A DNA stretch of 64,000 nucleotides from Bacteroidales bacterium (GTDB lineage Bacteria; Bacteroidota; Bacteroidia; Bacteroidales; VadinHA17): the NCBI GenBank assembly GCA_016928075.1, contig JAFGLJ010000046.1:1-64000 (forward strand), given 5' to 3'. A program made the translations under genes and the position numbers. Below the pieces are notes generated by a model, which did not search any database, was not told the origin of the DNA, and saw nothing but the letters and a program-made list of their open reading frames with translations. Shown one piece after another: positions 1-64,000 of this stretch; within the stretch, counting starts at the first letter, position 1, and the number at the start of each line of letters is the position of its first letter.

Positions 1-98
1 AGTTTGGGTTCTTATTGAAAGTGGTGATTTTCATTTTTGGGTACGCGATTTCGAGAATTATAATTTAATAGCAACTTAAGTTAATTATTAAGACTATT
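1..98 (+). other. Left edge: probable 3' tail of an upstream gene
   Basis: Two plus-strand frames stay open from the window edge. One is hydrophobic and stops at 66-68; the other stops at 77-79. Either could be the last ~20-25 codons of a gene to the left. The hydrophobic frame would fit the end of a membrane protein of a polysaccharide locus, but this is too short to decide. The rest is a short AT-rich leader before the ATG at 99. Confidence 0.3.
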
Positions 99-1187
99 AT
101 GCCGGAACACAGGAATGCCATTAAAGGATCGGTTTGTTTCTTCAACACCAACAGTGATTGGGGAGGAGGTGAAAAATGGTCACTGACGGTAGCAAAGGAA
201 ATATATAAAAGTGGTCATAATGTAATTATGCTGGCAAACAAAGGAAGTGAATTGTTTAGAAGATCAGCCGGGGAAGGTCTTAACACGGAGGGGCTAAATA
301 TTAAAACAACCAGTTTTCTGAATCCCTTCATAATGTTACGCATAAGGAAAATTTACAGGACAAATAATGTCAGGGTAGTATTTCTTAACCTTTCTATCGA
401 TCTCAAGACGGGTGGAGTGATGGCAAGATTTTCAGGTGTGCCGAAGATCATATATCGCAGGGGAATGGCAAGGCCTGTACGGGGAAGCAGGCTTAATAGA
501 TACCTGCTCACAAGGGTCGCAACGGGTATTATTGCAAACTCAGAAGACACAAAGCAGGGAATTCTTAAGAATTTCGCGGGTATACTGGACCCGGGGAAAA
601 TTAGTGTAATATATAATGGTGTTGAACTTCCTCGGATGAAGCAGGAGGGTCGTAAGGGTAATAAATTGATAATAGGGTCAGCAGGCAGGGTGTCATCTGA
701 GAAAGGTTATATATCACTTGTTTCATTGGGCAGATTGCTGGAGGGCAGAGGAACTGATTTCGAAATTATTCTTGCAGGAGAGGGTGATCAGCTCAGTCAT
801 ATCAGGGATATAGTATCACAGGCCGGACTGGGATCAAGGTTCAGATTCCCTGGCTTCATAAAAGATATGGATCAGTTTTACAGGACTATTGATGTCCTGG
901 TTTTAACGTCTGAAAAAGAAGGGCTTGCTAATGTGCTCCTGGAATCGATGAGTTATGGTAAACCGGCAATAGCTTTCGATATCGGAAGTCCTTCTGAACT
1001 TATCATAAATGGAATGAACGGGTTTATCGTTGAGAAAAACAATATTGAGGCAATGGCTGAAAAAATTTCAGAACTTTATAATAACCCTGAAATACTTGAC
1101 AGCATAGGGAAAAATGCCAGGGAAACAATAATAAGCGGTTTTACACTTGAAAGCCATATCGAAAAGATTGAACAAATCATTGAATAA
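99..1187 (+). CDS. Glycosyltransferase, family 4 (GT-B fold)
   Basis: A 362-residue cytoplasmic glycosyltransferase that likely moves a sugar from a nucleotide donor onto a cell-surface glycan or lipid carrier. The N-terminal domain opens with the acceptor-side motif GGGEKWS. The C-terminal Rossmann half starts near residue 195 with SAGRVSSEKGY, has EIILAGEGDQ, and carries the retaining GT4 E-x7-E motif in EKEGLANVLLE followed by SYGKPAIAFDIGSPSE. Full length for the family. The ATG start is preceded by an AT-rich leader without a Shine-Dalgarno sequence. It ends inside the tail of the convergent gene downstream (11-base overlap), which encodes another GT4 enzyme. Donor and acceptor cannot be read from sequence; a polysaccharide or LPS locus may continue to the left. 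Confidence 0.88.
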   Translation: MPEHRNAIKGSVCFFNTNSDWGGGEKWSLTVAKEIYKSGHNVIMLANKGSELFRRSAGEGLNTEGLNIKTTSFLNPFIMLRIRKIYRTNNVRVVFLNLSIDLKTGGVMARFSGVPKIIYRRGMARPVRGSRLNRYLLTRVATGIIANSEDTKQGILKNFAGILDPGKISVIYNGVELPRMKQEGRKGNKLIIGSAGRVSSEKGYISLVSLGRLLEGRGTDFEIILAGEGDQLSHIRDIVSQAGLGSRFRFPGFIKDMDQFYRTIDVLVLTSEKEGLANVLLESMSYGKPAIAFDIGSPSELIINGMNGFIVEKNNIEAMAEKISELYNNPEILDSIGKNARETIISGFTLESHIEKIEQIIE

Positions 1188-2295
1188 TTTTGCTGTAAAG
1201 ATTCATATACTGTTCAGCTATTAATTCGGCCCTGAACTTCTTTGCATATTCCCTTCCCGTTTTCACCATCAGATCTGACAGTGATTTGTCACTCAGTATG
1301 CTTGTAATAGCCTCCGCTAATTCCCCGGGATTATAAGGATCAATATATAAGGAACCTGGTCCGCCTGCTTCCCTGAAGCAACTACCTTTACTGGTGATAA
1401 CGGGCACTTCTGAAACCAGGGCCTCAATAATAGGAATTCCAAAGCCCTCGAAAACGGAAGGATATATGAAGCATGAAGCCATACGGTATATAGCCGGAAG
1501 ATCCTCATTGTTCATAGTATCAAGGACTGTAAAATTCTTAATATTGCTTCTCCTGATATAAGATATCACTTTATTATAATAAGGCGTCTTCTTGCCCACT
1601 GCAACCAGCTGGATATCAAGCCTGTTTATTTCAAGAGCCCTGATAATTGAAAGCAGGTTCTTTCTTTCCTCAATAGTACCGACATAGAGAAGATATTCAT
1701 CTTGCAGTGAATATTTCTTTTGGAGTTTTTTCTTCATTTCCTCGTCAGGTACTTTATAAAATGAAGGATGGCAGTCCTGATAAATTACAGAGATTTTTTT
1801 GGAATCGATACCGGTAAACTTTACAATGTCATCTTTTGTCTGCTCGCTGATAGCAATAATATGATCAGAATTCTTACATGCATGTTTTATTTTCCCGAAG
1901 TATATATTTCTGTCAATCGCTTTATACAGTCCGGGATATCTCATATATATAAGATCATGCACCGTGACAAGGGTTTTTATTCCGCTTTTTTCCAGTGATA
2001 CCGGTAATTCGCTGCTCAGGCCATGGTAAACATCCGGGTTGTCATCTATTATCTGCGTGATTATACCCCTTGTGCGCCATAATGAAGGAAAAATTTTATG
2101 CATTGTTTTTTCGGGAGTCCTGAGCATATAATTTTCCTGGTCAGTAAAATCAATCTTATTTTTTCCATGCGGGCTATAGAGTAAATACTTATTTTCAGGA
2201 TAGAACCTGAAGAATGAATTCAGCAGGTTGCGGCTGTAGCTACCCAGTCCGCTCCTGTTGAAGAAAGCCCTTTTTGCATCAAAACCTATTACCAT
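1177..2295 (-). CDS. Glycosyltransferase, family 4 (mannosyltransferase-like)
   Basis: A 372-residue GT-B enzyme. The N-terminus GFDAKRAFFNRSGLGSYSRNL is the glycine-rich acceptor-domain opening typical of GT4 mannosyl/rhamnosyl transferases. The donor domain contains LLYVGTIEERKNL, the E-x7-E motif in EGFGIPIIE, and VPVITSKGSCFREAGG. It starts 5 bases after dapD on the same strand, so the two are probably one transcript even though their jobs differ. Its last 11 bases overlap the convergent GT4 gene. Family assignment is firm; the sugar and the acceptor are unknown. Confidence 0.88.
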   Translation of the reverse strand: MVIGFDAKRAFFNRSGLGSYSRNLLNSFFRFYPENKYLLYSPHGKNKIDFTDQENYMLRTPEKTMHKIFPSLWRTRGIITQIIDDNPDVYHGLSSELPVSLEKSGIKTLVTVHDLIYMRYPGLYKAIDRNIYFGKIKHACKNSDHIIAISEQTKDDIVKFTGIDSKKISVIYQDCHPSFYKVPDEEMKKKLQKKYSLQDEYLLYVGTIEERKNLLSIIRALEINRLDIQLVAVGKKTPYYNKVISYIRRSNIKNFTVLDTMNNEDLPAIYRMASCFIYPSVFEGFGIPIIEALVSEVPVITSKGSCFREAGGPGSLYIDPYNPGELAEAITSILSDKSLSDLMVKTGREYAKKFRAELIAEQYMNLYSKIIQ

Positions 2296-2300
2296 ACTTA

Positions 2301-3116
2301 TTAAACAGCCACATTATGATCCCTGAGAGCATCGTTAAGTGATGTTTTCTTATCTGTTGATTCCTTACGTTTGCCTATTATCAGGGCACAGGGCACCTGG
2401 TACTCTCCCGCAGGGAATTTTTTTGTGTATGATCCCGGTATAACCACTGATTTGGGAGGCACGAAACCGTTATGTGTATGCAGTTTCTGTCCGGTAACAT
2501 CCAGCACTTTTGTAGACTTCGTTATGACAACATTAGCCCCCAGCACGGCTTCTTTACCTATGTATGCCCCTTCAACGATTATGCATCTTGATCCTATGAA
2601 GCAGTTATCTTCAATTATTACCGGAGCTGCCTGTACAGGTTCGAGCACACCACCTATTCCAGCTCCTCCGCTAAGGTGGACATTTTTACCTATCTGTGCA
2701 CATGAACCCACGGTAGCCCAGGTGTCGACCATGGTCCCTTCATCAACGTAGGCACCAATATTTATGAAACTGGGCATCATTATAACACCCCTGCTTATAT
2801 AAGCTCCGTAGCGGGCAAATGCATTAGGAACCACCCTCACTCCCAGTTCCTTATAGTTCCTTTTCAGCTTTATTTTATCATGGAATTCAAAGGGGCCTGT
2901 TTCTATCACTTCCATATCCTGGATGGGGAAATAAAGAATCACGGCTTTCTTTATCCACTGGTTCACAGTCCATCCTTCTTTTGAAGGCTCAGCCACTCTC
3001 TGCATACCCCTGTCAAGTAAATCTATAACCTCCCTGATAGCCTCCACCGTTTCCTTCTCCCTTAGATAATCCCTGTTGTCCCATGCTTTTTCAACAATGC
3101 TTTTCAGATCCTTCAT
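2301..3116 (-). CDS. dapD: Tetrahydrodipicolinate N-succinyltransferase
   Basis: DapD transfers succinyl from succinyl-CoA to tetrahydrodipicolinate in the succinylase branch of lysine and meso-diaminopimelate synthesis, in the cytoplasm. At 271 residues it has the family's usual length. The N-terminal helical part (FHDKIKLKRNY, then RVVPNAFARYGAYI) is followed by a left-handed beta-helix of hexapeptide repeats (about 105-215: GAYVDEGTMVDTWATVGSCA, GKNVHLSGGAGIGG, GSRCIIVEGAYIGKEAVLGA). It is the first gene of a probable two-gene transcript with the GT4 gene. A TACCTTTA element upstream on the minus strand (3135-3142) is a plausible -7 box. Confidence 0.96.
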   Translation of the reverse strand: MKDLKSIVEKAWDNRDYLREKETVEAIREVIDLLDRGMQRVAEPSKEGWTVNQWIKKAVILYFPIQDMEVIETGPFEFHDKIKLKRNYKELGVRVVPNAFARYGAYISRGVIMMPSFINIGAYVDEGTMVDTWATVGSCAQIGKNVHLSGGAGIGGVLEPVQAAPVIIEDNCFIGSRCIIVEGAYIGKEAVLGANVVITKSTKVLDVTGQKLHTHNGFVPPKSVVIPGSYTKKFPAGEYQVPCALIIGKRKESTDKKTSLNDALRDHNVAV

Positions 3117-3134
3117 ATTAGATAATTTTCACGG

Positions 3135-3142
3135 TAAAGGTA
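3135..3142 (-). promoter_or_regulatory. Candidate -7 element for dapD
   Basis: On the minus strand this reads TACCTTTA, one mismatch from the Bacteroidota -7 consensus TAnnTTTG, and lies about 20 bases before the dapD ATG. No clear -33 TTG sits at the usual distance, so the call is tentative. Confidence 0.35.
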
Positions 3143-3157
3143 TATAGTTATTTTGAA

Positions 3158-3254
3158 AGTTGAACCGTTGATGTGTTTAACTGTTGAATCGGGTTTGTTC
3201 AATTGCTGTGATATTACCCAACTCAACAATTAAAAAATTAAACAGTTCAACGAG
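3158..3254. repeat. Inverted TTGAAC/TTCAAC word arrays
   Basis: Words such as GTTGAACCGTTG and AACTGTTGAATCGGG on the left (about 3158-3196) are mirrored by CTCAACAATT and AAACAGTTCAACG on the right (about 3221-3252), so transcripts could fold into an imperfect stem. The same word family lies on the other side of the S9 peptidase gene (5778-5940). It occupies the divergent gap between dapD and the peptidase. Confidence 0.5.
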
Positions 3255-3288
3255 TATTCTTCAGCATATAATAATATCTCATAAATTT

Positions 3289-3296
3289 TAACTTTG
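3289..3296 (+). promoter_or_regulatory. -7 promoter element of the S9 peptidase gene
   Basis: TAACTTTG is an exact match to the TAnnTTTG element of Bacteroidota promoters. It overlaps an in-frame TTG at 3294 that would otherwise extend the peptidase by 18 residues. A transcription start a few bases downstream would exclude that codon and supports the ATG at 3348. Confidence 0.6.
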
Positions 3297-3347
3297 TCAT
3301 CTGAACTGTTACTGACGGATCAAATTATTAACCAAAATAGAACCATT

Positions 3348-5774
3348 ATGAAAAAATCGCTATTTCTGTTTGTCCTGTTATCATTTGTTGCAGGAGGTAT
3401 CGTTGCCCAGGATGGCCTGAAATACCAGAAGCCGCCTGAAGATATCGTTGAGATAATGATGGCAAGTCCAACACCTTCGGTATCAATTAGCCCTGATGGC
3501 ACTACTATTGTACTGACGGAAAGACCCGGCATGCCTTCGATTGAAGATCTTTCAAGAGAAGAATTGCGCCTTGGCGGATTGAGAATTGACCCGGATGTCA
3601 ATGGTCCCAGCAGGAATTCATATGCAACGGGTATTTACCTGATGAATATTGACGGTACGGCCAGGAAAGATCTTAAAGGTTTACCTGATGATCTTAAACT
3701 TGGTAGTTTCTCCTGGTCGAATGATGGTAAAAAATTTGCCTTTACCAATACAACAGATAACAGCCTAGAATTATGGATTGGAGATGTTGAGACCCTGGAG
3801 GTGAAGAAGATTGATGATAACCTTAACCTGGTTCTCGGGTCGCGCGGTTATGGCTCACGCGGGCTCAGATGGATGCCTGATAATAGGAGTATAGTATACC
3901 AGGCTATAATACCCGGCAGGGGAGAATGCCCGGAGCCTTCACCTGTGCCCGAGGGGCCTGTTGTACAGGAAAACCTTGGTAAAAAGGGTGCGGCAGCAAC
4001 CTTCCAGGATTTACTTTCGAATCCTGTCGACGAGGCAATATTCGAATACTATGCGGGTTCAGTAATAAAAATATGGAACGGATCAACAGTAGAACAGATT
4101 GGCAAACCCGGGATATATGGATCGGTCGATCCATCACCGGATGGTAAGTATTTACTGGTTCAGACCGTGGAAAAACCATTCTCATATACTGTTCCGTATT
4201 ATTACTTTCCCTCAATTGTTGCTATCTGGGATATGGATGGAAACCTTGTCAAAAAGCTGGCAGATCAGCCCCTGAAAGAGAACCTGCCACGGGGTTATGA
4301 TATGACATTCCCTGAGCCCAGCGGGTTTACGTGGAGAAATGATAAGCCCTCAACAGTCCTATGGGTTAAACCCCTTGACGATGGTGATTTTGAAAAGGAG
4401 ATGGAATACCATGACCAGGTATATGTGCTTGATGCACCCTTTGATGGTGAACCACAGGAATATTTAGCAACCAAGCTCAGGTTTGGGGGAATTACCTGGG
4501 GTAATGACGACATGGCGATATTCAGTGAGAGGTCGCGAAAGGAGAGGCTCGAGGTGCAGACAATGTTCGATCCTGATGATCCTATGGCTACCAGGAAAGA
4601 GATCTTCAGGCTTCATTCTGAAGACCGTTATAACAACCCGGGTAATTTTGTTACCACTGAAAATGAGTTCGGACGTAGAGTACTCCTTTTTACCGACAGG
4701 GGCAGGTCACTGTTACTGACTGGAAGAGGTGCTTCACCCGAGGGAGACCGTCCTTTCATTGATAAATACAGGATTAAAGATGGAACGACAACCAGGTTTT
4801 GGAGATCAGAAGCCCCGTATTATGAGGACGTGGCTGATATTCTGCCGGAGCAGGAAGATCTTGTCATTACTACAAGGGAATCGATTGATATACCACCAAA
4901 CTATTTTATCCGTAACCTGAAAAACGGTAAGCTTACGCAAATAACACACTTTGAAAATCCCTATCCACAGCTGGAAGGAGTAAGCAAGGAGCTTATCAAG
5001 TATAAAAGAAACGACGGGCTGGACCTCTCATTTGAACTTTACCTGCCAAAAGGCTATGACAAGGAAAAGGACGGTCCGTTACCTGCTATATTATGGGCTT
5101 ATCCTCGTGAATACCAGAGCCAGGATGCTGCAGGTCAGGTTTCAGGCTCGCCATACAGGTTTATCAGGGTGAGCCCTTCATCAATACTTGTATTTGTTAC
5201 ACAAGGATATGCTATAATGAATGATGCAGCATTCCCTATTGTGGCCCGGGATAGTCTGGAGCCAAACGACACCTTCAGGGACCAGCTTGTTGCCAATGCA
5301 CAGGCCGCAATAGACAAAGGGGTAGAACTTGGGGTCGTCGATCCTGACAGGGTAGCAGTAGGAGGACATTCATATGGCGCATTCATGACTGCCAACCTTC
5401 TTGCCCACTCACGTCTTTTTGCAGCAGGTCTGGCAAGAAGCGGGGCTTATAACCGTACCCTTACACCTTTTGGATTCCAGAATGAGAGACGGTCATTCTG
5501 GGAGGCCCCGGACCTGTATTTCTCTATGTCTCCATTCATGCATGCCGATAAGGTCAAAGATCCTATATTGCTTATACATGGTCAGGCAGATAATAACAGC
5601 GGTACATTCCCGATACAGAGTGAAAGATATTATGCTGCACTGAAAGGGCATGGAGCAATCGTAAGGCTGGTGCTGCTTCCAAAGGAAAGCCACGGTTATT
5701 CATCGGCAGAATCATTGATGCACATGCAGTGGGAAACATACCAATGGCTGGAGAAATATGTGAAGAATAAATAA
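3348..5774 (+). CDS. Secreted S9 family peptidase (glutamyl-endopeptidase-like)
   Basis: An 808-residue prolyl-oligopeptidase-fold serine peptidase. A signal peptide (KKSLFLFVLLSFVAGGIVAQ) sends it to the periplasm or outside. An N-terminal beta-propeller-type region (about 40-540, with repeats such as WSNDGKKFAFTN and PDGKYLLVQT) precedes the alpha/beta-hydrolase domain. Catalytic residues are visible: Ser675 in GGHSYGAF, Asp748 in HGQADNNSG and His782 in ESHGYSS. The GGHSYGAF context resembles the S9D glutamyl endopeptidases related to the plant chloroplast enzyme; cleavage after Glu is therefore an inference. The start was placed at 3348 because it gives a clean signal peptide and lies after the promoter element at 3289. 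It stands alone, with repeat arrays on both sides. Confidence 0.9.
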   Translation: MKKSLFLFVLLSFVAGGIVAQDGLKYQKPPEDIVEIMMASPTPSVSISPDGTTIVLTERPGMPSIEDLSREELRLGGLRIDPDVNGPSRNSYATGIYLMNIDGTARKDLKGLPDDLKLGSFSWSNDGKKFAFTNTTDNSLELWIGDVETLEVKKIDDNLNLVLGSRGYGSRGLRWMPDNRSIVYQAIIPGRGECPEPSPVPEGPVVQENLGKKGAAATFQDLLSNPVDEAIFEYYAGSVIKIWNGSTVEQIGKPGIYGSVDPSPDGKYLLVQTVEKPFSYTVPYYYFPSIVAIWDMDGNLVKKLADQPLKENLPRGYDMTFPEPSGFTWRNDKPSTVLWVKPLDDGDFEKEMEYHDQVYVLDAPFDGEPQEYLATKLRFGGITWGNDDMAIFSERSRKERLEVQTMFDPDDPMATRKEIFRLHSEDRYNNPGNFVTTENEFGRRVLLFTDRGRSLLLTGRGASPEGDRPFIDKYRIKDGTTTRFWRSEAPYYEDVADILPEQEDLVITTRESIDIPPNYFIRNLKNGKLTQITHFENPYPQLEGVSKELIKYKRNDGLDLSFELYLPKGYDKEKDGPLPAILWAYPREYQSQDAAGQVSGSPYRFIRVSPSSILVFVTQGYAIMNDAAFPIVARDSLEPNDTFRDQLVANAQAAIDKGVELGVVDPDRVAVGGHSYGAFMTANLLAHSRLFAAGLARSGAYNRTLTPFGFQNERRSFWEAPDLYFSMSPFMHADKVKDPILLIHGQADNNSGTFPIQSERYYAALKGHGAIVRLVLLPKESHGYSSAESLMHMQWETYQWLEKYVKNK

Positions 5775-5777
5775 ATG

Positions 5778-5940
5778 TTGAAGTGTTGAACCGAGACCCG
5801 AGAATTCGGGGCGAGCTCGGCGGAGCCAATAGTGTAATTGTTGAACCGGGGTTTTATTTGTGTAAGATAGATCCTACCCCGGGGCAACAATTCAACAACC
5901 CATTTCAACGCTTTAACATTTCAACGTTTCAACAAATATT
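5778..5940. repeat. Repeat array with GC-rich hairpins after the S9 peptidase
   Basis: Starting right after the peptidase stop, the gap holds GTTGAA words and a GC-rich hairpin element (5786-5815) that begins TTGAACCGAG and ends GGGGCGAG. Inside it are CCCGA and TCGGG arms; a CGAGCTCG palindrome (5812-5819) overlaps its end. A second stem can form between CCGGGG near 5846 and CCCCGG near 5877. The right side is a run of TTCAAC words on the opposite polarity (about 5889-5937). A related hairpin with the same ends lies at 61745-61775. Confidence 0.6.
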
Positions 5941-5981
5941 CAAGTATGAACATATTTGAATATTATTTTATATCTTAATTC

Positions 5982-6011
5982 TTGCATAAATCAAAAAGTC
6001 AGATACTTTTG
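5982..6011 (+). promoter_or_regulatory. hppA promoter (-33 TTG, -7 TACTTTTG)
   Basis: TTG at 5982-5984 and TACTTTTG at 6004-6011 are separated by 19 bases, matching the Bacteroidota sigma-ABfr-type layout. Transcription would begin near 6018, giving a leader of about 45 bases before the hppA ATG at 6064. Confidence 0.65.
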
Positions 6012-6063
6012 CATAACTATCAAACCAAAACCCAAGAAAAGTAAAATATAAAACTTTTTTCCT

Positions 6064-8352
6064 ATGATTGACAATATATTCTGGATTGTTCCTGCTGCGG
6101 CGGTTACCGCCTTGCTCTTTGCCTGGATTTTCTTCAAAAGCATGATAAGAAAACCCGAAGGTACGGATAAGATGAAAGAAATTGCAAAGCATGTAAGGGA
6201 AGGTGCTATGGCCTACATTAAGAGGCAATATAAAGTTGTGGCAATTGTATTTGTGTTTCTTGTTATTTTTCTTTTAATCCTTGCCCAGATCGGGGTTCAG
6301 AACCCATTTGTACCCGTTGCATTTCTCACGGGTGGTTTCTTTTCCGGTTTGTGCGGTTACCTGGGGATGCGAACAGCTACTTTTGCTTCGGCACGTACAG
6401 CTCATGGAGCATCACATTCGCTTAACCAGGGACTGAAGATAGCTTTCCGCAGTGGAGCAGTCATGGGACTTGTGGTCGTAGGTTTTGCCCTTCTTGATAT
6501 TGCGGGCTGGTTTTTGATTCTTAGCAAGGCTGTATTCACTCCTGAAAATATGAAAGAGGGTCTGGAATGGCTCGGTCTGACTTTTGTTCATAAGGGAACA
6601 ACTGATCATCAGAAGATGGTTGAGATAACAGCGACGATGCTTACCTTCGGTATGGGAGCCTCAACACAGGCTTTATTTGCCCGTGTAGGAGGTGGGATAT
6701 ACACTAAAGCTGCTGATGTAGGTGCCGACCTGGTGGGTAAGGTAGAAGCCGGTATACCGGAGGATGATCCTCGTAATCCTGCTACCATTGCAGATAATGT
6801 TGGTGATAATGTAGGAGACGTTGCCGGAATGGGGGCCGACCTTTATGAATCGTATGCCGGATCTATTCTCGCCACGGCAGCTCTCGGGGCTGCATTGCCT
6901 TCGCTATCACCGGATGGGCAGTTGAAAGCGATAATAGCTCCCATGATAGTTGCTGCGGTAGGTATTATATTATCCATCGCCGGCATCTTTATGGTCAGGG
7001 CCAAAGAATCGGCCACCCAGAGAAACCTTCTCCAGGCACTCCTTCTGGGAACAGGGGGCAGTTCAGCATTGATACTGGTTGTCCTGGCCGTGCTGGCATG
7101 GGCAGGCTGGATCACCTGGGGTGTTTTTGGAGCTGTGGTTGCAGGCCTGCTGGCAGGCGTAATAATAGGACAGAGCACGGAATATTTCACTTCTGATGAA
7201 TATGGCCCTACAAGGGGAATAGCCAAACAGACCCAGCAGGGTCCTGCCACCACTATTATTGACGGCGTCGCTGTAGGGATGTATTCAACATGGATACCTG
7301 TTGTTACAATAGCAGGAGGTATTATTGCAGCCTTTGGCTTTGCAGGTGGTTTTACTCATTTTGCAGATGGTGTGTACGGGATAGGTTTTGCAGCTGTTGG
7401 CATGTTATCAACCCTCGGTATTACACTGGCAACAGATGCCTTTGGTCCAATAGCGGATAATGCCGGTGGTAATGCTGAAATGTCATTACTGCCACCTGAA
7501 GTGAGGGAGAGAACAGATGCGCTGGATGCACTTGGTAATACCACCGCTGCCACAGGCAAAGGATTTGCCATAGGCTCAGCTGCATTAACGGCCATGGCAT
7601 TGCTCGCAGCATATATGGAAGAAGTGAGGTTGTGGCTCGGCAAACTGGCCAACGCAAGCATTGAAGGATTTAAACAGATAGGTGATATCCTCTTTTATAC
7701 AGATTCTGTGCCCGTAATAAATGAAGGACAGAAAGCTGTTCAGGTTGCGTCGGCTCATATAAATGACTTTGTAGAAGCATATAACCTTTCACTTTTCAAT
7801 CCGATGCTCCTCGGTGGTATTTTTCTGGGCGCTATGATGGCATTTGTGTTCTGTGCTATGACAATGAAAGCGGTGGGTCGTGCCGCCGGATCAATGGTTG
7901 ATGAGGTAAGGCGGCAGTTCAAGGAAATACCGGGCATCATGGAAGGTAAAGCCACTCCCGAGTATGCCAGGTGTGTTGCTATCTCAACCAGGGGGGCACA
8001 GAGAGAAATGATACTGCCTTCAATGCTTGCCATAATAGTGCCAATTACTGTGGGTGTGCTACTGGGTGTTTCAGGAGTTGTCGGCCTTCTTGTCGGAGGT
8101 CTGACAACAGGGTTTACGCTGGCAGTAATGCTTAATAATGCAGGCGGCGCATGGGATAATGCCAAAAAATATATTGAAAAAGGTAATTATGGCGGCAAGG
8201 GAAGTGAACCCCATCATGCAAGTGTGGTTGGTGATACAGTAGGTGATCCGTTTAAAGATACATCGGGACCATCACTAAATATACTCATCAAGCTTATGAC
8301 AATGGTCTCTGTAGTAATGGCAGGCTTAACAGTGGCATACAGTATTTTTTAA
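6064..8352 (+). CDS. hppA: Ion-translocating membrane pyrophosphatase (K+-dependent type)
   Basis: A 762-residue polytopic inner-membrane protein that couples pyrophosphate hydrolysis to pumping H+ and/or Na+ outward. Diagnostic motifs: DVGADLVGKVEAG, then DNVGDNVGDVAGMGADLYES (substrate/Mg site), DAFGPIADNAGGNAEMS, GGAWDNAKKYIE and GDTVGDPFKDTSGPSLNI. The sequence GNTTAATGKG puts Ala495 and Gly498 where K+-independent enzymes carry Lys and Thr, so K+ dependence is predicted. Family knowledge: K+-dependent forms include Na+ pumps and the dual Na+/H+ pumps known from Bacteroides; which applies cannot be settled by eye. It has its own promoter, and the dehydratase gene follows 9 bases after its stop. 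Confidence 0.97.
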   Translation: MIDNIFWIVPAAAVTALLFAWIFFKSMIRKPEGTDKMKEIAKHVREGAMAYIKRQYKVVAIVFVFLVIFLLILAQIGVQNPFVPVAFLTGGFFSGLCGYLGMRTATFASARTAHGASHSLNQGLKIAFRSGAVMGLVVVGFALLDIAGWFLILSKAVFTPENMKEGLEWLGLTFVHKGTTDHQKMVEITATMLTFGMGASTQALFARVGGGIYTKAADVGADLVGKVEAGIPEDDPRNPATIADNVGDNVGDVAGMGADLYESYAGSILATAALGAALPSLSPDGQLKAIIAPMIVAAVGIILSIAGIFMVRAKESATQRNLLQALLLGTGGSSALILVVLAVLAWAGWITWGVFGAVVAGLLAGVIIGQSTEYFTSDEYGPTRGIAKQTQQGPATTIIDGVAVGMYSTWIPVVTIAGGIIAAFGFAGGFTHFADGVYGIGFAAVGMLSTLGITLATDAFGPIADNAGGNAEMSLLPPEVRERTDALDALGNTTAATGKGFAIGSAALTAMALLAAYMEEVRLWLGKLANASIEGFKQIGDILFYTDSVPVINEGQKAVQVASAHINDFVEAYNLSLFNPMLLGGIFLGAMMAFVFCAMTMKAVGRAAGSMVDEVRRQFKEIPGIMEGKATPEYARCVAISTRGAQREMILPSMLAIIVPITVGVLLGVSGVVGLLVGGLTTGFTLAVMLNNAGGAWDNAKKYIEKGNYGGKGSEPHHASVVGDTVGDPFKDTSGPSLNILIKLMTMVSVVMAGLTVAYSIF

Positions 8353-8361
8353 CAAGAATAT

Positions 8362-9315
8362 ATGAATGATCTGAAAATCCCTGTAACGGCTGATATTGCA
8401 TCTGCTTATGAGAAGATAAAACCCTATGTTCATAAAACCCCGGTGCTGAGTTCATCATTGCTGAACAAAATGTTCAGTGCCGAACTTTATTTCAAATGCG
8501 AGAATTTTCAGAAGGTGGGGGCGTTCAAGTTCAGGGGCGCTGCTAATGCTGTTTTATCTTTGAGTGAAGAGGAATTATCCCGGGGTTTGGTTACACATTC
8601 ATCAGGTAATCATGCAGCTGCATTATCTCTTGCGGCAAAAATGCGGGGTGCAAAGGCATACATCGTAATGCCTTCCAATTCACCGGAGGTGAAGAAACGG
8701 GCTGTCGCAGGTTACGGAGCAGAGATAAGATATTGTGAGCCCAACCTCAGGGCGAGGGAAGATACTGCAAATGAAATAATTAAAGAAACAGGGGCTGCCT
8801 TCATACATGCATATGATAATTTTAATGTAATATGCGGCCAGGGTACTACAGGCCTTGAACTGGTATGGGAATACCCTGACCTTGATATTGTAATTGGTCC
8901 CGTTGGAGGAGGAGGACTGATGAGTGGAATTTCCATAGCTGTTAAGGGACTGAGTTCTGACATTAAAGTATATGGCGCTGAACCGCTGGGTGCCGATGAT
9001 GCGTACAGGTCATTGAAATCGGGCAGGCATATAACACATCATAAACCTGATACAATAGCCGACGGATTACTTACTACACTGAGCAAAAGAACATTTACTA
9101 TACTGAGTGAAAACCTGGATGATATCTTTACTGTAACTGAAGAAAGTATTATTGAATGCATGCGCCTTATATGGGAAAGGATGAAGATAATTGTAGAGCC
9201 ATCCTCCGCGGTGACCCTGGCTGTTATTGCGGAAAACCCGGCGCTCTTCAGGAACAGGAAAGTTGGACTGGTACTTTCAGGAGGAAATGTTGACCTCGGG
9301 AACCTCCCCTTTTAA
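8362..9315 (+). CDS. PLP-dependent serine/threonine dehydratase (racemase-like)
   Basis: A 317-residue fold-type II PLP enzyme. PLP lysine is expected in FQKVGAFKFRGA (about residue 55), the phosphate/cofactor loop in SSGNHAAALSL, and the glycine-rich phosphate clamp in GPVGGGGLMSGI. It lacks the C-terminal ACT domain of biosynthetic threonine deaminase, so a catabolic threonine/serine dehydratase or serine racemase is likelier. The likely reaction is threonine to 2-oxobutyrate plus ammonia, or serine to pyruvate. It sits 9 bases behind hppA and is probably co-transcribed. Its last 4 bases overlap the convergent EEP gene. Confidence 0.9.
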   Translation: MNDLKIPVTADIASAYEKIKPYVHKTPVLSSSLLNKMFSAELYFKCENFQKVGAFKFRGAANAVLSLSEEELSRGLVTHSSGNHAAALSLAAKMRGAKAYIVMPSNSPEVKKRAVAGYGAEIRYCEPNLRAREDTANEIIKETGAAFIHAYDNFNVICGQGTTGLELVWEYPDLDIVIGPVGGGGLMSGISIAVKGLSSDIKVYGAEPLGADDAYRSLKSGRHITHHKPDTIADGLLTTLSKRTFTILSENLDDIFTVTEESIIECMRLIWERMKIIVEPSSAVTLAVIAENPALFRNRKVGLVLSGGNVDLGNLPF

Positions 9316-10385
9316 TCGCTTATCCTGAAATAAGCTGTGATAGGATAATGATCTGAATGTTTTACCCTGTCGGTGGTATAACCATTTGAAATAAGCTTCT
9401 TGTCATAGAGAATATAATCAATACGATTGGAAGGGTATTTACCTTTATAGGTGAATCCTGCCCCACTGCCCGACTCAACAAATGCATCTTTAAGACCTTT
9501 CCTGATCTTATGGTAAGTATATGAGATAGGGGTGTCATTAAAATCACCGCATACAATTACAGGGTAGGAACAGGAATTAATGTGCTCTTTTAAAATCCTT
9601 GCCTGGTATGCCCTGCGGGCAAAACCCTGTTTAAGAGAAAAGGACAGATCCCGCAATTCCTTCATCGTGTCGTCCTCGTCATTGGCATAGATCTCTTCCA
9701 AAAGTGATCGCTCCATGCCCCTGAGCTTAAATGATTGCAGGTGATTATTATATATCCTGACAGTGTCTGTATCAATTAATATATCAGTATATATTGAAAG
9801 ACTGGCAGAATTTGGATGCAGAATATCTCCACGGGCAATCACAGGAAAGGTGCTAAAAGTAATTATTCCATAATAGCGATCATCTTTTATACGTACGAAT
9901 TTCTTATGAACGTTATAATCCTTACTTACAGGTTCTGCAAAGCGCCTGTCAATTGACGAAACCGGACCGTTAAGGTAAAACTCCTGGAGACACAGTATAT
10001 CAGGATTATTTGATTGAAGATAATTCATTATATCCTTCTCACTGTTAATTTGAGTGTCGTAATGATTAAAAAGTCTGATATTATAGCTCATCAGGCTGAA
10101 ATCATATTCACCGGTTTCATTTTTCCCGAACCTGATAAAATTGTTGAAATGATTAAATCCCAGGGCTATTACAATGATGGAAACAAATACCTCCCTTTTA
10201 AAATTAACAGCCCAGAAAATAATGAAAATTATGTTAACCAGAAGAAGATAGGGATAGGCCAGGCCAAAAAAAGCCGGGAATGCAATTTTCTCAGGATTAA
10301 TTATTACCGAGGCATATGCAATCAATAATGCCAGGGCCGCAATAATATTAAGGCCGAATAATATTTTTCTTAATAGTTTCTTCAA
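9312..10385 (-). CDS. Membrane-anchored endonuclease/exonuclease/phosphatase-fold protein
   Basis: 357 residues. Three hydrophobic segments fill about residues 8-80, then an EEP (DNase I-like) domain faces the periplasm or cytoplasm. Catalytic signatures: LMSYNIRLF (metal Asn), DILCLQEFY (metal Glu), VICGDFNDTP (Asp and Asn), and the C-terminal RIDYILYD and SDHYPI (catalytic His). Such proteins cleave phosphodiesters or phosphoesters; the substrate is unknown. It ends a minus-strand run behind two rhomboid proteases and mutL. The separate EEP lipoprotein at 15.6 kb belongs to the same superfamily but lacks the membrane segments. Confidence 0.85.
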   Translation of the reverse strand: MKKLLRKILFGLNIIAALALLIAYASVIINPEKIAFPAFFGLAYPYLLLVNIIFIIFWAVNFKREVFVSIIVIALGFNHFNNFIRFGKNETGEYDFSLMSYNIRLFNHYDTQINSEKDIMNYLQSNNPDILCLQEFYLNGPVSSIDRRFAEPVSKDYNVHKKFVRIKDDRYYGIITFSTFPVIARGDILHPNSASLSIYTDILIDTDTVRIYNNHLQSFKLRGMERSLLEEIYANDEDDTMKELRDLSFSLKQGFARRAYQARILKEHINSCSYPVIVCGDFNDTPISYTYHKIRKGLKDAFVESGSGAGFTYKGKYPSNRIDYILYDKKLISNGYTTDRVKHSDHYPITAYFRISD

Positions 10386-10445
10386 CTTCTACATGTATTC
10401 ATGGTTAAAAATAATCTGAAAAAACTAAAAAAAGAAGAACTGTTT

Positions 10446-11327
10446 TTATTTCTGGCTTTCCTTGAAAAGAATTTCTTTTTCCTCTTTGGTCAGACTGTCA
10501 TAGCCTCCCTTGGCAATTTTTTCCAGTATCTTATCGATCTTTTCCTGATGGTCGGCTTTTATTTTATTGTATTCCAGATCGGTCATTGGTTTCTTATATG
10601 AAACTTCCATTTTTTTACGCGGTTTAAACCATGTGGCTATTGTATCAAGTAAACGGTTTATCCACCTGCCGGTATCCTTACCCTGTTTATAGCGTATGGC
10701 ATAAACATAGCCGAGTATTGCTCCGCCAATGTGGGCAATCTTTCCCCCTGTATTTACTGAAAAATCAAAAACAGAAGTAAGAAGGAAAATGCCAATAGCT
10801 ATATACTTGACCTTTACCCTTCCCAGCAGGAAAAGATGGACGGAATAATCAGGGACATAGGCAGCTGTCGCAATGACTATAGCCATCACTGATGCAGAGG
10901 CACCAAGAGCTATTGAGACATGTATAATTTCGGAGAAGGCAGGAAAAATATTGAAAGACAGGATATAAAGCAATGATCCTGCCAGGCCACCCATAACATA
11001 TACCGATACAAGCTTTTTCTGGTCAAAATAGTCACTGAAAATCCTGCCAAACCAGTAGAGCCATAACATATTGAAAAGTATATGCCAGAAGCTTTCGTGA
11101 AGGAACATATATGTGATTACGGTCCACGGTTTTAGTATCAGGGCTGAAAAGGATGCAGGTACGGCAAGAAACTCAACCACTGAAGAAGATATATTGGGAT
11201 TATTGGACAATACCGAGATTATCTGTAACACAGCCATAACAATGAATACGGCTGCATTGATATAAATCAGCTTGAGCAGGTTTGTTCCTTTCCTGAATTG
11301 TTCTTTCAGTTCACCAATAAACGTCAT
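10446..11327 (-). CDS. Rhomboid family intramembrane serine protease with DUF6576 tail
   Basis: 293 residues with about six membrane segments. The HILFNMLWLYWFG motif holds the oxyanion His/Asn, the catalytic Ser is in GASASVMAIV, and the catalytic His in AHIGGAILGY. The C-terminal 70 residues are soluble and charged and end in KGGYDSLTKEEKEILF, the short DUF6576 segment found on Bacteroidota rhomboids. It cleaves substrates within the membrane; targets are unknown. Its ATG overlaps the stop of the preceding rhomboid gene by one base, so the two are translationally coupled. Confidence 0.9.
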   Translation of the reverse strand: MTFIGELKEQFRKGTNLLKLIYINAAVFIVMAVLQIISVLSNNPNISSSVVEFLAVPASFSALILKPWTVITYMFLHESFWHILFNMLWLYWFGRIFSDYFDQKKLVSVYVMGGLAGSLLYILSFNIFPAFSEIIHVSIALGASASVMAIVIATAAYVPDYSVHLFLLGRVKVKYIAIGIFLLTSVFDFSVNTGGKIAHIGGAILGYVYAIRYKQGKDTGRWINRLLDTIATWFKPRKKMEVSYKKPMTDLEYNKIKADHQEKIDKILEKIAKGGYDSLTKEEKEILFKESQK

Positions 11328-12070
11328 CAGTAAAGAGTATTAGTTGTCTTTTTCCAAATTCTTATGAGTATATATCCAAATATCATACCGCCAAGGTGTG
11401 CAGCATGGGCTATATTACTGCCGGGCTGAGTAATTGCAAGGTATAATTCCAGGCCTCCGTAACCGATGACGAGCCATTTTGCTTTTATCGGGATAGGGGG
11501 AAACAGGAGCATTAACTGGGTATTGGGGAAGAGAACACCAAATGCAAGTAATATTCCAAATACCGCTCCCGAAGCTCCAACAGTAGGTATATTGAGTAAA
11601 ACATTTAACTGTCCCATGTCAGGGTCACTGAAATTCCTGCCGCTTTTCCATATTTCAGCTCCTCTTTCAAGGACCATCTGGAGCTGGTCGGGGCTTATAT
11701 TGCCCATCAGTTTGGCGTATTGTATACCGATTACCGCTTCATGTGTAAGGGCCGCACCCAGGCCGCTGACAAAGTAATATATAAAGAATCGTTTCGGGCC
11801 CCACACTACTTCAAGCACCCGGCCGAACATGAACAGGGCAAACATATTGAAAAAGAGATGTGCAAGGCCACCGTGCATAAACATGTGGGTGATTATCTGG
11901 TAAGGCTTGAAATGAGCTGATTTGGGAAAATATAATCCAAGTATTGCATTAAGGTCGGTATTAAACACACCTGCAACTGTGTAAAGTGCAAGCAGCATCA
12001 CCACGTTTATAAGTATGAGATTCTTAACTACCGGTGGTATCCCTGAAAATCCTCTGCCAAAAGTATACAT
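11327..12070 (-). CDS. Rhomboid family intramembrane serine protease
   Basis: 247 residues, about six membrane segments. GGLAHLFFNMFALFMFG holds the HxxxN of the oxyanion site, GASGAVFGILLAFG holds the catalytic Ser, and HAAHLGGMIFGY the catalytic His. All active-site elements are intact. It is the upstream member of a tandem rhomboid pair between mutL and the EEP gene. Unlike its neighbour it has no long soluble tail. The tandem arrangement suggests two proteases with different substrates or a hetero-oligomer; that is inference. Confidence 0.92.
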   Translation of the reverse strand: MYTFGRGFSGIPPVVKNLILINVVMLLALYTVAGVFNTDLNAILGLYFPKSAHFKPYQIITHMFMHGGLAHLFFNMFALFMFGRVLEVVWGPKRFFIYYFVSGLGAALTHEAVIGIQYAKLMGNISPDQLQMVLERGAEIWKSGRNFSDPDMGQLNVLLNIPTVGASGAVFGILLAFGVLFPNTQLMLLFPPIPIKAKWLVIGYGGLELYLAITQPGSNIAHAAHLGGMIFGYILIRIWKKTTNTLY

Positions 12071-12158
12071 ATTACGATGGTCTGTTTAAACAGTTGTTTT
12101 ATTAGTATAACAATAGTCAGGCCAAGATAGTTAAGATTATTCTAAATACGACATATTG

Positions 12159-13988
12159 TCACCTTAGTCTCTTCTCCAACTCTTCCAGCGTAATAATGCT
12201 TATAATGGCTTTTCCCGAGGGAGTGTAATTCGGGTTTGCACACTGGAATAATTTATCAACCAGTTCCCTTATTTCAGCTATATCAAGTGTTCTGCCATAG
12301 GGAACCGCTGCTGCCCTCGACATGCATGCAGCAATTTTCTCCCTGTTGCTTTCCCCGGGCTCTTTCTCGGTTGATTTGTATTCTTCAAGTATTATCTCAA
12401 GCATCTCCACGGGATCCTCATTCATACTGGCAGAGGGCTGTGAATTGATAGAGATTGTATTATTGCCGAGGTATCGTACGTCGAAGCCGCAATTCTTAAT
12501 TTCTTCTTCAATCTCAGACAAAAGAGCAAGGTCAGCCTGGTCAAGCTCAAGCGTTTTAGGGAAAAGGCTTTTTTGTGCGACAACAGAGTCTGACTGCAGG
12601 GCTTCGATAAATTTTTCATAAAGGATTCTCTCATGGGCCCTTTTCTGATCGATTATCATCAGACCTGACTTAACCGAACAAATGATGTACTTGCTTTTTA
12701 CCTGGAACATTTTTTCAAAGCCCATGGAAGCTGCCGGATGCGTCTTATCATCATATTCCCTTTCCGGGATAATACTTTTTGATTCCGGCGTGTCGAGTCC
12801 TGCATATAACCTGTCCCAGCCTGAAAGGTTTGAATCCCTTTTCCTTTCGAAATCTCTTTTCAGGTCTTTATAATTATCTTCATCCCTGAAAGGGTTATAG
12901 TCGGAATCAATATCTATACGGGGTATCCCGGCTGGTTCTTTCCCCGGGGGCGGAATATCGATAATACCTTCGTTATCAAAATCAAGTGATGGGACAATAT
13001 TAAATTTCCCCAGGCTTTCACGTACAGAGGCATGTAGTATTTGCCAAATCATCCTCTCGTTTTCAAATTTCACCTCTGTTTTCGTAGGGTGTATGTTCAC
13101 ATCTATTGTGGCGGGATCAGCATGCAGGAAGATAAAATATGAGGGTATTGCTTCAGGGGGTAAAATATTATCATAAGCCTCCATCACTGCTTTGTGCAGA
13201 TAGGGATGGCGCATATACCTGTTATTAATGAAGAAAAACTGTTCACCAAACGTTTTCCTGGCATGTTCAGGTTTACCAATGAATCCGCTGATCTTTACCA
13301 GGCTGGTAACTGTATCAATATTAATGAGGTTCTGGTTCATGTTTTTGCCGAAAACAGCCATTATTCTCTGCCTCATATTTGCTACGGGCAGGTTAAATAA
13401 CTCCTTTTCGTTATGATGCATGCTGAACCTTATATCGGGGTGGGCCAGTACTATTTTATGGAACTCATTAATGATATGTCGCATTTCGGTGGCCGGCGTC
13501 TTCAGGAATTTCCTTCGTGCGGGAACATTATAAAAGAGGTTTTTAACAGCTATGTTTGTTCCGGGCGGGCAGCTTGCAGGCTCCTGTAATTCAACCTTTG
13601 AACCGTTTATTTTCACCGTGGTACCTATTTCGCTTTCGCGCAGGCATGATTTTATTTCCACCATGGCCACGGCAGCTATTGAGGCCAGGGCTTCTCCCCT
13701 GAATCCCTTGGTGCTGATGGCAAAAAGGTCTTCTGCGGTATTTATTTTTGAGGTGGCATGCCGTTCAAAACTCAGCCTGCAGTCTGTTTCGGACATGCCC
13801 GTTCCATCATCTATCACCTGCACTAGCGAACTGCCTGAATCTTTTATTATTACCCTGATATATTTACCAGCTGCATCAACAGAGTTTTCCATCAGTTCCT
13901 TAACCACCGAGGCAGGCCTTTGTATAACCTCTCCTGCGGCTATCTGGTTTGCAACAGAGTCGGGTAAGAGCTTGATGATATCAGGCAT
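12159..13988 (-). CDS. mutL: DNA mismatch repair protein MutL
   Basis: 609 residues. The N-terminal GHKL ATPase has AAGEVIQRPASVVKELMENS, DDGTGM, HATSKI and GFRGEALASI, followed by the transducer domain (KNLFYNVPARRKFL). The middle (about 345-420) is a charged linker. The C-terminal dimerisation domain begins with FQVKSKYIICSV. The endonuclease motif DQHA(x)2E(x)4E reads D447-Q-K-R-A-H-E-R-I-L-Y-E, with the usual His-Ala replaced by Lys-Arg. The late CPHGRP-type motif is YTPSGKAI, so nicking activity may be weak or absent. MutL links MutS recognition to strand removal. It lies 12 bases behind the small membrane protein gene. Confidence 0.96.
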   Translation of the reverse strand: MPDIIKLLPDSVANQIAAGEVIQRPASVVKELMENSVDAAGKYIRVIIKDSGSSLVQVIDDGTGMSETDCRLSFERHATSKINTAEDLFAISTKGFRGEALASIAAVAMVEIKSCLRESEIGTTVKINGSKVELQEPASCPPGTNIAVKNLFYNVPARRKFLKTPATEMRHIINEFHKIVLAHPDIRFSMHHNEKELFNLPVANMRQRIMAVFGKNMNQNLINIDTVTSLVKISGFIGKPEHARKTFGEQFFFINNRYMRHPYLHKAVMEAYDNILPPEAIPSYFIFLHADPATIDVNIHPTKTEVKFENERMIWQILHASVRESLGKFNIVPSLDFDNEGIIDIPPPGKEPAGIPRIDIDSDYNPFRDEDNYKDLKRDFERKRDSNLSGWDRLYAGLDTPESKSIIPEREYDDKTHPAASMGFEKMFQVKSKYIICSVKSGLMIIDQKRAHERILYEKFIEALQSDSVVAQKSLFPKTLELDQADLALLSEIEEEIKNCGFDVRYLGNNTISINSQPSASMNEDPVEMLEIILEEYKSTEKEPGESNREKIAACMSRAAAVPYGRTLDIAEIRELVDKLFQCANPNYTPSGKAIISIITLEELEKRLR

Positions 13989-14000
13989 TAGCAGAAGGAT

Positions 14001-14294
14001 TTACAGGTAAAAGAAAACGTAAGCAATAAGGAAAAGAACCAGGGCAATGACTATAAGACGTATTAAAGTATATCTCTGTACCCGTGTCTTATTCTGGCGG
14101 AAGTAATTTGTCATAGATCCACGCGTTATCCTCGGAATATATTGCTTGTCACTGTCTTCTTTTATACCCAGTTCAGCCTTTATGCGGCGCTCCCTTTCTT
14201 CCCTCTTTTCTTTCTCAGGATCATAATACATTGGATTATAATTGAACCCCCTGGGTTTATAATGCTTGAAGAAGCTTGGTATTCCTTGTGCCAT
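14001..14294 (-). CDS. Small C-terminally membrane-anchored protein
   Basis: 97 residues. An aromatic, basic N-terminus (FFKHYKPRGFNYNPMYYD) is followed by a highly charged helix (EKEKREERERRIKAELG) and a single C-terminal membrane segment (LIRLIVIALVLFLIAYVFFY), so it is probably a tail-anchored inner-membrane protein facing the cytoplasm. I recognise it only as a small protein of the kind found next to mutL in Bacteroidota; no function is known to me. A good promoter lies just upstream (14310-14340), and mutL follows 12 bases downstream. Confidence 0.75.
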   Translation of the reverse strand: MAQGIPSFFKHYKPRGFNYNPMYYDPEKEKREERERRIKAELGIKEDSDKQYIPRITRGSMTNYFRQNKTRVQRYTLIRLIVIALVLFLIAYVFFYL

Positions 14295-14309
14295 TATACA
14301 TGTTTTTTA

Positions 14310-14340
14310 CAAAGATACTAATTATACATCAGTCTTTCAA
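14310..14340 (-). promoter_or_regulatory. Promoter of the small membrane protein-mutL transcript
   Basis: On the minus strand TATCTTTG (14317 to 14310) matches TAnnTTTG exactly and is preceded at 20 bases by TTG (14340 to 14338). The -33 TTG overlaps the stop codon of the upstream ion-channel gene. The leader before the ATG at 14294 would be only about ten bases. Confidence 0.7.
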
Positions 14341-15152
14341 TTGAGCTTTGTCCCACAGAATTTACAGAAGGATGCATCCTCATCATGACCTTCGGCCAGA
14401 CATTCAGGACAGGTTTGGGTGGTAGTTTCACCTTTTCGCATCAGCCTTTGTTGGTAATTCATTTCCGCACTGACAATGCCTGTTGGCACTGCAATGATAG
14501 CATAACCAGTCAGCATTGTCAGACTGGCGATAAATTGACCCAGGCCTGTTGCCGGGGCTATGTCACCATATCCGACTGTTGTGATTGTAACCACAGTCCA
14601 GTATATTCCCCTTGGTATGCTGGTAAAACCATTTTCAGCACCTTCAATAAGATACATCAGGGTGCCTATGATAATAATAACAGTAGTGACGGCAACCAGG
14701 AAGACACCGATCTTGGCTTTGCTGGCTGAAAGGGACCTGCTTATAATCGATCCGGCAACAGTATACCTTGACAGTTTAAATACCCTGAAAATCCTGAGCA
14801 ATCTTAATGCCCTGATGATAAGGAGGCTTGATCCTCCAGATGCAATAAGGCCAATATAGGTTGGCAGTGTGGCCAGGAGGTCAATTATGCCATAAAAACT
14901 GAAAATATACTTGAATGGTTTCCTGACAATAAAAATCCTGAGCAGGTATTCTATTGTAAAAAAGATAGTTATTACCCATTCAATGCTCATAAAGGTATCA
15001 TGCATTGAAGCATTGATCTCCGGTACGGAATCCAGAATAACAGCTATTATGCTGATAACTATAACCGTAATCAGTAAGACATCAAATGTTTTTCCTTCCC
15101 TTGTATCAGCCTCGAAGATTATTTCGTACAGCCTTTCTTTAATTTTTCCCAT
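14337..15152 (-). CDS. Voltage-gated-type potassium channel with C-terminal zinc ribbon
   Basis: 271 residues from the ATG at 15152. Six membrane segments; S4 has regularly spaced arginines (RALRLLRIFRVFKLSRY), and the pore carries TITTVGYGD, the K+ selectivity filter. Tetrameric inner-membrane K+ conductance is expected. The last ~25 residues hold CPEC and CKFC pairs (four cysteines), a rubredoxin-type zinc ribbon that could act as a cytoplasmic gate or sensor. A GTG at 15176 would add eight residues, but a TATCTTTA -7 element at 15179-15186 implies transcription starts close to or inside that codon, so the ATG is preferred. Confidence 0.9.
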   Translation of the reverse strand: MGKIKERLYEIIFEADTREGKTFDVLLITVIVISIIAVILDSVPEINASMHDTFMSIEWVITIFFTIEYLLRIFIVRKPFKYIFSFYGIIDLLATLPTYIGLIASGGSSLLIIRALRLLRIFRVFKLSRYTVAGSIISRSLSASKAKIGVFLVAVTTVIIIIGTLMYLIEGAENGFTSIPRGIYWTVVTITTVGYGDIAPATGLGQFIASLTMLTGYAIIAVPTGIVSAEMNYQQRLMRKGETTTQTCPECLAEGHDEDASFCKFCGTKLN

Positions 15153-15600
15153 GATTGGTCCTTTGTTAATTAACACGATAAAGATAGGAAACTCTTTATA
15201 AAAGGCTGAGGCTAAGGCTAAGGCTAAGGAATTCCGCTGGTGCGGATCTGGCTATGGTGGATAGCAATGGAACCGAGGAACCTGAGATTGCGAAGCAAAC
15301 GAGGGTGACGAGCTCGACGAATCCACGAGGACTCGGGATGAGTCAATATTGTCTTTCCTGCTCCCTGCATTGTCCTCCGAAGCACGAAGTGCGTAGGAGG
15401 GCTCCCTGCTTCGTCCGTCGTAGTCCGGAGGACGTAGGTGGACTCCCTGCCATCCCCCACGGCGTGGGTTAATAATAATAGCCCCGGTAACACCCGGGGT
15501 AGAAGGGATATCATAAATCACCCCACACCCCCGCGAGGGGCTGAATAATTCCTTAGCCTTAGCCTTCAATTATTTACTACCTTTGCTAAAAACAGCCGAG
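15153..15600. repeat. Hairpin-rich repeat island bounded by a 20-base inverted repeat
   Basis: A 448-base divergent gap without a credible gene. A perfect inverted repeat, AAGGCTAAGGCTAAGGAATT (15214-15233) and its complement (15547-15566), encloses 313 bases. Inside are CTCCCTG words (near 15361, 15402, 15442) and an imperfect CCTCCGAAGCAC hairpin (about 15372-15398). There are also CCCAC-GGC-GTGGG (near 15456), CCCCGG-TAACAC-CCGGGG (15482-15499) and CCCC-CGCGA-GGGG (near 15530). GC content is well above the surroundings. Long frames exist here only because stops are scarce in the GC-rich words. The ion-channel -7 candidate (15179-15186, minus) lies at the left end. Confidence 0.75.
15179..15186 (-). 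promoter_or_regulatory. Candidate -7 element of the ion-channel gene
   Basis: Minus-strand TATCTTTA, one mismatch from TAnnTTTG, 27 bases before the ATG at 15152. It argues against the upstream GTG at 15176 as the start codon. Confidence 0.45.
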
Positions 15601-16470
15601 ATGAAAAGGATACTACCTTATTTATTAATTCTCTTTACAATATTTATTTCCTGCAATTCGGATCAGGGCATTAAGCTAAAAGTACTCACCCTCAACATAC
15701 GCTATGACAACCCTGCTGATGCACCAAACGACTGGCCATCAAGAAAAAATTTCGTTTTATCATTCATTGAAGATGAAGCGCCCGATATCTTTGGACTACA
15801 GGAAGCACTCTGGCACCAGTATCATTTTCTCGATTCAGCGCTTACCGGTTATGAGTCAATAGGTGCTGGGAGGGATGATGGAGAACGCCAGGGGGAGATG
15901 ACCCCTGTTTTTTACAGTGAAGAGCGGTTCCGGGCTGTTAATTCAGGCACTTTCTGGTTATCAGAAACACCTGGTGTTTCGGGCAGCAGGGGATGGGGCG
16001 CGGTATTGCCGAGAATAGTCACCTGGGTAGAGCTGCAAGATATTTCTTCAGACGGGAGATTCTTTTTTTTCAACACCCATTACAGTCATATGTCGGATTC
16101 GGCCAGGCTCATGAGCTCCTGGATAATACTGGAAGAGGTGAAAAAGACAGCCGGCGATTCCCCTTTTGTACTGACGGGTGATTTTAACATGCTCCCGGGC
16201 AGCCAGGCGTATACCACGCTGACGGAGGAGGGACGGGAAGGAGCCTTAATTACTGATTCATACCTGATCAGCGAAACAGAGCCTGCAGGACTTGCCTATA
16301 CGTTTAACGGTTTCAGGGATGAAGAAGGTGAAGGCAGGATAGATTATATTTTTGTAAGCAGTGATGCCAGGGTTCTGAGCCACGAAATCAAAGGCCCCAG
16401 GCAGGGAGAATTATTTCTTTCCGACCACTGGCCGGTGGGGGCGGTGCTGATCTTTCGTACCAGGGACTAA
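15601..16470 (+). CDS. Endonuclease/exonuclease/phosphatase-family lipoprotein
   Basis: 289 residues from the ATG at 15601. The signal ends in a lipobox (TIFISC) about residue 18, so it is anchored to a membrane facing the periplasm or surface. The EEP domain shows LKVLTLNIRYDNP, DIFGLQEALWHQ, VLTGDFNMLPGS, GRIDYIFVSSDARV and LSDHWPVGAVL, all metal and catalytic residues in place. Proteins of this type are often annotated as secreted metal-dependent hydrolases or sphingomyelinase-like; the substrate here is unknown. It is monocistronic. The final codons (Arg-Asp-stop) already belong to a GGACTA-word repeat that continues into the downstream array. Confidence 0.87.
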   Translation: MKRILPYLLILFTIFISCNSDQGIKLKVLTLNIRYDNPADAPNDWPSRKNFVLSFIEDEAPDIFGLQEALWHQYHFLDSALTGYESIGAGRDDGERQGEMTPVFYSEERFRAVNSGTFWLSETPGVSGSRGWGAVLPRIVTWVELQDISSDGRFFFFNTHYSHMSDSARLMSSWIILEEVKKTAGDSPFVLTGDFNMLPGSQAYTTLTEEGREGALITDSYLISETEPAGLAYTFNGFRDEEGEGRIDYIFVSSDARVLSHEIKGPRQGELFLSDHWPVGAVLIFRTRD

Positions 16471-16688
16471 GGACTATGGCCATTAGTGCAGGGGGCATGG
16501 AGCAGGGAGCAAGGGGGTGTGCTGGTAGCGTGTCTCTACAATTGCCGGTAATAGGTTGCTTGCTGTAAAATTCTATTAGACGCGCTGGTAGCGCGTCTCT
16601 ACATTAGCTAAAAATAATAAACACACTGTAAAATTTACGCTATCAACGTTATCAACTTTATCGACTCCCTGCTCCCTGCCCCCTGCTA
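16471..16688. repeat. Convergent-gap array: inverted CTCCCTG words and AGACGCGCT hairpin
   Basis: Fills the whole stop-to-stop gap. Left arm 16484-16517 (GCAGGGGGCATGGAGCAGGG and on) is the inverse of the right arm 16665-16690 (CTCCCTGCTCCCTGCCCCCT). Between them is a perfect 9-base stem with a 3-base loop, AGACGCGCT-GGT-AGCGCGTCT (16578-16598). GCTGGTAGCGYGTCTCTACA occurs at 16521-16540 and 16584-16603 with 19 of 20 bases the same. The right arm runs directly into the stop codon of the minus-strand gene. No U-run typical of an intrinsic terminator follows the central stem. Confidence 0.75.
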
Positions 16689-19127
16689 TTACAAACGTGA
16701 TCTAAGTGTATGGTAGTCAAGATAATACAGGATCTTTAGCGACAGGCTGTTTATTGCCGGGGCATCCAGCAGTGCATCAAGATTTTCCCGGAAGCTGGCA
16801 AATATTTCAGGACCTGATTGATAAACAGAATTTTTCCATACAAATTTAAGCTCTGAACCAGGCGCAAATCTCCAGGTATAGGACATATCAATATTAAAAT
16901 AATTTGTATTTATGTCGCTACCCATATCAGGAGCATCTTCTCCCAGTGAGCCATCCTCGTTTAAGACATAGTATGAAACGTAATCTGCCTTCGACCAGTA
17001 ATGCCTTATCCTTGCCTGGCAATAAGAGGATGCTGAAATGATGTAATTTATTGATAAAATATTTTCAACAGTGCCCGAGTTTCTCCTGCCAAATATTATT
17101 GATCCGGTCTGGCCTGCATATCCGATATCATTACTTTTCTTATGGTAAGTGGTGGTATGCCCAAGTTTGAATTTATTATTGAATCTGATGGAAGGGGAAA
17201 GACTTACCCTGTAGGATGACATATTATATTCTGAGAAGAATTTCTGGTATTCGGCCGATACCATAACGGATATTGCCCTGCGATTATCCGTGGCCAGGCT
17301 GGCAGTAATTGTTGCTGATGGTGGACGCGAGTAATATCTTCCTTCTTCCCTTGCTTCATAGTGATCATCTGTGCCAATCGGATTAATGTTTGACTCAAGC
17401 TGCAGTACCATGAAATTCCTGTAAGTAGTGGTCGATTCAAAATCTATATCGAGGGAACTGAATTTACGCGGAGTATGCAGCATATCATACCCCATAGATA
17501 TTCTGTTCAGGGAGTGCAGGATTTTCCCAACCGGCTCGTAAATATTATAACCAAAAGTCAAACTGTTGTTGAATTCATTATTTCTTCTCAGGTAGCCCAT
17601 ATCATTGGGATCATAATCATTGGTTATGGCTCTGTGAGTATAATAGTATCTGAATTTACCTCCGGTCTTGCCACCGGTCAATATTATTGAATGACCGAAT
17701 ATATTATCACTGTCAGAGAAATATTTCTGGCTCAGGGCGATAACAGCATTTACACTATACGTCCTGTCATGTGACAGGTATCTCATATCTGTTGCCGTCA
17801 CATTGGCCGTATAGTTATTCCCTGTTGCAGGCCTGCTCCTGAGAACATTGGTATTTGCAAGGCTCATATAGGAACCGGCACCAAGATTCTGATCAACGAC
17901 AATCATATTATAATTGGTTAACGGCTGTGTAACTATTTCCCTGGTATTGTTATTCTCCGTGTTTATAATCTCAGCTCTTGATTCAGCTGTAATGCCATTG
18001 AAGAAGCCTATACCAAGTCCTTTCGTTGTACGGCCCGATATCTTTGTGGCATTGATCAGTCTTACTTCTGCCGGATTAAATTCTACCTCCTCGCCTGGCT
18101 CAAGTTCATTATCAACACTATAATAACCGGTGGGTGTTGACCCTATCCTGCGTGAATAGAAAATACCTCCTTTGTTAAAGACATCGGTTCCTTCCGTAAA
18201 GAACTGTCTTCTCTCATTATACTTAACCTCGTAAGGGGTGAGATTTAATATCTGGTCATCTGATTGCACCTGTCCAAAATCAGGTATAAGTGTGGCATCA
18301 AGAGTAAATGCATCATTAAGGCCAACTTTCAGGTCAGCTCCGCCATGAAAGGCATTATTCCATTCTTCCTCTCCCGCTTGCTTTTCAATATAAGCTGATA
18401 TATAAGGAGTTACTGAAATACGTGGCGGTGATTTAATACTATTGATACCGGTTATTTCACCGAGATAGTTAATAGAAGTCCCGTGACTCTTATCTGCAAA
18501 ATTCCATGAAGACCATTCTCCGTATCTCTGAATATAACGCCATAGATTGAAACCCCAGGCCTCATTATTTTCTCCGGAAAACCTGAATGCTGAAAAAGGT
18601 ATTCTGATTTCTGCTATCCATCCGCTGTCAACTATCCGGGCCGCACTGTGCCATACTGCATCCCAGTCAAGGTCACGTCCCCCGGTTCCTGATGACCTGC
18701 GGATATCGGATTGTATGCCGGATGCAGTGAGTTTGAAACTATATCCATTGATACCATCATTATACGGGCCAATGTCAACATTAAAATAATCAGCGATTAT
18801 CTCCATGTCCCCATCCCTCGGTCCCATTTCAGTCCTTATGCTGTCAGGGTTGAGGTCATAGAGCATGGCGCCAATATAAATTCCTTCATTATCATAAACC
18901 ACCCTGGCTACTGTCCTCTGCCGGGACGGCAAACCGCTGTACGGTTCATATTGAATGAAATCGGTAAATGCCCCTGAATTTGTCCAGCATCTGTCATCCA
19001 GGATACCATTAATTACCGGTGGATTGTCAATTTTAACTGCGATCCCCTGTTTTTTTCCCGGCGGGGATTGAGAATATAAACATAATGCCGAGAAAGCAAA
19101 AAAATATATGGTGATAAGGTATTTCAT
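16689..19127 (-). CDS. Outer-membrane protein with CBM9-type domain and DUF5916 barrel
   Basis: 812 residues with a signal peptide (KYLITIYFFAFSALCLYSQ). Residues ~27-230 form a carbohydrate-binding family 9-like domain (PPVINGILDDRCWTNSGAF, WIAEIRIPFSAFRF). The rest matches the DUF5916 type: YNERRQFFTEGTDVFN, FYSRRIGSTP, and then alternating aromatic beta strands that look like an outer-membrane barrel, ending in an aromatic/hydrophobic strand. Known members are usually annotated only as carbohydrate-binding family 9-like; a role in uptake or surface binding of a glycan or peptide is possible but unproven. It is monocistronic and bordered by word arrays at its 3' end. Confidence 0.85.
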   Translation of the reverse strand: MKYLITIYFFAFSALCLYSQSPPGKKQGIAVKIDNPPVINGILDDRCWTNSGAFTDFIQYEPYSGLPSRQRTVARVVYDNEGIYIGAMLYDLNPDSIRTEMGPRDGDMEIIADYFNVDIGPYNDGINGYSFKLTASGIQSDIRRSSGTGGRDLDWDAVWHSAARIVDSGWIAEIRIPFSAFRFSGENNEAWGFNLWRYIQRYGEWSSWNFADKSHGTSINYLGEITGINSIKSPPRISVTPYISAYIEKQAGEEEWNNAFHGGADLKVGLNDAFTLDATLIPDFGQVQSDDQILNLTPYEVKYNERRQFFTEGTDVFNKGGIFYSRRIGSTPTGYYSVDNELEPGEEVEFNPAEVRLINATKISGRTTKGLGIGFFNGITAESRAEIINTENNNTREIVTQPLTNYNMIVVDQNLGAGSYMSLANTNVLRSRPATGNNYTANVTATDMRYLSHDRTYSVNAVIALSQKYFSDSDNIFGHSIILTGGKTGGKFRYYYTHRAITNDYDPNDMGYLRRNNEFNNSLTFGYNIYEPVGKILHSLNRISMGYDMLHTPRKFSSLDIDFESTTTYRNFMVLQLESNINPIGTDDHYEAREEGRYYSRPPSATITASLATDNRRAISVMVSAEYQKFFSEYNMSSYRVSLSPSIRFNNKFKLGHTTTYHKKSNDIGYAGQTGSIIFGRRNSGTVENILSINYIISASSYCQARIRHYWSKADYVSYYVLNEDGSLGEDAPDMGSDINTNYFNIDMSYTWRFAPGSELKFVWKNSVYQSGPEIFASFRENLDALLDAPAINSLSLKILYYLDYHTLRSRL

Positions 19128-19229
19128 TTAAAGGAGATAACCTAAATGCCCAAAGTTAACTCAAAACAAAGGGCTTCATATGACTAATCGAATGTTATTG
19201 GGCAGATAATACCTCACCAATTAAGTTGC

Positions 19230-19346
19230 TTCTGTGTAGTCTGTGCAAGCGAAAAACATCCCCATGCTCCCTGCTCCCTGCCCCCTGCCCCGTAGACAGG
19301 GGGATCATGTCTGTGTAATCTGCGAAAATCTGCGTAATCTGCGTTA
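19230..19346. repeat. CTCCCTG and TCTGCGTAA word arrays at the exporter operon's 3' end
   Basis: TCTGTGTAGTCTGTGC (about 19231-19246), then CTCCCTGCTCCCTGCCCCCT (19267-19286) continuing to 19292. Next comes TCTGTGTAATCTGCG with three further ATCTGCG-like words (19310-19346). The last GCGTTAA supplies the stop codon of the permease gene on the minus strand, so the array ends exactly at the coding end. Confidence 0.65.
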
Positions 19347-20462
19347 AACGGTTTTACGGTAACGCCAGATGGCCAGAGAAATAGTGCCAATGCCTATAAG
19401 TATAATTCCCCTGATATCGGGAAGGACATCGCTGAATCCTGATCCCTTGAGCATGACCATCCGTATAACCCTCATGAAATAAGCAGCGGGATTAATGATG
19501 TTGAACTGCTGTGCCCAGAGGGGCATGCTCTCGGCAGGGGTGAAAATACCGCTCATCAGGATAAAGATCATAAGTATGAAAAATACAACAAACAGGTATT
19601 GTTGCTGGGTGGACGAGAGGGTTGACAGGAATAACGCAAGGCCGAGTACGGCTACAAGGTAAAGAGCCGCGAAAAGGAAAAGCAGGGCAATGCTGCCATT
19701 GAAGGGGATATTGAAAAGGATTTTCCCGATTAATAAGCCAAAAGCAAGATCAATAAGACCGATTATAAGGAAGGGTATCAGCTTAGCAGTGATAAACTGG
19801 TATTTCCTGATAGGTGTCACATTGAGTTGCTCAATGGTGCCCATCTCCTTTTCCCTGACCACGTTCAGCCCGGCAAGAAGAAGGCCTATGGCCGTGACGA
19901 GTATTACCAGTATGCCCGGTAGCATGTAGTATTTATAGTTAAGAGACGGGTTGTACCAGAAACGGTTGGTCGTTTCAATAAAGGACATCCTGGCAGGTGT
20001 TCCTGTTTGCAGGTTTTGCACCATCAGCTCTGCGTTATAATCCTGCAATATACCCCTCATATAAGCCCATGCAAGCTGCGCCGACGTGGCATTTATTGCA
20101 TTTACAGCAACCATTATCTTATCATTGCCTTCCCGGGTAACATTCCTGCCAAAATTTTCGGGTATGTGCAATACCATGTCGCATTTATCACTATGCAGCA
20201 TGTCATCAGCTTCTTTCTCATTGAAGGTGGTGTGTTTCAACAGGAAGAATTCCGATCCCTGTATCCTGGAGATGAGCTGCCGGGATTCAGTCGACATATC
20301 CTTATCCACCACACAGAGCTCAATGTTCCTTATCTCGAAAGTGACAGCAGGTACCAGTATCACCATCTGCACTATCGGTATGCCGAATATTGCCCTGGCA
20401 AGGAAGGTGTTCCTGAATATCTGTATGAATTCTTTTCTTATGAGGTATAATATTGTTCTCAT
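19344..20462 (-). CDS. ABC-2 type exporter permease (YhhJ/YbhR-like)
   Basis: 372 residues. One N-terminal membrane segment (FLARAIFGIPIVQMVILVPA) is followed by a ~130-residue extracytoplasmic domain and five C-terminal segments; the motif NVVREKEMGTIEQLNVTPIR is the cytoplasmic coupling loop of ABC-2 permeases. It is the last gene of the tetR-tolC-hlyD-ABC-ABC-permease-permease operon and starts one base after the other permease ends. The two related permeases probably form the heterodimeric channel of a drug or lipid exporter. Substrate unknown. The stop codon lies within a TCTGCGTTAA repeat word. Confidence 0.9.
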   Translation of the reverse strand: MRTILYLIRKEFIQIFRNTFLARAIFGIPIVQMVILVPAVTFEIRNIELCVVDKDMSTESRQLISRIQGSEFFLLKHTTFNEKEADDMLHSDKCDMVLHIPENFGRNVTREGNDKIMVAVNAINATSAQLAWAYMRGILQDYNAELMVQNLQTGTPARMSFIETTNRFWYNPSLNYKYYMLPGILVILVTAIGLLLAGLNVVREKEMGTIEQLNVTPIRKYQFITAKLIPFLIIGLIDLAFGLLIGKILFNIPFNGSIALLFLFAALYLVAVLGLALFLSTLSSTQQQYLFVVFFILMIFILMSGIFTPAESMPLWAQQFNIINPAAYFMRVIRMVMLKGSGFSDVLPDIRGIILIGIGTISLAIWRYRKTV

Positions 20463-20463
20463 C

Positions 20464-21573
20464 TTATTCCAGCCGTTTCTTAAAAGTCATGGTGCTTATT
20501 ATTATGAAGACAAGAGTCATGAATATCAGTATCAGTGTTTCTTTCCAGACAAAGGTGAAGCCTGTGCCCTTTATCATTATATCCTTTACAATTATTATGA
20601 ACCAGCGTGGAGGTATAACAGGGCTTAAGACTCTGTATATCCATGGCATATATTCAACGGGGAATATGAAGCCCGATAAAATGATCGTAGGCAGCATAAG
20701 TCCCAGGAGGGAAATGAATATTGCCTGCTGCATTGTTTTTGAAAGCGTGGAGATCATTATACCAAGGGACAGGCCAAGCATTATATAAAGCATACTTTCA
20801 AGCATCAACAGTACAAGGCTTCCTTTTATGGGGATATCAAACACCAGCCAGGAAAGGAAAAGAACCACAATGACATCAATAAGCGACAGTATGAAGTAAG
20901 GTGTTACCTTACCGAGTATTATCTGTAATGGTTTCAGAGGGCTTACCAATAGCACTTCCATTGTCCCGAATTCCTTTTCACGTGTTATTGCCACGGAGGT
21001 CATAAGGGCGCAGATAAGAACCAGTATAATTGTCATCACACCCGGAACAAACATATACTGGCTTTCCAGGTTAGGATTGTAATACATCTTGACTTCAGGT
21101 TCAACAGCTATAAAACTGCCAGCCTCCACCTTATTAAGGTCTGTCATATAATCATTGATAATAGCCCGGGTATAGCTGGTGACCAGGTTTGCCACATTCG
21201 GCTCTGATCCGTCGGCTATTATTTCAATACGCGCCGATCCTTCGGAGAGCAGTCTTTTACCAAAGCCGTTTTCAAATATCAGCACAGCCTTTATATCGCC
21301 TTTCTTAAATGCCCTGTCAATATGGTCTCCTGAAACCAGGTTCTCTTTCAGGATAAAGAATTCAGATGATTCAAGTCTGGATACCAGGCCTGTGCTTATT
21401 TCATCCTTTGACTGGTCGAGGACTGCAATACCGGCATTCTTGATATCTGTTCTCACCGCATAGCCAAAAATAAGAATCTGGGCGGCGGGGATACCAAAAA
21501 GGATAATAAGGGTACGGACATCCCTGAAAATATGCATAAACTCCTTTTTGACAAAACCGAAAAATCTTTTCAT
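20464..21573 (-). CDS. ABC-2 type exporter permease (YbhS-like)
   Basis: 369 residues. Same layout as the downstream permease: N-terminal segment (LIILFGIPAAQILIFGYAV), a periplasmic domain of about 140 residues, then five membrane segments with the coupling loop AITREKEFGTMEVLLVSPLK. Paralogous to its neighbour, and the pair is expected to make the membrane channel powered by the two upstream ATPases. The ATG overlaps the stop of the preceding ATPase gene by 4 bases, which implies translational coupling. Confidence 0.9.
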   Translation of the reverse strand: MKRFFGFVKKEFMHIFRDVRTLIILFGIPAAQILIFGYAVRTDIKNAGIAVLDQSKDEISTGLVSRLESSEFFILKENLVSGDHIDRAFKKGDIKAVLIFENGFGKRLLSEGSARIEIIADGSEPNVANLVTSYTRAIINDYMTDLNKVEAGSFIAVEPEVKMYYNPNLESQYMFVPGVMTIILVLICALMTSVAITREKEFGTMEVLLVSPLKPLQIILGKVTPYFILSLIDVIVVLFLSWLVFDIPIKGSLVLLMLESMLYIMLGLSLGIMISTLSKTMQQAIFISLLGLMLPTIILSGFIFPVEYMPWIYRVLSPVIPPRWFIIIVKDIMIKGTGFTFVWKETLILIFMTLVFIIISTMTFKKRLE

Positions 21574-22316
21574 CCTGTTTTATTATTTGACGGCCTGGCA
21601 ATTTTCACAAATACATCCTGGACTGTAGCGCACCGGTATTTATCTTTCAATCCGGCAGGACTGTCAATGTCCACTATCCTTCCTTCGCTCATTATGCTCA
21701 CACGGTCGCAATATTCAGCTTCGTCCATGTAATGCGTGGTAACAAATACCGTGATACCATCTGCCGAGGCTTTATATATCATTTCCCAGAACTGCCTCCG
21801 GGTAATAGGATCGACACCACCGGTTGGCTCATCCAGGAACACAATGTCGGGATCGTGCAATATTGCCACGGCAAATGCGAGCTTCTGTCTCATGCCAAGC
21901 GGAAGATCCCCGATTATACGTTTACGGTAAGCAGTGAAATCCATAGATTCAAGCAATTCGGTTGTTTTGCCCTCTATCAGCTTTTTCGGCAGGCCATAGA
22001 TACCTCCATAGAGCATAATGTTCTCGGCAACAGTGAGGTCCTCGTAAAGGGAAAACTTCTGGCACATATATCCGATATGTCTTTTCACCCTTTCAGCGTG
22101 ACGGTATATGTCAAAACCTGCCACTCTGACATCGCCCGAAGTTGGCTTTGAAAGACCGGAGAGTATCCTCAGGGTTGTGGTTTTACCGGCACCATTTGCA
22201 CCCAGGAAGCCGAAAATCTCTCCCCTGTAAACATCGAAAGTGAGGTTATCATTGGCAACGAACGAACCAAATTTCTTAACAAGGTCTTTGACTTCTATTA
22301 CCTTTTCATTTATCAT
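21570..22316 (-). CDS. ABC exporter ATP-binding protein (second half of YbhF/RbbA type)
   Basis: 248 residues, one nucleotide-binding domain. Walker A GANGAGKTT, Q-loop YMCQKFSLYEDLTV, signature LPLGMRQKLAF instead of LSGGQ, Walker B DIVFLDEPTGGVDP, and switch His in TTHYMDEAEYCD. The LPLG-type signature is what I recall from the second ATPase of the double-ATPase exporters YbhF and RbbA. It overlaps the other ATPase gene by 11 bases and the permease by 4. Together the two ATPases and two permeases form the inner-membrane part of the exporter. Confidence 0.92.
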   Translation of the reverse strand: MINEKVIEVKDLVKKFGSFVANDNLTFDVYRGEIFGFLGANGAGKTTTLRILSGLSKPTSGDVRVAGFDIYRHAERVKRHIGYMCQKFSLYEDLTVAENIMLYGGIYGLPKKLIEGKTTELLESMDFTAYRKRIIGDLPLGMRQKLAFAVAILHDPDIVFLDEPTGGVDPITRRQFWEMIYKASADGITVFVTTHYMDEAEYCDRVSIMSEGRIVDIDSPAGLKDKYRCATVQDVFVKIARPSNNKTG

Positions 22317-23220
22317 TTTCTGATACAGTCATTAGTTCAAGGAAAACATCTTCAATTCCCGGTTCAATTTCTTTAATCCTGAGGTCCTGGTGTCCTGCTT
22401 TTTCTAGTTTCCCGGCTATTGTGCTGTCGAACCTGTCACCTGTAAAAGTTATATGAACAGAATCTCCGAAAGGGTTAACACTTTCAACAGAAGGATCACA
22501 CCTGAGGTCCTGTATCAGTTTGTATTTATCTTTGCCGCTTACGGCATACATTTTTTTACCGAAGCCTGCAATAATTGTAGCAGGCTTATCTATATCGAGT
22601 ATACGCCCTTTCTGTATAAGTGCCACCCTGTCGCATAAGATTGCCTCGTCCATGTAAGGTGTTGAAACGAGTATGGTTATGCCTTCTTTCTGCAGTGCCT
22701 TGAGCATTTCCCAGAATTCGGCCCTCGAAACTGCATCCACCCCTGTTGTTGGTTCATCAAGTACAATAAGATCCGGGGCGTGGATCAGGGCGCAACAAAG
22801 GGCAAGTTTTTGCTTCATGCCCCCTGATAATTTACCGGCAGGCCTTTTCCTGAAAGGCTCTATGTGTGAATAGATATTCTTTATCAGGTGATAATTTTGT
22901 TTTACAGTTGTTCCGAACACCGTGGCGTAGAAATTCAGGTTCTCTTCAACTGAAAGGTCCTGGTAAAGGCTGAACCTTCCGGGCATATAACCAATATTTC
23001 GTCTCAGCAGAAGGTAATCATTTATTGTGTCATGGCCCATGACGGTCATCGTTCCGGTGTCAGGGAGCAGGAGGGTGGTGACAATCCTGAAAAATGTGGT
23101 CTTTCCTGCCCCGTCCGGACCTATCAGTCCGAAGAGTTCAGATTTTCCTATGTTAAGTGTTACTCCGTCAAGAGCTGTTATACTGCCAAATTTTTTTGAT
23201 ATGTTATCTGAGGTAATCAT
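22306..23220 (-). CDS. ABC exporter ATP-binding protein (first half of YbhF/RbbA type)
   Basis: 304 residues. Walker A GPDGAGKTTF, Q-loop YMPGRFSLYQDLSVEENL, canonical signature KLSGGMKQKLAL, Walker B DLIVLDEPTTGVDA, and STPYMDEAILCD, where the usual switch His is Pro-Tyr context. A ~75-residue C-terminal extension (KDKYKLIQDLRCD onward) follows the ATPase. It has the ATPase pattern of the first half of YbhF/RbbA, here as a separate gene whose end overlaps the second ATPase gene by 11 bases. It starts 6 bases after the hlyD-type gene. Confidence 0.92.
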   Translation of the reverse strand: MITSDNISKKFGSITALDGVTLNIGKSELFGLIGPDGAGKTTFFRIVTTLLLPDTGTMTVMGHDTINDYLLLRRNIGYMPGRFSLYQDLSVEENLNFYATVFGTTVKQNYHLIKNIYSHIEPFRKRPAGKLSGGMKQKLALCCALIHAPDLIVLDEPTTGVDAVSRAEFWEMLKALQKEGITILVSTPYMDEAILCDRVALIQKGRILDIDKPATIIAGFGKKMYAVSGKDKYKLIQDLRCDPSVESVNPFGDSVHITFTGDRFDSTIAGKLEKAGHQDLRIKEIEPGIEDVFLELMTVSENDK

Positions 23221-23226
23221 TTTTTG

Positions 23227-24117
23227 TCAGTTGGTAAAATCAAAGAATGCTTCAGCAGGCATACCGTTTTTAAGAGTACCGTCATTTCCCACCAGTATTT
23301 TAACAGCATAAACCATATGCACCCTTTCTTCCTTTGTCTGGATTATTTTTGGTGTAAATTCCGCCCTGTCTGAAATATGTATTACCCTGCCGGTAAAATC
23401 GGCATATTCTTTTTCACCCCTGTCAATTCTTATCTTGCATTCCTGTCCGAGTTTGACCTGTCCCAGCTGGGCCCCGCTTATATATACTTTAATTTCCATA
23501 TTGACCAGGTCAGCGATTTTTACAAGAGGCTTACCGGCAGAGGTAATCTCACCTGCTTCGGCATATTTCTCAAGCACCGTTCCGCCTGCAGGACTTTTAA
23601 CATAACACCTGTCAATCTGTTCATGAAGCAATGCTTCCCTGGAGTCGAAGACATTCAACTCACTTATCACCGACGCTTTCTGGATATTATTTGCCTCTTT
23701 TTGTTTTTCCAGGACCTCCATCTGACCCGTAAGATCATCGAGCTGTTTTTGTGTTGCAGCCTTATCGCGAAGCATACTTTCCACCCTTTCAACATTCACC
23801 TTCAGGTTTTTTATCTGCTGGTCAATGATTTTATTCTGTGCATCAAGGGTGGTTAGTTTTGTTCTAACGCTATTACGGCTTGCCTCCAGTTCAGCCAGCT
23901 GTAATTTCAAAAAAGAGGTGTCGGTTACGGCTATGAGATCACCACTGTCCAATACATCACCCTGTTGTACAGGCATGGAGAGAATCCTGCCACTGGTCTC
24001 GGAAGAAACCAGTATCTCCCGGGATTCAAAATTCCCCCATGCATCGGGTTCATTATTACCGCCCATGCAGGAGGCTAACATAACAATAAGGATGACCAGG
24101 TATACTAAATTTCTCAT
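23227..24117 (-). CDS. HlyD-family periplasmic adaptor lipoprotein
   Basis: 296 residues. Lipoprotein signal with LASC lipobox (Cys17). Membrane-fusion-protein order: first half of the lipoyl/barrel-sandwich domain (RILSMPVQQGDVLDSGDLIAV), a long coiled-coil hairpin (about 65-150), second half (RCYVKSPAGGTVLEKYAEAG), then beta-barrel domain (VYISGAQLGQVKLGQECKI). It bridges the inner-membrane ABC exporter to the TolC channel. Third gene of the operon, 17 bases behind tolC and 6 before the ATPase. Confidence 0.92.
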   Translation of the reverse strand: MRNLVYLVILIVMLASCMGGNNEPDAWGNFESREILVSSETSGRILSMPVQQGDVLDSGDLIAVTDTSFLKLQLAELEASRNSVRTKLTTLDAQNKIIDQQIKNLKVNVERVESMLRDKAATQKQLDDLTGQMEVLEKQKEANNIQKASVISELNVFDSREALLHEQIDRCYVKSPAGGTVLEKYAEAGEITSAGKPLVKIADLVNMEIKVYISGAQLGQVKLGQECKIRIDRGEKEYADFTGRVIHISDRAEFTPKIIQTKEERVHMVYAVKILVGNDGTLKNGMPAEAFFDFTN

Positions 24118-24134
24118 TTTAATGATATTTATGA

Positions 24135-25433
24135 TTATTCAATTTCTTTTCCTGCGATATTAAGGTATTCAACCTGTGCCTTGGCCAGGTTTACTGCATG
24201 AATTTCACGGGTTATAACAGCCTGTTTCTCCTTATTCCATTCAGCCAGGTATTCAGAAGCTGTAATAGTGCCGTTATTATACCGGGAAAGCGCTGTATTA
24301 CGCACATTTTTAAGGGTTGATATCAGTTCTTTATCGCTTGCCAGAGCTGACTCAAGGCTTATAATCTCGGCATATTTCATTTTGAGAGCTCTATTGAAAT
24401 TATCTGCCAGGTCTTTCTTATGATCACTGATAATTGATTTGTTAATATCAATAATCTGCTGTTGCCTGTTGCTCTTCTTCCAGTCAATGATATTCCATTT
24501 TATTCCGGCACCTATAATATAGTATGGACCGAATGTATCTGAAAAGAAATCATTGCCCGGTGGTTTTCCATAACCGAGGGTTGCAAATGCAAATGCTTTC
24601 GGCATCCTTTCACTCTTAATTATTGCTTTGTTTGCCTCCAGCTGTTGTTTTTTAAGTTCCAGGACATTCAGTTCAGGGCGTGAAAGACTATCACTTCTGC
24701 TGATAACAGGATCGGGAACAATGGCCTCAGTGTCAATGTTAATTTCCATTCCGGTAAGATCGGAAAGAACAACAGCTGTTGAGTTTATATGTATCTCGGT
24801 TTCGGCAATTTGTTGTTCAAGCTTTATTTTTTCTGCCTTCAGGACATCCCTGTCTGAGGGTAGAAGGACTCCGTTACGTATTCCTGATTCCAGGCTGAGA
24901 ATCTGCTCCGTGATGGTTTGAAGGTATATATTTAGCTGCTCCTTCTGTTTGTGAAGCAGTATAAATGTAAAATAATATTTATTCACCTGCTCCCTGGTTT
25001 TGTAAAGTTCTGCCTCAACTTCTTTCTTACTTACTTCAAGGCCGGCATCTTCCAGTAGTCGATTACCTTTTATTACACCACCGTCATAAATAACCTGGTT
25101 TATATCAATTGTCAACCTGTATTGATCATGGGGCATTACAGGGATATTCTCGGTTATACCGGGTACGGGTATTGATTCAAATGCCTCACTCATATCCACA
25201 ACATCTGAGTTGTACAAAGCATTGGCCCCCGCTTCAATTGAAGGATACCATGAAGAACTCAGGTTATCCTGCTTCAGCTGCCACAGGTTCTGGTGCATCT
25301 GCTTTTCACCTGCCCGGGGATGATTCCTGGCAGCATTCTCGTAGCATAAATCCAGTGTTATAATATCCTGGGCTGATACCAAAAAGCTGCAGGTCATTGT
25401 CATGATAATTAAAATCAGGATATGTTTTTTCAT
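24135..25433 (-). CDS. TolC-family outer-membrane efflux channel
   Basis: 432 residues. Signal peptide (KKHILILIIMTMTCSFLVSAQ), then the two-fold TolC repeat: long helices with LDLCYENAARNHPRAGEKQM near the start and GAGIKWNIIDWKKSNRQQQI at the start of the second repeat, and ALSRYNNGTITASEYLAEWN near the end. It forms the trimeric outer-membrane exit duct for the exporter encoded downstream. The ATG overlaps the stop of tetR by 4 bases. Confidence 0.92.
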   Translation of the reverse strand: MKKHILILIIMTMTCSFLVSAQDIITLDLCYENAARNHPRAGEKQMHQNLWQLKQDNLSSSWYPSIEAGANALYNSDVVDMSEAFESIPVPGITENIPVMPHDQYRLTIDINQVIYDGGVIKGNRLLEDAGLEVSKKEVEAELYKTREQVNKYYFTFILLHKQKEQLNIYLQTITEQILSLESGIRNGVLLPSDRDVLKAEKIKLEQQIAETEIHINSTAVVLSDLTGMEINIDTEAIVPDPVISRSDSLSRPELNVLELKKQQLEANKAIIKSERMPKAFAFATLGYGKPPGNDFFSDTFGPYYIIGAGIKWNIIDWKKSNRQQQIIDINKSIISDHKKDLADNFNRALKMKYAEIISLESALASDKELISTLKNVRNTALSRYNNGTITASEYLAEWNKEKQAVITREIHAVNLAKAQVEYLNIAGKEIE

Positions 25434-26059
25434 TGCTTTTCATTGTTTTTTGATTCAACATTGTATTGTTTGAGGGCACTGATAATAAAATCAGGAGCAA
25501 CCTGCATTCTTTCCTTAATGAACTGATTATACTCAATTCCTGCCTGTTCCAGTATTCCTTTGAGTATTGGCTTTGCAGCTATAGGGAAAACAGACAGGGA
25601 AACTATGCTTACCATGAGATGGGGTATTGCCTCTTCGGGCAGGTTGGCTGAAACATCAGATGATATTTTGGTTTTTATATTACTGATATTAATCTTGCTG
25701 AGAAATTTTTCCAGCAGCCTGGGGTTGCGGCTTATCTCTGCAAGTATGAACATAGGTAACCTGGGATTCTTTTGAAGGAAGCTTATATGTTCCTTAAAGA
25801 AATACCTTATTTTCTCCTCAAAAGGCATATCTTCTTCAAATATGCCGGAGAATTTTTTGAACACCTTATCGGCCAGCTTATCAAATACTGCCATAAACAG
25901 TTTTTCCTTGCTCCGGAAATAATAGTGCAGGAGGGCCTTGTTAATCTTTGCCCTGTCTGCGATATCCTGCATTCGGGCAGCCGCCAGACCCTTCTCCTCG
26001 AATATCTCGGTAGCCGCATCAAATATTTTCGATTCGGTGTGTTTATCCGTAGGTGTCAT
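25430..26059 (-). CDS. TetR/AcrR-family regulator of the exporter operon
   Basis: 209 residues. N-terminal helix-turn-helix at about 12-55 (KIFDAATEIFEEKGLAAARM, then KINKALLHYYFRSKEKLFMAVF), followed by an all-helical ligand-binding and dimerisation domain. It is the first gene of its operon and overlaps tolC by 4 bases, so it likely represses its own operon until an exported compound binds. A palindrome fitting a TetR operator (26102-26119) lies about 43 bases upstream of its ATG. Confidence 0.93.
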   Translation of the reverse strand: MTPTDKHTESKIFDAATEIFEEKGLAAARMQDIADRAKINKALLHYYFRSKEKLFMAVFDKLADKVFKKFSGIFEEDMPFEEKIRYFFKEHISFLQKNPRLPMFILAEISRNPRLLEKFLSKINISNIKTKISSDVSANLPEEAIPHLMVSIVSLSVFPIAAKPILKGILEQAGIEYNQFIKERMQVAPDFIISALKQYNVESKNNEKQ

Positions 26060-26101
26060 TTTATTAATCTTTTGGTTTAATCAAATAGATGAACAATATG
26101 G

Positions 26102-26119
26102 TTTAACCGTTTGGTCAAA
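26102..26119. promoter_or_regulatory. Candidate TetR operator of the exporter operon
   Basis: TTTAACC-GTTT-GGTCAAA: two 7-base half sites (TTTrACC) in inverted orientation around 4 bases, matching in 6 of 7 positions. A weaker similar half-site pair, TTTGGTTTAATCAAA, lies at 26071-26085 next to the tetR ATG. Position in the tetR leader fits autorepression. Confidence 0.55.
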
Positions 26120-26184
26120 TATAAGATAAAAAAAATAATTGTGCAAATTGTTTTTCTATTTAATACCTGGCAGAATGCATTAAA

Positions 26185-27453
26185 TCAATAGTAACCTCTG
26201 TTGCCGAAGCGCGGGTTTACTATATTGTTATATATGGAACCGAATGTATATGTAAAGCCTATACCTCCGTCAATACTGTAAGCAGTTGCAAGTTCCTGCA
26301 ACCGGAGGAGTATATCGGCCTCACTGAGATCACCCTTGGGCAGGGTAATCTGGTTATTTATGCGCGCAACACCTCCCCTGATACTTAAAGAGAGGCCCTT
26401 AATAATCCTGATACTTACGAAACCATCCAGTTCTATCCTGTTCTTGGACATATCGTGCAGATAGGATGAAGCCTCCAGTGAAATGTTTATCTGGCCCCAT
26501 TTTTCCTGCACCTGGTATGCAACATCAAGGCTTTGTTCAAAGAGGTGTTCTTCCTTTTTACCATAGATAGTCGTATCGATATAATTATTATAGGAGTAAC
26601 CTATTCCATACAGCATTCTTAACTGTCTTCTTGTTGATTCAGAATATGGAAAAATATTGTATTCAACTGATGGTATAATATCAAGACTTGAACGCAGATT
26701 CCTGTAAGTGGTAGATGACAGGTCGGCTCTCAGTCCTGCCGACCAGTGTTCTGATATGCTACCCACTATCAGGTTATCTATCGACCATGTTTTTCTGTCT
26801 CTTATATATGTGGTGTCTTCATAAGAGTATTTTGTTTCCCTGAACCTCATGTCGGCACGGAATTCATATTTCAATGCATGCGTTATCCGGGAAGCGCTAA
26901 TGGAATTATCCCAGTTAATAGATTTCAATGACTCTTCGAGCTCAAACTCAGGATCAAATTCCAGCTCAAAAACCCAGTAATTCCATTTGTCGATTACTTC
27001 ATCCTCCTCCGAAATACCAAGATGCTTGATCTCCAGCTCATTAAAAAGCGGGGTTCTGGCCACATACCTCATCAACCCCATACTGAGCATCTTGGTAGTG
27101 CCTTCCCTTGTCCTGTCACTGGTATCATCCGGATTGCTGTGGTAGATCAGGGTATCATTCATGCCTTCAAACTCTTCCTGTCCGACATAAGTAAAGGTAT
27201 ATTCAGTTCCTCCGCTTCCAGTGGATTGTGTTGTCCTGAGCACATAAACCTGTGCTTCCTTCACATCCCTGACGTAGTTTACATAGGGGATTTCCCTCCT
27301 GATATAGTCCATATCGCATCGCCAGCAGTCAATGAATACCCTCACTGCATTTTGCCTCAGAGTATCGGCAGAAGAACCCTCCTGTGCGTTCATTTGTGCA
27401 GACACGATAATAATTATATATGCCAGCACACTGATTCTAAAAGGTAATTTCAT
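26185..27453 (-). CDS. Secreted CxxC-domain/beta-barrel protein of unknown function
   Basis: 422 residues. Signal peptide (PFRISVLAYIIIIVSAQMNAQ). The N-terminal ~150 residues form a compact domain beginning VRVFIDCWRCDMDYIRREIP, with a Cys-x-x-Cys pair, and containing AQVYVLRTTQSTGSGGTEYT. The rest alternates polar and aromatic residues in strand-like segments (GIGYSYNNYID, GFVSIRIIKGLSLSIRGG) and ends GFTYTFGSIYNNIVNPRFG, consistent with an outer-membrane barrel. I have seen this kind of protein only as a conserved protein without a name and do not assign a function. It has no close operon partner; the tetR gene starts 125 bases further on the same strand. Confidence 0.7.
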   Translation of the reverse strand: MKLPFRISVLAYIIIIVSAQMNAQEGSSADTLRQNAVRVFIDCWRCDMDYIRREIPYVNYVRDVKEAQVYVLRTTQSTGSGGTEYTFTYVGQEEFEGMNDTLIYHSNPDDTSDRTREGTTKMLSMGLMRYVARTPLFNELEIKHLGISEEDEVIDKWNYWVFELEFDPEFELEESLKSINWDNSISASRITHALKYEFRADMRFRETKYSYEDTTYIRDRKTWSIDNLIVGSISEHWSAGLRADLSSTTYRNLRSSLDIIPSVEYNIFPYSESTRRQLRMLYGIGYSYNNYIDTTIYGKKEEHLFEQSLDVAYQVQEKWGQINISLEASSYLHDMSKNRIELDGFVSIRIIKGLSLSIRGGVARINNQITLPKGDLSEADILLRLQELATAYSIDGGIGFTYTFGSIYNNIVNPRFGNRGYY

Positions 27454-27776
27454 AATTTCCAGATATGATATAATGGACTCAAGATATAAAAATCAAACAT
27501 AATTGCAGTATCAGATAATATGTTCTACAAAAACACTTTAACTGCTATATATATAAATAAATATGTTCCAGTTTTGTTCACCTGTTAAAAATATTGGTTA
27601 TAAATTTATTTGGAAACCAGAAGTCAGGTTGCCGATGCGATTAGATATCTATAAGCATAAAAGAAGTAATTAGTATAGCTGAAAACATTTGAAATAAGTA
27701 CTATTATTCATAAATTTATTTAATTGAATTTTCTATTTCATTATTAATAAGAAATAACCTAACAGGAGGACAAGAA
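27454..27776. other. AT-rich divergent gap
   Basis: 323 bases between the CxxC/barrel gene and the DUF5362 gene, strongly AT-rich, without a coding frame I would defend. The 10-base palindrome ATAAATTTAT occurs twice, at 27600-27609 and 27710-27719. The right end carries an unusually good Shine-Dalgarno sequence (27764-27770). No clear TAnnTTTG element was found. Confidence 0.5.
27764..27770 (+). promoter_or_regulatory. Canonical Shine-Dalgarno site of the DUF5362 gene
   Basis: AGGAGGA, with 7 bases between its last core G and the ATG at 27777. Most starts in this window have no such site, as is usual in Bacteroidota, so this one is noteworthy and fixes the start. Confidence 0.7.
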
Positions 27777-28145
27777 ATGTTAAACAACGAAACAGATCCA
27801 GTAAATAATCAAATTCAGGCTTCCATGTCATCTAATGTACCCAGAATGTCAACATATATGTCATTCATAGGATTGATAACAATTATTGGAGGCGCCTTGT
27901 ATTGCATTACAATAGTAGGAGCCATTATAGGAATACCCTGTATTTTTATGGGTATAAGATTAAGAGAATCGGCTCAGGCATTTAAACAGTATCTTACATC
28001 AAATTCAAACCAGGATTTGTCTACAGCGATTGACCGGCAGACCAAGGCCTTTTTTATTCAGTATGTACTGACAATTATAGGATTAGTATTATTAGGAATA
28101 TATATTATTGTCATTATTGCAATTCTGGCTTCAGGAGGATTCTAA
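27777..28145 (+). CDS. Small membrane protein, DUF5362 type
   Basis: 122 residues with a polar N-terminus (about 25 residues) and three membrane stretches: a long one with TYMSFIGLITIIGGALYCIT and then GAIIGIPCIFMGIRL, and a C-terminal one (LTIIGLVLLGIYIIVIIAIL). The cytoplasmic loop between them (RESAQAFKQYLTSNSNQDLS) is typical of the DUF5362 family, whose function is unknown. It is preceded by a strong Shine-Dalgarno site. Its stop codon overlaps the ATG of an 18-codon reading frame (TAATG), and the radical SAM gene follows 73 bases later. Confidence 0.8.
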   Translation: MLNNETDPVNNQIQASMSSNVPRMSTYMSFIGLITIIGGALYCITIVGAIIGIPCIFMGIRLRESAQAFKQYLTSNSNQDLSTAIDRQTKAFFIQYVLTIIGLVLLGIYIIVIIAILASGGF

Positions 28146-28201
28146 TGAATCCAGTCTCCTTTTGGGATGATCCGGAAGGAACAGGTTTAACGTTAAGCTA
28201 A
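28145..28201 (+). CDS. Possible 18-residue peptide coupled to the DUF5362 gene
   Basis: The DUF5362 stop and this ATG share a base (TAATG), the standard geometry for translational re-initiation. The frame encodes 18 residues beginning MNPVSFWDDPEGTG and stops just before the radical SAM gene. It could be a leader peptide, a decayed gene start or chance; there is no second line of evidence. Confidence 0.2.
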   Translation: MNPVSFWDDPEGTGLTLS

Positions 28202-28218
28202 TCATCTGTAAAATAAAG

Positions 28219-29346
28219 ATGAAACTTCAGAACATGGAATTCCAGGTATTGGTCAAACCCGTGGGGGCAAGATGTAATCTGGCCTGCACTTATTGTTACT
28301 ATCTCGACAAAATAAATTTGCACAGGGGAAAGCAGGCACAATGTATACCTGAGAATATCCTGGAGGAATATATCAAACAGCACATTGATGCCACTACGGA
28401 TAATATCATTCAATTTTCATGGCATGGTGGGGAACCATTACTGGCAGGTATTGATTATTTCAGGAAGATAAGGGAGTTACAGAAAAAACACCTGCCGGGC
28501 GGGAAACATCTTTTAAATGGCATACAGACAAACGGTATGCTGATCAATGATGAGTGGTGCCGTTTTTTCTCCGATAATAATTTTCTTATCGGTTTAAGCA
28601 TGGACGGACCTTCTTTCCTGCATGATGTCTACCGGAAAAGCGGTAAGGGTGATCCCACTTTCAGCAGGGTTAAGGAGGCTTACCTTCTCCTCAGGGAATA
28701 TAATATCAGGACGGAGATACTGTGTGTTGTGAATAATGAAAATGTAATGTACCCCGTACAGGTTTATGAATTCTTCAGAGCCCTGGGTGTCGGCTATATT
28801 ACATTTATCCCTGTGGTCGAAAGGAAAGCTGATGGCAGTGTAGCTGACTTTTCAGTACCTCCCGAGGAATATGGAGCATTTCTCAGCACTGTCTTCGACC
28901 TTTGGAAATCAAATGATATTGGCAGGATAAAAATCCAGATCTTTGAGGAAGCTCTTCGGACTGCCTTCAACCAGGATCATACATTATGTATATTTAAAAA
29001 AACATGTGGAGGTGTGCCGGTACTGGAATTAAACGGTGACTTATATTCATGCGATCATTTTGTGGATCGTGATCACTTACTTGGTAATATTACAGAAAAG
29101 AACCTGGCTGAAATGCTCGACAGCCAGGAACAGAAGGCATTCGGGAAGAATAAGCTCAGTACACTTCCCGGATATTGCCTCGACTGCGAGGTAAGGGATA
29201 TGTGTAATGGAGGGTGCCCGAAGAACAGGTTTGTATCAACTCCAGATGGTCAACCGGGACTTAATTATCTGTGCCCCGGGTATAAGATGATATTTAACCA
29301 TATCCGCTCATTTGCAGATGCAGTAGAGAAGGTCTGGTCGATATAA
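28219..29346 (+). CDS. Radical SAM anaerobic sulfatase-maturating enzyme type
   Basis: 375 residues, the usual length. The radical SAM [4Fe-4S] ligands are Cys19, Cys23 and Cys26 in CNLACTYCYY; HGGEPLL is the SAM-binding GGE motif. The C-terminal SPASM region has cysteines for two auxiliary clusters: FKKTCGGVPVLELNGDLYSC and CLDCEVRDMCNGGCPKNRF. Family members convert an active-site Cys or Ser of type I sulfatases to formylglycine anaerobically. No sulfatase gene lies in this window, so the partner must be elsewhere, or the substrate is another peptide. Confidence 0.88.
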   Translation: MKLQNMEFQVLVKPVGARCNLACTYCYYLDKINLHRGKQAQCIPENILEEYIKQHIDATTDNIIQFSWHGGEPLLAGIDYFRKIRELQKKHLPGGKHLLNGIQTNGMLINDEWCRFFSDNNFLIGLSMDGPSFLHDVYRKSGKGDPTFSRVKEAYLLLREYNIRTEILCVVNNENVMYPVQVYEFFRALGVGYITFIPVVERKADGSVADFSVPPEEYGAFLSTVFDLWKSNDIGRIKIQIFEEALRTAFNQDHTLCIFKKTCGGVPVLELNGDLYSCDHFVDRDHLLGNITEKNLAEMLDSQEQKAFGKNKLSTLPGYCLDCEVRDMCNGGCPKNRFVSTPDGQPGLNYLCPGYKMIFNHIRSFADAVEKVWSI

Positions 29347-29418
29347 GATTTAAGATCAACGATTTTAGATTGCAGATTTTTCTTCTTAAATCTTAAATCG
29401 TTAACCTTAAATCTAAAA
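29347..29418. repeat. Imperfect AT-rich inverted repeat filling a convergent gap
   Basis: The 72 bases between two stop codons consist of GATTTAAGAT-type words on the left and ATCTTAAATC-type words on the right. A 21-base arm just after the left stop pairs with 29392-29412 in about 18 of 21 positions, with further GATTTTAGATT/AATCTAAAATC pairing. A bidirectional terminator is plausible: T-rich and A-rich tracts lie next to the stem. Confidence 0.6.
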
Positions 29419-30279
29419 TCATCCGAGTTTTTCCTTGAAAAACTTTACGGTTCTTTCCCAGGCCAGCTTGGCGGCTTGTTCGTGGTACCTTTCAGGATTT
29501 GTATCATTATTAAAAGCATGCTTTGCGCCTTCATACATATAGATGGTATATTCAATCCCTGCATCTTTCATGGCTTTTTCAAATTCTTCAATTCCTGCAT
29601 TTATGCGTTCGTCATCACCCGCATAATGAGCCAGAACTGCTGCTTTTATTTTAGGCACATCTTCAGGATCGGGCTGGCTGCCGTAATATGGTACTGAAGC
29701 ATCCAGCTCGGGCGCATTAACGGCAACTTTATTCGTCATACCTCCGCCCCAGCAGAAGCCCATGCAACCAACTTTCCCGGTTGAAAGGGGGTGAGTGTCA
29801 AGATATTTTACTGCAGCCACGAAATCTTCAACTGTTTTTTCCTGGTCAAGCTCCCTCATCATTGACCTGCCCTTATCCTCATCATCTTCAGGTGTTCCTC
29901 CAAGAGGTGAGTTAGCATCGGGTGCCAGGGCAAGGAATCCTTCAGCGGCCATACGCTCTGTTACGTCCTTGATATGGCGTACAAGACCCCTGTTTTCATG
30001 TATAACAATAACAGCCGGCAATTTTTTATTGCCTGATGGTCTTGCCATAAAAGCCATCACATCACCCGATCCACCCGGGTAGGTTATCATTTCTGTAAGG
30101 AGATCAGCCTGGTTACCTGCAGGTATGGCTGCACTTGCCCGGCTTCCTTCAAGTACCGGCAGTATTGAATAAGCCGCTGCCGTTCCTCCTGCAAGCAATG
30201 CAAGTTTTTTCAGGAACAGCCTTCTGTCGAGATTGCCGTCCCTGTATTCACTGTAAAGATCATTGATTTTTGGATCCAT
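29419..30279 (-). CDS. Tat-exported dienelactone hydrolase family protein
   Basis: 286 residues. The N-terminus carries a twin-arginine motif (DRRLFLKKLALLAGG) and hydrophobic stretch, so folded export through Tat is expected. The alpha/beta-hydrolase domain has IVIHENRGLVRHI (oxyanion region), the Cys nucleophile in GCMGFCWGGGM, an Asp in YAGDDERIN and a His in GAKHAFNND, matching the Cys-Asp-His triad of dienelactone hydrolases. The true substrate is unknown; these enzymes hydrolyse lactones or small esters. Monocistronic; its stop codon touches the inverted-repeat array. Confidence 0.9.
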   Translation of the reverse strand: MDPKINDLYSEYRDGNLDRRLFLKKLALLAGGTAAAYSILPVLEGSRASAAIPAGNQADLLTEMITYPGGSGDVMAFMARPSGNKKLPAVIVIHENRGLVRHIKDVTERMAAEGFLALAPDANSPLGGTPEDDEDKGRSMMRELDQEKTVEDFVAAVKYLDTHPLSTGKVGCMGFCWGGGMTNKVAVNAPELDASVPYYGSQPDPEDVPKIKAAVLAHYAGDDERINAGIEEFEKAMKDAGIEYTIYMYEGAKHAFNNDTNPERYHEQAAKLAWERTVKFFKEKLG

Positions 30280-30350
30280 AATTATACAAATGTGTGGTGA
30301 ATGTCATAAGTTACTAAAAAATGGGATGACCTAAACATAATAAAGTATAT

Positions 30351-33326
30351 TTATTTAACCAGTACCATTATACCGAATACTTCAGGATGATGAGGGTTCC
30401 ATACCAAAGTCGGTTTCCATGCAAGGAAGTCCCGGTCATCCTGAGGCCCCTGCAGCCTGTATATGTTTACCCTGAACTTATTACCTGCCTCCGGCTTACG
30501 ATCATCAAATGAGTTTATGGGTATTTTAAGTTCAGCATACCAATATTTATTCTCAAGGTCAACCCGGGCTTTCACTTTAAACCCTGAATCCCATAATCTT
30601 TCATCATTATGGCCTGCATTTGGTATTTCAGAATTTATATTAAGATCGAGGAATTCGCCCTGTGGTGACACTTCAAATTCCCTGTACAGGTTGATATTTT
30701 CAAAATCGGCTCCTATATAAAGTTCGAAGTCATCCCACTGCCATAACCTGAAAGTCTCGTTGACAGTGTCAGGGTCAGGTTTCAGGACCTGTTCTTCAAA
30801 GGGACCTGAGAAAAGGAAATAAAGATACTCATAAGTCCACCTTGAGCGTGCCTCTGATTTCAACTTTTCTGAGGGAGCTCCCAGGATACTCTTATCTATA
30901 ATAACTGGATCGGTATTCTTCCAGAATTTTGACCCGGGGTTTGCAGTCATTTCAGAACCTTTACGGGCATAATGGCTGATAAATTTTTCATCATCCGGTT
31001 GCATAGGTGGATATAATCCCACCAAAACACTTGTGTTGGGTTCCAGATCCAGGACCAATTCATCACTGTCATTTACCAGAACACGGTTCTCCAGCAGGTC
31101 AATCGCAAGCATTTGCCCAGGCAGTGAGATAGTTTTTTCCCCACCTTCCGGTGAATAAAGGCACAGGCTACTCTTATTAGCATAAACAACATCATTACTG
31201 TCTGAATAAATATGACCTCCTGAATCCCTGATGATATTCCTGAGCAACGAGGCTGGGATTATCGGGGCGCCTGAATATACAGAGGTCCATCCGTCTTCCT
31301 GCTTCTTAACCACCAAACCCGGATTATCCACTTCGGCCAGCATTCCAAGGACGTCAGCACTTTCATCAACACTGTAGAATCTTGGAGCTATCCTGAACCC
31401 CGGGAGATCACGCTCCAGTTTAGGATCGCGCGGGTCCTTCAGGTATATCTGGTGATCATACCAGCGTATGATGTTCTCAACATCAACATCTGTTCCATAT
31501 ACAAATCCTTCAGGCAGTGTTTGCGTATATGCATGTGTGTAATCAGTTATCTCAACCCTTAGCTCTCCTGCCGACATATCCTCTGCAATCTCAATACCTG
31601 TAAGCTCAGACATGGCATCAACGGAAAGCTTTTCGTGCTGGATATAGCCCGGGGCATAAACCCATATGGCAGTTGCATTGTTACGCCTTAATTTTTCATG
31701 TATCAGTTCCTTTTGTTCAGGGCTGACATGAAAGGTATTGAGGAAAAGATAAACCCGGAAATCCTTCAGATCAGGATTCCCGATATCAGTCAGCAGGTAT
31801 GGTTCCCACGGAGCACCTATAAAACCTAACTGCCATTGCTTCTGTGCGGTTAACAAAGCATTGAATAATGGTTCACCGTCACCGAAATACTTGAAGGTTT
31901 CTTCATCAAGTATGACGGCAATGTCTGCAGTTGATGTCTTATCTGCATCAAGGTATCTTTCATCTATATTCTTCAGTTTTTTCAAAAGCCCTGTAATCTG
32001 CCCATCATGGAAATTCCCTCCGTGCAGGTCGGTCCACCACATGCCCAGTCCTTTGGTCATGGCATATCCATAGTCGCGCAACAGGAGCGCTTTTGTCTCT
32101 TCCCAGTCAGTGGGGTTATTAAGTGAATTGCCCCATCTCCACTGGCGCTGGTGAAGGTGGGTTTCGGTATCCACTTCATTGAAATACAGTTTGCCGTGCA
32201 GCAGGCAGTTTTCAGGAAGTGTCTGGGAATTATTTGGGCCGCCTATCTGTTTATTATCATAAGTATAAGGGCTGGCAATAAAATCGACATATGGCGAATT
32301 AAGTACTTTTTCAAAACCAAGATGCCCTGTATGGTTCACACTCAGGTTGGGGAAATTGCACCACAGATATCCATAGAATGAACCAACGATTTTCCTGTTA
32401 CCGGTTAATTCTTTAACCCATTTGCAGTTTTCAATTAATACATCCGCGGTTATGTCGTTAAAGAATGAAAAATAGTCAGGGACCTGTCTTCCCTGTTCCG
32501 GATCAAAGAATATTCCATGATTGCTGCTATATCTCTTGATCTCACCCGGAGGTTCAGCATTTTCAAAGTTTACCTCATTATCACACCATGCTTTTCTCAG
32601 TGAATCAACAGTAACATATTTGTCTTTAAGCCACTGTCTGAAAGCTTTTTTGGCAGGCGGGCTGTAATCTTCAACCCCGAATCTATCAGGGGCAGGCCTG
32701 TTTGGTCTTGCTTCCCAGAAAGAGTTGAACATCAGCCACTCGCCACCAAACCCGTTCCCGGGCTGGTACCCCAGTATATTATCACCGTAATGGGACTCAA
32801 CATGTTCAATAAATGCTTTCATTGCCTTGTAGGAAAGATCCCTGTATACTTCCGATGCAAGTGATGGGTGGCATGGGTAACCGAACATCCCTGCAGGACT
32901 GCCATCATCTCGCATTGTGATCTCATCAGGGTATTTTTCGCACCACCATTCGCCGGGAGTGAGAAGGATCCTTGGAATAAAAAGGGCGTTGGGTTCTATT
33001 GCTAGATACCGGTCTATCTTATGATCTATATCAGAAAAGTCATACTCTTCCGGCCCTGTCCAGTCAAACCTCAGGTATATATTATAAATCATTATACCGG
33101 CATCAAGGAAGTCCCTGAAATGGGATTCGCCCGGTCTGTAAGGAGCCCCAAGTATCTGGCTGTCCAGATCCCCGTTAATATATAATGCCGGAACATTATT
33201 ATGGATCCTGACCTCACTGGTAAGACCCGTATACTTATCTCCACCGGTGGTCACTCCTGCATTCTTATCCTGCATGCAACCAAATGGAATAAGGACAAAC
33301 ATTATAAAAGGCAATAACTTATTCAT
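30351..33326 (-). CDS. GH42-like surface lipoprotein with C-terminal CBM9-type domain
   Basis: 991 residues. Lipoprotein signal with IPFGC lipobox (about residue 17). The N-terminal barrel resembles GH42/GH-A beta-galactosidase-like proteins: RFDWTGPEEYDFSDIDHKID, LTPGEWWCEKYPDE, ILGYQPGNGFGGEWLMFNSF and FVLIP-like scaffolds. I could not place both catalytic acids with confidence because the usual Asn-Glu acid/base motif is not obvious. A middle region recalls the trimerisation part of GH42. The last ~190 residues (QWDDFELYIGADFENINLY, WYAELKIPINSF) are a CBM9/DOMON-like carbohydrate-binding domain. Probably binds or cleaves a galactose-containing or other plant/algal glycan. Monocistronic. 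Confidence 0.72.
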   Translation of the reverse strand: MNKLLPFIMFVLIPFGCMQDKNAGVTTGGDKYTGLTSEVRIHNNVPALYINGDLDSQILGAPYRPGESHFRDFLDAGIMIYNIYLRFDWTGPEEYDFSDIDHKIDRYLAIEPNALFIPRILLTPGEWWCEKYPDEITMRDDGSPAGMFGYPCHPSLASEVYRDLSYKAMKAFIEHVESHYGDNILGYQPGNGFGGEWLMFNSFWEARPNRPAPDRFGVEDYSPPAKKAFRQWLKDKYVTVDSLRKAWCDNEVNFENAEPPGEIKRYSSNHGIFFDPEQGRQVPDYFSFFNDITADVLIENCKWVKELTGNRKIVGSFYGYLWCNFPNLSVNHTGHLGFEKVLNSPYVDFIASPYTYDNKQIGGPNNSQTLPENCLLHGKLYFNEVDTETHLHQRQWRWGNSLNNPTDWEETKALLLRDYGYAMTKGLGMWWTDLHGGNFHDGQITGLLKKLKNIDERYLDADKTSTADIAVILDEETFKYFGDGEPLFNALLTAQKQWQLGFIGAPWEPYLLTDIGNPDLKDFRVYLFLNTFHVSPEQKELIHEKLRRNNATAIWVYAPGYIQHEKLSVDAMSELTGIEIAEDMSAGELRVEITDYTHAYTQTLPEGFVYGTDVDVENIIRWYDHQIYLKDPRDPKLERDLPGFRIAPRFYSVDESADVLGMLAEVDNPGLVVKKQEDGWTSVYSGAPIIPASLLRNIIRDSGGHIYSDSNDVVYANKSSLCLYSPEGGEKTISLPGQMLAIDLLENRVLVNDSDELVLDLEPNTSVLVGLYPPMQPDDEKFISHYARKGSEMTANPGSKFWKNTDPVIIDKSILGAPSEKLKSEARSRWTYEYLYFLFSGPFEEQVLKPDPDTVNETFRLWQWDDFELYIGADFENINLYREFEVSPQGEFLDLNINSEIPNAGHNDERLWDSGFKVKARVDLENKYWYAELKIPINSFDDRKPEAGNKFRVNIYRLQGPQDDRDFLAWKPTLVWNPHHPEVFGIMVLVK

Positions 33327-33457
33327 GGGATATAATTTTGGTTACTAATAGTTCATTCCCCGGTAAGCATTAATTATAAGTGTATAATACTCACAAATAT
33401 ATACATAAAAATGCGAAACAAGCATAGCGTGTTTACCAGGTGTTTCTTGCATATTAT

Positions 33458-33480
33458 TATCTAATATCTTAAATTAGATA
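33458..33480. promoter_or_regulatory. Perfect inverted repeat in the yifB leader
   Basis: TATCTAAT-ATCTTAA-ATTAGATA: 8-base perfect arms around 7 bases, ending 29 bases before the yifB ATG. AT-rich, so it is more likely a protein-binding site than a stable RNA hairpin. It also lies about 130 bases upstream of the divergent lipoprotein gene. Confidence 0.4.
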
Positions 33481-33509
33481 CGGAAAAATGTTTCGCTTAA
33501 AATCAATTT

Positions 33510-35048
33510 ATGTTAGTAAAGACTTATTCAAGTGCGGTGTTTGGTATTGATGCTGCCACCGTTACAATAGAGGTAAATGTATCACAGGGTGTACGTTTCT
33601 TCCTGGTTGGTTTACCTGATATTGCCGTTAAAGAAAGTCAGCAGAGGATTGAATCCGCTCTCAGGGCAGTAGGCTTACGCTGGCCCGGCAAGCAGGTGGT
33701 AATAAATATGGCGCCTGCAGATGTCAGGAAAGAAGGTTCATCCTTTGATCTGCCGCTGGCAATAGGCATAATGGCAGCCAATGAGAAGATCATCCGGCGT
33801 GAGCTTCCTTCATTTGTCATGCTCGGTGAATTATCGCTTGACGGCACCCTCAAGCCTGTTAAGGGAATACTTCCTGTTGCCCTGAATGCCAGGAAGGAAG
33901 GTTTCACAGGGCTTATAGTGCCTTCGTCAAATGCCATGGAAGCAGCGGTGGTAGGTGGTATAAAAGTTTATGGTATGGACCACCTGGCTGATGTCATTGA
34001 CTTTTTCAACGGGATGCGGCAGTTTGATCCTGTTGAAGCGGACATTGAAGAATTATTCAGGACCACGGCCAATAAGTACGATGTGGATTTCAAGGATGTT
34101 AAGGGCCAGGAAACAGTCAAAAGGGCACTTGAGGTTGCTGCCGCCGGTGGTCATAATATTATTATGATAGGGTCACCAGGGTCGGGGAAAACAATGCTTG
34201 CGAGGAGGCTGCCTTCTATAGTCCCGCCACTTTCTATTGCCGAGGCACTGGAAACAACTAAAATACACTCGGTGGCAGGGAAGCTGGGTAATAATACATC
34301 TCTCATGACCAGACGCCCATTCAGATCGCCTCACCATACAATAAGTGATATTGCACTTGTGGGAGGTGGTTCCAATCCACAACCGGGTGAAATATCACTG
34401 GCAAATAATGGCGTGCTTTTCCTGGATGAGCTGCCCGAGTTCAAAAGAACAGTGCTCGAAGTAATGCGCCAACCCCTTGAAGACCGTACAATAACAATTT
34501 CACGTGCAAGGTTTACTGTTGATTACCCGGCAAGTTTTATGATGGTGGCAGCTATGAACCCCTGTCCCTGCGGATTTTATAACCACCCGTATAAGGAATG
34601 TGTTTGTTCCCCCGGTGTTGTGCTGAAATATCTTAACAGGATATCCGGGCCCCTGCTGGACAGGATAGATATACATATAGAAGTTGTTCCGGTGGATGTT
34701 GACAGCCTTACGGAAATAAATGCCTCAGAATCCTCGGATGTAATAAGGCAACGAGTGGTTAAAGCGCGTAAAATACAATCTGAACGCTTCAACGACCTGG
34801 AAAAGATTCACTGCAATGCACAGATGACTTCAACAATGATACATGACTTTTGCATCCTTGGAAGAGAGAGCGCTTCCATCCTTAAAAATGCCATGGATCT
34901 TCTGGGCCTTTCGGCAAGGGCCTATGACCGTATTTTGAAGGTTTCGCGTACAATAGCCGACCTGGAACAAAGCGCTAATATAGAACCGGAACATATTTCA
35001 GAAGCAATTGGTTACAGAAACCTTGACAGGGAAGGATGGGCAGGGTAA
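33510..35048 (+). CDS. yifB: YifB/ComM-family Mg-chelatase-like AAA+ ATPase
   Basis: 512 residues. N-terminal S5-like ChlI domain (FFLVGLPDIAVKESQQRIES), AAA+ core with Walker A GSPGSGKTM (Lys227) and Walker B GVLFLDELPEF, sensor region MVAAMNPCPCGF, a zinc-binding CPCGF...ECVCS cluster, and the C-terminal Mg-chelatase domain (LDRIDIHIEV, ARAYDRILKVSRTIADLE). ComM-type proteins are hexameric helicases that drive branch migration during natural transformation; a role in DNA uptake or repair is inferred. It precedes a secreted-protein gene that has its own promoter. Confidence 0.93.
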   Translation: MLVKTYSSAVFGIDAATVTIEVNVSQGVRFFLVGLPDIAVKESQQRIESALRAVGLRWPGKQVVINMAPADVRKEGSSFDLPLAIGIMAANEKIIRRELPSFVMLGELSLDGTLKPVKGILPVALNARKEGFTGLIVPSSNAMEAAVVGGIKVYGMDHLADVIDFFNGMRQFDPVEADIEELFRTTANKYDVDFKDVKGQETVKRALEVAAAGGHNIIMIGSPGSGKTMLARRLPSIVPPLSIAEALETTKIHSVAGKLGNNTSLMTRRPFRSPHHTISDIALVGGGSNPQPGEISLANNGVLFLDELPEFKRTVLEVMRQPLEDRTITISRARFTVDYPASFMMVAAMNPCPCGFYNHPYKECVCSPGVVLKYLNRISGPLLDRIDIHIEVVPVDVDSLTEINASESSDVIRQRVVKARKIQSERFNDLEKIHCNAQMTSTMIHDFCILGRESASILKNAMDLLGLSARAYDRILKVSRTIADLEQSANIEPEHISEAIGYRNLDREGWAG

Positions 35049-35055
35049 AAATTTG

Positions 35056-35063
35056 TATCTTTG
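35056..35063 (+). promoter_or_regulatory. -7 element of the secreted-protein gene after yifB
   Basis: TATCTTTG, an exact TAnnTTTG match, just after the yifB stop codon and 20 bases before the ATG at 35083. It shows that the downstream gene need not depend on the yifB transcript and that the in-frame upstream start inside yifB is wrong. Confidence 0.55.
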
Positions 35064-35082
35064 TAATCAAAAAAAACATAAC

Positions 35083-35775
35083 ATGGGACGAAAGATTTTT
35101 CTATTGTCAATGCTTACATTTTGCCTTACTTCTACAATCTTATCACAGATTAGACCGGAATTGGTTGTAGATTTAAGAAGATTACAGATAGAGTTTGAAC
35201 AGGCAAAATGCACTGAAGGGATGGGCACCCCTGTATACGAGGGTACTCCATACCTTTTAGACAGTTTTACCACTGCAAATATTATCCTGAAAGAAGGCCA
35301 GGGATATCAGGATATACCTATGAATTATAATATTCATAATGATGATTTTGAGTTTATGATAGACAGTGTAAGTTATACCCTCGGGAATAATGATATCGTG
35401 AACTACATAAACATTGATGGCAGGAATTTTTATTATATGTCCTATACCTATAATTCTGCCGAAATAAGAGGGTATCTGGAACTTATTGCTGACGGAGGTT
35501 TCAGGTTCTTTAAAAAACACAGGGTGATCTATACCGAACCACAGCAAACCACTGGTTACAAGGAAGCACAACCACCAGAATTCAGCCCGAGGAGCCCGGA
35601 TTATTTTATTGAGCTTGGAGACGGCAGCATATTGTTTTTCAATAAACTGGATGACATTGCTGATCTGGTACCCGGCGAAAGCAAGCGTATTAAAGATTAC
35701 ATAAAGGACAAGAAGCTCAAGGCCAGGAGGGAAGAGGATATTATTGAGCTTGCTGATTTTCTCAATGAGAAGTAA
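35083..35775 (+). CDS. Secreted protein of unknown function
   Basis: 230 residues from the ATG at 35083. A signal peptide (GRKIFLLSMLTFCLTSTILS) precedes a mature domain rich in beta strands (DFEFMIDSVSYTLGNNDIVN, RNFYYMSYTYNSAEIRGYLE) and a charged C-terminus (SKRIKDYIKDKKLKARREED). This is a family I recognise only as a conserved periplasmic or secreted Bacteroidota protein; no function assigned. One cysteine remains in the mature protein. A -7 element lies directly upstream. Its stop is 7 bases from that of the convergent DUF819 gene. Confidence 0.75.
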   Translation: MGRKIFLLSMLTFCLTSTILSQIRPELVVDLRRLQIEFEQAKCTEGMGTPVYEGTPYLLDSFTTANIILKEGQGYQDIPMNYNIHNDDFEFMIDSVSYTLGNNDIVNYINIDGRNFYYMSYTYNSAEIRGYLELIADGGFRFFKKHRVIYTEPQQTTGYKEAQPPEFSPRSPDYFIELGDGSILFFNKLDDIADLVPGESKRIKDYIKDKKLKARREEDIIELADFLNEK

Positions 35776-35782
35776 GTCATCC

Positions 35783-36937
35783 TCAGCGTAAGAGATAAGC
35801 AATAAAAACCCCCAGGTAGTTACCCACTGCGTAACCGGCTATACCCACTATCAGGCCGGTCAGTATCACATCCCTGTTTTTCAGTGCTCCTGCCACAACC
35901 GGAACGAATGGTGGTGAGCAGATAAGGGCACTACCGGATATAATAACCGTGTCGGCGTCGATCTTGAAAAACCTTGCAAGAAAGGCATGCAGGAAATGAG
36001 AACCGAACATTGCAAGGGCTACGTACCAGAAAAGGTTAAAAGATATGTCAACCAGCTGCCTGACATCGGCCATGGAAGATACAACAACGCAGAAGATCAG
36101 TATAATATACATTCCTGCCTGGAAGGTCTTCTTAATTCTATTGATTTTTTTAATAAATGAGGCAGCTATGCCAAATGTTGTTATCAGCAATATAATTGCA
36201 GCTGTTGAAAACTCCTCGGGGAATAATGTGCTTAAGCCATAACTTGTTGCAAAAATGAATATTGACAGACCGAAAGCACCCAGCATGGGGAAAAATGTTT
36301 TTTTCCTGAAAAAACCCTCATATGATTCATACTCTTCTTCAAGGTTCAGTTTACCTACTTTTATATCCCCTGTTTCGGGGGCTTTGAAAGGTTCAAGAAA
36401 AAGCAAAAATACCCTCTGTCCTACTGAAAGTATAAATATCAGGTATATAGCTCCCAGTGCTACTTCATAAGTATGGGTCATGAGGTATACCTCGGTATCA
36501 ACATTAAGGGCCGTTTTCATTGCAGCCATATTGGGTGTCCCACCCGTGTATATCCCTGTCAGCATCCCCGCAACTTTCCATATTTCATCTATGCTGCCCT
36601 TGAATATCCAATATCCCAGTAATATAAAGGCAACTACTGTGAACAGGCCAAGAAGTAATGATTTTATAGCCGAGCCTGCATGTACAAGCCATTTTTTCAC
36701 ATCCATTGAAAACAGGATTAGTGGAAGGGCCAGAGGAACCGTGAGCTGTGTCAACCAGTCCTGGTATTCATAGGCACTTTCGGGCAGTATGCCAATATTT
36801 CCTACTATAGCTCCAAGAACGTAACATATCAGTACAGCACCAATCTTTTTAACGGCAGAGTATTTGCCTTCCAGGAATATTACCAGCACCGGTGCCAGAA
36901 GGAAAAAGGCTAGCATAAGGATAATCTGGATACTCAT
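35783..36937 (-). CDS. DUF819-family integral membrane protein
   Basis: 384 residues with about 11 membrane segments and one longer cytoplasmic loop (about 195-225, KVGKLNLEEEYESYEGFFRK). Motifs typical of DUF819: GMLTGIYTGGTPNMAAMKTA in the first half and SGSALICSPPFVPVVAGALK in the second, an internal two-fold arrangement like that of secondary transporters. The substrate is unknown. Monocistronic, with a 382-base gap upstream shared with the divergent SiaB-like gene. Confidence 0.85.
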   Translation of the reverse strand: MSIQIILMLAFFLLAPVLVIFLEGKYSAVKKIGAVLICYVLGAIVGNIGILPESAYEYQDWLTQLTVPLALPLILFSMDVKKWLVHAGSAIKSLLLGLFTVVAFILLGYWIFKGSIDEIWKVAGMLTGIYTGGTPNMAAMKTALNVDTEVYLMTHTYEVALGAIYLIFILSVGQRVFLLFLEPFKAPETGDIKVGKLNLEEEYESYEGFFRKKTFFPMLGAFGLSIFIFATSYGLSTLFPEEFSTAAIILLITTFGIAASFIKKINRIKKTFQAGMYIILIFCVVVSSMADVRQLVDISFNLFWYVALAMFGSHFLHAFLARFFKIDADTVIISGSALICSPPFVPVVAGALKNRDVILTGLIVGIAGYAVGNYLGVFIAYLLR

Positions 36938-37319
36938 AATTCAGGTTTTAATTAATATCAGGATTAACAGATTCTGGGGAGGGCTATTATTTATTAGCTG
37001 CTTCAAAATATGAAGTTTCCAAAAAATTTCCGGGAAAGATAAGAAAAAAAATGAAACAGGAATGTGACAAATTTATAATGCCTTTGAACAAAACCAAAGA
37101 ACAGATGTTACTTATGAGAACATCCTAGCGCGGAGAGTGCGTTTTATCATCTTTTGGGTTTGAAGATTTAACATTGGTTCAATTTATATCTCCGCTTTGT
37201 CAGGATGTTTTATTTTTCCTTTTGGTTGAGCAGTGCGTATTAATTTTTTCTTACTTTTATTACCTTGTAAAACTCCTGCTTTGCTCACATTTTTTTGAGC
37301 CTATAACACGGCACAACCG
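36938..37319. other. Divergent gap with weak promoter signals only
   Basis: 382 bases between the DUF819 and tandem SiaB-like genes. AT-rich near both genes. TTACTTTTA near 37251-37259 with an upstream TTG at 37226-37228 is a poor -7/-33 pair (spacing 23). A 25-codon frame at 37050 has no support. No repeats of the word-array type and no RNA structure that I recognise. Confidence 0.45.
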
Positions 37320-38435
37320 ATGGAGCTTGTAAGAAAGATAAGACATATCATGATGGACGACCACCTGATTTTCGTATACAGGGGTGTTGTGACAAACCAG
37401 AATTCCGAAGCCTTATTAAGACTCCTTGAAAATGAAATGGAACATTCAGACTTTGGATTTACCGGTAGAAAAAGGCTGTTCATGTTTGTCCTGGAAAGCC
37501 TGCAGAATGTTAGCAGGCATATAAACAGTTCAGAGCATGCCGGGATGTCCCTCGTTATATACTCAAAGAATAATTCTGGTTACACCGTTACAACAGGAAA
37601 TGTGATAACCAATGATGATGAACGGGAACTCAGAGAACAACTAGAACTGCTTAATTCACTTGAACCGGATGAAATCAGGGCCCTCTACCGTAAAAGGTTA
37701 AGCTCAACTACATTGAGTGATAAAGGAGGAGCAGGCCTGGGATTGATAGAAATGGCAAAGAAGACCGGTAACAGGTTAGATTTTGACTTTATAAGGATAG
37801 ATGAAAACTTGCTTTATTTTATACTGAGTAAATCGGTGGATAACGATGGCCAGGGTATGAATGAGGGGCAGCAGAAAACATTTTTCAAAGGTGATAATAT
37901 AATGAGGCTGGAAAGAATGATGGCAGATAATAACATAGGAATGGCCTGGTCAGGGCGTCTTTATGGCGATATAGAAAGACAGGTGCTGTCTTTAACCGAA
38001 GCAAGAATGTATGAGGAAGATATTGGGCTCAAGGTGCAGCGTAAAATATTCAGCATCATGGTTGAATGCCTTCAGAACATTTCAAAGTATAATCCGGGAT
38101 TCGATATTGAGGAGGAACTGGGCAAGCCCGTGGCAATGATCGTTACCGAAAAGAACGGGATGCGACTTATAACCGGCAATATAATTAGAAAGAGCAGGGT
38201 ACCTACACTAAGGGATAAGCTTAAAATGGTGAACAGGTACGATAAAAAAGGACTTAAAGAATTATACAGGATTTCTCTTGCAGGGGATGAGGTCAAACCG
38301 GAAAATACGGGAATCCTTGGGCTTATTGATATTGCACGAAAATCAGGTCATAAACTGGAGTATGATTTTGAAGAAGTGAATGAAGACTATTCCTATTACG
38401 TACTGAGTGTCTTTGTTGAACTCAGTGATAGTTGA
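37320..38435 (+). CDS. Tandem SiaB-like (DUF6272) kinase-fold protein
   Basis: 371 residues made of two homologous halves of about 185 residues, where family members normally have one. Half 1 (about 1-187) has the N-box FVLESLQNVSRH and the glycine loop GGAGLGLIEMAKKTGNRLDF. Half 2 (about 195-371) has IMVECLQNISKY and NTGILGLIDIARKSGHKLEY. Both keep the Glu-x-x-x-Asn core of the GHKL fold; half 2 has a poorer glycine loop. SiaB phosphorylates the small protein SiaC in the Pseudomonas SiaABCD pathway. No SiaC/DUF1987, SiaA-type phosphatase or cyclase gene is nearby. The 3' end overlaps convergent lpxH by 14 bases. Confidence 0.82.
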   Translation: MELVRKIRHIMMDDHLIFVYRGVVTNQNSEALLRLLENEMEHSDFGFTGRKRLFMFVLESLQNVSRHINSSEHAGMSLVIYSKNNSGYTVTTGNVITNDDERELREQLELLNSLEPDEIRALYRKRLSSTTLSDKGGAGLGLIEMAKKTGNRLDFDFIRIDENLLYFILSKSVDNDGQGMNEGQQKTFFKGDNIMRLERMMADNNIGMAWSGRLYGDIERQVLSLTEARMYEEDIGLKVQRKIFSIMVECLQNISKYNPGFDIEEELGKPVAMIVTEKNGMRLITGNIIRKSRVPTLRDKLKMVNRYDKKGLKELYRISLAGDEVKPENTGILGLIDIARKSGHKLEYDFEEVNEDYSYYVLSVFVELSDS

Positions 38436-39177
38436 AGTCGTGCATAACAGCTTTTCCTCCGTCCCAGCTCACATAGCATGGGGCATTGAACCAGTTCCCG
38501 AGAAAGAAAATTCTCACTCCTTTATTGCCTATATCATATTCGAGTGCTATATGTCTGTGCCCGAAAATAAAATAATCAACTTGATGTGACTCTAAAACAT
38601 GTCTGGCATGTCTTACAAGTGGTTCGTTATTTTCACCACTGAATTTTCCTGCATATTCTTTTGCCAGCCTGCTATGACTTGTCCACCTGTGTGCTATAGC
38701 AAGCCCTATTCGGGGGTGAAGGGAAGAATACATCTTCCTGAGTATCCTGTTCCTGAAGAGCCAGAGGAGTACCTTATAGGATTTATCCCTCGTTCCCAGT
38801 CCCTCACCATGGGCTATATAAAATTTCTTCCCAAGCAATTCAGTATATAACGGTTTGGTATGTAATATCATACCGCACTCTTTTGAAAGATAATCCCCAA
38901 TCCACATATCATGATTACCGGTAAAGAAATGGATTTCCAAACCACTGTCGGTTAGTTCAGATATTGTACCCATGAACCTGGTAAAACCCTTGGGAACAAC
39001 TGACTTATATTCCCACCAGAAATCAAAAATATCTCCCACCAGGTATATGGCTGAAGCTGTATCTGCAATTGACCTGAGCCATTTTACGACATGCTTCTCC
39101 CTTGCCATAGGATCCATCACGGCTTCCAGTCCAAGGTGAAAATCAGATGCAAAATATATTTTCTTCTCTTCTTTCAC
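38422..39177 (-). CDS. lpxH: UDP-2,3-diacylglucosamine diphosphatase (LpxH type)
   Basis: 251 residues. Calcineurin-fold metallophosphoesterase with all metal motifs: FASDFHLGLE (DxH), GDIFDFWWEY (GD), FFTGNHDMWIGDYL (GNHD), AHGEGLGTRDK (H) and FGHRHIALEY (GHxH). LpxH hydrolyses UDP-2,3-diacylglucosamine to lipid X in lipid A synthesis at the inner-membrane face. Third gene of a minus-strand run behind two DUF4369/TlpA genes, 6 bases after the second. Its tail overlaps the convergent SiaB-like gene. Confidence 0.9.
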   Translation of the reverse strand: MKEEKKIYFASDFHLGLEAVMDPMAREKHVVKWLRSIADTASAIYLVGDIFDFWWEYKSVVPKGFTRFMGTISELTDSGLEIHFFTGNHDMWIGDYLSKECGMILHTKPLYTELLGKKFYIAHGEGLGTRDKSYKVLLWLFRNRILRKMYSSLHPRIGLAIAHRWTSHSRLAKEYAGKFSGENNEPLVRHARHVLESHQVDYFIFGHRHIALEYDIGNKGVRIFFLGNWFNAPCYVSWDGGKAVMHDFNYH

Positions 39178-39183
39178 TACCCT

Positions 39184-40344
39184 TCAGTCAAAAATCTGTC
39201 CAAGCTTAATTCGCAGGGATCTTCCGAAAAGGTCCTTCGCGATTATATCACCGTTCATGTCGAACAGGTAATTCGCAGGAAGGCTTGTTACATTGAACAT
39301 CCTTGCTGTCACAGGATTTGAGGGATCATCTTCCCTGACGTTTACCCATGGAAGTTCATCGAATCTCACTGAATTTTTCCACAGTGATTCGTCGCTATCC
39401 AGGTTCACCTGGTAAATCTCAAAACCTCTGTTATGGTATAGCTCGTACATCTGTTTCAGAAACAGGTTGTTGGAGATACATTCCTTTGATTCAGCTGACC
39501 AGAAGCTCAGCAGCACATAGCTATCCTTCATAAGGCCTGAAAGACTCACTCTTTCACCGTTCAGATCCGGCAGATTGGCATCAAGGCTCACAGGGGTAAG
39601 CTCCTCAGCTGCCCTTGATATCCGGTTCATATACATACGGTTTATTTCATCATCGAGGTTTTCCTTCAGGCTTTTGGTAAGTGAAATACCCGGGTAGTAT
39701 TTGCCCAGGCTGTCAGATACCAGTTTCAGGTACTGCAGGTCGCGCTGCTGGTATAATACATAGGTGTTTTCGTTTACTTTCTGGTAAAGAGCTTTAATAG
39801 CTGAAAGCTTGCTCAGGTTATCAAGTATAAATGCAATATTGTGTTTTCTCTGTTCGTTAAGCGTCCTTGTATATTCCTGCTCAATTTCGGAAACCTTTTC
39901 AGGATTATCTCCTTTTTCAATTATTGCCTGGTATTCAGTACTCAATGAATCAAGAATGATGATAGTCTGACCGAGTTTCTTATCAAGCATCCTTATTTTT
40001 TCAGATTCCTCTGAGCCTTCAACGGTATAGTCATTTTGCAGCCTCTTTCCCCTGAACTCAAGGTTTATTCTGTCTCCCGGTTCGGCAACAACAGTAACAA
40101 ATTCGTTATTATCGAACCCCAGGGTGTAAAATACCGGTTCCGGATTTTCTATCTTGATTTTAAATTTACCGTACCTGTTAATCCTGACAGAATCCACAAA
40201 TACCGGATTATTCAGATTAACACTGTTCAAATACAGATATTCACGAATATTACCCTGACATTTGCCTGATATTATTAGACTTTTTTCATCATTGCAGGCG
40301 AGAGTTAATAAAATTAACAGGACAAAAAATACTGTTTTCTTCAT
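39184..40344 (-). CDS. DUF4369-thioredoxin-fold lipoprotein lacking the CXXC
   Basis: 386 residues. Lipoprotein signal with LTLAC lipobox (Cys17). An N-terminal DUF4369 domain (about 25-120, ISGKCQGNIREYLYLNSVNL), a helical middle, and a C-terminal TlpA/AhpC-type thioredoxin domain. Where the paralogue immediately upstream has WCAPC, this protein has ESKEC: Ser286 replaces the first Cys and only Cys289 remains. A normal thiol-disulfide reaction is therefore unlikely; a binding, chaperone or single-Cys role is possible. The two proteins align residue by residue (FEIYQV[NS]LD), so they come from a tandem duplication. Gap to the upstream gene 29 bases, to lpxH 6. Confidence 0.87.
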   Translation of the reverse strand: MKKTVFFVLLILLTLACNDEKSLIISGKCQGNIREYLYLNSVNLNNPVFVDSVRINRYGKFKIKIENPEPVFYTLGFDNNEFVTVVAEPGDRINLEFRGKRLQNDYTVEGSEESEKIRMLDKKLGQTIIILDSLSTEYQAIIEKGDNPEKVSEIEQEYTRTLNEQRKHNIAFILDNLSKLSAIKALYQKVNENTYVLYQQRDLQYLKLVSDSLGKYYPGISLTKSLKENLDDEINRMYMNRISRAAEELTPVSLDANLPDLNGERVSLSGLMKDSYVLLSFWSAESKECISNNLFLKQMYELYHNRGFEIYQVNLDSDESLWKNSVRFDELPWVNVREDDPSNPVTARMFNVTSLPANYLFDMNGDIIAKDLFGRSLRIKLGQIFD

Positions 40345-40373
40345 GCATCAGGATATTATTATCGAAAGAAGGC

Positions 40374-41537
40374 TTATTCAAAAATTTCAGAAAGTTTTCT
40401 TGTCAGATCTTCTCCCCTCAGGTTAGTTGCCATTATCCTGCCATCGGTATCCAGCAGGTAATTGGCTGGAATGGATTCAATACCGTATAAAGGCACCACT
40501 GAAGAACTCCAGAATTTTAGATCGCTGACATGTATCCAGTCTCCAATTTTATCTTCTTTTATGCCGTTTAGCCATGCTTCCCTCGTCTGATCAAGTGACA
40601 CCTGGTATATTTCAAATCCTTTCTGCTTGTATATCTTATATAATTCCACAAGGTGAGGATTTTCCGTTCTGCAAGGAGCACACCATGCTGCCCAGAAATC
40701 GAGTAAAACATATTGACCCCTGGTTGAAGATAGTCTTATGGTGTCACCTTCAGGACCGGGCAGTGCTATATCAGGAGCAATAGCACCAATACCTGTTTTA
40801 GCCGTCCTGGCAGCCTCCGCGTCAAGGTTTGCAATAAGTGTCTCCATTTGACTATGCAGGGTTTTAACAGGTTCAGATTCTGGATAAAGAGCAAAAAGGG
40901 TTGAATCAACCCGTTTATAATAATCAAGATCTTTATCAATATTCAGGATATAGACCTGTGGTGTAATCTGCTTGTACAGGGCAATAAGACTAACCATTGA
41001 TTCAATATTCTCATCGATAAAGTCTCTGGTATATTCATTCATGTCGTTTAATATGACATGCGCCCGGGCGTCCAGTTCATTCATAACCTGTTCAAGATCG
41101 GGACTGTCAATATTTTCTTCGTATATCTGACTCAGCTTTTGTAATTCTTTCATAGCTTCCTGTAACCTTAGGTCATACTCTATCATTTTAGCAGTACCTT
41201 CGGATCCTTCAACGTCTGCAGTATAACCAAGGGAGTCCGCATTAGCTGTAAGGGTCATATTCTCACCGGGTTCAACAAGCGTGGTCAGAAAATTTGATTC
41301 TGTCATTCTCAGTAAAAAGAACTCAGGGTATTCAATCTCACCTGAAAATTCAAATGAGCCGTCATCGCTTATCATGACAGAGTCATAAGGCTCAAGGTTC
41401 ATTCCCCCCAGTTTATCAAGGTATATGAAAGTACCCGGACTGGCACCATCCAGTTCGCCACTGATCCTAAATTTCTGATCCCCACAACCTGCGAACAGTA
41501 TAGCAAGAATGAAGAGAGCGGTAGTTTTTCTAATCAT
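40374..41537 (-). CDS. TlpA-type thiol-disulfide oxidoreductase lipoprotein with DUF4369
   Basis: 387 residues. Lipoprotein signal with lipobox ILFAGC (Cys18). DUF4369 domain (FRISGELDGASPGTFIYLDK), helical linker, then thioredoxin-fold domain with active site WCAPC (Cys286, Cys289) and the cis-Pro region ESIPANYLLDTDGRI. It likely reduces disulfides in the periplasm, for cytochrome c maturation or another client. First gene of a three-gene run with its CXXC-less paralogue and lpxH. A TAACTTTG -7 element lies upstream (41590-41597). Confidence 0.9.
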   Translation of the reverse strand: MIRKTTALFILAILFAGCGDQKFRISGELDGASPGTFIYLDKLGGMNLEPYDSVMISDDGSFEFSGEIEYPEFFLLRMTESNFLTTLVEPGENMTLTANADSLGYTADVEGSEGTAKMIEYDLRLQEAMKELQKLSQIYEENIDSPDLEQVMNELDARAHVILNDMNEYTRDFIDENIESMVSLIALYKQITPQVYILNIDKDLDYYKRVDSTLFALYPESEPVKTLHSQMETLIANLDAEAARTAKTGIGAIAPDIALPGPEGDTIRLSSTRGQYVLLDFWAAWCAPCRTENPHLVELYKIYKQKGFEIYQVSLDQTREAWLNGIKEDKIGDWIHVSDLKFWSSSVVPLYGIESIPANYLLDTDGRIMATNLRGEDLTRKLSEIFE

Positions 41538-41589
41538 TTTATAAAGTTTTAAAAATAATGCAGTTAAAAAATAAACGTTTATATTGCTG

Positions 41590-41597
41590 CAAAGTTA
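41590..41597 (-). promoter_or_regulatory. -7 element of the TlpA-TlpA-lpxH transcript
   Basis: On the minus strand TAACTTTG, an exact TAnnTTTG match, about 53 bases before the ATG at 41537. No clear -33 TTG at 19-21 bases. Confidence 0.5.
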
Positions 41598-41667
41598 TAC
41601 TTTTGCGTGATAAAACAGCAGTGATAGGATTTTTTCACTTAAATGTTTATACAAAAGAAGTTATAAT

Positions 41668-41675
41668 TAACTTTG
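41668..41675 (+). promoter_or_regulatory. -7 element of the glycogen operon
   Basis: TAACTTTG, an exact TAnnTTTG match, with a weak TTTA at 41646-41649 in -33 position (18 bases). It would start a leader of about 80 bases before the debranching-enzyme ATG at 41760. Confidence 0.55.
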
Positions 41676-41759
41676 TACTCCGGTTTTCAATACAATCAGG
41701 GTATTGAGGAAAGGGGAAAACCCGGTTACACAGATTGATATTAATATTCTATTTATCAT

Positions 41760-43721
41760 ATGGCATATATAAATTTTGACAAGAGCATGCTGGTTAACCT
41801 TGAGTATTCACTTGGCAAGGAAATTCTCCGGACCAGCAGGACAGGATCATATTCATCCACCACCATAGTAGGATGTAATACAAGGAAATATCATGGTTTA
41901 CTGGTATGTCCCATCGACAGGTTCGGAGGGGAGAGGTATGTGCTTCTTTCCTCATTCGACGTATCAGTTGTTGAAGGAGGGAAGGTATTCAACCTTGGTA
42001 TACACAAGTTTGACGGAGATCATTTCAGTCCCAAAGGGCATAAATACCTTAAAGATTTCACCACGGAACTCATTCCATCACTGTCATATGAGGTCGGAAC
42101 AGTGAAACTCAGGCAGGAAAGACTGCTATCGGATAACAGTGACCAGCTAATGATACGCTATACTATTGAAGAGGCCCAGGAACCTGTCACTTTGCAGTTC
42201 AGGCCATTGCTGGCGTTCAGGAAGATACATGAATTGACCATGTCAAACCTTAGTGCCAACACCAGGGTGAATTATATTAAGAATGGTATCAAGATGAGGC
42301 TTTATGAAGGATTCCCTTACCTGTTTATGCAGTTTTCCAGGGAGCCTGAATTTGTAAAAGTTCCTGACTGGATATATGGCGTTGAATATCTTGAAGAGCA
42401 AAGAAGAGGGTATGACTATAAGGAAGATCTTTTTATACCAGGTTATTTTGAATTAAGACTGAAAGCAGGTGAAAACATTGTTTTTTCAGCATCCACGGAA
42501 GAGACTAACCCCTCAGGTCTGAAGGCAAGATTTTCAAATGTACTGAAAACTAAAGTGCCACGTGACAGTTTCAGAAACTGCCTTCTTAATGCAGCGCAGC
42601 AATTTATTATAAAAAGAAACACTGACACTAATATCATAGCAGGTTATCACTGGTTCGGATCATGGGGAAGGGATACTTTTATTTCACTGCCCGGATTAAC
42701 ACTGAGCAGGGGTGATCTGAAGACATGCCGTGAGGTGCTGGATACTCAAAAAGGGAAAATGAAAGATGGCCTTTTCCCCAATATGGGTGAAGCCGGTGAT
42801 TATGCCTTTAATTCTGTTGACGCGCCGCTATGGTTTATCTGGGATGTACAGCAATACATCAATGCCGGAGGCAATGATGGATGGAACAGGTACGGGAATG
42901 CCGTATTGCAGATTATAAAGACATATATCAGGGGAACATTGTTTAATATAGGGATGCATGAAAACGGGCTGATTTATGCCGGAGCAGAAGGTAAGGCCCT
43001 CACCTGGATGGATGCAATCATATCAACTGGTCCAGTTACCCCGAGAATAGGTTATAATGTTGAAATTAATGCGCTGTGGTATAATGCACTCTGTTTTGCT
43101 AAAGAACATTTAAGAAACATTACGGATAAGGATTTAAACCAACTCATAAGAAATTTACCCGAGAAAGTAAAGGGTAGTTTCCTCAATTATTTCTGGGATG
43201 AAGAGAAAGAATATCTGGCAGATTATGTTGAAGCGAATGGTACCAGGAATATGTACGTAAGGCCTAATATGCTCATAGCTGCATCATTGCCTTATACGAT
43301 GCTTGACAGGACCATGATAAAGAGTGTCCTTGACGTTGCTGAAAGTGAACTGTTGACATGCCGCGGATTACGAACATTATCACCCAAAAACCTCCATTAT
43401 GAAGGACTTTACAGGGGAACACAGGAACAAAGGGACAGGGCTTACCATCAGGGTACGGTATGGCCCTGGCTGATAGGACCCTATGCAGAAGCATATCTTC
43501 GATTATACGGAGAGAAAGGTGTTAAAAAAATTAGTAACTTGATTAAAGAATTTGAAAATGTGATGGATGAGCATGGAGTGAGCACTATCTCAGAGGTGTA
43601 TGACGGAGATCCTCCCCAGCTACCGGGCGGGGCAATATCACAGGCATGGAGTGTCGGTGAGATCTTAAGGATAATTGATCTTAATGACCAGATAACCGTG
43701 AAAAAAAAGTTTAAAGGATGA
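41760..43721 (+). CDS. Glycogen debranching enzyme (amylo-alpha-1,6-glucosidase)
   Basis: 653 residues. N-terminal GDE_N domain (about 10-225, with SRTGSYSSTTIVGCNTRKYH and GLLVCPID) and C-terminal (alpha/alpha)6 amylo-1,6-glucosidase domain opening with GYHWFGSWGRDTFISLPGLT and containing FPNMGEAGDYAFNSVDAPLW, TWMDAI and YHQGTVWPWLIGPYAEAYL. It removes alpha-1,6-linked glucosyl stubs from glycogen in the cytoplasm. First gene of the plus-strand glycogen operon; its stop overlaps the next start by 4 bases (ATGA). Confidence 0.93.
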   Translation: MAYINFDKSMLVNLEYSLGKEILRTSRTGSYSSTTIVGCNTRKYHGLLVCPIDRFGGERYVLLSSFDVSVVEGGKVFNLGIHKFDGDHFSPKGHKYLKDFTTELIPSLSYEVGTVKLRQERLLSDNSDQLMIRYTIEEAQEPVTLQFRPLLAFRKIHELTMSNLSANTRVNYIKNGIKMRLYEGFPYLFMQFSREPEFVKVPDWIYGVEYLEEQRRGYDYKEDLFIPGYFELRLKAGENIVFSASTEETNPSGLKARFSNVLKTKVPRDSFRNCLLNAAQQFIIKRNTDTNIIAGYHWFGSWGRDTFISLPGLTLSRGDLKTCREVLDTQKGKMKDGLFPNMGEAGDYAFNSVDAPLWFIWDVQQYINAGGNDGWNRYGNAVLQIIKTYIRGTLFNIGMHENGLIYAGAEGKALTWMDAIISTGPVTPRIGYNVEINALWYNALCFAKEHLRNITDKDLNQLIRNLPEKVKGSFLNYFWDEEKEYLADYVEANGTRNMYVRPNMLIAASLPYTMLDRTMIKSVLDVAESELLTCRGLRTLSPKNLHYEGLYRGTQEQRDRAYHQGTVWPWLIGPYAEAYLRLYGEKGVKKISNLIKEFENVMDEHGVSTISEVYDGDPPQLPGGAISQAWSVGEILRIIDLNDQITVKKKFKG

Positions 43722-45004
43722 GAGTATTAATGTTTGGCTGGGAATTTCCCCCCCATATAAGCGGGGGGCTGGGAACAGCAAGCTATGGATTAACAAGGGG
43801 AATGGCCTCACTTCATGATATAGATTTGCTGTTTGTCGTTCCCAGGGCATACGGTGATGAAGATCAGTCTGGTCTAAAAGTGATCGGAGCCAATAATATT
43901 CAGGTTGCGTATAAAAAGATCTTTTTTCGGGGAGAAAAAAGATCTTTTGATAAAATTGAGGTTGAATCAAAAATAGTACCCTATACTGATCCTGATGATT
44001 TCTGGAGAATGACCAGGGAAGAGAAAAATAAAAACATGCTTTATGTTGAAGCTGATGATCAGGGACGTATCGAATTTACAGGTGGCTACGGATCAAACCT
44101 GCTGCATGAAATCGATAAATATGCTCTTGTAGCATCAGTCATAGCCGATGAGAATGAATTTGATATTATACATGCCCATGACTGGCTTGCTTATCCAGCA
44201 GGTATAGCAGCAAAAATGGTGTCTGGCAAGCCGCTGGTTATTCATGTACATGCAACGGATTTTGACAGAAGCGGTGGAAATGTTAATCCTGTGGTATATG
44301 ATATTGAAAAAGCAGGGATGGATGCTGCCGACAGGATCATTACTGTAAGTAATCTTACCAGGGAAACAGTTATTTACAAATATCATATCGATCCTGCAAA
44401 AGTGATAACTGTATATAATGCGGTTGAACCGGTGGGTGGAGTATACGACAAGTATGATATAAGACAGATAAATGATAAGGTTGTGACTTTCCTGGGCAGA
44501 ATAACCATGCAAAAAGGCCCTGAATACTTTATTGAGGCAGCATACAGGGTGCTGCAGGTTATGAAAAACGTAAGATTTGTTATGGCAGGAAGTGGAGATA
44601 TGATGGAACGGATGATACGAAGGGCAGCTGAACTTGGTATAACTGATAAATTTCATTTTACAGGGTTCCTCAAAGGGATGGACGTATACTGGATGCTAAG
44701 GCTGAGCGATGTTTATATAATGCCTTCAATCTCCGAGCCATTTGGTATATCACCACTGGAGGCCATGCAGTCAAATGTACCTGTTATTATAAGTAAACAA
44801 TCAGGAGTGGCCGAAATACTTACGCATGCTGTTAAAATTGACTTCTGGGATATCGATGCCATGGCCGATGCCATACATGGAATCCTAACATATCCTGCTC
44901 TCTCAAAAATGTTTATTGAGCAGGGAAAGGCAGAAGTGGAAACCCTTAAATGGGAAAACTCGGCAAAACATGTCAGGGATGTATACCTTGATGCATTGAA
45001 TTAA
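43718..45004 (+). CDS. Glycosyltransferase family 4 of the glycogen operon
   Basis: 428 residues. Opening FGWEFPPHISGGLGTASYGL is the glycine-rich acceptor/donor loop seen in glycogen-synthase-like GT4/GT5 enzymes. The middle has DIIHAHDWLAYPAGIAA; the donor domain has FLGRITMQKGPEYFIEAA, FVMAGSGDMMERM, the E-x7-E motif EPFGISPLE, and VPVIISKQSGVAE. Likely extends alpha-glucan chains from a nucleotide sugar, given neighbours for debranching, GH57 and glycogen synthase-phosphorylase; the exact donor is unknown. Translationally coupled to the debranching enzyme (ATGA). Confidence 0.9.
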   Translation: MRVLMFGWEFPPHISGGLGTASYGLTRGMASLHDIDLLFVVPRAYGDEDQSGLKVIGANNIQVAYKKIFFRGEKRSFDKIEVESKIVPYTDPDDFWRMTREEKNKNMLYVEADDQGRIEFTGGYGSNLLHEIDKYALVASVIADENEFDIIHAHDWLAYPAGIAAKMVSGKPLVIHVHATDFDRSGGNVNPVVYDIEKAGMDAADRIITVSNLTRETVIYKYHIDPAKVITVYNAVEPVGGVYDKYDIRQINDKVVTFLGRITMQKGPEYFIEAAYRVLQVMKNVRFVMAGSGDMMERMIRRAAELGITDKFHFTGFLKGMDVYWMLRLSDVYIMPSISEPFGISPLEAMQSNVPVIISKQSGVAEILTHAVKIDFWDIDAMADAIHGILTYPALSKMFIEQGKAEVETLKWENSAKHVRDVYLDALN

Positions 45005-45024
45005 GAAATTAAACAAATTTAGAT

Positions 45025-46461
45025 ATGAAAGGAGTTTGTCTGTTTTTTGGATTACATCAGCCATTGAGACTCAGGAGGTATCGTTTTTTTGATATAGGCA
45101 ATGATCATTATTACTACGATGATTATACCAATGAGACAATATTGAGGAATATTGCTGAGAGATGTTACCTTCCTGCGAATAAGCTGGTGCTTGAGCTGAT
45201 AAATAAATATAAAAATAAGTTCAAGGTATCCTACTCTATTACGGGAGTGCTGATTGATCAACTTGAGACCTATGCCCCTGATGTGCTGGATTCATTCAGG
45301 AAACTGGCCGAAACAGGACAGGTCGAATTCCTTGCCGAAACCTATTCACACTCACTGGCCTGCATGGGCAATAAGAATGAGTTTATTAAGCAGGTTAATA
45401 AACACGGTCAAAAAATTGAACAGTATTTCGGCATTAAACCAGTCTCATTCAGGAATACCGAAATGGTATATTCAGATGAAATAGGCAGCTGGGTAGCGGA
45501 TATGGGATTTTCAGCCATGCTTACCGAGGGAGCAAAGCATATACTGGGATGGAGAAGTCCGGATTTCCTATACTGTAATAATATCAACCCCAGATTGAAA
45601 GTATTGCTCAGGAATTTTCAGCTGAGCGATGATATAGCTTTCAGGTTCGGAAACAGGGAATGGAGTGAATGGCCTCTGACAACTGAAAAGTATGCTTCAT
45701 GGATGAAAAAAAGGGGTAAAGATGCTGAGCTTATCAACCTTTTTGTTGATTATGAAACTTTTGGGGAGCATCAAAAAGCAGAAACAGGCATCTTTAAATT
45801 TCTTGAAGCCCTGCCAGGCACCTTAATGAAGAAAACAGATTTCAGTTTTATGACCCCGGCGGAAGTGGCACTGGAATTTCAGCCTGTATCAGCAATTAAA
45901 GTACCGTATCCAATATCATGGGCAGATGAAGAAAGGGACCTTACAGCCTGGCTGGGCAACGACCTGCAGAATGCTGCGTTCGATAAACTCTATTCACTGA
46001 CTTACAGGGTTGATGGTTGCGAGAATGAAAGTATCAATAAAGACTGGGAATTCCTCCAGGTAAGCGACCACTTTTACTACATGTGTACAAAATTCTTTTC
46101 TGATGGCGCCGTGCATCAATATTTTAATCCCTACGAATCACCATATGATGCATTCATGAATTATATGAACGTACTGAGTGATTTCGAGATCCGCCTCGAC
46201 TCTGTATGCCCGGAACATGTTGAAAACAAAGAGCTAATTACCCTAAGGAAGAAAGTTGATGCAATACAGGAGGAGTTGAATGAGCGTGAGACTGAAGTGC
46301 GTAAGCTGAGGGCCAAGATCAAGTCAATGACGGTTAGCACCACTTCAACTCCAACAGCAACGGGCAAGACCGACACCGGTAAAAAGCCAGTAAAGCAAAC
46401 ATCCCAAAAGACCGGTACAACAACTACAACCAGGAAGACAACGAGTACTAAAAAGAAATAG
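45025..46461 (+). CDS. Glycoside hydrolase family 57 enzyme with Thr/Lys-rich tail
   Basis: 478 residues. GH57 region I FGLHQPLRLRRYRFFD, region II ETYSHSLACM, nucleophile Glu146 in FRNTEMVYSDEIGSW, and acid/base Asp242 in FVDYETFGEHQ. These place it with alpha-amylase/4-alpha-glucanotransferase-like GH57 enzymes acting on alpha-1,4-glucan. After the catalytic domain come a coiled coil (about 400-430, TLRKKVDAIQEELNERETEV) and a ~45-residue low-complexity tail of Thr, Lys, Ser and Gly ending in Lys-Lys-Lys. The tail is basic and probably disordered; it may bind glucan, a partner or nucleic acid. 20 bases behind the GT4 and 8 before the synthase-phosphorylase gene. Confidence 0.9.
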   Translation: MKGVCLFFGLHQPLRLRRYRFFDIGNDHYYYDDYTNETILRNIAERCYLPANKLVLELINKYKNKFKVSYSITGVLIDQLETYAPDVLDSFRKLAETGQVEFLAETYSHSLACMGNKNEFIKQVNKHGQKIEQYFGIKPVSFRNTEMVYSDEIGSWVADMGFSAMLTEGAKHILGWRSPDFLYCNNINPRLKVLLRNFQLSDDIAFRFGNREWSEWPLTTEKYASWMKKRGKDAELINLFVDYETFGEHQKAETGIFKFLEALPGTLMKKTDFSFMTPAEVALEFQPVSAIKVPYPISWADEERDLTAWLGNDLQNAAFDKLYSLTYRVDGCENESINKDWEFLQVSDHFYYMCTKFFSDGAVHQYFNPYESPYDAFMNYMNVLSDFEIRLDSVCPEHVENKELITLRKKVDAIQEELNERETEVRKLRAKIKSMTVSTTSTPTATGKTDTGKKPVKQTSQKTGTTTTTRKTTSTKKK

Positions 46462-46469
46462 ATTAGGAA

Positions 46470-49400
46470 ATGAATGAAAACGGAATGATTGACCTGCTCT
46501 TTGAGACAAGCTGGGAAATTTGCAACAAGGTTGGCGGAATACATACAGTTATCTCTACCAAAGCACTAACCCTGATGAATGAACTGGGCGATAAATATAT
46601 ACTTATAGGCCCGGATGTGTGGAGGGGTGAAGTCGAAAATCCTGAATTTATCCAGGACAGCAGCCTTTTTGCAAGCTGGAAAGAAAAGTCAGAAGGTGAA
46701 GGATTGAGAGTTCGTACGGGCAGATGGAATATTTCAGGTAGTCCAATAGTTATTCTGGTTGACTTTACACAGTACTTTAATGAAAAGAACGAAATATTCG
46801 CCAGGTTATGGGAACAATATAAACTGGATAGCCTTTCGGGTGAATGGGATTATATTGAACCGGCTCTTTTCGGATATGCTGCAGGAAAGGTTATTGAAAG
46901 CTTCACGGGATTTTACCATGAATACCAGGATATTATTGCCCAGTTCCACGAATGGATGACTGGAGTGGGAATACTGTATCTCAAGGAAAATGCCCCGTGG
47001 GTCAGTACATCGTTTACCACTCATGCCACTGTGCTTGGAAGGGCAATTGCCGGTAATAAAAGACCATTGTACAGTAAACTCAATGAATACAATCCTCAGC
47101 AGGTGTCGCGGGAATTCAATGTTGTGGCAAAGCGGTCGCTAGAGAAAACAGCGGCACAAGTTGCAGACGTTTTCACCACGGTAAGTGAAATAACATCAAA
47201 GGAATGCTCAGCTTTCCTGGAGAAAGATGTCGACGTTGTAACACCAAATGGCTTTGAAGATATTTTCGTGCCGGTAAAAGATGAATTTGATTTTAAACGT
47301 CAGGAAGCAAGGAAGATCCTTTTAAACGCAGCACGGATAATTTCGGGCAGGGAACTAAAAGATGATTCATTGCTTATCGCTACTTCAGGCAGATATGAAT
47401 ATCATAATAAGGGTATAGATATCTTCATTGAGTCTCTTGCAAAAGTTGACAGGGATATACAATCCCGAAGGGATATTGTCGCTTTTATCATGGTTCCGGC
47501 CTATCACAAAGGACCAAGAAAGGATATTGCAGATTATATGAATGGAATTTCAACAGATATTCCTTCAGGAGACAATATACTTTCACATGGCTTACATGAC
47601 AGGGATAATGATCCTGTTATCAGGGCATTGAGTGATAATGGTCTTAATAATGATAAGGATAAGAGGGTAATAACTATTTTTGTGCCCTCTTACCTGAATG
47701 GTTATGACGGCATTTTCAATAAATCCTATTACGACCTGCTTATAGGTTTTGATATAACAGTATTCCCATCATATTATGAACCCTGGGGTTATACCCCTTT
47801 GGAAAGTCTTATGTTTTCCATTCCTACCGTTACCAGCACACTTACGGGATTCGGATTATGGGTAAAGAATCATTATCCGGACCATGATGATGGTATTTGT
47901 ATTATCGAAAGGGATGACACCAATCATGATCAGGCCGCTGAGGCAATAAGCTTATACATAAGGAAAATATACGAGCTGGATAATGAACACATTGACAAAA
48001 TACGTGAAGAGGCTTATAAAATATCAAGGATTGCCAGCTGGGACAAGCTGGTTGAATATTACTTTGAAGCCTATCAGATAGCTCTCCAAAGATCTAAACC
48101 TCGAAGGGATGAACCAAGAGAGCTTTCTGAAATATTGCTGCGGAAGGATATTGTTGCCCGCAAACCGCACGAGGTACCGATCTGGAAGGATATTTATATA
48201 CAGTCGGATGTGCCCGAGCGCCTGACGGTTTTGAAAGAACTTGCGTGTAACCTCTGGTGGTCATGGAATGATGAAGCAAAGGACCTTTTCAGGAGGATAG
48301 ATCCTTCACTTTGGGAGGAAACCAAGCAAAACCCATGCATACTTATAGAGCGTGTCGATTATAAAAGACTTAAGGTATTGTCTGAAGATGAGGAGTTCCT
48401 GGCTGATCTTGATAGTGTTTATTCTGAATTCCGTGAATATATGGATAGGCCGGATGACAGTAATTCTCCAGTAGTAGCTTATTTCAGCATGGAATTTGGT
48501 GTTCATCCCTCACTCAAAACATATTCAGGTGGACTTGGTGTGCTGGCAGGCGATTATCTAAAGGAAGCCAGTGATTCCAACTATAATATGGTTGGGGTTG
48601 GCCTGCTCTACCGGTTAGGTTATTTCAGGCAGAAGATAGGTCCGAAAGGTCAACAAATGGCTGTGTATGAGGCTGAAGATTTCTCCCAGCTGCCTGTAAG
48701 TCCTGTGGAAGATGAGGAAGGGAACCAGGTCAAAATAGCCATTGTATGGCCGGGGCGTACAGTAAAGGCACGTGTATGGGAAGCAGAAATCGGTAAAGTA
48801 AGATTATTCCTTCTGGATACTGATTTTGACGAAAATAGCCAGGAAGACAGGCAGGTTACGCAACAGCTTTATGGTGGTGATAACGAAAACAGGCTTAAAC
48901 AGGAGCTTTTATTGGGTATAGGTGGTATTAGAGCTCTCAGGGCTATAGGGATTAAACCAGATATCTATCATAATAATGAAGGTCATTCGGCTTTCATAGG
49001 ACTTGAGCGACTAAGGTACCTTATGGAGAAGCGCCATCTAACTTTTGATGAAGGTATAGAAGCAATAAAAGCCTCAACACTGTTTACCACTCATACACCT
49101 GTGCCGGCAGGACATGATTCATTTGAAGAAGGCCTGTTAAGGAAATATATCCCACATTACCCTGAAAGACTTAATATTACATGGGAAAGATTAATGAGCC
49201 TTGGCAGAGCCTATAATGACCAGACAGGTAAATTCAACATGAGTTATCTTGCTGCACGCATGTCACAGCAAATCAACGGGGTGAGTAAACTTCATGGCGA
49301 GGTGAGCCGTAAAATGTTTAACGTACTATGGCCAGGATACCTTGAGGAAGAATTGTTTATCGGGCATGTAACAAATGGAGTGCATTACCCGACATGGTTA

Positions 49401-50708
49401 AACAGGAGCTGGAAAAAATTATACCATGACATAACAGGAAAAAAACATTTTGATCAGACCGATAAGGCGGAATGGGAAAAAATATACTCAGTACCCGATA
49501 AAGAAATATATGAAATAAAGAATTCAATTAAGCAGAGTCTGTTTGATTGGATAAGGAAAAGGATACAGACAGAGATGATGGAGAAGAGAGTAAGCCCGAG
49601 GAGGCTGATCAATATCAGTAACGAGCTTAATCCCGATGCCCTTACCATAGGTTTTGCACGGCGGTTTGCTACCTACAAGAGAGCCACACTTCTGTTTAAA
49701 GACCTTGATCGTCTTAATGAAATAGTAAATAATCCTGATAAACCAGTACAATTTATTTTTGCCGGTAAAGCACATCCCCATGACGGCGGGGGGCAAGAGC
49801 TGATTCAACGGATAAACGAGGTGTCGCACATGCCTGAGTTTGAAGGCAAGATCATATTCCTTGAGAATTATGATATGGAAATGGCAAAGCAACTTGTAAG
49901 CGGAGTTGATATATGGCTTAATACACCTACAAGGCCACTGGAAGCATCAGGTACAAGCGGTGAAAAGGGAGTTATGAATGGCACAATTCATTTTAGTGTC
50001 CTTGATGGATGGTGGGTTGAAGGCTACAGAGCTTATGCAGGTTTCGCTCTTCCCCTTAAGCGTACCTTTGCAAATCAGGACCTGCAGGATGATGTTGATG
50101 CCGAAACTGTATATAATATGCTTGAATATGAAATAATACCGGCATATTACAACAGGGATGAAAATGGGGTGCCTGTTGAATGGATCAGTTATATCAAGAA
50201 TTCCATGGTTCAGGTAGCTCCCAAATTCACCATGAAAAGGATGATTGATGACTATTATAATAAATACTATTTAAAGCTCTGGGAAAGAACGCAGTCACTC
50301 AAAGAAGACAATTATGCCAGAGCCATTGCACTTACAGCCTGGAAAAACTGGATGGCTACAGAATGGAACAAGCTTGAAATACTGTCTTATAGTTTTGAAA
50401 AGCCAGGTGAGAATATTTACCGTGCCGGTGTATCATATAAAGGGGAGGTTATTCTTAATGTAAATGGAATACCACCTGAAAATGTAGGTGTTGAATTTAT
50501 TATAACGCAAATGACACAGAGCGGTAATTACGAGTTTATATCCAAATATGATATGGATTATATAAGCTCAAAGCAGGGGAGATCACTTTATCGCCTTGAG
50601 ATGATACCAGAAAAAGCAGGTACTTTCTTCTATGGGCTAAGGCTCTACCCCAAAAGCCCTGATCTGCCCCACCGCCAGGATTTCTATCTTATCAAGTGGA
50701 TTGATTGA
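46470..50708 (+). CDS. Fused glycogen synthase (GT3) and alpha-glucan phosphorylase (GT35)
   Basis: 1412 residues. Residues ~1-550 are a GT3-type glycogen synthase (FETSWEICNKVGGIHTVIST, TSFTTHATVLGRAIAG, VVTPNGF, FPSYYEPWGYTPLESLMFSI). A link with ELACNLWWSWNDEAKDLFRR starts the phosphorylase part (about 570-1412): YFSMEFGVHPSLKTYSGGLG, YHNNEGHSAF, TTHTPVPAGHD and the PLP site around Lys1166 in EASGTSGEKGVMNG. One half adds glucose from a nucleotide sugar (UDP-glucose for GT3), the other releases glucose-1-phosphate, so opposite reactions are tied in one chain. This architecture occurs in other Bacteroidota. It ends with a 17-base antisense overlap with glgB. Confidence 0.93.
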   Translation: MNENGMIDLLFETSWEICNKVGGIHTVISTKALTLMNELGDKYILIGPDVWRGEVENPEFIQDSSLFASWKEKSEGEGLRVRTGRWNISGSPIVILVDFTQYFNEKNEIFARLWEQYKLDSLSGEWDYIEPALFGYAAGKVIESFTGFYHEYQDIIAQFHEWMTGVGILYLKENAPWVSTSFTTHATVLGRAIAGNKRPLYSKLNEYNPQQVSREFNVVAKRSLEKTAAQVADVFTTVSEITSKECSAFLEKDVDVVTPNGFEDIFVPVKDEFDFKRQEARKILLNAARIISGRELKDDSLLIATSGRYEYHNKGIDIFIESLAKVDRDIQSRRDIVAFIMVPAYHKGPRKDIADYMNGISTDIPSGDNILSHGLHDRDNDPVIRALSDNGLNNDKDKRVITIFVPSYLNGYDGIFNKSYYDLLIGFDITVFPSYYEPWGYTPLESLMFSIPTVTSTLTGFGLWVKNHYPDHDDGICIIERDDTNHDQAAEAISLYIRKIYELDNEHIDKIREEAYKISRIASWDKLVEYYFEAYQIALQRSKPRRDEPRELSEILLRKDIVARKPHEVPIWKDIYIQSDVPERLTVLKELACNLWWSWNDEAKDLFRRIDPSLWEETKQNPCILIERVDYKRLKVLSEDEEFLADLDSVYSEFREYMDRPDDSNSPVVAYFSMEFGVHPSLKTYSGGLGVLAGDYLKEASDSNYNMVGVGLLYRLGYFRQKIGPKGQQMAVYEAEDFSQLPVSPVEDEEGNQVKIAIVWPGRTVKARVWEAEIGKVRLFLLDTDFDENSQEDRQVTQQLYGGDNENRLKQELLLGIGGIRALRAIGIKPDIYHNNEGHSAFIGLERLRYLMEKRHLTFDEGIEAIKASTLFTTHTPVPAGHDSFEEGLLRKYIPHYPERLNITWERLMSLGRAYNDQTGKFNMSYLAARMSQQINGVSKLHGEVSRKMFNVLWPGYLEEELFIGHVTNGVHYPTWLNRSWKKLYHDITGKKHFDQTDKAEWEKIYSVPDKEIYEIKNSIKQSLFDWIRKRIQTEMMEKRVSPRRLINISNELNPDALTIGFARRFATYKRATLLFKDLDRLNEIVNNPDKPVQFIFAGKAHPHDGGGQELIQRINEVSHMPEFEGKIIFLENYDMEMAKQLVSGVDIWLNTPTRPLEASGTSGEKGVMNGTIHFSVLDGWWVEGYRAYAGFALPLKRTFANQDLQDDVDAETVYNMLEYEIIPAYYNRDENGVPVEWISYIKNSMVQVAPKFTMKRMIDDYYNKYYLKLWERTQSLKEDNYARAIALTAWKNWMATEWNKLEILSYSFEKPGENIYRAGVSYKGEVILNVNGIPPENVGVEFIITQMTQSGNYEFISKYDMDYISSKQGRSLYRLEMIPEKAGTFFYGLRLYPKSPDLPHRQDFYLIKWID

Positions 50709-52719
50709 TCCTTTTCACAGGCGCCATCTTGAATACAATACCTGTTCTGGCAGGCAGGTAAAGACTTATTTTCAGCGGGGAATTCAGCTTTTCCCCCGGC
50801 ACTCTTGAGGAGATATAGATCATATTCCTGTCGATCCGGTCGAAGCCACCAAATTCTTTACGGTCAGTGTCAAAAACTATAATATATCTGCCTGTCACCG
50901 GTATCCTGTAATCGGTAAATGATCTTGAAGGATGAAAGTTGAAAACAAAAAGGTAGCCTCCTCTCCTGAAAGCAAGGATATTATCACTGTTATGGCTGTA
51001 TACTTTTTCTGTTATAATATTTGAAAACACATCAGAATTTTTGATAAAGTCAATCATCTTCATATCAAAATCATTAAGGTAATGATATTTAAGATCGGTG
51101 CGGTCGGTGAGGCTCCATTGCCTTCTTGCATATTTAAAGCTCCAGTTATTGCCTTCCCTGGGAAAATCTATCCATTCCGGGTGCCCGAACTCATTGCCCA
51201 TGAAATTCAGGTAACCTCCACTGGCTGTTAAGATGGTTATTAGTCTTATTACTTTGTGCAGTGCAATGGCCCTGTCGATGTTGATGCTTTCAATGTTTTT
51301 ACTCATATTCCAATACATCTCTGCGTCTGCAAGCCTGAAGATCAATGTTTTATCACCCACCAGAGCCTGGTCGTGCGACTCACAGTACGACACTGTCTTT
51401 TCCTCTACCCTGTGGGTTGTTAGCTCATGGAACAGGCCGTCCATATTCCATTCTTCATCCTGCTGTTCCTTAATCAGTTTGATCCAATAATCAGGAATAC
51501 CCATGGCAAGCCTGAAGTCGAATCCTGTCCCGCCTGAGTCGACATCGCAGGCCATACCTGGCATGCCGCTCATTTCTTCCGCTATACTGATGGCTTTTGG
51601 CTTAATGGTATGAACAAGCTTATTGGCAAGCTTAAGATAAATCAGCGCATCATCATCCTGACCCCCATCAAAATACATATCATAAGAAGTAAAATTACGT
51701 CCCAGGCCGTGGTCATAATATATCATGCTGGTAACTCCATCAAATCTGAAACCGTCGATTTTGTATTCTTCCATCCAATACCTGATGTTGGACAAAAGGA
51801 AATGAATTATGTGATCCTTGCCGTAATCAAAGCAGAGGGAATTCCATGCAACATGCATCCTTCGTTCATTAGCATGGAAATATTGTCCTGGATTCCCGTC
51901 AAACAGGCCCAGGCCTTCATTTATATTACTGACAGAATGTGAATGTACCAGATCCATAATAACGGCAATACCCATCTTATGGGCTTCATCAACAATTGCC
52001 TTCAGGTCATCGGGAGTACCAAATCTCGAAGATACGGCGAAAAAGTTTGAAACATGGTAACCGAAAGAGCCGTAATATGGATGTTCCTGTATAGCCATTA
52101 GCTGAATGGTATTATAACCATTCCTTGCTATACGCGGGAGAACATTTTCCCTGAACTCATTGAAGCTGGCTATTTTTTCTTCTTCCGAAGACATTCCTAC
52201 ATGGCATTCGTATATTATTGGGTGACTGCATGTGGGCATAAAATCAGGATACTGCCACTCATATTTATTGTGGGGCTGCCAGTGCCTGCATGAGAAAATT
52301 TTTGTTTTTTCGTCCTGAATCAGTGTTTTTGCGTAAGAAGGTATTCTTTCGCCCTTACCCCCACTCCAGTGTACCGACAGTTTATAAAGGTCGCCATGTG
52401 CTATAGCATCCCCTGGCAATAAGATTTCCCAATCGCCTTCCCTGTTGAGCCTTCTCATCGCATACTCCTGTTTTTCTTCCCAGTTGTTGAAGCTTCCAAT
52501 CAGATAAATAGATGTTGCGTTAGGAGCCCATTCCCTGAAAACAAGTGAATTATTATCTGTATGCATGCCATAATAATGATGGCCCGAGGCAAAGGATGCA
52601 AGACTTTTCCCTTCAGTAATTTTTTTGAGTTTTTGCTCATATGCACGATGCCTGTCCCTGAGCACTCCATAATAAGGCTCAAGCCATGGGTCATTGAGAA
52701 AATATTCAACTTTATTCAT
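50692..52719 (-). CDS. glgB: 1,4-alpha-glucan branching enzyme
   Basis: 675 residues. CBM48-type N-terminal domain (about 60-160, LVFREWAPNATSIYLIGSFN), then the GH13 barrel with region I DLVHSHSVSN, region II DGFRFDGVTS (Asp327 nucleophile), region III ISIAEEMSGMPG (Glu acid/base), region IV YCESHDQALVGD, and an all-beta C-terminal domain. Length and motifs fit the eukaryote-like GH13_8 branching enzymes. It introduces alpha-1,6 branches into glycogen. It is transcribed against the glycogen operon and behind a secreted esterase gene (11-base gap); its stop lies inside the synthase-phosphorylase gene. Confidence 0.95.
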   Translation of the reverse strand: MNKVEYFLNDPWLEPYYGVLRDRHRAYEQKLKKITEGKSLASFASGHHYYGMHTDNNSLVFREWAPNATSIYLIGSFNNWEEKQEYAMRRLNREGDWEILLPGDAIAHGDLYKLSVHWSGGKGERIPSYAKTLIQDEKTKIFSCRHWQPHNKYEWQYPDFMPTCSHPIIYECHVGMSSEEEKIASFNEFRENVLPRIARNGYNTIQLMAIQEHPYYGSFGYHVSNFFAVSSRFGTPDDLKAIVDEAHKMGIAVIMDLVHSHSVSNINEGLGLFDGNPGQYFHANERRMHVAWNSLCFDYGKDHIIHFLLSNIRYWMEEYKIDGFRFDGVTSMIYYDHGLGRNFTSYDMYFDGGQDDDALIYLKLANKLVHTIKPKAISIAEEMSGMPGMACDVDSGGTGFDFRLAMGIPDYWIKLIKEQQDEEWNMDGLFHELTTHRVEEKTVSYCESHDQALVGDKTLIFRLADAEMYWNMSKNIESINIDRAIALHKVIRLITILTASGGYLNFMGNEFGHPEWIDFPREGNNWSFKYARRQWSLTDRTDLKYHYLNDFDMKMIDFIKNSDVFSNIITEKVYSHNSDNILAFRRGGYLFVFNFHPSRSFTDYRIPVTGRYIIVFDTDRKEFGGFDRIDRNMIYISSRVPGEKLNSPLKISLYLPARTGIVFKMAPVKRINQST

Positions 52720-52730
52720 ATTCAGGCGGT

Positions 52731-55184
52731 TTATTTCTTATTCCATACGAAATCACCATTTCCCACTGACCAGTCATTACCGAAGAAACCGGCACATTCA
52801 ACTGCCTTATATTCTTCGCCTGATTCCGGCATCCTGAATACAGTAAGGTCTGGGAAAGAAGATCCCGCAATGAAATACTGGTTAGGATAAGCTGCCCTCA
52901 TGCCTTTCAGCCCTGTTCCTGCTATCACACCTACAGAATTGTTGACTGAACCTTTCAATGGCCGTATGAAATAACATGCTATATCATCGCCGGTAATAGT
53001 TTTGTCCCCTATGATCAACTTGTTGTTTTGTACCTGTACGGGGCTTTCTCCGAGGAGTAATTTCCATGCCCGGTTATTATCAGCATTACCATAAATAATA
53101 ATATTTCTTCCTTTAAAGTTGCCTGCTCGGAACTGCCTGTCTGATATGAGTTCAACTGAACCGTTGCCCCTGTATGAAAATGTTTCTGCATCGAACCTTG
53201 CTTTTAAATAATTCCACCTGTTCTCTTCTTTAGTTCCGGTGGTACCATATACGAAAAGCATATTTTCCTTGAAAGCATCTTTGAAACCCCCGTATCTGTG
53301 CGGGCCTTTTTGTTCGGCTGCAGGCTTTAAAGAATGTGCCCATTCCTCATTGTCGAACTTTAAAAAATGATATTCATTAGTGTCCGGTGCAGCAATTTTA
53401 AGATTCTGGTTATCAATTACAATTGACAGTGGATATTTCAAAGCAGGTATACCTGTTTTTATAGCCATTGTTGAAATATTATCTGTATCTATTGTCAACT
53501 GTGATGAGTCATTACTGATCCGGGCTTTAACGCTGCTGATTTCAAAAGGATTAATTTGTTGATGAATGGCTATCCAGTGCGAATAAGCTGACACACCCGG
53601 GCTGGCGGTGTAAAACTCCAGTTTTTTCACTGCAGCTATGGAAGGGATACTGTGCAGCTTGAAGAAGTCAAATATAGGAGGCCAGTCCATCGATATGTCT
53701 CCGTACCAGTGTGTCCCGCCAGGGTATTCATAATAAGTAAAGTCAGGGTGGAATTCACCAAGGACCTGTCGCATCCGGCGTGCCTGTTCAACACTTACCG
53801 TAGGGTCTGAATCACCATGGTATACATATACGCCATGATGCATGTAATTTCGTGCTATTTTTAATGTACGACTTGTGTTCCCGGCCCGGTCGAACATCTG
53901 CTTCATATTGCCGTTTTCTTTCATTCCAGGCCCTCCGGAAGCATAGTTAAGCAGATCGGGGTAGCCTGCACAGGGCGCTATGGCTGCAAATTTATCGGGG
54001 TATGTTGCCCCCAGGTACCATGTCCCGTGACCACCCATTGAGTGTCCTGTCAGATATGTTTTTTCAGGGCTGGTTTCAAACAGCTTCCTGCCTTCGTTAA
54101 GGACCTCCAGTGCATCGAGCCTTCCCCAGTCTTCCCAGGCAAAGCCGAAAGGCCCCCTGTTTGTTGGTGCAACAATATGCCCCCAGTCTTTTGCGTCGTA
54201 TGTCCATGCCTGGTTTCTTGCCTGAACGCCGGCACCATGAACCGACAGGAAAAGAGCCTGGCCTCCTTCAGCCGGACTGGCAGAAGGAGTGACGCTGTAA
54301 TACTGTACGCTGCCATCGATATTACTTATAAAAGTACGATCATGATTCAATGCGAAATTTTTACACTTTATCCCGAAAACATTACTATCATATAAGTTAT
54401 TACCACGGGAAAGTAACTCGATCTTTACTTCCTGTTCACCGGGCTCCAGGCCTTCAGGTACCGGTATCCTGAAGTTCATCCTCCTGGATGTGAGCTTTTC
54501 AATACCAGGCAGTTCAGTTGTCATTTGAATATCTTTTACTGTGCATCTTATCTTCAAACCAGTTGTATATTTCTCAATTGCATTTACAATGGTTACCCCG
54601 GCCCACTTAAAACCCGGTTCTTCAATTATTAAATCTGGCAGTGTGAGGTCTTTCTTTTTAATAAGTATCCTCGAGCCGGGTTTTTCAAGTGATACTTTTA
54701 TCCTTGGATAGCGACCATTGGTAAAATAGAGCTGGTTTATGCCTTTTTTTATTAACACAGGATGCACTGAAAAATTAAAATCATAATGATCCCCCTCTCT
54801 TGGTTCACCGTTGATAAATACCATTGTGTGGCCACTGGCATTTAAAAGCATTATTTTATCCTCAGGACTTTCATACTCAATATAGAGTGCTCCAAATCTT
54901 AGTTTTTCTGAGTTGAAATATCCGTTTTCATCGGCAGTTATTTCTGCCCATACTGCATTTTCACCTTCCGGAGTCTTACCTGAGATCATACCTGGATACG
55001 GGCTCTTGAACAGGTCGTTAATAATATCAACTGCCTGTGGATCATTAACGAAATTATTTCTGCCATAAATCACCCCGTTATCTATTACCAGGCCTTCTGT
55101 TAACTCTGTGATCGCTGCTTCCTGGGAATAAATATTCCCAATTACAGTGGTAAGCAGGATAAGAAAAAGTAGTCTGATTTTCAT
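52731..55184 (-). CDS. Secreted multidomain alpha/beta-hydrolase (esterase/peptidase-like)
   Basis: 817 residues with signal peptide (KIRLLFLILLTTVIGNIYSQ). A beta-rich N-terminal half (about 25-290) precedes an alpha/beta-hydrolase domain: LFLSVHGAGVQARNQAW (oxyanion region), Ser nucleophile in YLTGHSMGGHGTWYLG, Asp in YHGDSDPTVSVEQ and His in YPGGTHWYGD. This is the prolyl-oligopeptidase/PHB-depolymerase-like esterase type. The C-terminal ~300 residues are a further beta-rich module. Probably a periplasmic or surface esterase on polysaccharide decorations; substrate unknown. It is co-directional with glgB, 11 bases apart, which is odd for a secreted and a cytoplasmic enzyme. Confidence 0.8.
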   Translation of the reverse strand: MKIRLLFLILLTTVIGNIYSQEAAITELTEGLVIDNGVIYGRNNFVNDPQAVDIINDLFKSPYPGMISGKTPEGENAVWAEITADENGYFNSEKLRFGALYIEYESPEDKIMLLNASGHTMVFINGEPREGDHYDFNFSVHPVLIKKGINQLYFTNGRYPRIKVSLEKPGSRILIKKKDLTLPDLIIEEPGFKWAGVTIVNAIEKYTTGLKIRCTVKDIQMTTELPGIEKLTSRRMNFRIPVPEGLEPGEQEVKIELLSRGNNLYDSNVFGIKCKNFALNHDRTFISNIDGSVQYYSVTPSASPAEGGQALFLSVHGAGVQARNQAWTYDAKDWGHIVAPTNRGPFGFAWEDWGRLDALEVLNEGRKLFETSPEKTYLTGHSMGGHGTWYLGATYPDKFAAIAPCAGYPDLLNYASGGPGMKENGNMKQMFDRAGNTSRTLKIARNYMHHGVYVYHGDSDPTVSVEQARRMRQVLGEFHPDFTYYEYPGGTHWYGDISMDWPPIFDFFKLHSIPSIAAVKKLEFYTASPGVSAYSHWIAIHQQINPFEISSVKARISNDSSQLTIDTDNISTMAIKTGIPALKYPLSIVIDNQNLKIAAPDTNEYHFLKFDNEEWAHSLKPAAEQKGPHRYGGFKDAFKENMLFVYGTTGTKEENRWNYLKARFDAETFSYRGNGSVELISDRQFRAGNFKGRNIIIYGNADNNRAWKLLLGESPVQVQNNKLIIGDKTITGDDIACYFIRPLKGSVNNSVGVIAGTGLKGMRAAYPNQYFIAGSSFPDLTVFRMPESGEEYKAVECAGFFGNDWSVGNGDFVWNKK

Positions 55185-55305
55185 GTTATGATAACTAATT
55201 ATTATACAGCCATATATATAAGAATAATTGCATATTTCAGCTATTTAAAGATAATAATTTCTAAACAGTTCTGTTTATTTAATTTCAGGATATCACCGCC
55301 TTTAG

Positions 55306-55313
55306 TATTTTTG
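55306..55313 (+). promoter_or_regulatory. -7 element of ribF
   Basis: TATTTTTG matches TAnnTTTG and ends 20 bases before the TTG start of ribF, so the leader would be only about a dozen bases. Confidence 0.5.
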
Positions 55314-55332
55314 CCTTCGTAAAATTTCTACA

Positions 55333-56265
55333 TTGGAAACTTTTTACGGACATAAGGATTTTAAATCGGACAAACCTGTTGTTACCCTTGGCATGTTCGA
55401 CGGCGTACACCGCGGACACAGAGCTTTACTCAATTCACTTATAAGCAGGGCAGAAAGCCTTGGCACTGAATCTGTAGTCATGACCCTGGATCCTCATCCA
55501 CGCATTGTATTATCCGGGAATGACAGCACCCTGCGTTTTCTTACCAGCCTGGAAGAAAAGCGTGGATTGATGGAAGAAGCAGGAATTGACAAACTGGTTG
55601 TAATACCTTTTTCATTACAGTTAAGCAGATTGCACGCATGTGATTTTGTTAAGAAATACCTTGTGGATGTTATTGGTGTACAACATCTTATTTTGGGTTT
55701 TGATCATCATTTTGGATACAGGGGATATAGTAATGCGGAAACTGTCACTGAATGTGCCGCCAGGTATGGTTTTAGTGTTGACAGACTGGGTCCTTTAAAG
55801 GAGGGTAATGAGATAATAAGCTCAACGACAATCAGGGAGTTAATAGCTGACGGGTCACTTGATAAAGCGAACAGCTTGCTTGGATATCCCTATTTATTAA
55901 AAGGTAAGGTAGTGGAAGGTAGAAAGATAGGGCGAATGCTGGGATACCCCACAGCCAATATTGAACCCGACTATTCTTATAAGCTGATACCTGCCGACGG
56001 GGTTTATGCTGTTGAAGCATCACTGGATTCGGGAAATTTCAAAGCTATGCTTTACATAGGCCCTCGCCCCACCATTGAAAGGAATAGTGGCAAACGCACC
56101 ATTGAGGTAAACATCTTTGATTTTGATAATGATATATACAGAAAAAATATAACAGTTAAATTTATGTACCGTTTAAGGGGGGACAAAAAGTTCAGCTCCA
56201 GGGAACAACTACTCGATCAGATTATCAAAGATAAAGCTGAAGCGATGCGTTTGCTGGGGATATAG
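55333..56265 (+). CDS. ribF: Bifunctional riboflavin kinase/FMN adenylyltransferase
   Basis: 310 residues. N-terminal FAD synthetase domain with VTLGMFDGVHRGHRALL (HxGH-like nucleotidyltransferase motif), LDPHPRIVL, LILGFDHHFGYRG and ISSTTIRELIADG (xSSTxxR). C-terminal riboflavin kinase domain with GRKIGRMLGYPTANIE and KRTIEVNIFDFDNDIYRKNI. It makes FMN and FAD from riboflavin. The start is a TTG: the first internal Met (21) would remove part of the conserved core, and a -7 element sits just upstream. ahcY follows after 56 bases with its own promoter. Confidence 0.95.
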   Translation: METFYGHKDFKSDKPVVTLGMFDGVHRGHRALLNSLISRAESLGTESVVMTLDPHPRIVLSGNDSTLRFLTSLEEKRGLMEEAGIDKLVVIPFSLQLSRLHACDFVKKYLVDVIGVQHLILGFDHHFGYRGYSNAETVTECAARYGFSVDRLGPLKEGNEIISSTTIRELIADGSLDKANSLLGYPYLLKGKVVEGRKIGRMLGYPTANIEPDYSYKLIPADGVYAVEASLDSGNFKAMLYIGPRPTIERNSGKRTIEVNIFDFDNDIYRKNITVKFMYRLRGDKKFSSREQLLDQIIKDKAEAMRLLGI

Positions 56266-56268
56266 TTT

Positions 56269-56299
56269 TTGCCCGTAAGCCTTATTTTTTGTATCTTTA
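56269..56299 (+). promoter_or_regulatory. ahcY promoter (-33 TTG, -7 TATCTTTA)
   Basis: TTG at 56269-56271 and TATCTTTA at 56292-56299 are 20 bases apart, the expected layout with one -7 mismatch. The -33 begins 4 bases after the ribF stop. Leader about 16 bases. Confidence 0.55.
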
Positions 56300-56321
56300 A
56301 ATATATTAAAAACTATAAATC

Positions 56322-57737
56322 ATGTCAGTATTAATTGAAACATTACCATATAAAGTAAAGGATATAAACCTTGCTGAATTTGGAAGGAAAGAAATGGAGA
56401 TAGCTGAAAAGGAGATGCCAGGGCTAATGGCTCTGCGGAAAAAGTATTCAGCACTGAAACCACTTGCCGATGCACGTATTACAGGGTCACTGCATATGAC
56501 AATACAGACGGCGATATTGATTGAAACCCTTGTCGAACTGGGTGCAGATGTCCGATGGTCGAGTTGCAATATCTTTTCAACCCAGGATCATGCTGCTGCA
56601 GCAATAGCAGCACGTGGAATACCAGTATTTGCATGGAAGGGTGAAACACTGGAGGAATACTGGTGGTGTACTGCACAGGCACTCTCCTTCCCTGATGGCA
56701 AAGGGCCAAATCAAATCGTTGATGATGGCGGGGATGCAACACTGATGGTACACACGGGTTATTATGCCGAAAAAGATCCGTCAAGACTTGAAATTCAGCC
56801 TTCCAGCAGGGAAGAAGGCATTGTTATTGAGACTTTAAAAAGTATTCAAAGCCAGGATCCTGAGAAGTGGCACCGTACAGTTGAAGAACTAAAAGGTATT
56901 TCAGAGGAAACAACAACAGGCGTCAACAGGCTATACCAGAAGAAAAAAGAAGGTACATTGCTGGCTCCTGCAATAAATGTGAATGATTCGGTTACTAAAT
57001 CTAAGTTTGATAACCTTTATGGTTGTCGCGAATCTCTTGCCGATGGCATTAAACGTGCTACAGATGTGATGATAGCGGGCAAGGTTGTGGTTGTTTGTGG
57101 ATACGGTGATGTTGGAAAAGGATGTGCACAATCGATGAGGTCATACGGGGCAAGGGTTATTGTGACTGAAATAGATCCAATATGTGCATTGCAGGCAGCT
57201 ATGGAAGGATTTGAAGTAAAAACCGTGGAAGATACTCTGGGTGTGGGGAATATATACGTTACCGCTACCGGTAATACCGATGTCATAACCCTTGATCATA
57301 TGTCAAAAATGAGAGATCAGGCAATCGTATGCAATATCGGTCATTTTGATAATGAGATACAGGTCGACATGCTTGAATCAGCGCCGGGTGTTGAAAGAAT
57401 TAATATTAAACCACAGGTTGACGAATTTAAATTCCCCGATGGCCACTCAATATTCATGCTGGCAGAAGGGAGGCTCGTGAACCTGGGTTGCGCTACAGGT
57501 CATCCTTCATTTGTGATGAGTAATTCATTCAGCAATCAGGTACTGGCCCAGATTGATCTGTGGAACAATGATTATGAATTGGGTGTATATACATTGCCCA
57601 AATACCTTGATGAGGAAGTTGCACGTTTGCACCTTGGACAGCTGGGTGTAAAGTTGACCAAACTTACAGAGAAGCAGGCTAAATACCTTGGCGTAAAAAA
57701 AGAAGGCCCCTTTAAGCCTGATCATTACAGGTATTAG
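56322..57737 (+). CDS. ahcY: S-adenosylhomocysteine hydrolase
   Basis: 471 residues, full length. It reversibly splits S-adenosylhomocysteine to adenosine and homocysteine, clearing the product inhibitor of methyltransferases. Substrate domain: [16 protein letters not shown] and [19 protein letters not shown]-binding domain: [55 protein letters not shown]-terminal tail [14 protein letters not shown] and the conserved ending FKPDHYRY that reaches the neighbouring subunit. Cytoplasmic tetramer. No other methyl-cycle gene adjoins it. Confidence 0.97.
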
Positions 57738-57829
57738 AAAAGTTGAGAAGGTTGAGAAGGTTGAGAGTGAGTTGAGAATGAATTTGGCATACTCCCTGCT
57801 CCCTGCTCCCTGCCCCCCGCTCCCCGCTA
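57738..57829. repeat. Convergent-gap arrays of GTTGAGAAG and CTCCCTG words
   Basis: The gap between the ahcY stop and the Rieske-like gene's stop consists of AGTTGAGAAGGTTGAGAAGG and related words (57741-57780) followed by ACTCCCTGCTCCCTGCTCCC and related words (57791-57829). The second array ends in GCTATTA, where TTA is the complement of the minus-strand stop codon, exactly as at 16.68 kb. Confidence 0.7.
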
Positions 57830-58309
57830 TTAGTAGTTGGTTACGTGTACAAACTGACCGTTAAAACTCGTTCTGTACATCTTGAGCGGGTATTTTGAGG
57901 GACCGGAAGTCGGGGTACCATAACTGGGTAAGGCATAGGTGCTTTTGCATAAAGGACATTCAGCGAAGATCCCATCTACATTAACGGCAATACTGGTACC
58001 ATCGAGCACATAATCATGAGGGCAGGTGCGGTCAAGTGCAATGAACTCATCAACCTGAGATCGGTAGATGATAATGCCATTATTATCATATCCTGAGGCT
58101 TTATAACCTAAATTATTGGTGCTGCTGTTTACAAGTATATGGTTGCCAACGGCATTAAGATCAAAAAACTCAGGATCATTCAGGTCGATATAAAAATCGA
58201 CGAGCACATCAGGTATCACATCATTATGCTCCTTGTTGCATGAAATGTGAAAAAGAGATAATATGCATATAAGTAAAAAAATCCTTAACTTTGGTCTTAA
58301 TCCTGACAT
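57830..58309 (-). CDS. Rieske-like lipoprotein with a Cys-for-His cluster ligand
   Basis: 159 residues. Signal with LFHISC lipobox (Cys24). The second half has the Rieske pattern but altered: Cys96-Pro-His98 (box 1) is normal, while box 2 reads Cys118-Pro-Leu-Cys121 where a Rieske protein has Cys-x-x-His. If a 2Fe-2S cluster forms it would have three Cys and one His, changing redox potential and proton coupling. It is periplasm- or surface-exposed by its lipid anchor. No redox partner gene adjoins it. An alternative is a zinc or structural site. A TATATTTG -7 element lies upstream on the minus strand. Confidence 0.78.
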   Translation of the reverse strand: MSGLRPKLRIFLLICILSLFHISCNKEHNDVIPDVLVDFYIDLNDPEFFDLNAVGNHILVNSSTNNLGYKASGYDNNGIIIYRSQVDEFIALDRTCPHDYVLDGTSIAVNVDGIFAECPLCKSTYALPSYGTPTSGPSKYPLKMYRTSFNGQFVHVTNY

Positions 58310-58326
58310 ACTTAATTATTGTAAAT

Positions 58327-58334
58327 CAAATATA
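58327..58334 (-). promoter_or_regulatory. -7 element of the Rieske-like lipoprotein gene
   Basis: Minus-strand TATATTTG, an exact TAnnTTTG match, 18 bases before the ATG at 58309. Confidence 0.5.
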
Positions 58335-58343
58335 CAAACATTA

Positions 58344-58361
58344 GTTTTAACGTATTAAAAC
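58344..58361. promoter_or_regulatory. Operator-like inverted repeat in a divergent gap
   Basis: GTTTTAA-CGTA-TTAAAAC: perfect 7-base arms around 4 bases, in the 77-base gap between the Rieske-like gene and the basic periplasmic protein gene. It overlaps the region where both -33 elements would lie, so a regulator bound here could act on both genes. Confidence 0.4.
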
Positions 58362-58386
58362 CACTAATATTATAAATAAAAGATTT

Positions 58387-58785
58387 ATGAAAAAGGCCTG
58401 CAGGTTGTTATGCGTATTTCTTATCATGCTCGTCGCCGGTGAAACTGTTGCCCAGGCACAAACATCCATATTTGATAAATGGAAAACAAGGCGAGTAGAA
58501 AAAAAACTGACCGGTGAAAAACGTAAAGCTCCTAAAGAAAAAAAGATTAAAGAACCAAGAGCGGTTATTAAGGCGAAGAAGGAACAGGAGAAAAGGCAGG
58601 ACAAGCTCAAGAATAACTATGAGAAAACACTTGAAGAAAATAAGCAGAGGCATTTCAATATACAATCTGAAGAGGTTAAGGAAAGAATGAGGCAGAATGA
58701 AAAAGAAATAAAGGCAAGGGAAAAAGAAAGGCGCAAGGAAATACGAAAAGCCGGCAGGAATGCAAGGAAAAAATATAAAAATTGA
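58387..58785 (+). CDS. Small exported, highly charged coiled-coil protein
   Basis: 132 residues. Signal peptide (KKACRLLCVFLIMLVAGETVAQA) followed by a mature part made almost wholly of Lys, Glu, Arg and Asn (EKRKAPKEKKIKEPRAVIKA, EKEIKAREKERRKEIRKAG), predicted as a continuous basic helix or coiled coil of about 100 residues. I do not recognise a family with known function. The following gene begins 4 bases after its stop, so the two are probably co-transcribed. Confidence 0.65.
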   Translation: MKKACRLLCVFLIMLVAGETVAQAQTSIFDKWKTRRVEKKLTGEKRKAPKEKKIKEPRAVIKAKKEQEKRQDKLKNNYEKTLEENKQRHFNIQSEEVKERMRQNEKEIKAREKERRKEIRKAGRNARKKYKN

Positions 58786-58789
58786 GATT

Positions 58790-59311
58790 ATGGAAGATTT
58801 AGGTGATATACTGTTTTACATAATTGCTGCTGTTATTGCTATTTTCGGTGCAATAGCCAACAAGAAAAGAAAGATGGCACAAAAACAGGTGCCCCGGTCA
58901 AATATACCGGATCAGGTAGAAGATACTATTTTTGACAGCATGGAAAGAGAAATTACTTTTCCAAATTCTGAAAAAGAAGAGCGGGCTGCCACACAATATG
59001 AAACAATTGACCAGGATTTATTCCAGGCTGCAAATTCCGGGCCCGAAAATTCAGGCATACAACCCTCTGTAGACCAGGTAATAAAAATGGGAGCAGAATA
59101 TGAGGGACTTTATTCCGAACCCCTGGCAGAGGAATTTGCATCAGAAGGCATTTCTGTTACGGATGTGTCTATTGCACAATCAGGATTGGGGACAGAAAGT
59201 GAATCTCCAGTTCGTGGTTATAGCTCATGGGCAAAGAACCTTATCGAAGATTTTGATCTGCCAAAAGCAATAGTCTATTCAGAGATACTCAATAGAAAAG
59301 ACTTTGTTTAG
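58790..59311 (+). CDS. N-terminally membrane-anchored acidic protein of unknown function
   Basis: 173 residues from the ATG at 58790. One N-terminal membrane segment (DILFYIIAAVIAIFGAIAN) followed by a short basic stop-transfer (KKRKMAQK) and a long acidic, low-hydrophobicity cytoplasmic part. It ends in a conserved-looking helix, WAKNLIEDFDLPKAIVYSEI, and the terminal LNRKDFV. I do not assign a function. An alternative ATG at 58760 would overlap the previous gene by 26 bases and put charged residues before the membrane segment; the later start is preferred. Confidence 0.65.
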   Translation: MEDLGDILFYIIAAVIAIFGAIANKKRKMAQKQVPRSNIPDQVEDTIFDSMEREITFPNSEKEERAATQYETIDQDLFQAANSGPENSGIQPSVDQVIKMGAEYEGLYSEPLAEEFASEGISVTDVSIAQSGLGTESESPVRGYSSWAKNLIEDFDLPKAIVYSEILNRKDFV

Positions 59312-59364
59312 CAATCAATTATGAGCTTTTTTTAGGCCACAGGGCTAATTATTCGAAAAAATTG

Positions 59365-59372
59365 TATATTTG
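59365..59372 (+). promoter_or_regulatory. -7 element of greA
   Basis: TATATTTG, an exact TAnnTTTG match, about 63 bases upstream of the greA ATG. No good -33 TTG at the usual spacing. Confidence 0.5.
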
Positions 59373-59435
59373 CTTTACAAAGAGTTCCGCCAGATACGGG
59401 ATTCTTTTGTTTTTTAATGTTTAACAGGTAAGAAA

Positions 59436-59909
59436 ATGTCGGCTAAAGTCTATTTGACAGAGGAAGGATTGCAAAAATTGAGAAAGGAACTGGATGAACT
59501 GAGAAATGTCCAGAGGCCTGAGATATCAAAACTTATTGCAGATGCCAGGGATAAAGGTGATCTGGCAGAGAATGCTGAATATGCCGCTGCAAAAGAAGCC
59601 CAGGGTATGCTCGAACTTAAGATAGCTACCATCGAAGATAAAATAGCAAATTCAAGGCTTATCGATGAATCAAGAATCGATACATCATCTGTGCAGGTTC
59701 TTAATAAGGTTAAAATTAAGAATAAGAGTAATGGTGCAGTCATGGAGTACACCCTTGTACCTGAGACCGAGGCAAATCTTAAAGAGGGAAAGCTGGCGGT
59801 GAACTCCCCAATAGCAAAAGGATTGCTGGGCAAGAAAGTTGGCGAAGTGGTTGACATTAAAGTGCCTTCGGGAATAATACCATTTGAAATAATAAATATC
59901 TCATTATAA
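59436..59909 (+). CDS. greA: Transcription elongation factor GreA
   Basis: 157 residues, standard length. N-terminal coiled-coil hairpin with the acidic tip region SKLIADARDKGDLAENAEYA (catalytic Asp/Glu that reach the polymerase active site) and KEAQGMLELKIATIEDKIAN; C-terminal FKBP-like globular domain (NKVKIKNKSNGAVMEYTLVP, SPIAKGLLGKKVGEVVDIKV). It stimulates RNA cleavage by backtracked RNA polymerase. HIT and comF genes follow closely on the same strand, suggesting one transcript. Confidence 0.97.
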   Translation: MSAKVYLTEEGLQKLRKELDELRNVQRPEISKLIADARDKGDLAENAEYAAAKEAQGMLELKIATIEDKIANSRLIDESRIDTSSVQVLNKVKIKNKSNGAVMEYTLVPETEANLKEGKLAVNSPIAKGLLGKKVGEVVDIKVPSGIIPFEIINISL

Positions 59910-59922
59910 TTTATTTTGCAGG

Positions 59923-60318
59923 ATGCCAAGCATTTTCACAAAAATCGTAAACGGGGCAATACCCTGCTATAAAATAGCGGAAGATGATAACTTCTTTGCC
60001 TTTCTTGATATTAATCCTCTTAAAAAAGGACACACACTCGTTATTCCCAAGAAAGAAGTGGATTATATCTTTGACATTGAAAAAGATATACTGGCAGGAA
60101 TGATGGTATTTTCTCAAAAAATTGCGCTCGCCATTGAAAAAGTTGTACCCTGTAACAGAATAGGCGTGGTGGTACTCGGGCTGGAAGTACCACATGCACA
60201 TATTCACCTTATACCTATTGACTCTGAAGCAGATGTCAGGTTTTCCAATCCCAGGGTAAGACTTACCGAGGATGAGTTTAAAGATTTGGCGGCCAGAATA
60301 AGCAAAGAAATAGAGTAA
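59923..60318 (+). CDS. HIT-family (HINT-like) nucleotide-binding hydrolase
   Basis: 131 residues. N-terminal SIFTKIVNGAIPCYKIAEDD and FLDINPLKKGHTLVIPKKEV, and the histidine triad in VPHAHIHLIPI. HIT proteins hydrolyse nucleoside phosphoramidates or dinucleotide polyphosphates. Starts 13 bases after greA; comF follows after 30 bases. Substrate unknown. Confidence 0.95.
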   Translation: MPSIFTKIVNGAIPCYKIAEDDNFFAFLDINPLKKGHTLVIPKKEVDYIFDIEKDILAGMMVFSQKIALAIEKVVPCNRIGVVVLGLEVPHAHIHLIPIDSEADVRFSNPRVRLTEDEFKDLAARISKEIE

Positions 60319-60348
60319 GTCTTTACAGGACTGATTCAATATAAAAAT

Positions 60349-61059
60349 ATGTCTCGCTGGAATAATATCATTCTGATTGCAGATGATTTTATATCTCTTT
60401 TATTCCCCAGGCTATGCCAGGCCTGCGGTGAACCGCTGGTGAGAAATGAAAAGATCATTTGTACAGCCTGCATGGTTGATATCCCCCTAACAAATTACCA
60501 TAGGGTAAGGGATAACAGGCTTGAAAAGAGTTTTTATGGCCGTTGTTATATTGAAAAGGCAGCTGCATGGGCTTTCTACAGGCAGGGAGGAAAAGCACAG
60601 ATGCTGGTTCACAGGCTTAAGTACGGAGGGGTGAGGCCAATTGGACATTACCTTGGAAGGTTATACGGTAATATTCTCAGAGAATCTGATTTTAGCGACG
60701 GAATTGATTGCATCGTTGCTGTACCTTTGCATACTTCCAAACAACGGAAAAGGGGATTTAACCAGAGTGGTCTGATAGCTGAAGCAATGGCCTCATCTCT
60801 TGATATTCCTTTCTATAACAATGCACTCAAAAGGATGGAGGCTACAGATACACAGACCAATAAGCACAGGTACGAAAGATGGAAAAACGTAGAAGGTATC
60901 TTCATCGTGAAGCACAAAGGTACCCTTGAGGGGAAGCATGTACTGCTGGTGGATGATGTCATAACCACAGGCTCAACCATAGAGGCCTGTGCCAATGAGT
61001 TGCTGAAAATAAAAAATGTCAGGGTATCTGTAGCAGCCATTGCAACTGCTGAAATATGA
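60349..61059 (+). CDS. ComF-family phosphoribosyltransferase-like protein
   Basis: 236 residues. N-terminal zinc ribbon (CQACGEPLVRNEKIICTACM, four Cys) and C-terminal PRTase domain with VPLHTSKQRKRGFNQSGLIA and the PRPP loop VLLVDDVITTGSTIEACA. ComF is needed for DNA uptake in transformable bacteria and interacts with late competence proteins. With yifB/comM elsewhere in the window this hints at competence, but both genes are widespread. Its stop lies 5 bases from that of convergent ruvC. Confidence 0.92.
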   Translation: MSRWNNIILIADDFISLLFPRLCQACGEPLVRNEKIICTACMVDIPLTNYHRVRDNRLEKSFYGRCYIEKAAAWAFYRQGGKAQMLVHRLKYGGVRPIGHYLGRLYGNILRESDFSDGIDCIVAVPLHTSKQRKRGFNQSGLIAEAMASSLDIPFYNNALKRMEATDTQTNKHRYERWKNVEGIFIVKHKGTLEGKHVLLVDDVITTGSTIEACANELLKIKNVRVSVAAIATAEI

Positions 61060-61064
61060 ATGGT

Positions 61065-61616
61065 TTATTTTACACGGCCCGGGTTCTTCCGTATAAATTC
61101 CTTCCATGAATTATAGTTCTTTTCAGAAACGGGTCTGTTACTCTGGTAAAAATGGCACATTGCGGCAGCCAGTCCGTCCGTCGCGTCCAGCAGGGTTTCC
61201 CTGTCTTTAAACTTGAGTATATTCATCAACATGGCAGCGACCTGTTCTTTTGAGGCTGCACCAACGCCGGTAATCGACATCTTGATTTTCCTTGGAGCGT
61301 ATTCAAATATGGGAACAGACCTGTGCAGGGCGGCAGCAATCGATGCGCCCTGGGCCCTTCCGAGCTTGAGCATAGATTGTACATTTTTACCGTAAAAGGG
61401 AGCTTCAATAGCCAGCTCGTCTGGCTTGTATTCATCTATTAAACCCAGTGTGCGTTCAAAAATGTGCTTTAGCTTAAGGTAATGGTCTTTGTATTTCTTA
61501 AGATCAATAACTCCCAGACTGATAATCTGTGGCTCGTTATTGATTATTCCTATGGCACCGTAGCCGGTAATATTGGTCCCAGGGTCAATCCCCAGTATTA
61601 TCCTGTCGTAATCCAT
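61065..61616 (-). CDS. ruvC: Holliday junction resolvase RuvC
   Basis: 183 residues from the ATG at 61616. RNase H-fold nuclease with catalytic acids Asp11 in IILGIDPGTNITGYG, Glu in DELAIEAPFYGKN and two acids in LLDATDGLAAAMCH. DNA-binding basic helix KIKMSITGVGAASKEQV. It cuts Holliday junctions made by RuvAB. A longer frame upstream (to 61778) runs through the hairpin array and adds 54 residues absent from RuvC; the 61616 start fits the family N-terminus. Confidence 0.96.
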   Translation of the reverse strand: MDYDRIILGIDPGTNITGYGAIGIINNEPQIISLGVIDLKKYKDHYLKLKHIFERTLGLIDEYKPDELAIEAPFYGKNVQSMLKLGRAQGASIAAALHRSVPIFEYAPRKIKMSITGVGAASKEQVAAMLMNILKFKDRETLLDATDGLAAAMCHFYQSNRPVSEKNYNSWKEFIRKNPGRVK

Positions 61617-61639
61617 ATTATACTTGTTATAGCAAAGAT

Positions 61640-61849
61640 ACTGCAAACATTGGTAAATGTTGAATTGTCCCGGAAAAGTATTCTTTTTCGAGGATCCTCG
61701 AATCGAAGATTCGGGATTGAAGCGGGGGTTTTGAATATCGAATATTGAACCGAGCCCCGGATTACCCGGGGCGAGCAATATCGAATGACGAATTTAGAAG
61801 TGATTGAAGACCAGGGAACCTCACCAACTCATTACTCATCTCTCATAAC
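61640..61849. repeat. Hairpin and ACTCAT-word array between EamA gene and ruvC
   Basis: Contains a CGAGGATCCTCG palindrome (near 61690), CGAATC-GAA-GATTCG (near 61700) and the hairpin GCCCCGG-ATTAC-CCGGGGC (61754-61772) inside an element starting TTGAACCGAG and ending GGGGCGAG (61745-61775). Its outer arms are ATATTG and CAATAT. Then a run of CAACTCATTACTCATCTCTC and further CTCAT words from about 61824. These words continue across the EamA stop into its last codons. Confidence 0.7.
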
Positions 61850-62740
61850 TCATAGCTCATCTCTCTTTTTGCCTGTTTTCTGATAGGCTATCCCCCCAAT
61901 AATCAGCACCAACCCAATAAAAGTTGTATAGTATATGTGTTCGCCGAGAAAGATGGATATGAATACCAGTGACAGGAACGGTGCAAGGAAGACAAGATTC
62001 GAGATCTTATCAGCTGTCTCTGCCAGTTTCAAAGCTCTGAGCCACAGGTAAAAAGTGAGACCCATTTCGAAAATACCCGTATATACGCCTGCCAGGATTC
62101 CCTTTATACTCATATGTCCGAAACCTCCGGTGGCAATCAGATATATTGCTATGTAAATGGATGCTATAAGGAAATTGAGAAGTAATTTATTCGATTCATC
62201 CCTTTTATCCTTGAGGTTCAGGATAAAATACAATGCCCAGAACAGAGAACTTCCTGCAGCAAGCAATACCCCAAACCAGTCCGATTTTCCGGGATTCAGA
62301 GGTTGTCCCTGAGATGATACCAGGTAAACACCGGCGAATGATATAAACAGGGCAAGGAAGCTCCTTGCCGGAATTTTTTGTTTAAGCATAGGCACTGAAA
62401 GGAAAACCAGTACAATTGGCCATATCATGTTGAGTGGTTGTGCAACCTGTGCCGGCAACAGGGTATATGCCTTTAGCAATATAATATAATAGACGAAAGG
62501 ATTCAGCATGCCCAGCAGGGCTGACATGAGAATATCCTTTAAACCGGCTTTAAAGATGATCTTTAATTTACCCTCAATCATACTGATTAAAGTGAGTATC
62601 CCCACTGCCGTGCAGGAAGCGATAAACAATAGCTGACCGGGACTGAGTTCTGTCAGTGCAATCTTGAAAGCTGTGGCTATAGTCGACCAGAATAGAACAG
62701 CCAGTGATGCGAGTATATATGATTTGGTTTTGTCAGTCAT
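61850..62740 (-). CDS. EamA/DMT-superfamily transporter
   Basis: 296 residues with ten membrane segments in two EamA repeats of five (about 8-140 and 150-290). Typical positions: LAVLFWSTIATAFKIALTEL at the start of repeat 1, ALLPAQVAQPLNMIWPIVLV-like segment in its end, and LLAAGSSLFWALYFILNLKD at the start of repeat 2. Inner-membrane drug/metabolite exporter; substrate unknown. It starts 14 bases after serS, so co-transcription is likely. Its last residues (KKRDEL) are encoded partly by CTCAT repeat words, so the C-terminus may have been remodelled by the array. Confidence 0.9.
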   Translation of the reverse strand: MTDKTKSYILASLAVLFWSTIATAFKIALTELSPGQLLFIASCTAVGILTLISMIEGKLKIIFKAGLKDILMSALLGMLNPFVYYIILLKAYTLLPAQVAQPLNMIWPIVLVFLSVPMLKQKIPARSFLALFISFAGVYLVSSQGQPLNPGKSDWFGVLLAAGSSLFWALYFILNLKDKRDESNKLLLNFLIASIYIAIYLIATGGFGHMSIKGILAGVYTGIFEMGLTFYLWLRALKLAETADKISNLVFLAPFLSLVFISIFLGEHIYYTTFIGLVLIIGGIAYQKTGKKRDEL

Positions 62741-62749
62741 TGATTCCCG

Positions 62750-62773
62750 GGGGTTCAGATAGATTTGAACCCC
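62750..62773 (-). promoter_or_regulatory. Perfect hairpin across the serS stop codon
   Basis: On the minus strand GGGGTTCA (62773 to 62766) and TGAACCCC (62757 to 62750) form an 8-base perfect stem with an 8-base loop. The serS TGA lies in the second arm, and the EamA ATG (62740) starts 9 bases after the stem. No T-run follows, so it does not look like an intrinsic terminator. Confidence 0.45.
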
Positions 62774-64000
62774 GTGTATTTTACAAGTGCCTCAGGTATC
62801 TTTATGCCATCCGGGGTCTGGTTGTTCTCAATGATTGCCGCCATTATACGTGGCAGTGCCAGGGCTGAACCGTTAAGGGTATGCACCAGTTTATTTTGCT
62901 TTTCACCCTTTTCGCGGAAACGGCATTTCAGCCTGTTAGACTGGAAAGATTCAAAATTAGAAACAGAGCTTACCTCAAGCCATTGCTGCTGTGCTGCGGA
63001 AAAGACCTCGAAATCATAGGTAAGAGCAGAGGTAAATGATAACTCACCCCCACAAAGCCTCATGATACGGTATGGCAGATCAAGTTTGTCAACAAGCCCT
63101 TCAACATGATTTAGCATCATATCAAGAGCTTCATATGATTTATCGGGATGTGCAATTACCACTATCTCCACTTTATCGAACTGGTGCAGCCTGTTCAGTC
63201 CTCGAACATGCGCGCCCCATGACCCCGCTTCTCTCCTGAAGCAGGGAGTATAGGCAATATTCTTGATTGGTAACCGGTCAGCATCCAATATTACATTACG
63301 GTAAATATTTGTGACGGGTACCTCGGCAGTCGGAATAAGGTAATAATTATCAATGGGCACATGGTACATCATTCCTTCCTTGTCGGGCAGCTGTCCGGTA
63401 GCGAAGCTGGAATCTTCATTTACAATCACTGGTGGAAGTACTTCACTGAAGCCCGAGGCCTCACCCTCATCGAGAAAGAAGTTAATAAGAGCCCTCTGTA
63501 ACTTGGCTCCTTTGCCTTTATATACAGGGAAACCTGCACCGGTAAGTTTTGTCCCCAGTTCAAAATCTATTATATCAAATTTCTTCGCAAGCTCCCAGTG
63601 AGGCATTGGGTTATTAACCATTTCCGGTAACTTTCCCCCTTCTTTTACTTTTACATTATCCTCTTCGCTTCTTCCTGGTGTTACAAGCTCATTAGGGATA
63701 TTTGGCACAGCTAAAAGTTCCTGGTTAAGTTTTTTCTCAATACTGGTAAGGGAAATGCTAAGTTTCTTTATCTTTTCTTTTATTTCCCATGTTTTTTTCT
63801 TTGCTGCGTCAGCTTCATCCCTGAGCCCCTGGCTGAACAGATGTCCAATCTCTTTTGATATGCTGTTCATTTCAGCCTGAAGACTGTCGGCTTTTTGCTG
63901 TGTTTCTCTTCTTTTATTGTCCAGTTCAATGATATTGTCAAGAGTTTGCCCGGCATCAAAATTCTTTACTTTAAGCCGTTCAATAATCAGGTCCTTGTTT
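62755..64000 (-). CDS. serS: Seryl-tRNA synthetase (5' end beyond the window)
   Basis: At least 415 residues lie in the window, and the reading frame stays open to the right edge, so only the first few residues (family length about 420-430) are missing. N-terminal tRNA-binding coiled coil (about the first 110 residues; at the edge it reads NKDLIIERLKVKNFDAGQTL). Class II catalytic core: TGQLPDKEGMMYHV, YYLIPTAEVPVTNIYRN (motif 2 region), PCFRREAGSWGAHVRGLNRL, and motif 3 LNGSALALPRIMAAIIENNQ. Charges tRNA-Ser in the cytoplasm. A shorter start at 63870 would delete half of the coiled coil and is rejected. Confidence 0.96.
   Translation of the reverse strand, partial: NKDLIIERLKVKNFDAGQTLDNIIELDNKRRETQQKADSLQAEMNSISKEIGHLFSQGLRDEADAAKKKTWEIKEKIKKLSISLTSIEKKLNQELLAVPNIPNELVTPGRSEEDNVKVKEGGKLPEMVNNPMPHWELAKKFDIIDFELGTKLTGAGFPVYKGKGAKLQRALINFFLDEGEASGFSEVLPPVIVNEDSSFATGQLPDKEGMMYHVPIDNYYLIPTAEVPVTNIYRNVILDADRLPIKNIAYTPCFRREAGSWGAHVRGLNRLHQFDKVEIVVIAHPDKSYEALDMMLNHVEGLVDKLDLPYRIMRLCGGELSFTSALTYDFEVFSAAQQQWLEVSSVSNFESFQSNRLKCRFREKGEKQNKLVHTLNGSALALPRIMAAIIENNQTPDGIKIPEALVKYTGFKSI

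What the first reader, a model, noticed from the sequence alone, without database searches (positions are those of the whole stretch)
15153..15600. Repeat island closed by a perfect 20-base inverted repeat
AAGGCTAAGGCTAAGGAATT at 15214-15233 is exactly inverted at 15547-15566, enclosing 313 bases packed with GC-rich hairpins and CTCCCTG words. The terminal arms themselves are tandem GGCTAA words. This is the outline of a small non-autonomous mobile element or a large structured RNA, but I see no target-site duplication and no coding sequence.
Basis: seen in the sequence. Interest (0 to 1): 0.7.

Follow-up and report, generated by a model that had tools for sequence, protein, structure and literature searches.

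The report
Gene-less mobile element packed with repeats
The 20-base inverted repeat is a pair of tandem-word arms of a kind that elsewhere flanks a small gene (an S23-type four-helix-bundle gene) like the two ends of a mobile unit; here no gene is left and several other families of hairpin repeats sit between the arms.

Summary
The inverted repeat is real, but the island is not one element. Both arms are arrays of a dispersed hexamer (AGGCTRA); between them lie other dispersed repeats, three clear (B, C, D) and one weak fragment (E). B and D stems covary; D and E flank a few RAYT genes. Orthologous regions in the two relatives that keep both neighbours differ.

The arms are the main find. AGGCTRA arrays face each other around a 23S_rRNA_IVP (S23, PF05635) gene in three genomes. 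Of 78 such genes scored, 63 lie between inverted, mostly 7-base, tandem words (cross-locus control 2.3%; ordinary small genes here 2 of 116). Words differ between loci but follow protein subfamily across genera. One orthologous site has 4 bp between genes in two genomes and 191-528 bp with such arrays in three.

The window is best read as a gene-less derivative of an S23/IVP unit colonised by REP-like modules. No gene remnant was detected; how units move is unknown. My literature searches listed no description of such units.

The parts
15202..15229 (+). Left arm (A): tandem AGGCTRA hexamer array, purine strand pointing into the intergenic region
   Evidence: the 16-base pattern with up to 2 mismatches has 103 placements in the genome (overlapping, several per array), reversed-pattern control 0
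15235..15249 (+). Possible E fragment: CGCTGGTGCGGATCT, 14 of 15 bases like a repeat that flanks the 188-aa Y1_Tnp gene at G000:C64
   Evidence: weak: comparison by eye, for the letters; repeat seen; not scored against chance
15266..15351 (+). Module B: two adjacent stem-loops, flanked elsewhere by TGGAATA words
15357..15450 (+). Module C: two tandem 41-bp units, hairpin inside CTCCCTG (GGGAGCA) words
15452..15548 (+). Module D: hairpin 1, TTAATAATAATAGCC spacer, hairpin 2, then a third hairpin ending CTGAATAA
   Evidence: 15454-15503 scores 68.1 bits with model R1, which was built with this copy included
15547..15566 (-). Right arm (A): inverted AGGCTRA array, upstream of the exonuclease/endonuclease/phosphatase-like gene (name by recall)
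16488..16509 (+). Left arm of the next intergenic island of the same design, GGGAGCA words; its inverted partner is at about 16665-16686 (155-base loop)

Best explanation
The two arms are the ends of one subfamily (word AGGCTRA) of a mobile unit that consists of an S23/IVP gene (PF05635, a four-helix-bundle family that the DGR protein Avd resembles) between inverted arrays of a subfamily-specific tandem word. In the window no gene is left, and REP-type palindromic modules (D, and perhaps E, linked to Y1/RAYT transposases; B and C of similar style but with no identified mobiliser) lie between the arms. Shown: dispersed copies of A, B, C and D; inverted word arms around S23/IVP genes; words following protein subfamily; such arrays present or absent at one orthologous site; shorter gene-less stretches between AGGCTRA arms that align with intact units in relatives. 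Inferred: that the window pair was once one unit with a gene; that units move, and as DNA hairpins or single strands; that RAYTs placed the modules. Unknown: the enzyme that moves S23/IVP units.
For: Parts are dispersed: 45 matches of the island in its genome, in separate pieces (17). AGGCTRA pairs with an intact gene: own C50 (L041), G016 (L299), G040 (L302); of 21 AGGCTRA pairs in fetched loci, 3 hold the gene, 6 align directly with an intact interior, 5 link to those only through another pair, 7 (window, L042, L079, L080, L306, L307 with 25 bases, L309) do not. Own genome: 11 PF05635 matches, tandem words seen by eye in every flank present; by score 9 of 10 reach 14, L322 scores 8, L326 is cut. 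Of 84 entries 78 had both flanks of 150 bp or more; 63 reach 14, cross-locus pairs 2.3%; without L299 and L302, chosen for their arms, 61 of 76. Genes of 250-650 bp: 2 of 116 here, 1 of 91 in six relatives. Cross-genus pairs with protein score 0.65 or more share words in 13 of 24 (10 of 21 without the three AGGCTRA pairs), 0.5-0.65 in 2 of 77, below 0.5 in 4 of 1690; Mantel p 0.002, the floor of 500 permutations, rho 0.13. Site between a PFL-like and a ROK-like gene (names by recall): G015 and G023 have 4 bp between the genes, G040 528 bp with the AGGCTRA unit, G050 256 and G014 191 bp with TGGAA-type words. D and RAYT: 2 of 29 Y1_Tnp matches in the seven genomes with D. E and RAYT: L010 and L148.
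Against: No S23/IVP remnant between the window's arms (E limit 0.05). In G001 only the right array is AGGCTRA while the left side has TGGAATA-type words, so the arms may have separate histories. Arrays of different words in one intergenic region keep the order that matched arms have (18 of 26 pairs), which the unit model does not by itself explain. Only 10 of 20 tandem arrays in the unselected DNA match a resident S23/IVP flank. 15 of 78 S23/IVP loci and 13 of 30 phylum loci do not reach the arm score. Most RAYT loci examined lack D and E: pattern scans found E beside two Y1_Tnp genes only, not beside L147, L149-L152, the other close relatives of the C64 gene, and strict D patterns beside none; neither own RAYT has D by model. 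No target-site duplication was defined. Close loci are not independent in the word-protein test. The genome is an incomplete assembly (76%).
Confidence: 0.66

Rival explanations
1. The tandem words are edge-of-gene regulatory or insulating signals (for example C-rich, G-poor RNA entering a gene that Rho could use), kept by selection; S23/IVP genes merely sit among them.
For: Words point the same way at gene edges whatever the gene direction: 59 inward, 8 outward for unambiguous arrays within 70 bp of a gene; 80 and 21 when far and ambiguous ones are added (families overlap and most stretches were picked around matches). The purine-strand array lies left of the pyrimidine-strand one in 26 of 26 pairs from 22 regions, 18 with different words. 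In G001 the left word differs from the window's but points the same way.
Against: Does not explain why words match between the flanks of S23/IVP genes and follow protein subfamily across genera, nor sites with 4 bp between the genes. Word-free detection in unselected DNA gives weaker polarity, 19 inward to 6 outward at edges, 1 to 3 in the middle, 9 unskewed. No transcription data here.
Confidence: 0.13
2. One small non-autonomous element: arms and all inner modules move together.
For: Perfect inverted ends, compact size, folding better than shuffles.
Against: No second copy with the same inner order among the 45 matches (one search scored 40 of 80 candidates); modules occur elsewhere with other neighbours.
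Confidence: 0.06
3. A large structured regulatory RNA whose long stem is the 20-base repeat.
For: z -4.6 as RNA, covarying stems in B and D.
Against: Stem changes are those of dispersed repeats, not of orthologs of this island; at S23/IVP loci arm mismatches are as often A-C (77) as G-U (84); not conserved at the two orthologous sites.
Confidence: 0.05
4. Microsatellite slippage plus chance: two hexamer arrays happen to face each other.
For: The words are tandem and array length varies.
Against: Facing order in 14 of 14 AGGCTRA pairs closer than 600 bp in the rows listed for five relatives (a capped list, read by eye) and in 26 of 26 word pairs of this genome; cross-locus controls do not give it.
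Confidence: 0.05

Closest known systems
23S rRNA intervening sequence (IVS) with S23p ORF, as in Coxiella burnetii (PMC4990558, passages seen)
   Same: S23 protein ORF, complementary ends forming a stem (28 bp there), tandem heptamers (GACAGAT) before the ORF, held by the authors to be a selfish element acquired horizontally
   Different: Here the units lie between genes, up to 21 matches per genome, both arms are tandem-word arrays, and words differ by protein subfamily; excision from RNA was not tested
REP/BIME palindromes and RAYT (Y1_Tnp) transposases (PMC3733652 abstract; PMC2817692, PMC3116915, PMC8266576 search listing only)
   Same: D and E are short palindromes that flank Y1_Tnp genes in some loci here; D often lies in opposed pairs
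   Different: GTAG/CGTC tags were not tested; B and C have no identified transposase; here modules lie between AGGCTRA arms
Intergenic TAACTGA heptamers in Beggiatoaceae, Cyanobacteria and some Bacteroidetes (PMC4679880: abstract, passages, Bacteroidetes section read)
   Same: Short tandem words at gene edges with orientation bias; other heptamers in some of the same regions
   Different: The parts I read do not link words to S23/IVP genes or to matched inverted arms
DGR accessory protein Avd (PMC10053308, passages seen)
   Same: PF05635 resembles Avd according to that paper
   Different: 34 of 50 genomes with PF05635 matches have no PF00078 reverse-transcriptase match

Membership tests
S23/IVP unit, AGGCTRA subfamily | inverted arrays of the subfamily word facing inward | tested here: met
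S23/IVP unit, AGGCTRA subfamily | PF05635 gene or remnant between the arms | tested here: not met
   no match at E 0.05; so a gene-less derivative by inference, not filed as a full member
S23/IVP unit, AGGCTRA subfamily | presence/absence of the unit at the orthologous site | tested here: inconclusive
   G001 has other cargo and keeps a short right array, G010 is short with other words
23S rRNA IVS | located inside an rRNA gene | tested here: not met
   between two protein ORFs, no Rfam match in the window
23S rRNA IVS | excised from RNA by RNase III | not testable with these tools
   needs RNA experiments
REP of RAYT (module D) | same palindrome flanks a Y1_Tnp gene | tested here: met
   2 of 29 Y1_Tnp matches: G003:C22 (D at 15978, 16071; gene 16216-16563; read) and G010:C80 (D at 4525, 4690, 5323; gene 4880-5227; from coordinates only):
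REP of RAYT (module D) | GTAG or CGTC tag | not tested
   not examined
REP of RAYT (fragment E) | the window holds a copy of the palindrome | tested here: inconclusive
   14 of 15 bases by eye, no second half; the palindrome itself flanks Y1_Tnp genes in L010 and L148
MITE | terminal inverted repeats | tested here: met
MITE | several copies alike over full length | tested here: not met
   for the window island (40 of 80 candidates scored)
MITE | target-site duplication | tested here: inconclusive
   none seen by eye

The most novel reading that the evidence does not exclude
Across Bacteroidota, free-standing S23/IVP genes and their word arms form an undescribed class of minimal mobile element: a four-helix-bundle protein of about 120-130 aa that specifies, recognises or propagates its own tandem word on both arms, moved in trans by a host or HUH (Y1) single-strand enzyme rather than a reverse transcriptase, and the source of much of the tandem-word DNA between genes.
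Probability: 0.45. Interest if true: 0.9.

Novelty: new variant of a known kind. Interest (0 to 1): 0.72.

Why it matters
S23/IVP proteins are best known as ORFs of rRNA inserts, and the paper I saw calls the function and origin of those inserts unclear (PMC4990558, passages). A unit in which protein subfamily and flanking word co-vary gives the protein a concrete, testable partner (its own arms) and offers an origin for part of the tandem heptamer DNA between Bacteroidota genes. It also explains composite repeat islands such as this one as old units filled with REP-like modules.

Tried and rejected
Rfam: nothing at gathering score in the window. One-element reading: no second full copy among the matches scored. 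General intergenic composition as cause of word polarity: in G000 no purine difference between halves (p 0.2) but a GC-skew difference (p 0.001), so composition is not wholly excluded; six relatives show no overall difference. RNA-level selection on arms: G-U 84, A-C 77, p 0.64. Reverse transcriptase as mover: PF05635 count against RVT_1 count rho -0.01; against Y1_Tnp count rho 0.57, p 2e-6, not corrected for descent, and 7 of the 50 genomes with PF05635 have no Y1_Tnp match. All tandem words from resident S23/IVP units: only 10 of 20 arrays match (foreign flanks 3.1 on average, random own chunks 1.1). Literature: searches listed nothing; others listed papers that I judged by title and start of abstract except the four opened; none showed S23/IVP genes between matched word arms. 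Most subscription papers are not in the library.

Full report
1. Observation. The 20-base inverted repeat 15214-15233 / 15547-15566 is exact with 313 bases between. The left array is longer, 15202-15229. The island fills most of the region between a potassium-channel-like gene on the minus strand and an exonuclease/endonuclease/phosphatase-like gene on the plus strand (names by recall from sequence). It folds better than shuffles as RNA (z -4.6) and DNA (z -3.8). The genome is held without a name; nearest named MutL matches are Bacteroidales or Bacteroidia metagenome genomes.

2. The island is a mosaic. Searched in its own genome (2.76 Mb, 76 contigs, 76% complete) it gives 45 matches in separate pieces; 40 of 80 candidates were scored. 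They fall into A, AGGCTRA arrays (103 overlapping placements of a 16-base pattern, control 0; 44 arrays in the stretches then fetched); B, 15266-15351; C, 15357-15450; D, 15452-15548. A possible fragment of palindrome E, 14 of 15 bases, lies at 15235-15249 (by eye). No listed match has the same order. B: 9 copies, 5 of 13 consensus pairs with changes on both sides. D: 13 copies, 8 of 12.

3. Modules and RAYTs. E flanks the Y1_Tnp gene at C64 and both sides of a 38%-identical gene in G013; it was not found beside L147 and L149-L152, the other close relatives. D as model R1 is found in 7 of 30 genomes, own included (17 matches own, 55 in G003; 150 candidates scored per genome, so lower bounds). 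It lies beside Y1_Tnp genes in G003 and G010, 2 of 29 Y1_Tnp matches in those seven genomes, and not beside the two own ones; strict D patterns found none. B often lies in TGGAATA words and C in GGGAGCA words; their mobiliser is unknown.

4. Orthologous sites. Only two relatives keep both neighbours. In G001 (channel 82% identical) the region holds TGGAATA-type words, another palindrome and a short CCTTAGCC-like stretch at the right edge; in G010 (71%) it is short with GTTGATA words. Cargo turns over; the right array seems older than the split from G001.

5. Word polarity. Seven word families were tested; among unambiguous arrays within 70 bp of a gene 59 point inward and 8 outward, and 80 to 21 when far and ambiguous ones are added; inside-gene and contig-edge arrays were set aside. 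Where both directions occur in one intergenic region, the order is the same in 26 of 26 pairs from 22 of 341 regions, 8 with the same word (4.3 expected, p 0.011). Most of these stretches were picked around matches. In the unselected set (462 kb with the window, 189 regions) there are 7 inverted repeats of score 13 or more, controls 0.33, all 7 with a purine-richer 5' arm, one of them barely; word-free tandem detection gives 19 inward to 6 outward at edges.

6. Source of the arms. AGGCTRA matches occur in 17 of 60 genomes, own included, all in one family, two with a single match, the level of the control. In its capped listing, 14 facing pairs under 600 bp have the plus array first and none the reverse (by eye). 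Of 21 pairs in fetched loci, all face inward; 3 hold an intact gene (L041, L299, L302), 6 align directly with an intact interior (L153, two in L297, L298, L303, L304), 5 link only through another pair (L296, L300, L301, L305, L313), 7 do not, the window among them.

7. General rule. The own genome has 11 PF05635 matches, 10 over the curated cut-off, with tandem words seen in every flank present (by eye); by score 9 of 10. PF05635 occurs in 50 of 60 genomes, own included. I scored 84 entries: the 11, 29 loci given, 42 more from its capped list, plus L299 and L302; six were dropped for short flanks; 63 of 78 reach score 14, controls 2.3%; 61 of 76 without L299 and L302. Period 7 in 31 of 63. The 5' arm has more G than C in 53, fewer in 7, equal in 3. 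Ordinary genes: 2 of 116 and 1 of 91; one of the two is gcvH-like between two TGGAATA islands (name by recall). In the phylum 157 of 198 genomes have PF05635; of the 30 best-scoring loci, not a random sample, 17 reach 14, control 3.1%; G over C in 16, equal in 1.

8. Word and protein. Among 63 loci, cross-genus pairs with protein score 0.65 or more share words in 13 of 24, with 0.5-0.65 in 2 of 77, below 0.5 in 4 of 1690. Dropping the AGGCTRA trio leaves 10 of 21. Related loci recur in several pairs, so pairs are not independent. This is what gene and ends of one mobile unit would show.

9. Orthologous site. Between a PFL-like and a ROK-like gene (by recall) G015 and G023 have 4 bp from stop to start, G040 528 bp with the AGGCTRA unit and its gene, G050 256 bp with TGGAATA words and a C-like hairpin, G014 191 bp with facing TGGAA-type words and no gene seen.

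10. Mechanism. Association, co-variation and presence/absence are shown; movement is inferred. PF00078 matches are absent in 34 of 50 genomes with PF05635, among them G049 with 21 copies at 91% completeness. PF05635 number correlates with Y1_Tnp number (rho 0.57, uncorrected for descent; 7 of 50 have no Y1_Tnp match), which fits single-strand hairpin movement but proves nothing.

11. Literature. C. burnetii's 23S rRNA IVS has an S23p ORF, a 28-bp terminal stem and tandem heptamers before the ORF (PMC4990558, passages). TAACTGA heptamers (PMC4679880: abstract, passages, one section) and REP/RAYT work (PMC3733652 abstract; others listing only) describe the component kinds. PF05635 resembles Avd (PMC10053308, passages). 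Searches listed no paper that by title or start of abstract describes S23/IVP genes between matched word arms.

Noticed in passing
window 16471-16688: The next intergenic region has the same design with GGGAGCA arms (16488-16509 and about 16665-16686) around 155 bases.
   Followed up: partly
window 29347-29371 and 57742-57828: A further inverted pair (GATTTAA-like, loop 17) and neighbouring GTTGAGA and CTCCCTG arrays.
   Followed up: no
G003:C1:45484-45980: Seven D matches in a regular tandem of about 75 bp.
   Followed up: no
L053, L068, L069: D copies (opposed pairs in L053 and L069, one in L068) lie inside a MITE-like frame with ends like GAGTCCACTCCGAAAAGTC (by eye).
   Followed up: no
L320 / L041: The S23/IVP reading frame runs on into its AGGCTRA arm and ends in LSLSLSL.
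   Followed up: no
L296, L313 (G016) and L300, L301 (G041): Copies share outer flanks but have two different interiors between AGGCTRA arms (by eye).
   Followed up: partly
S23/IVP arms in general: The 5' arm has more G than C nearly always (53 to 7 of 63; 16 to 0 of 17), unexplained.
   Followed up: partly
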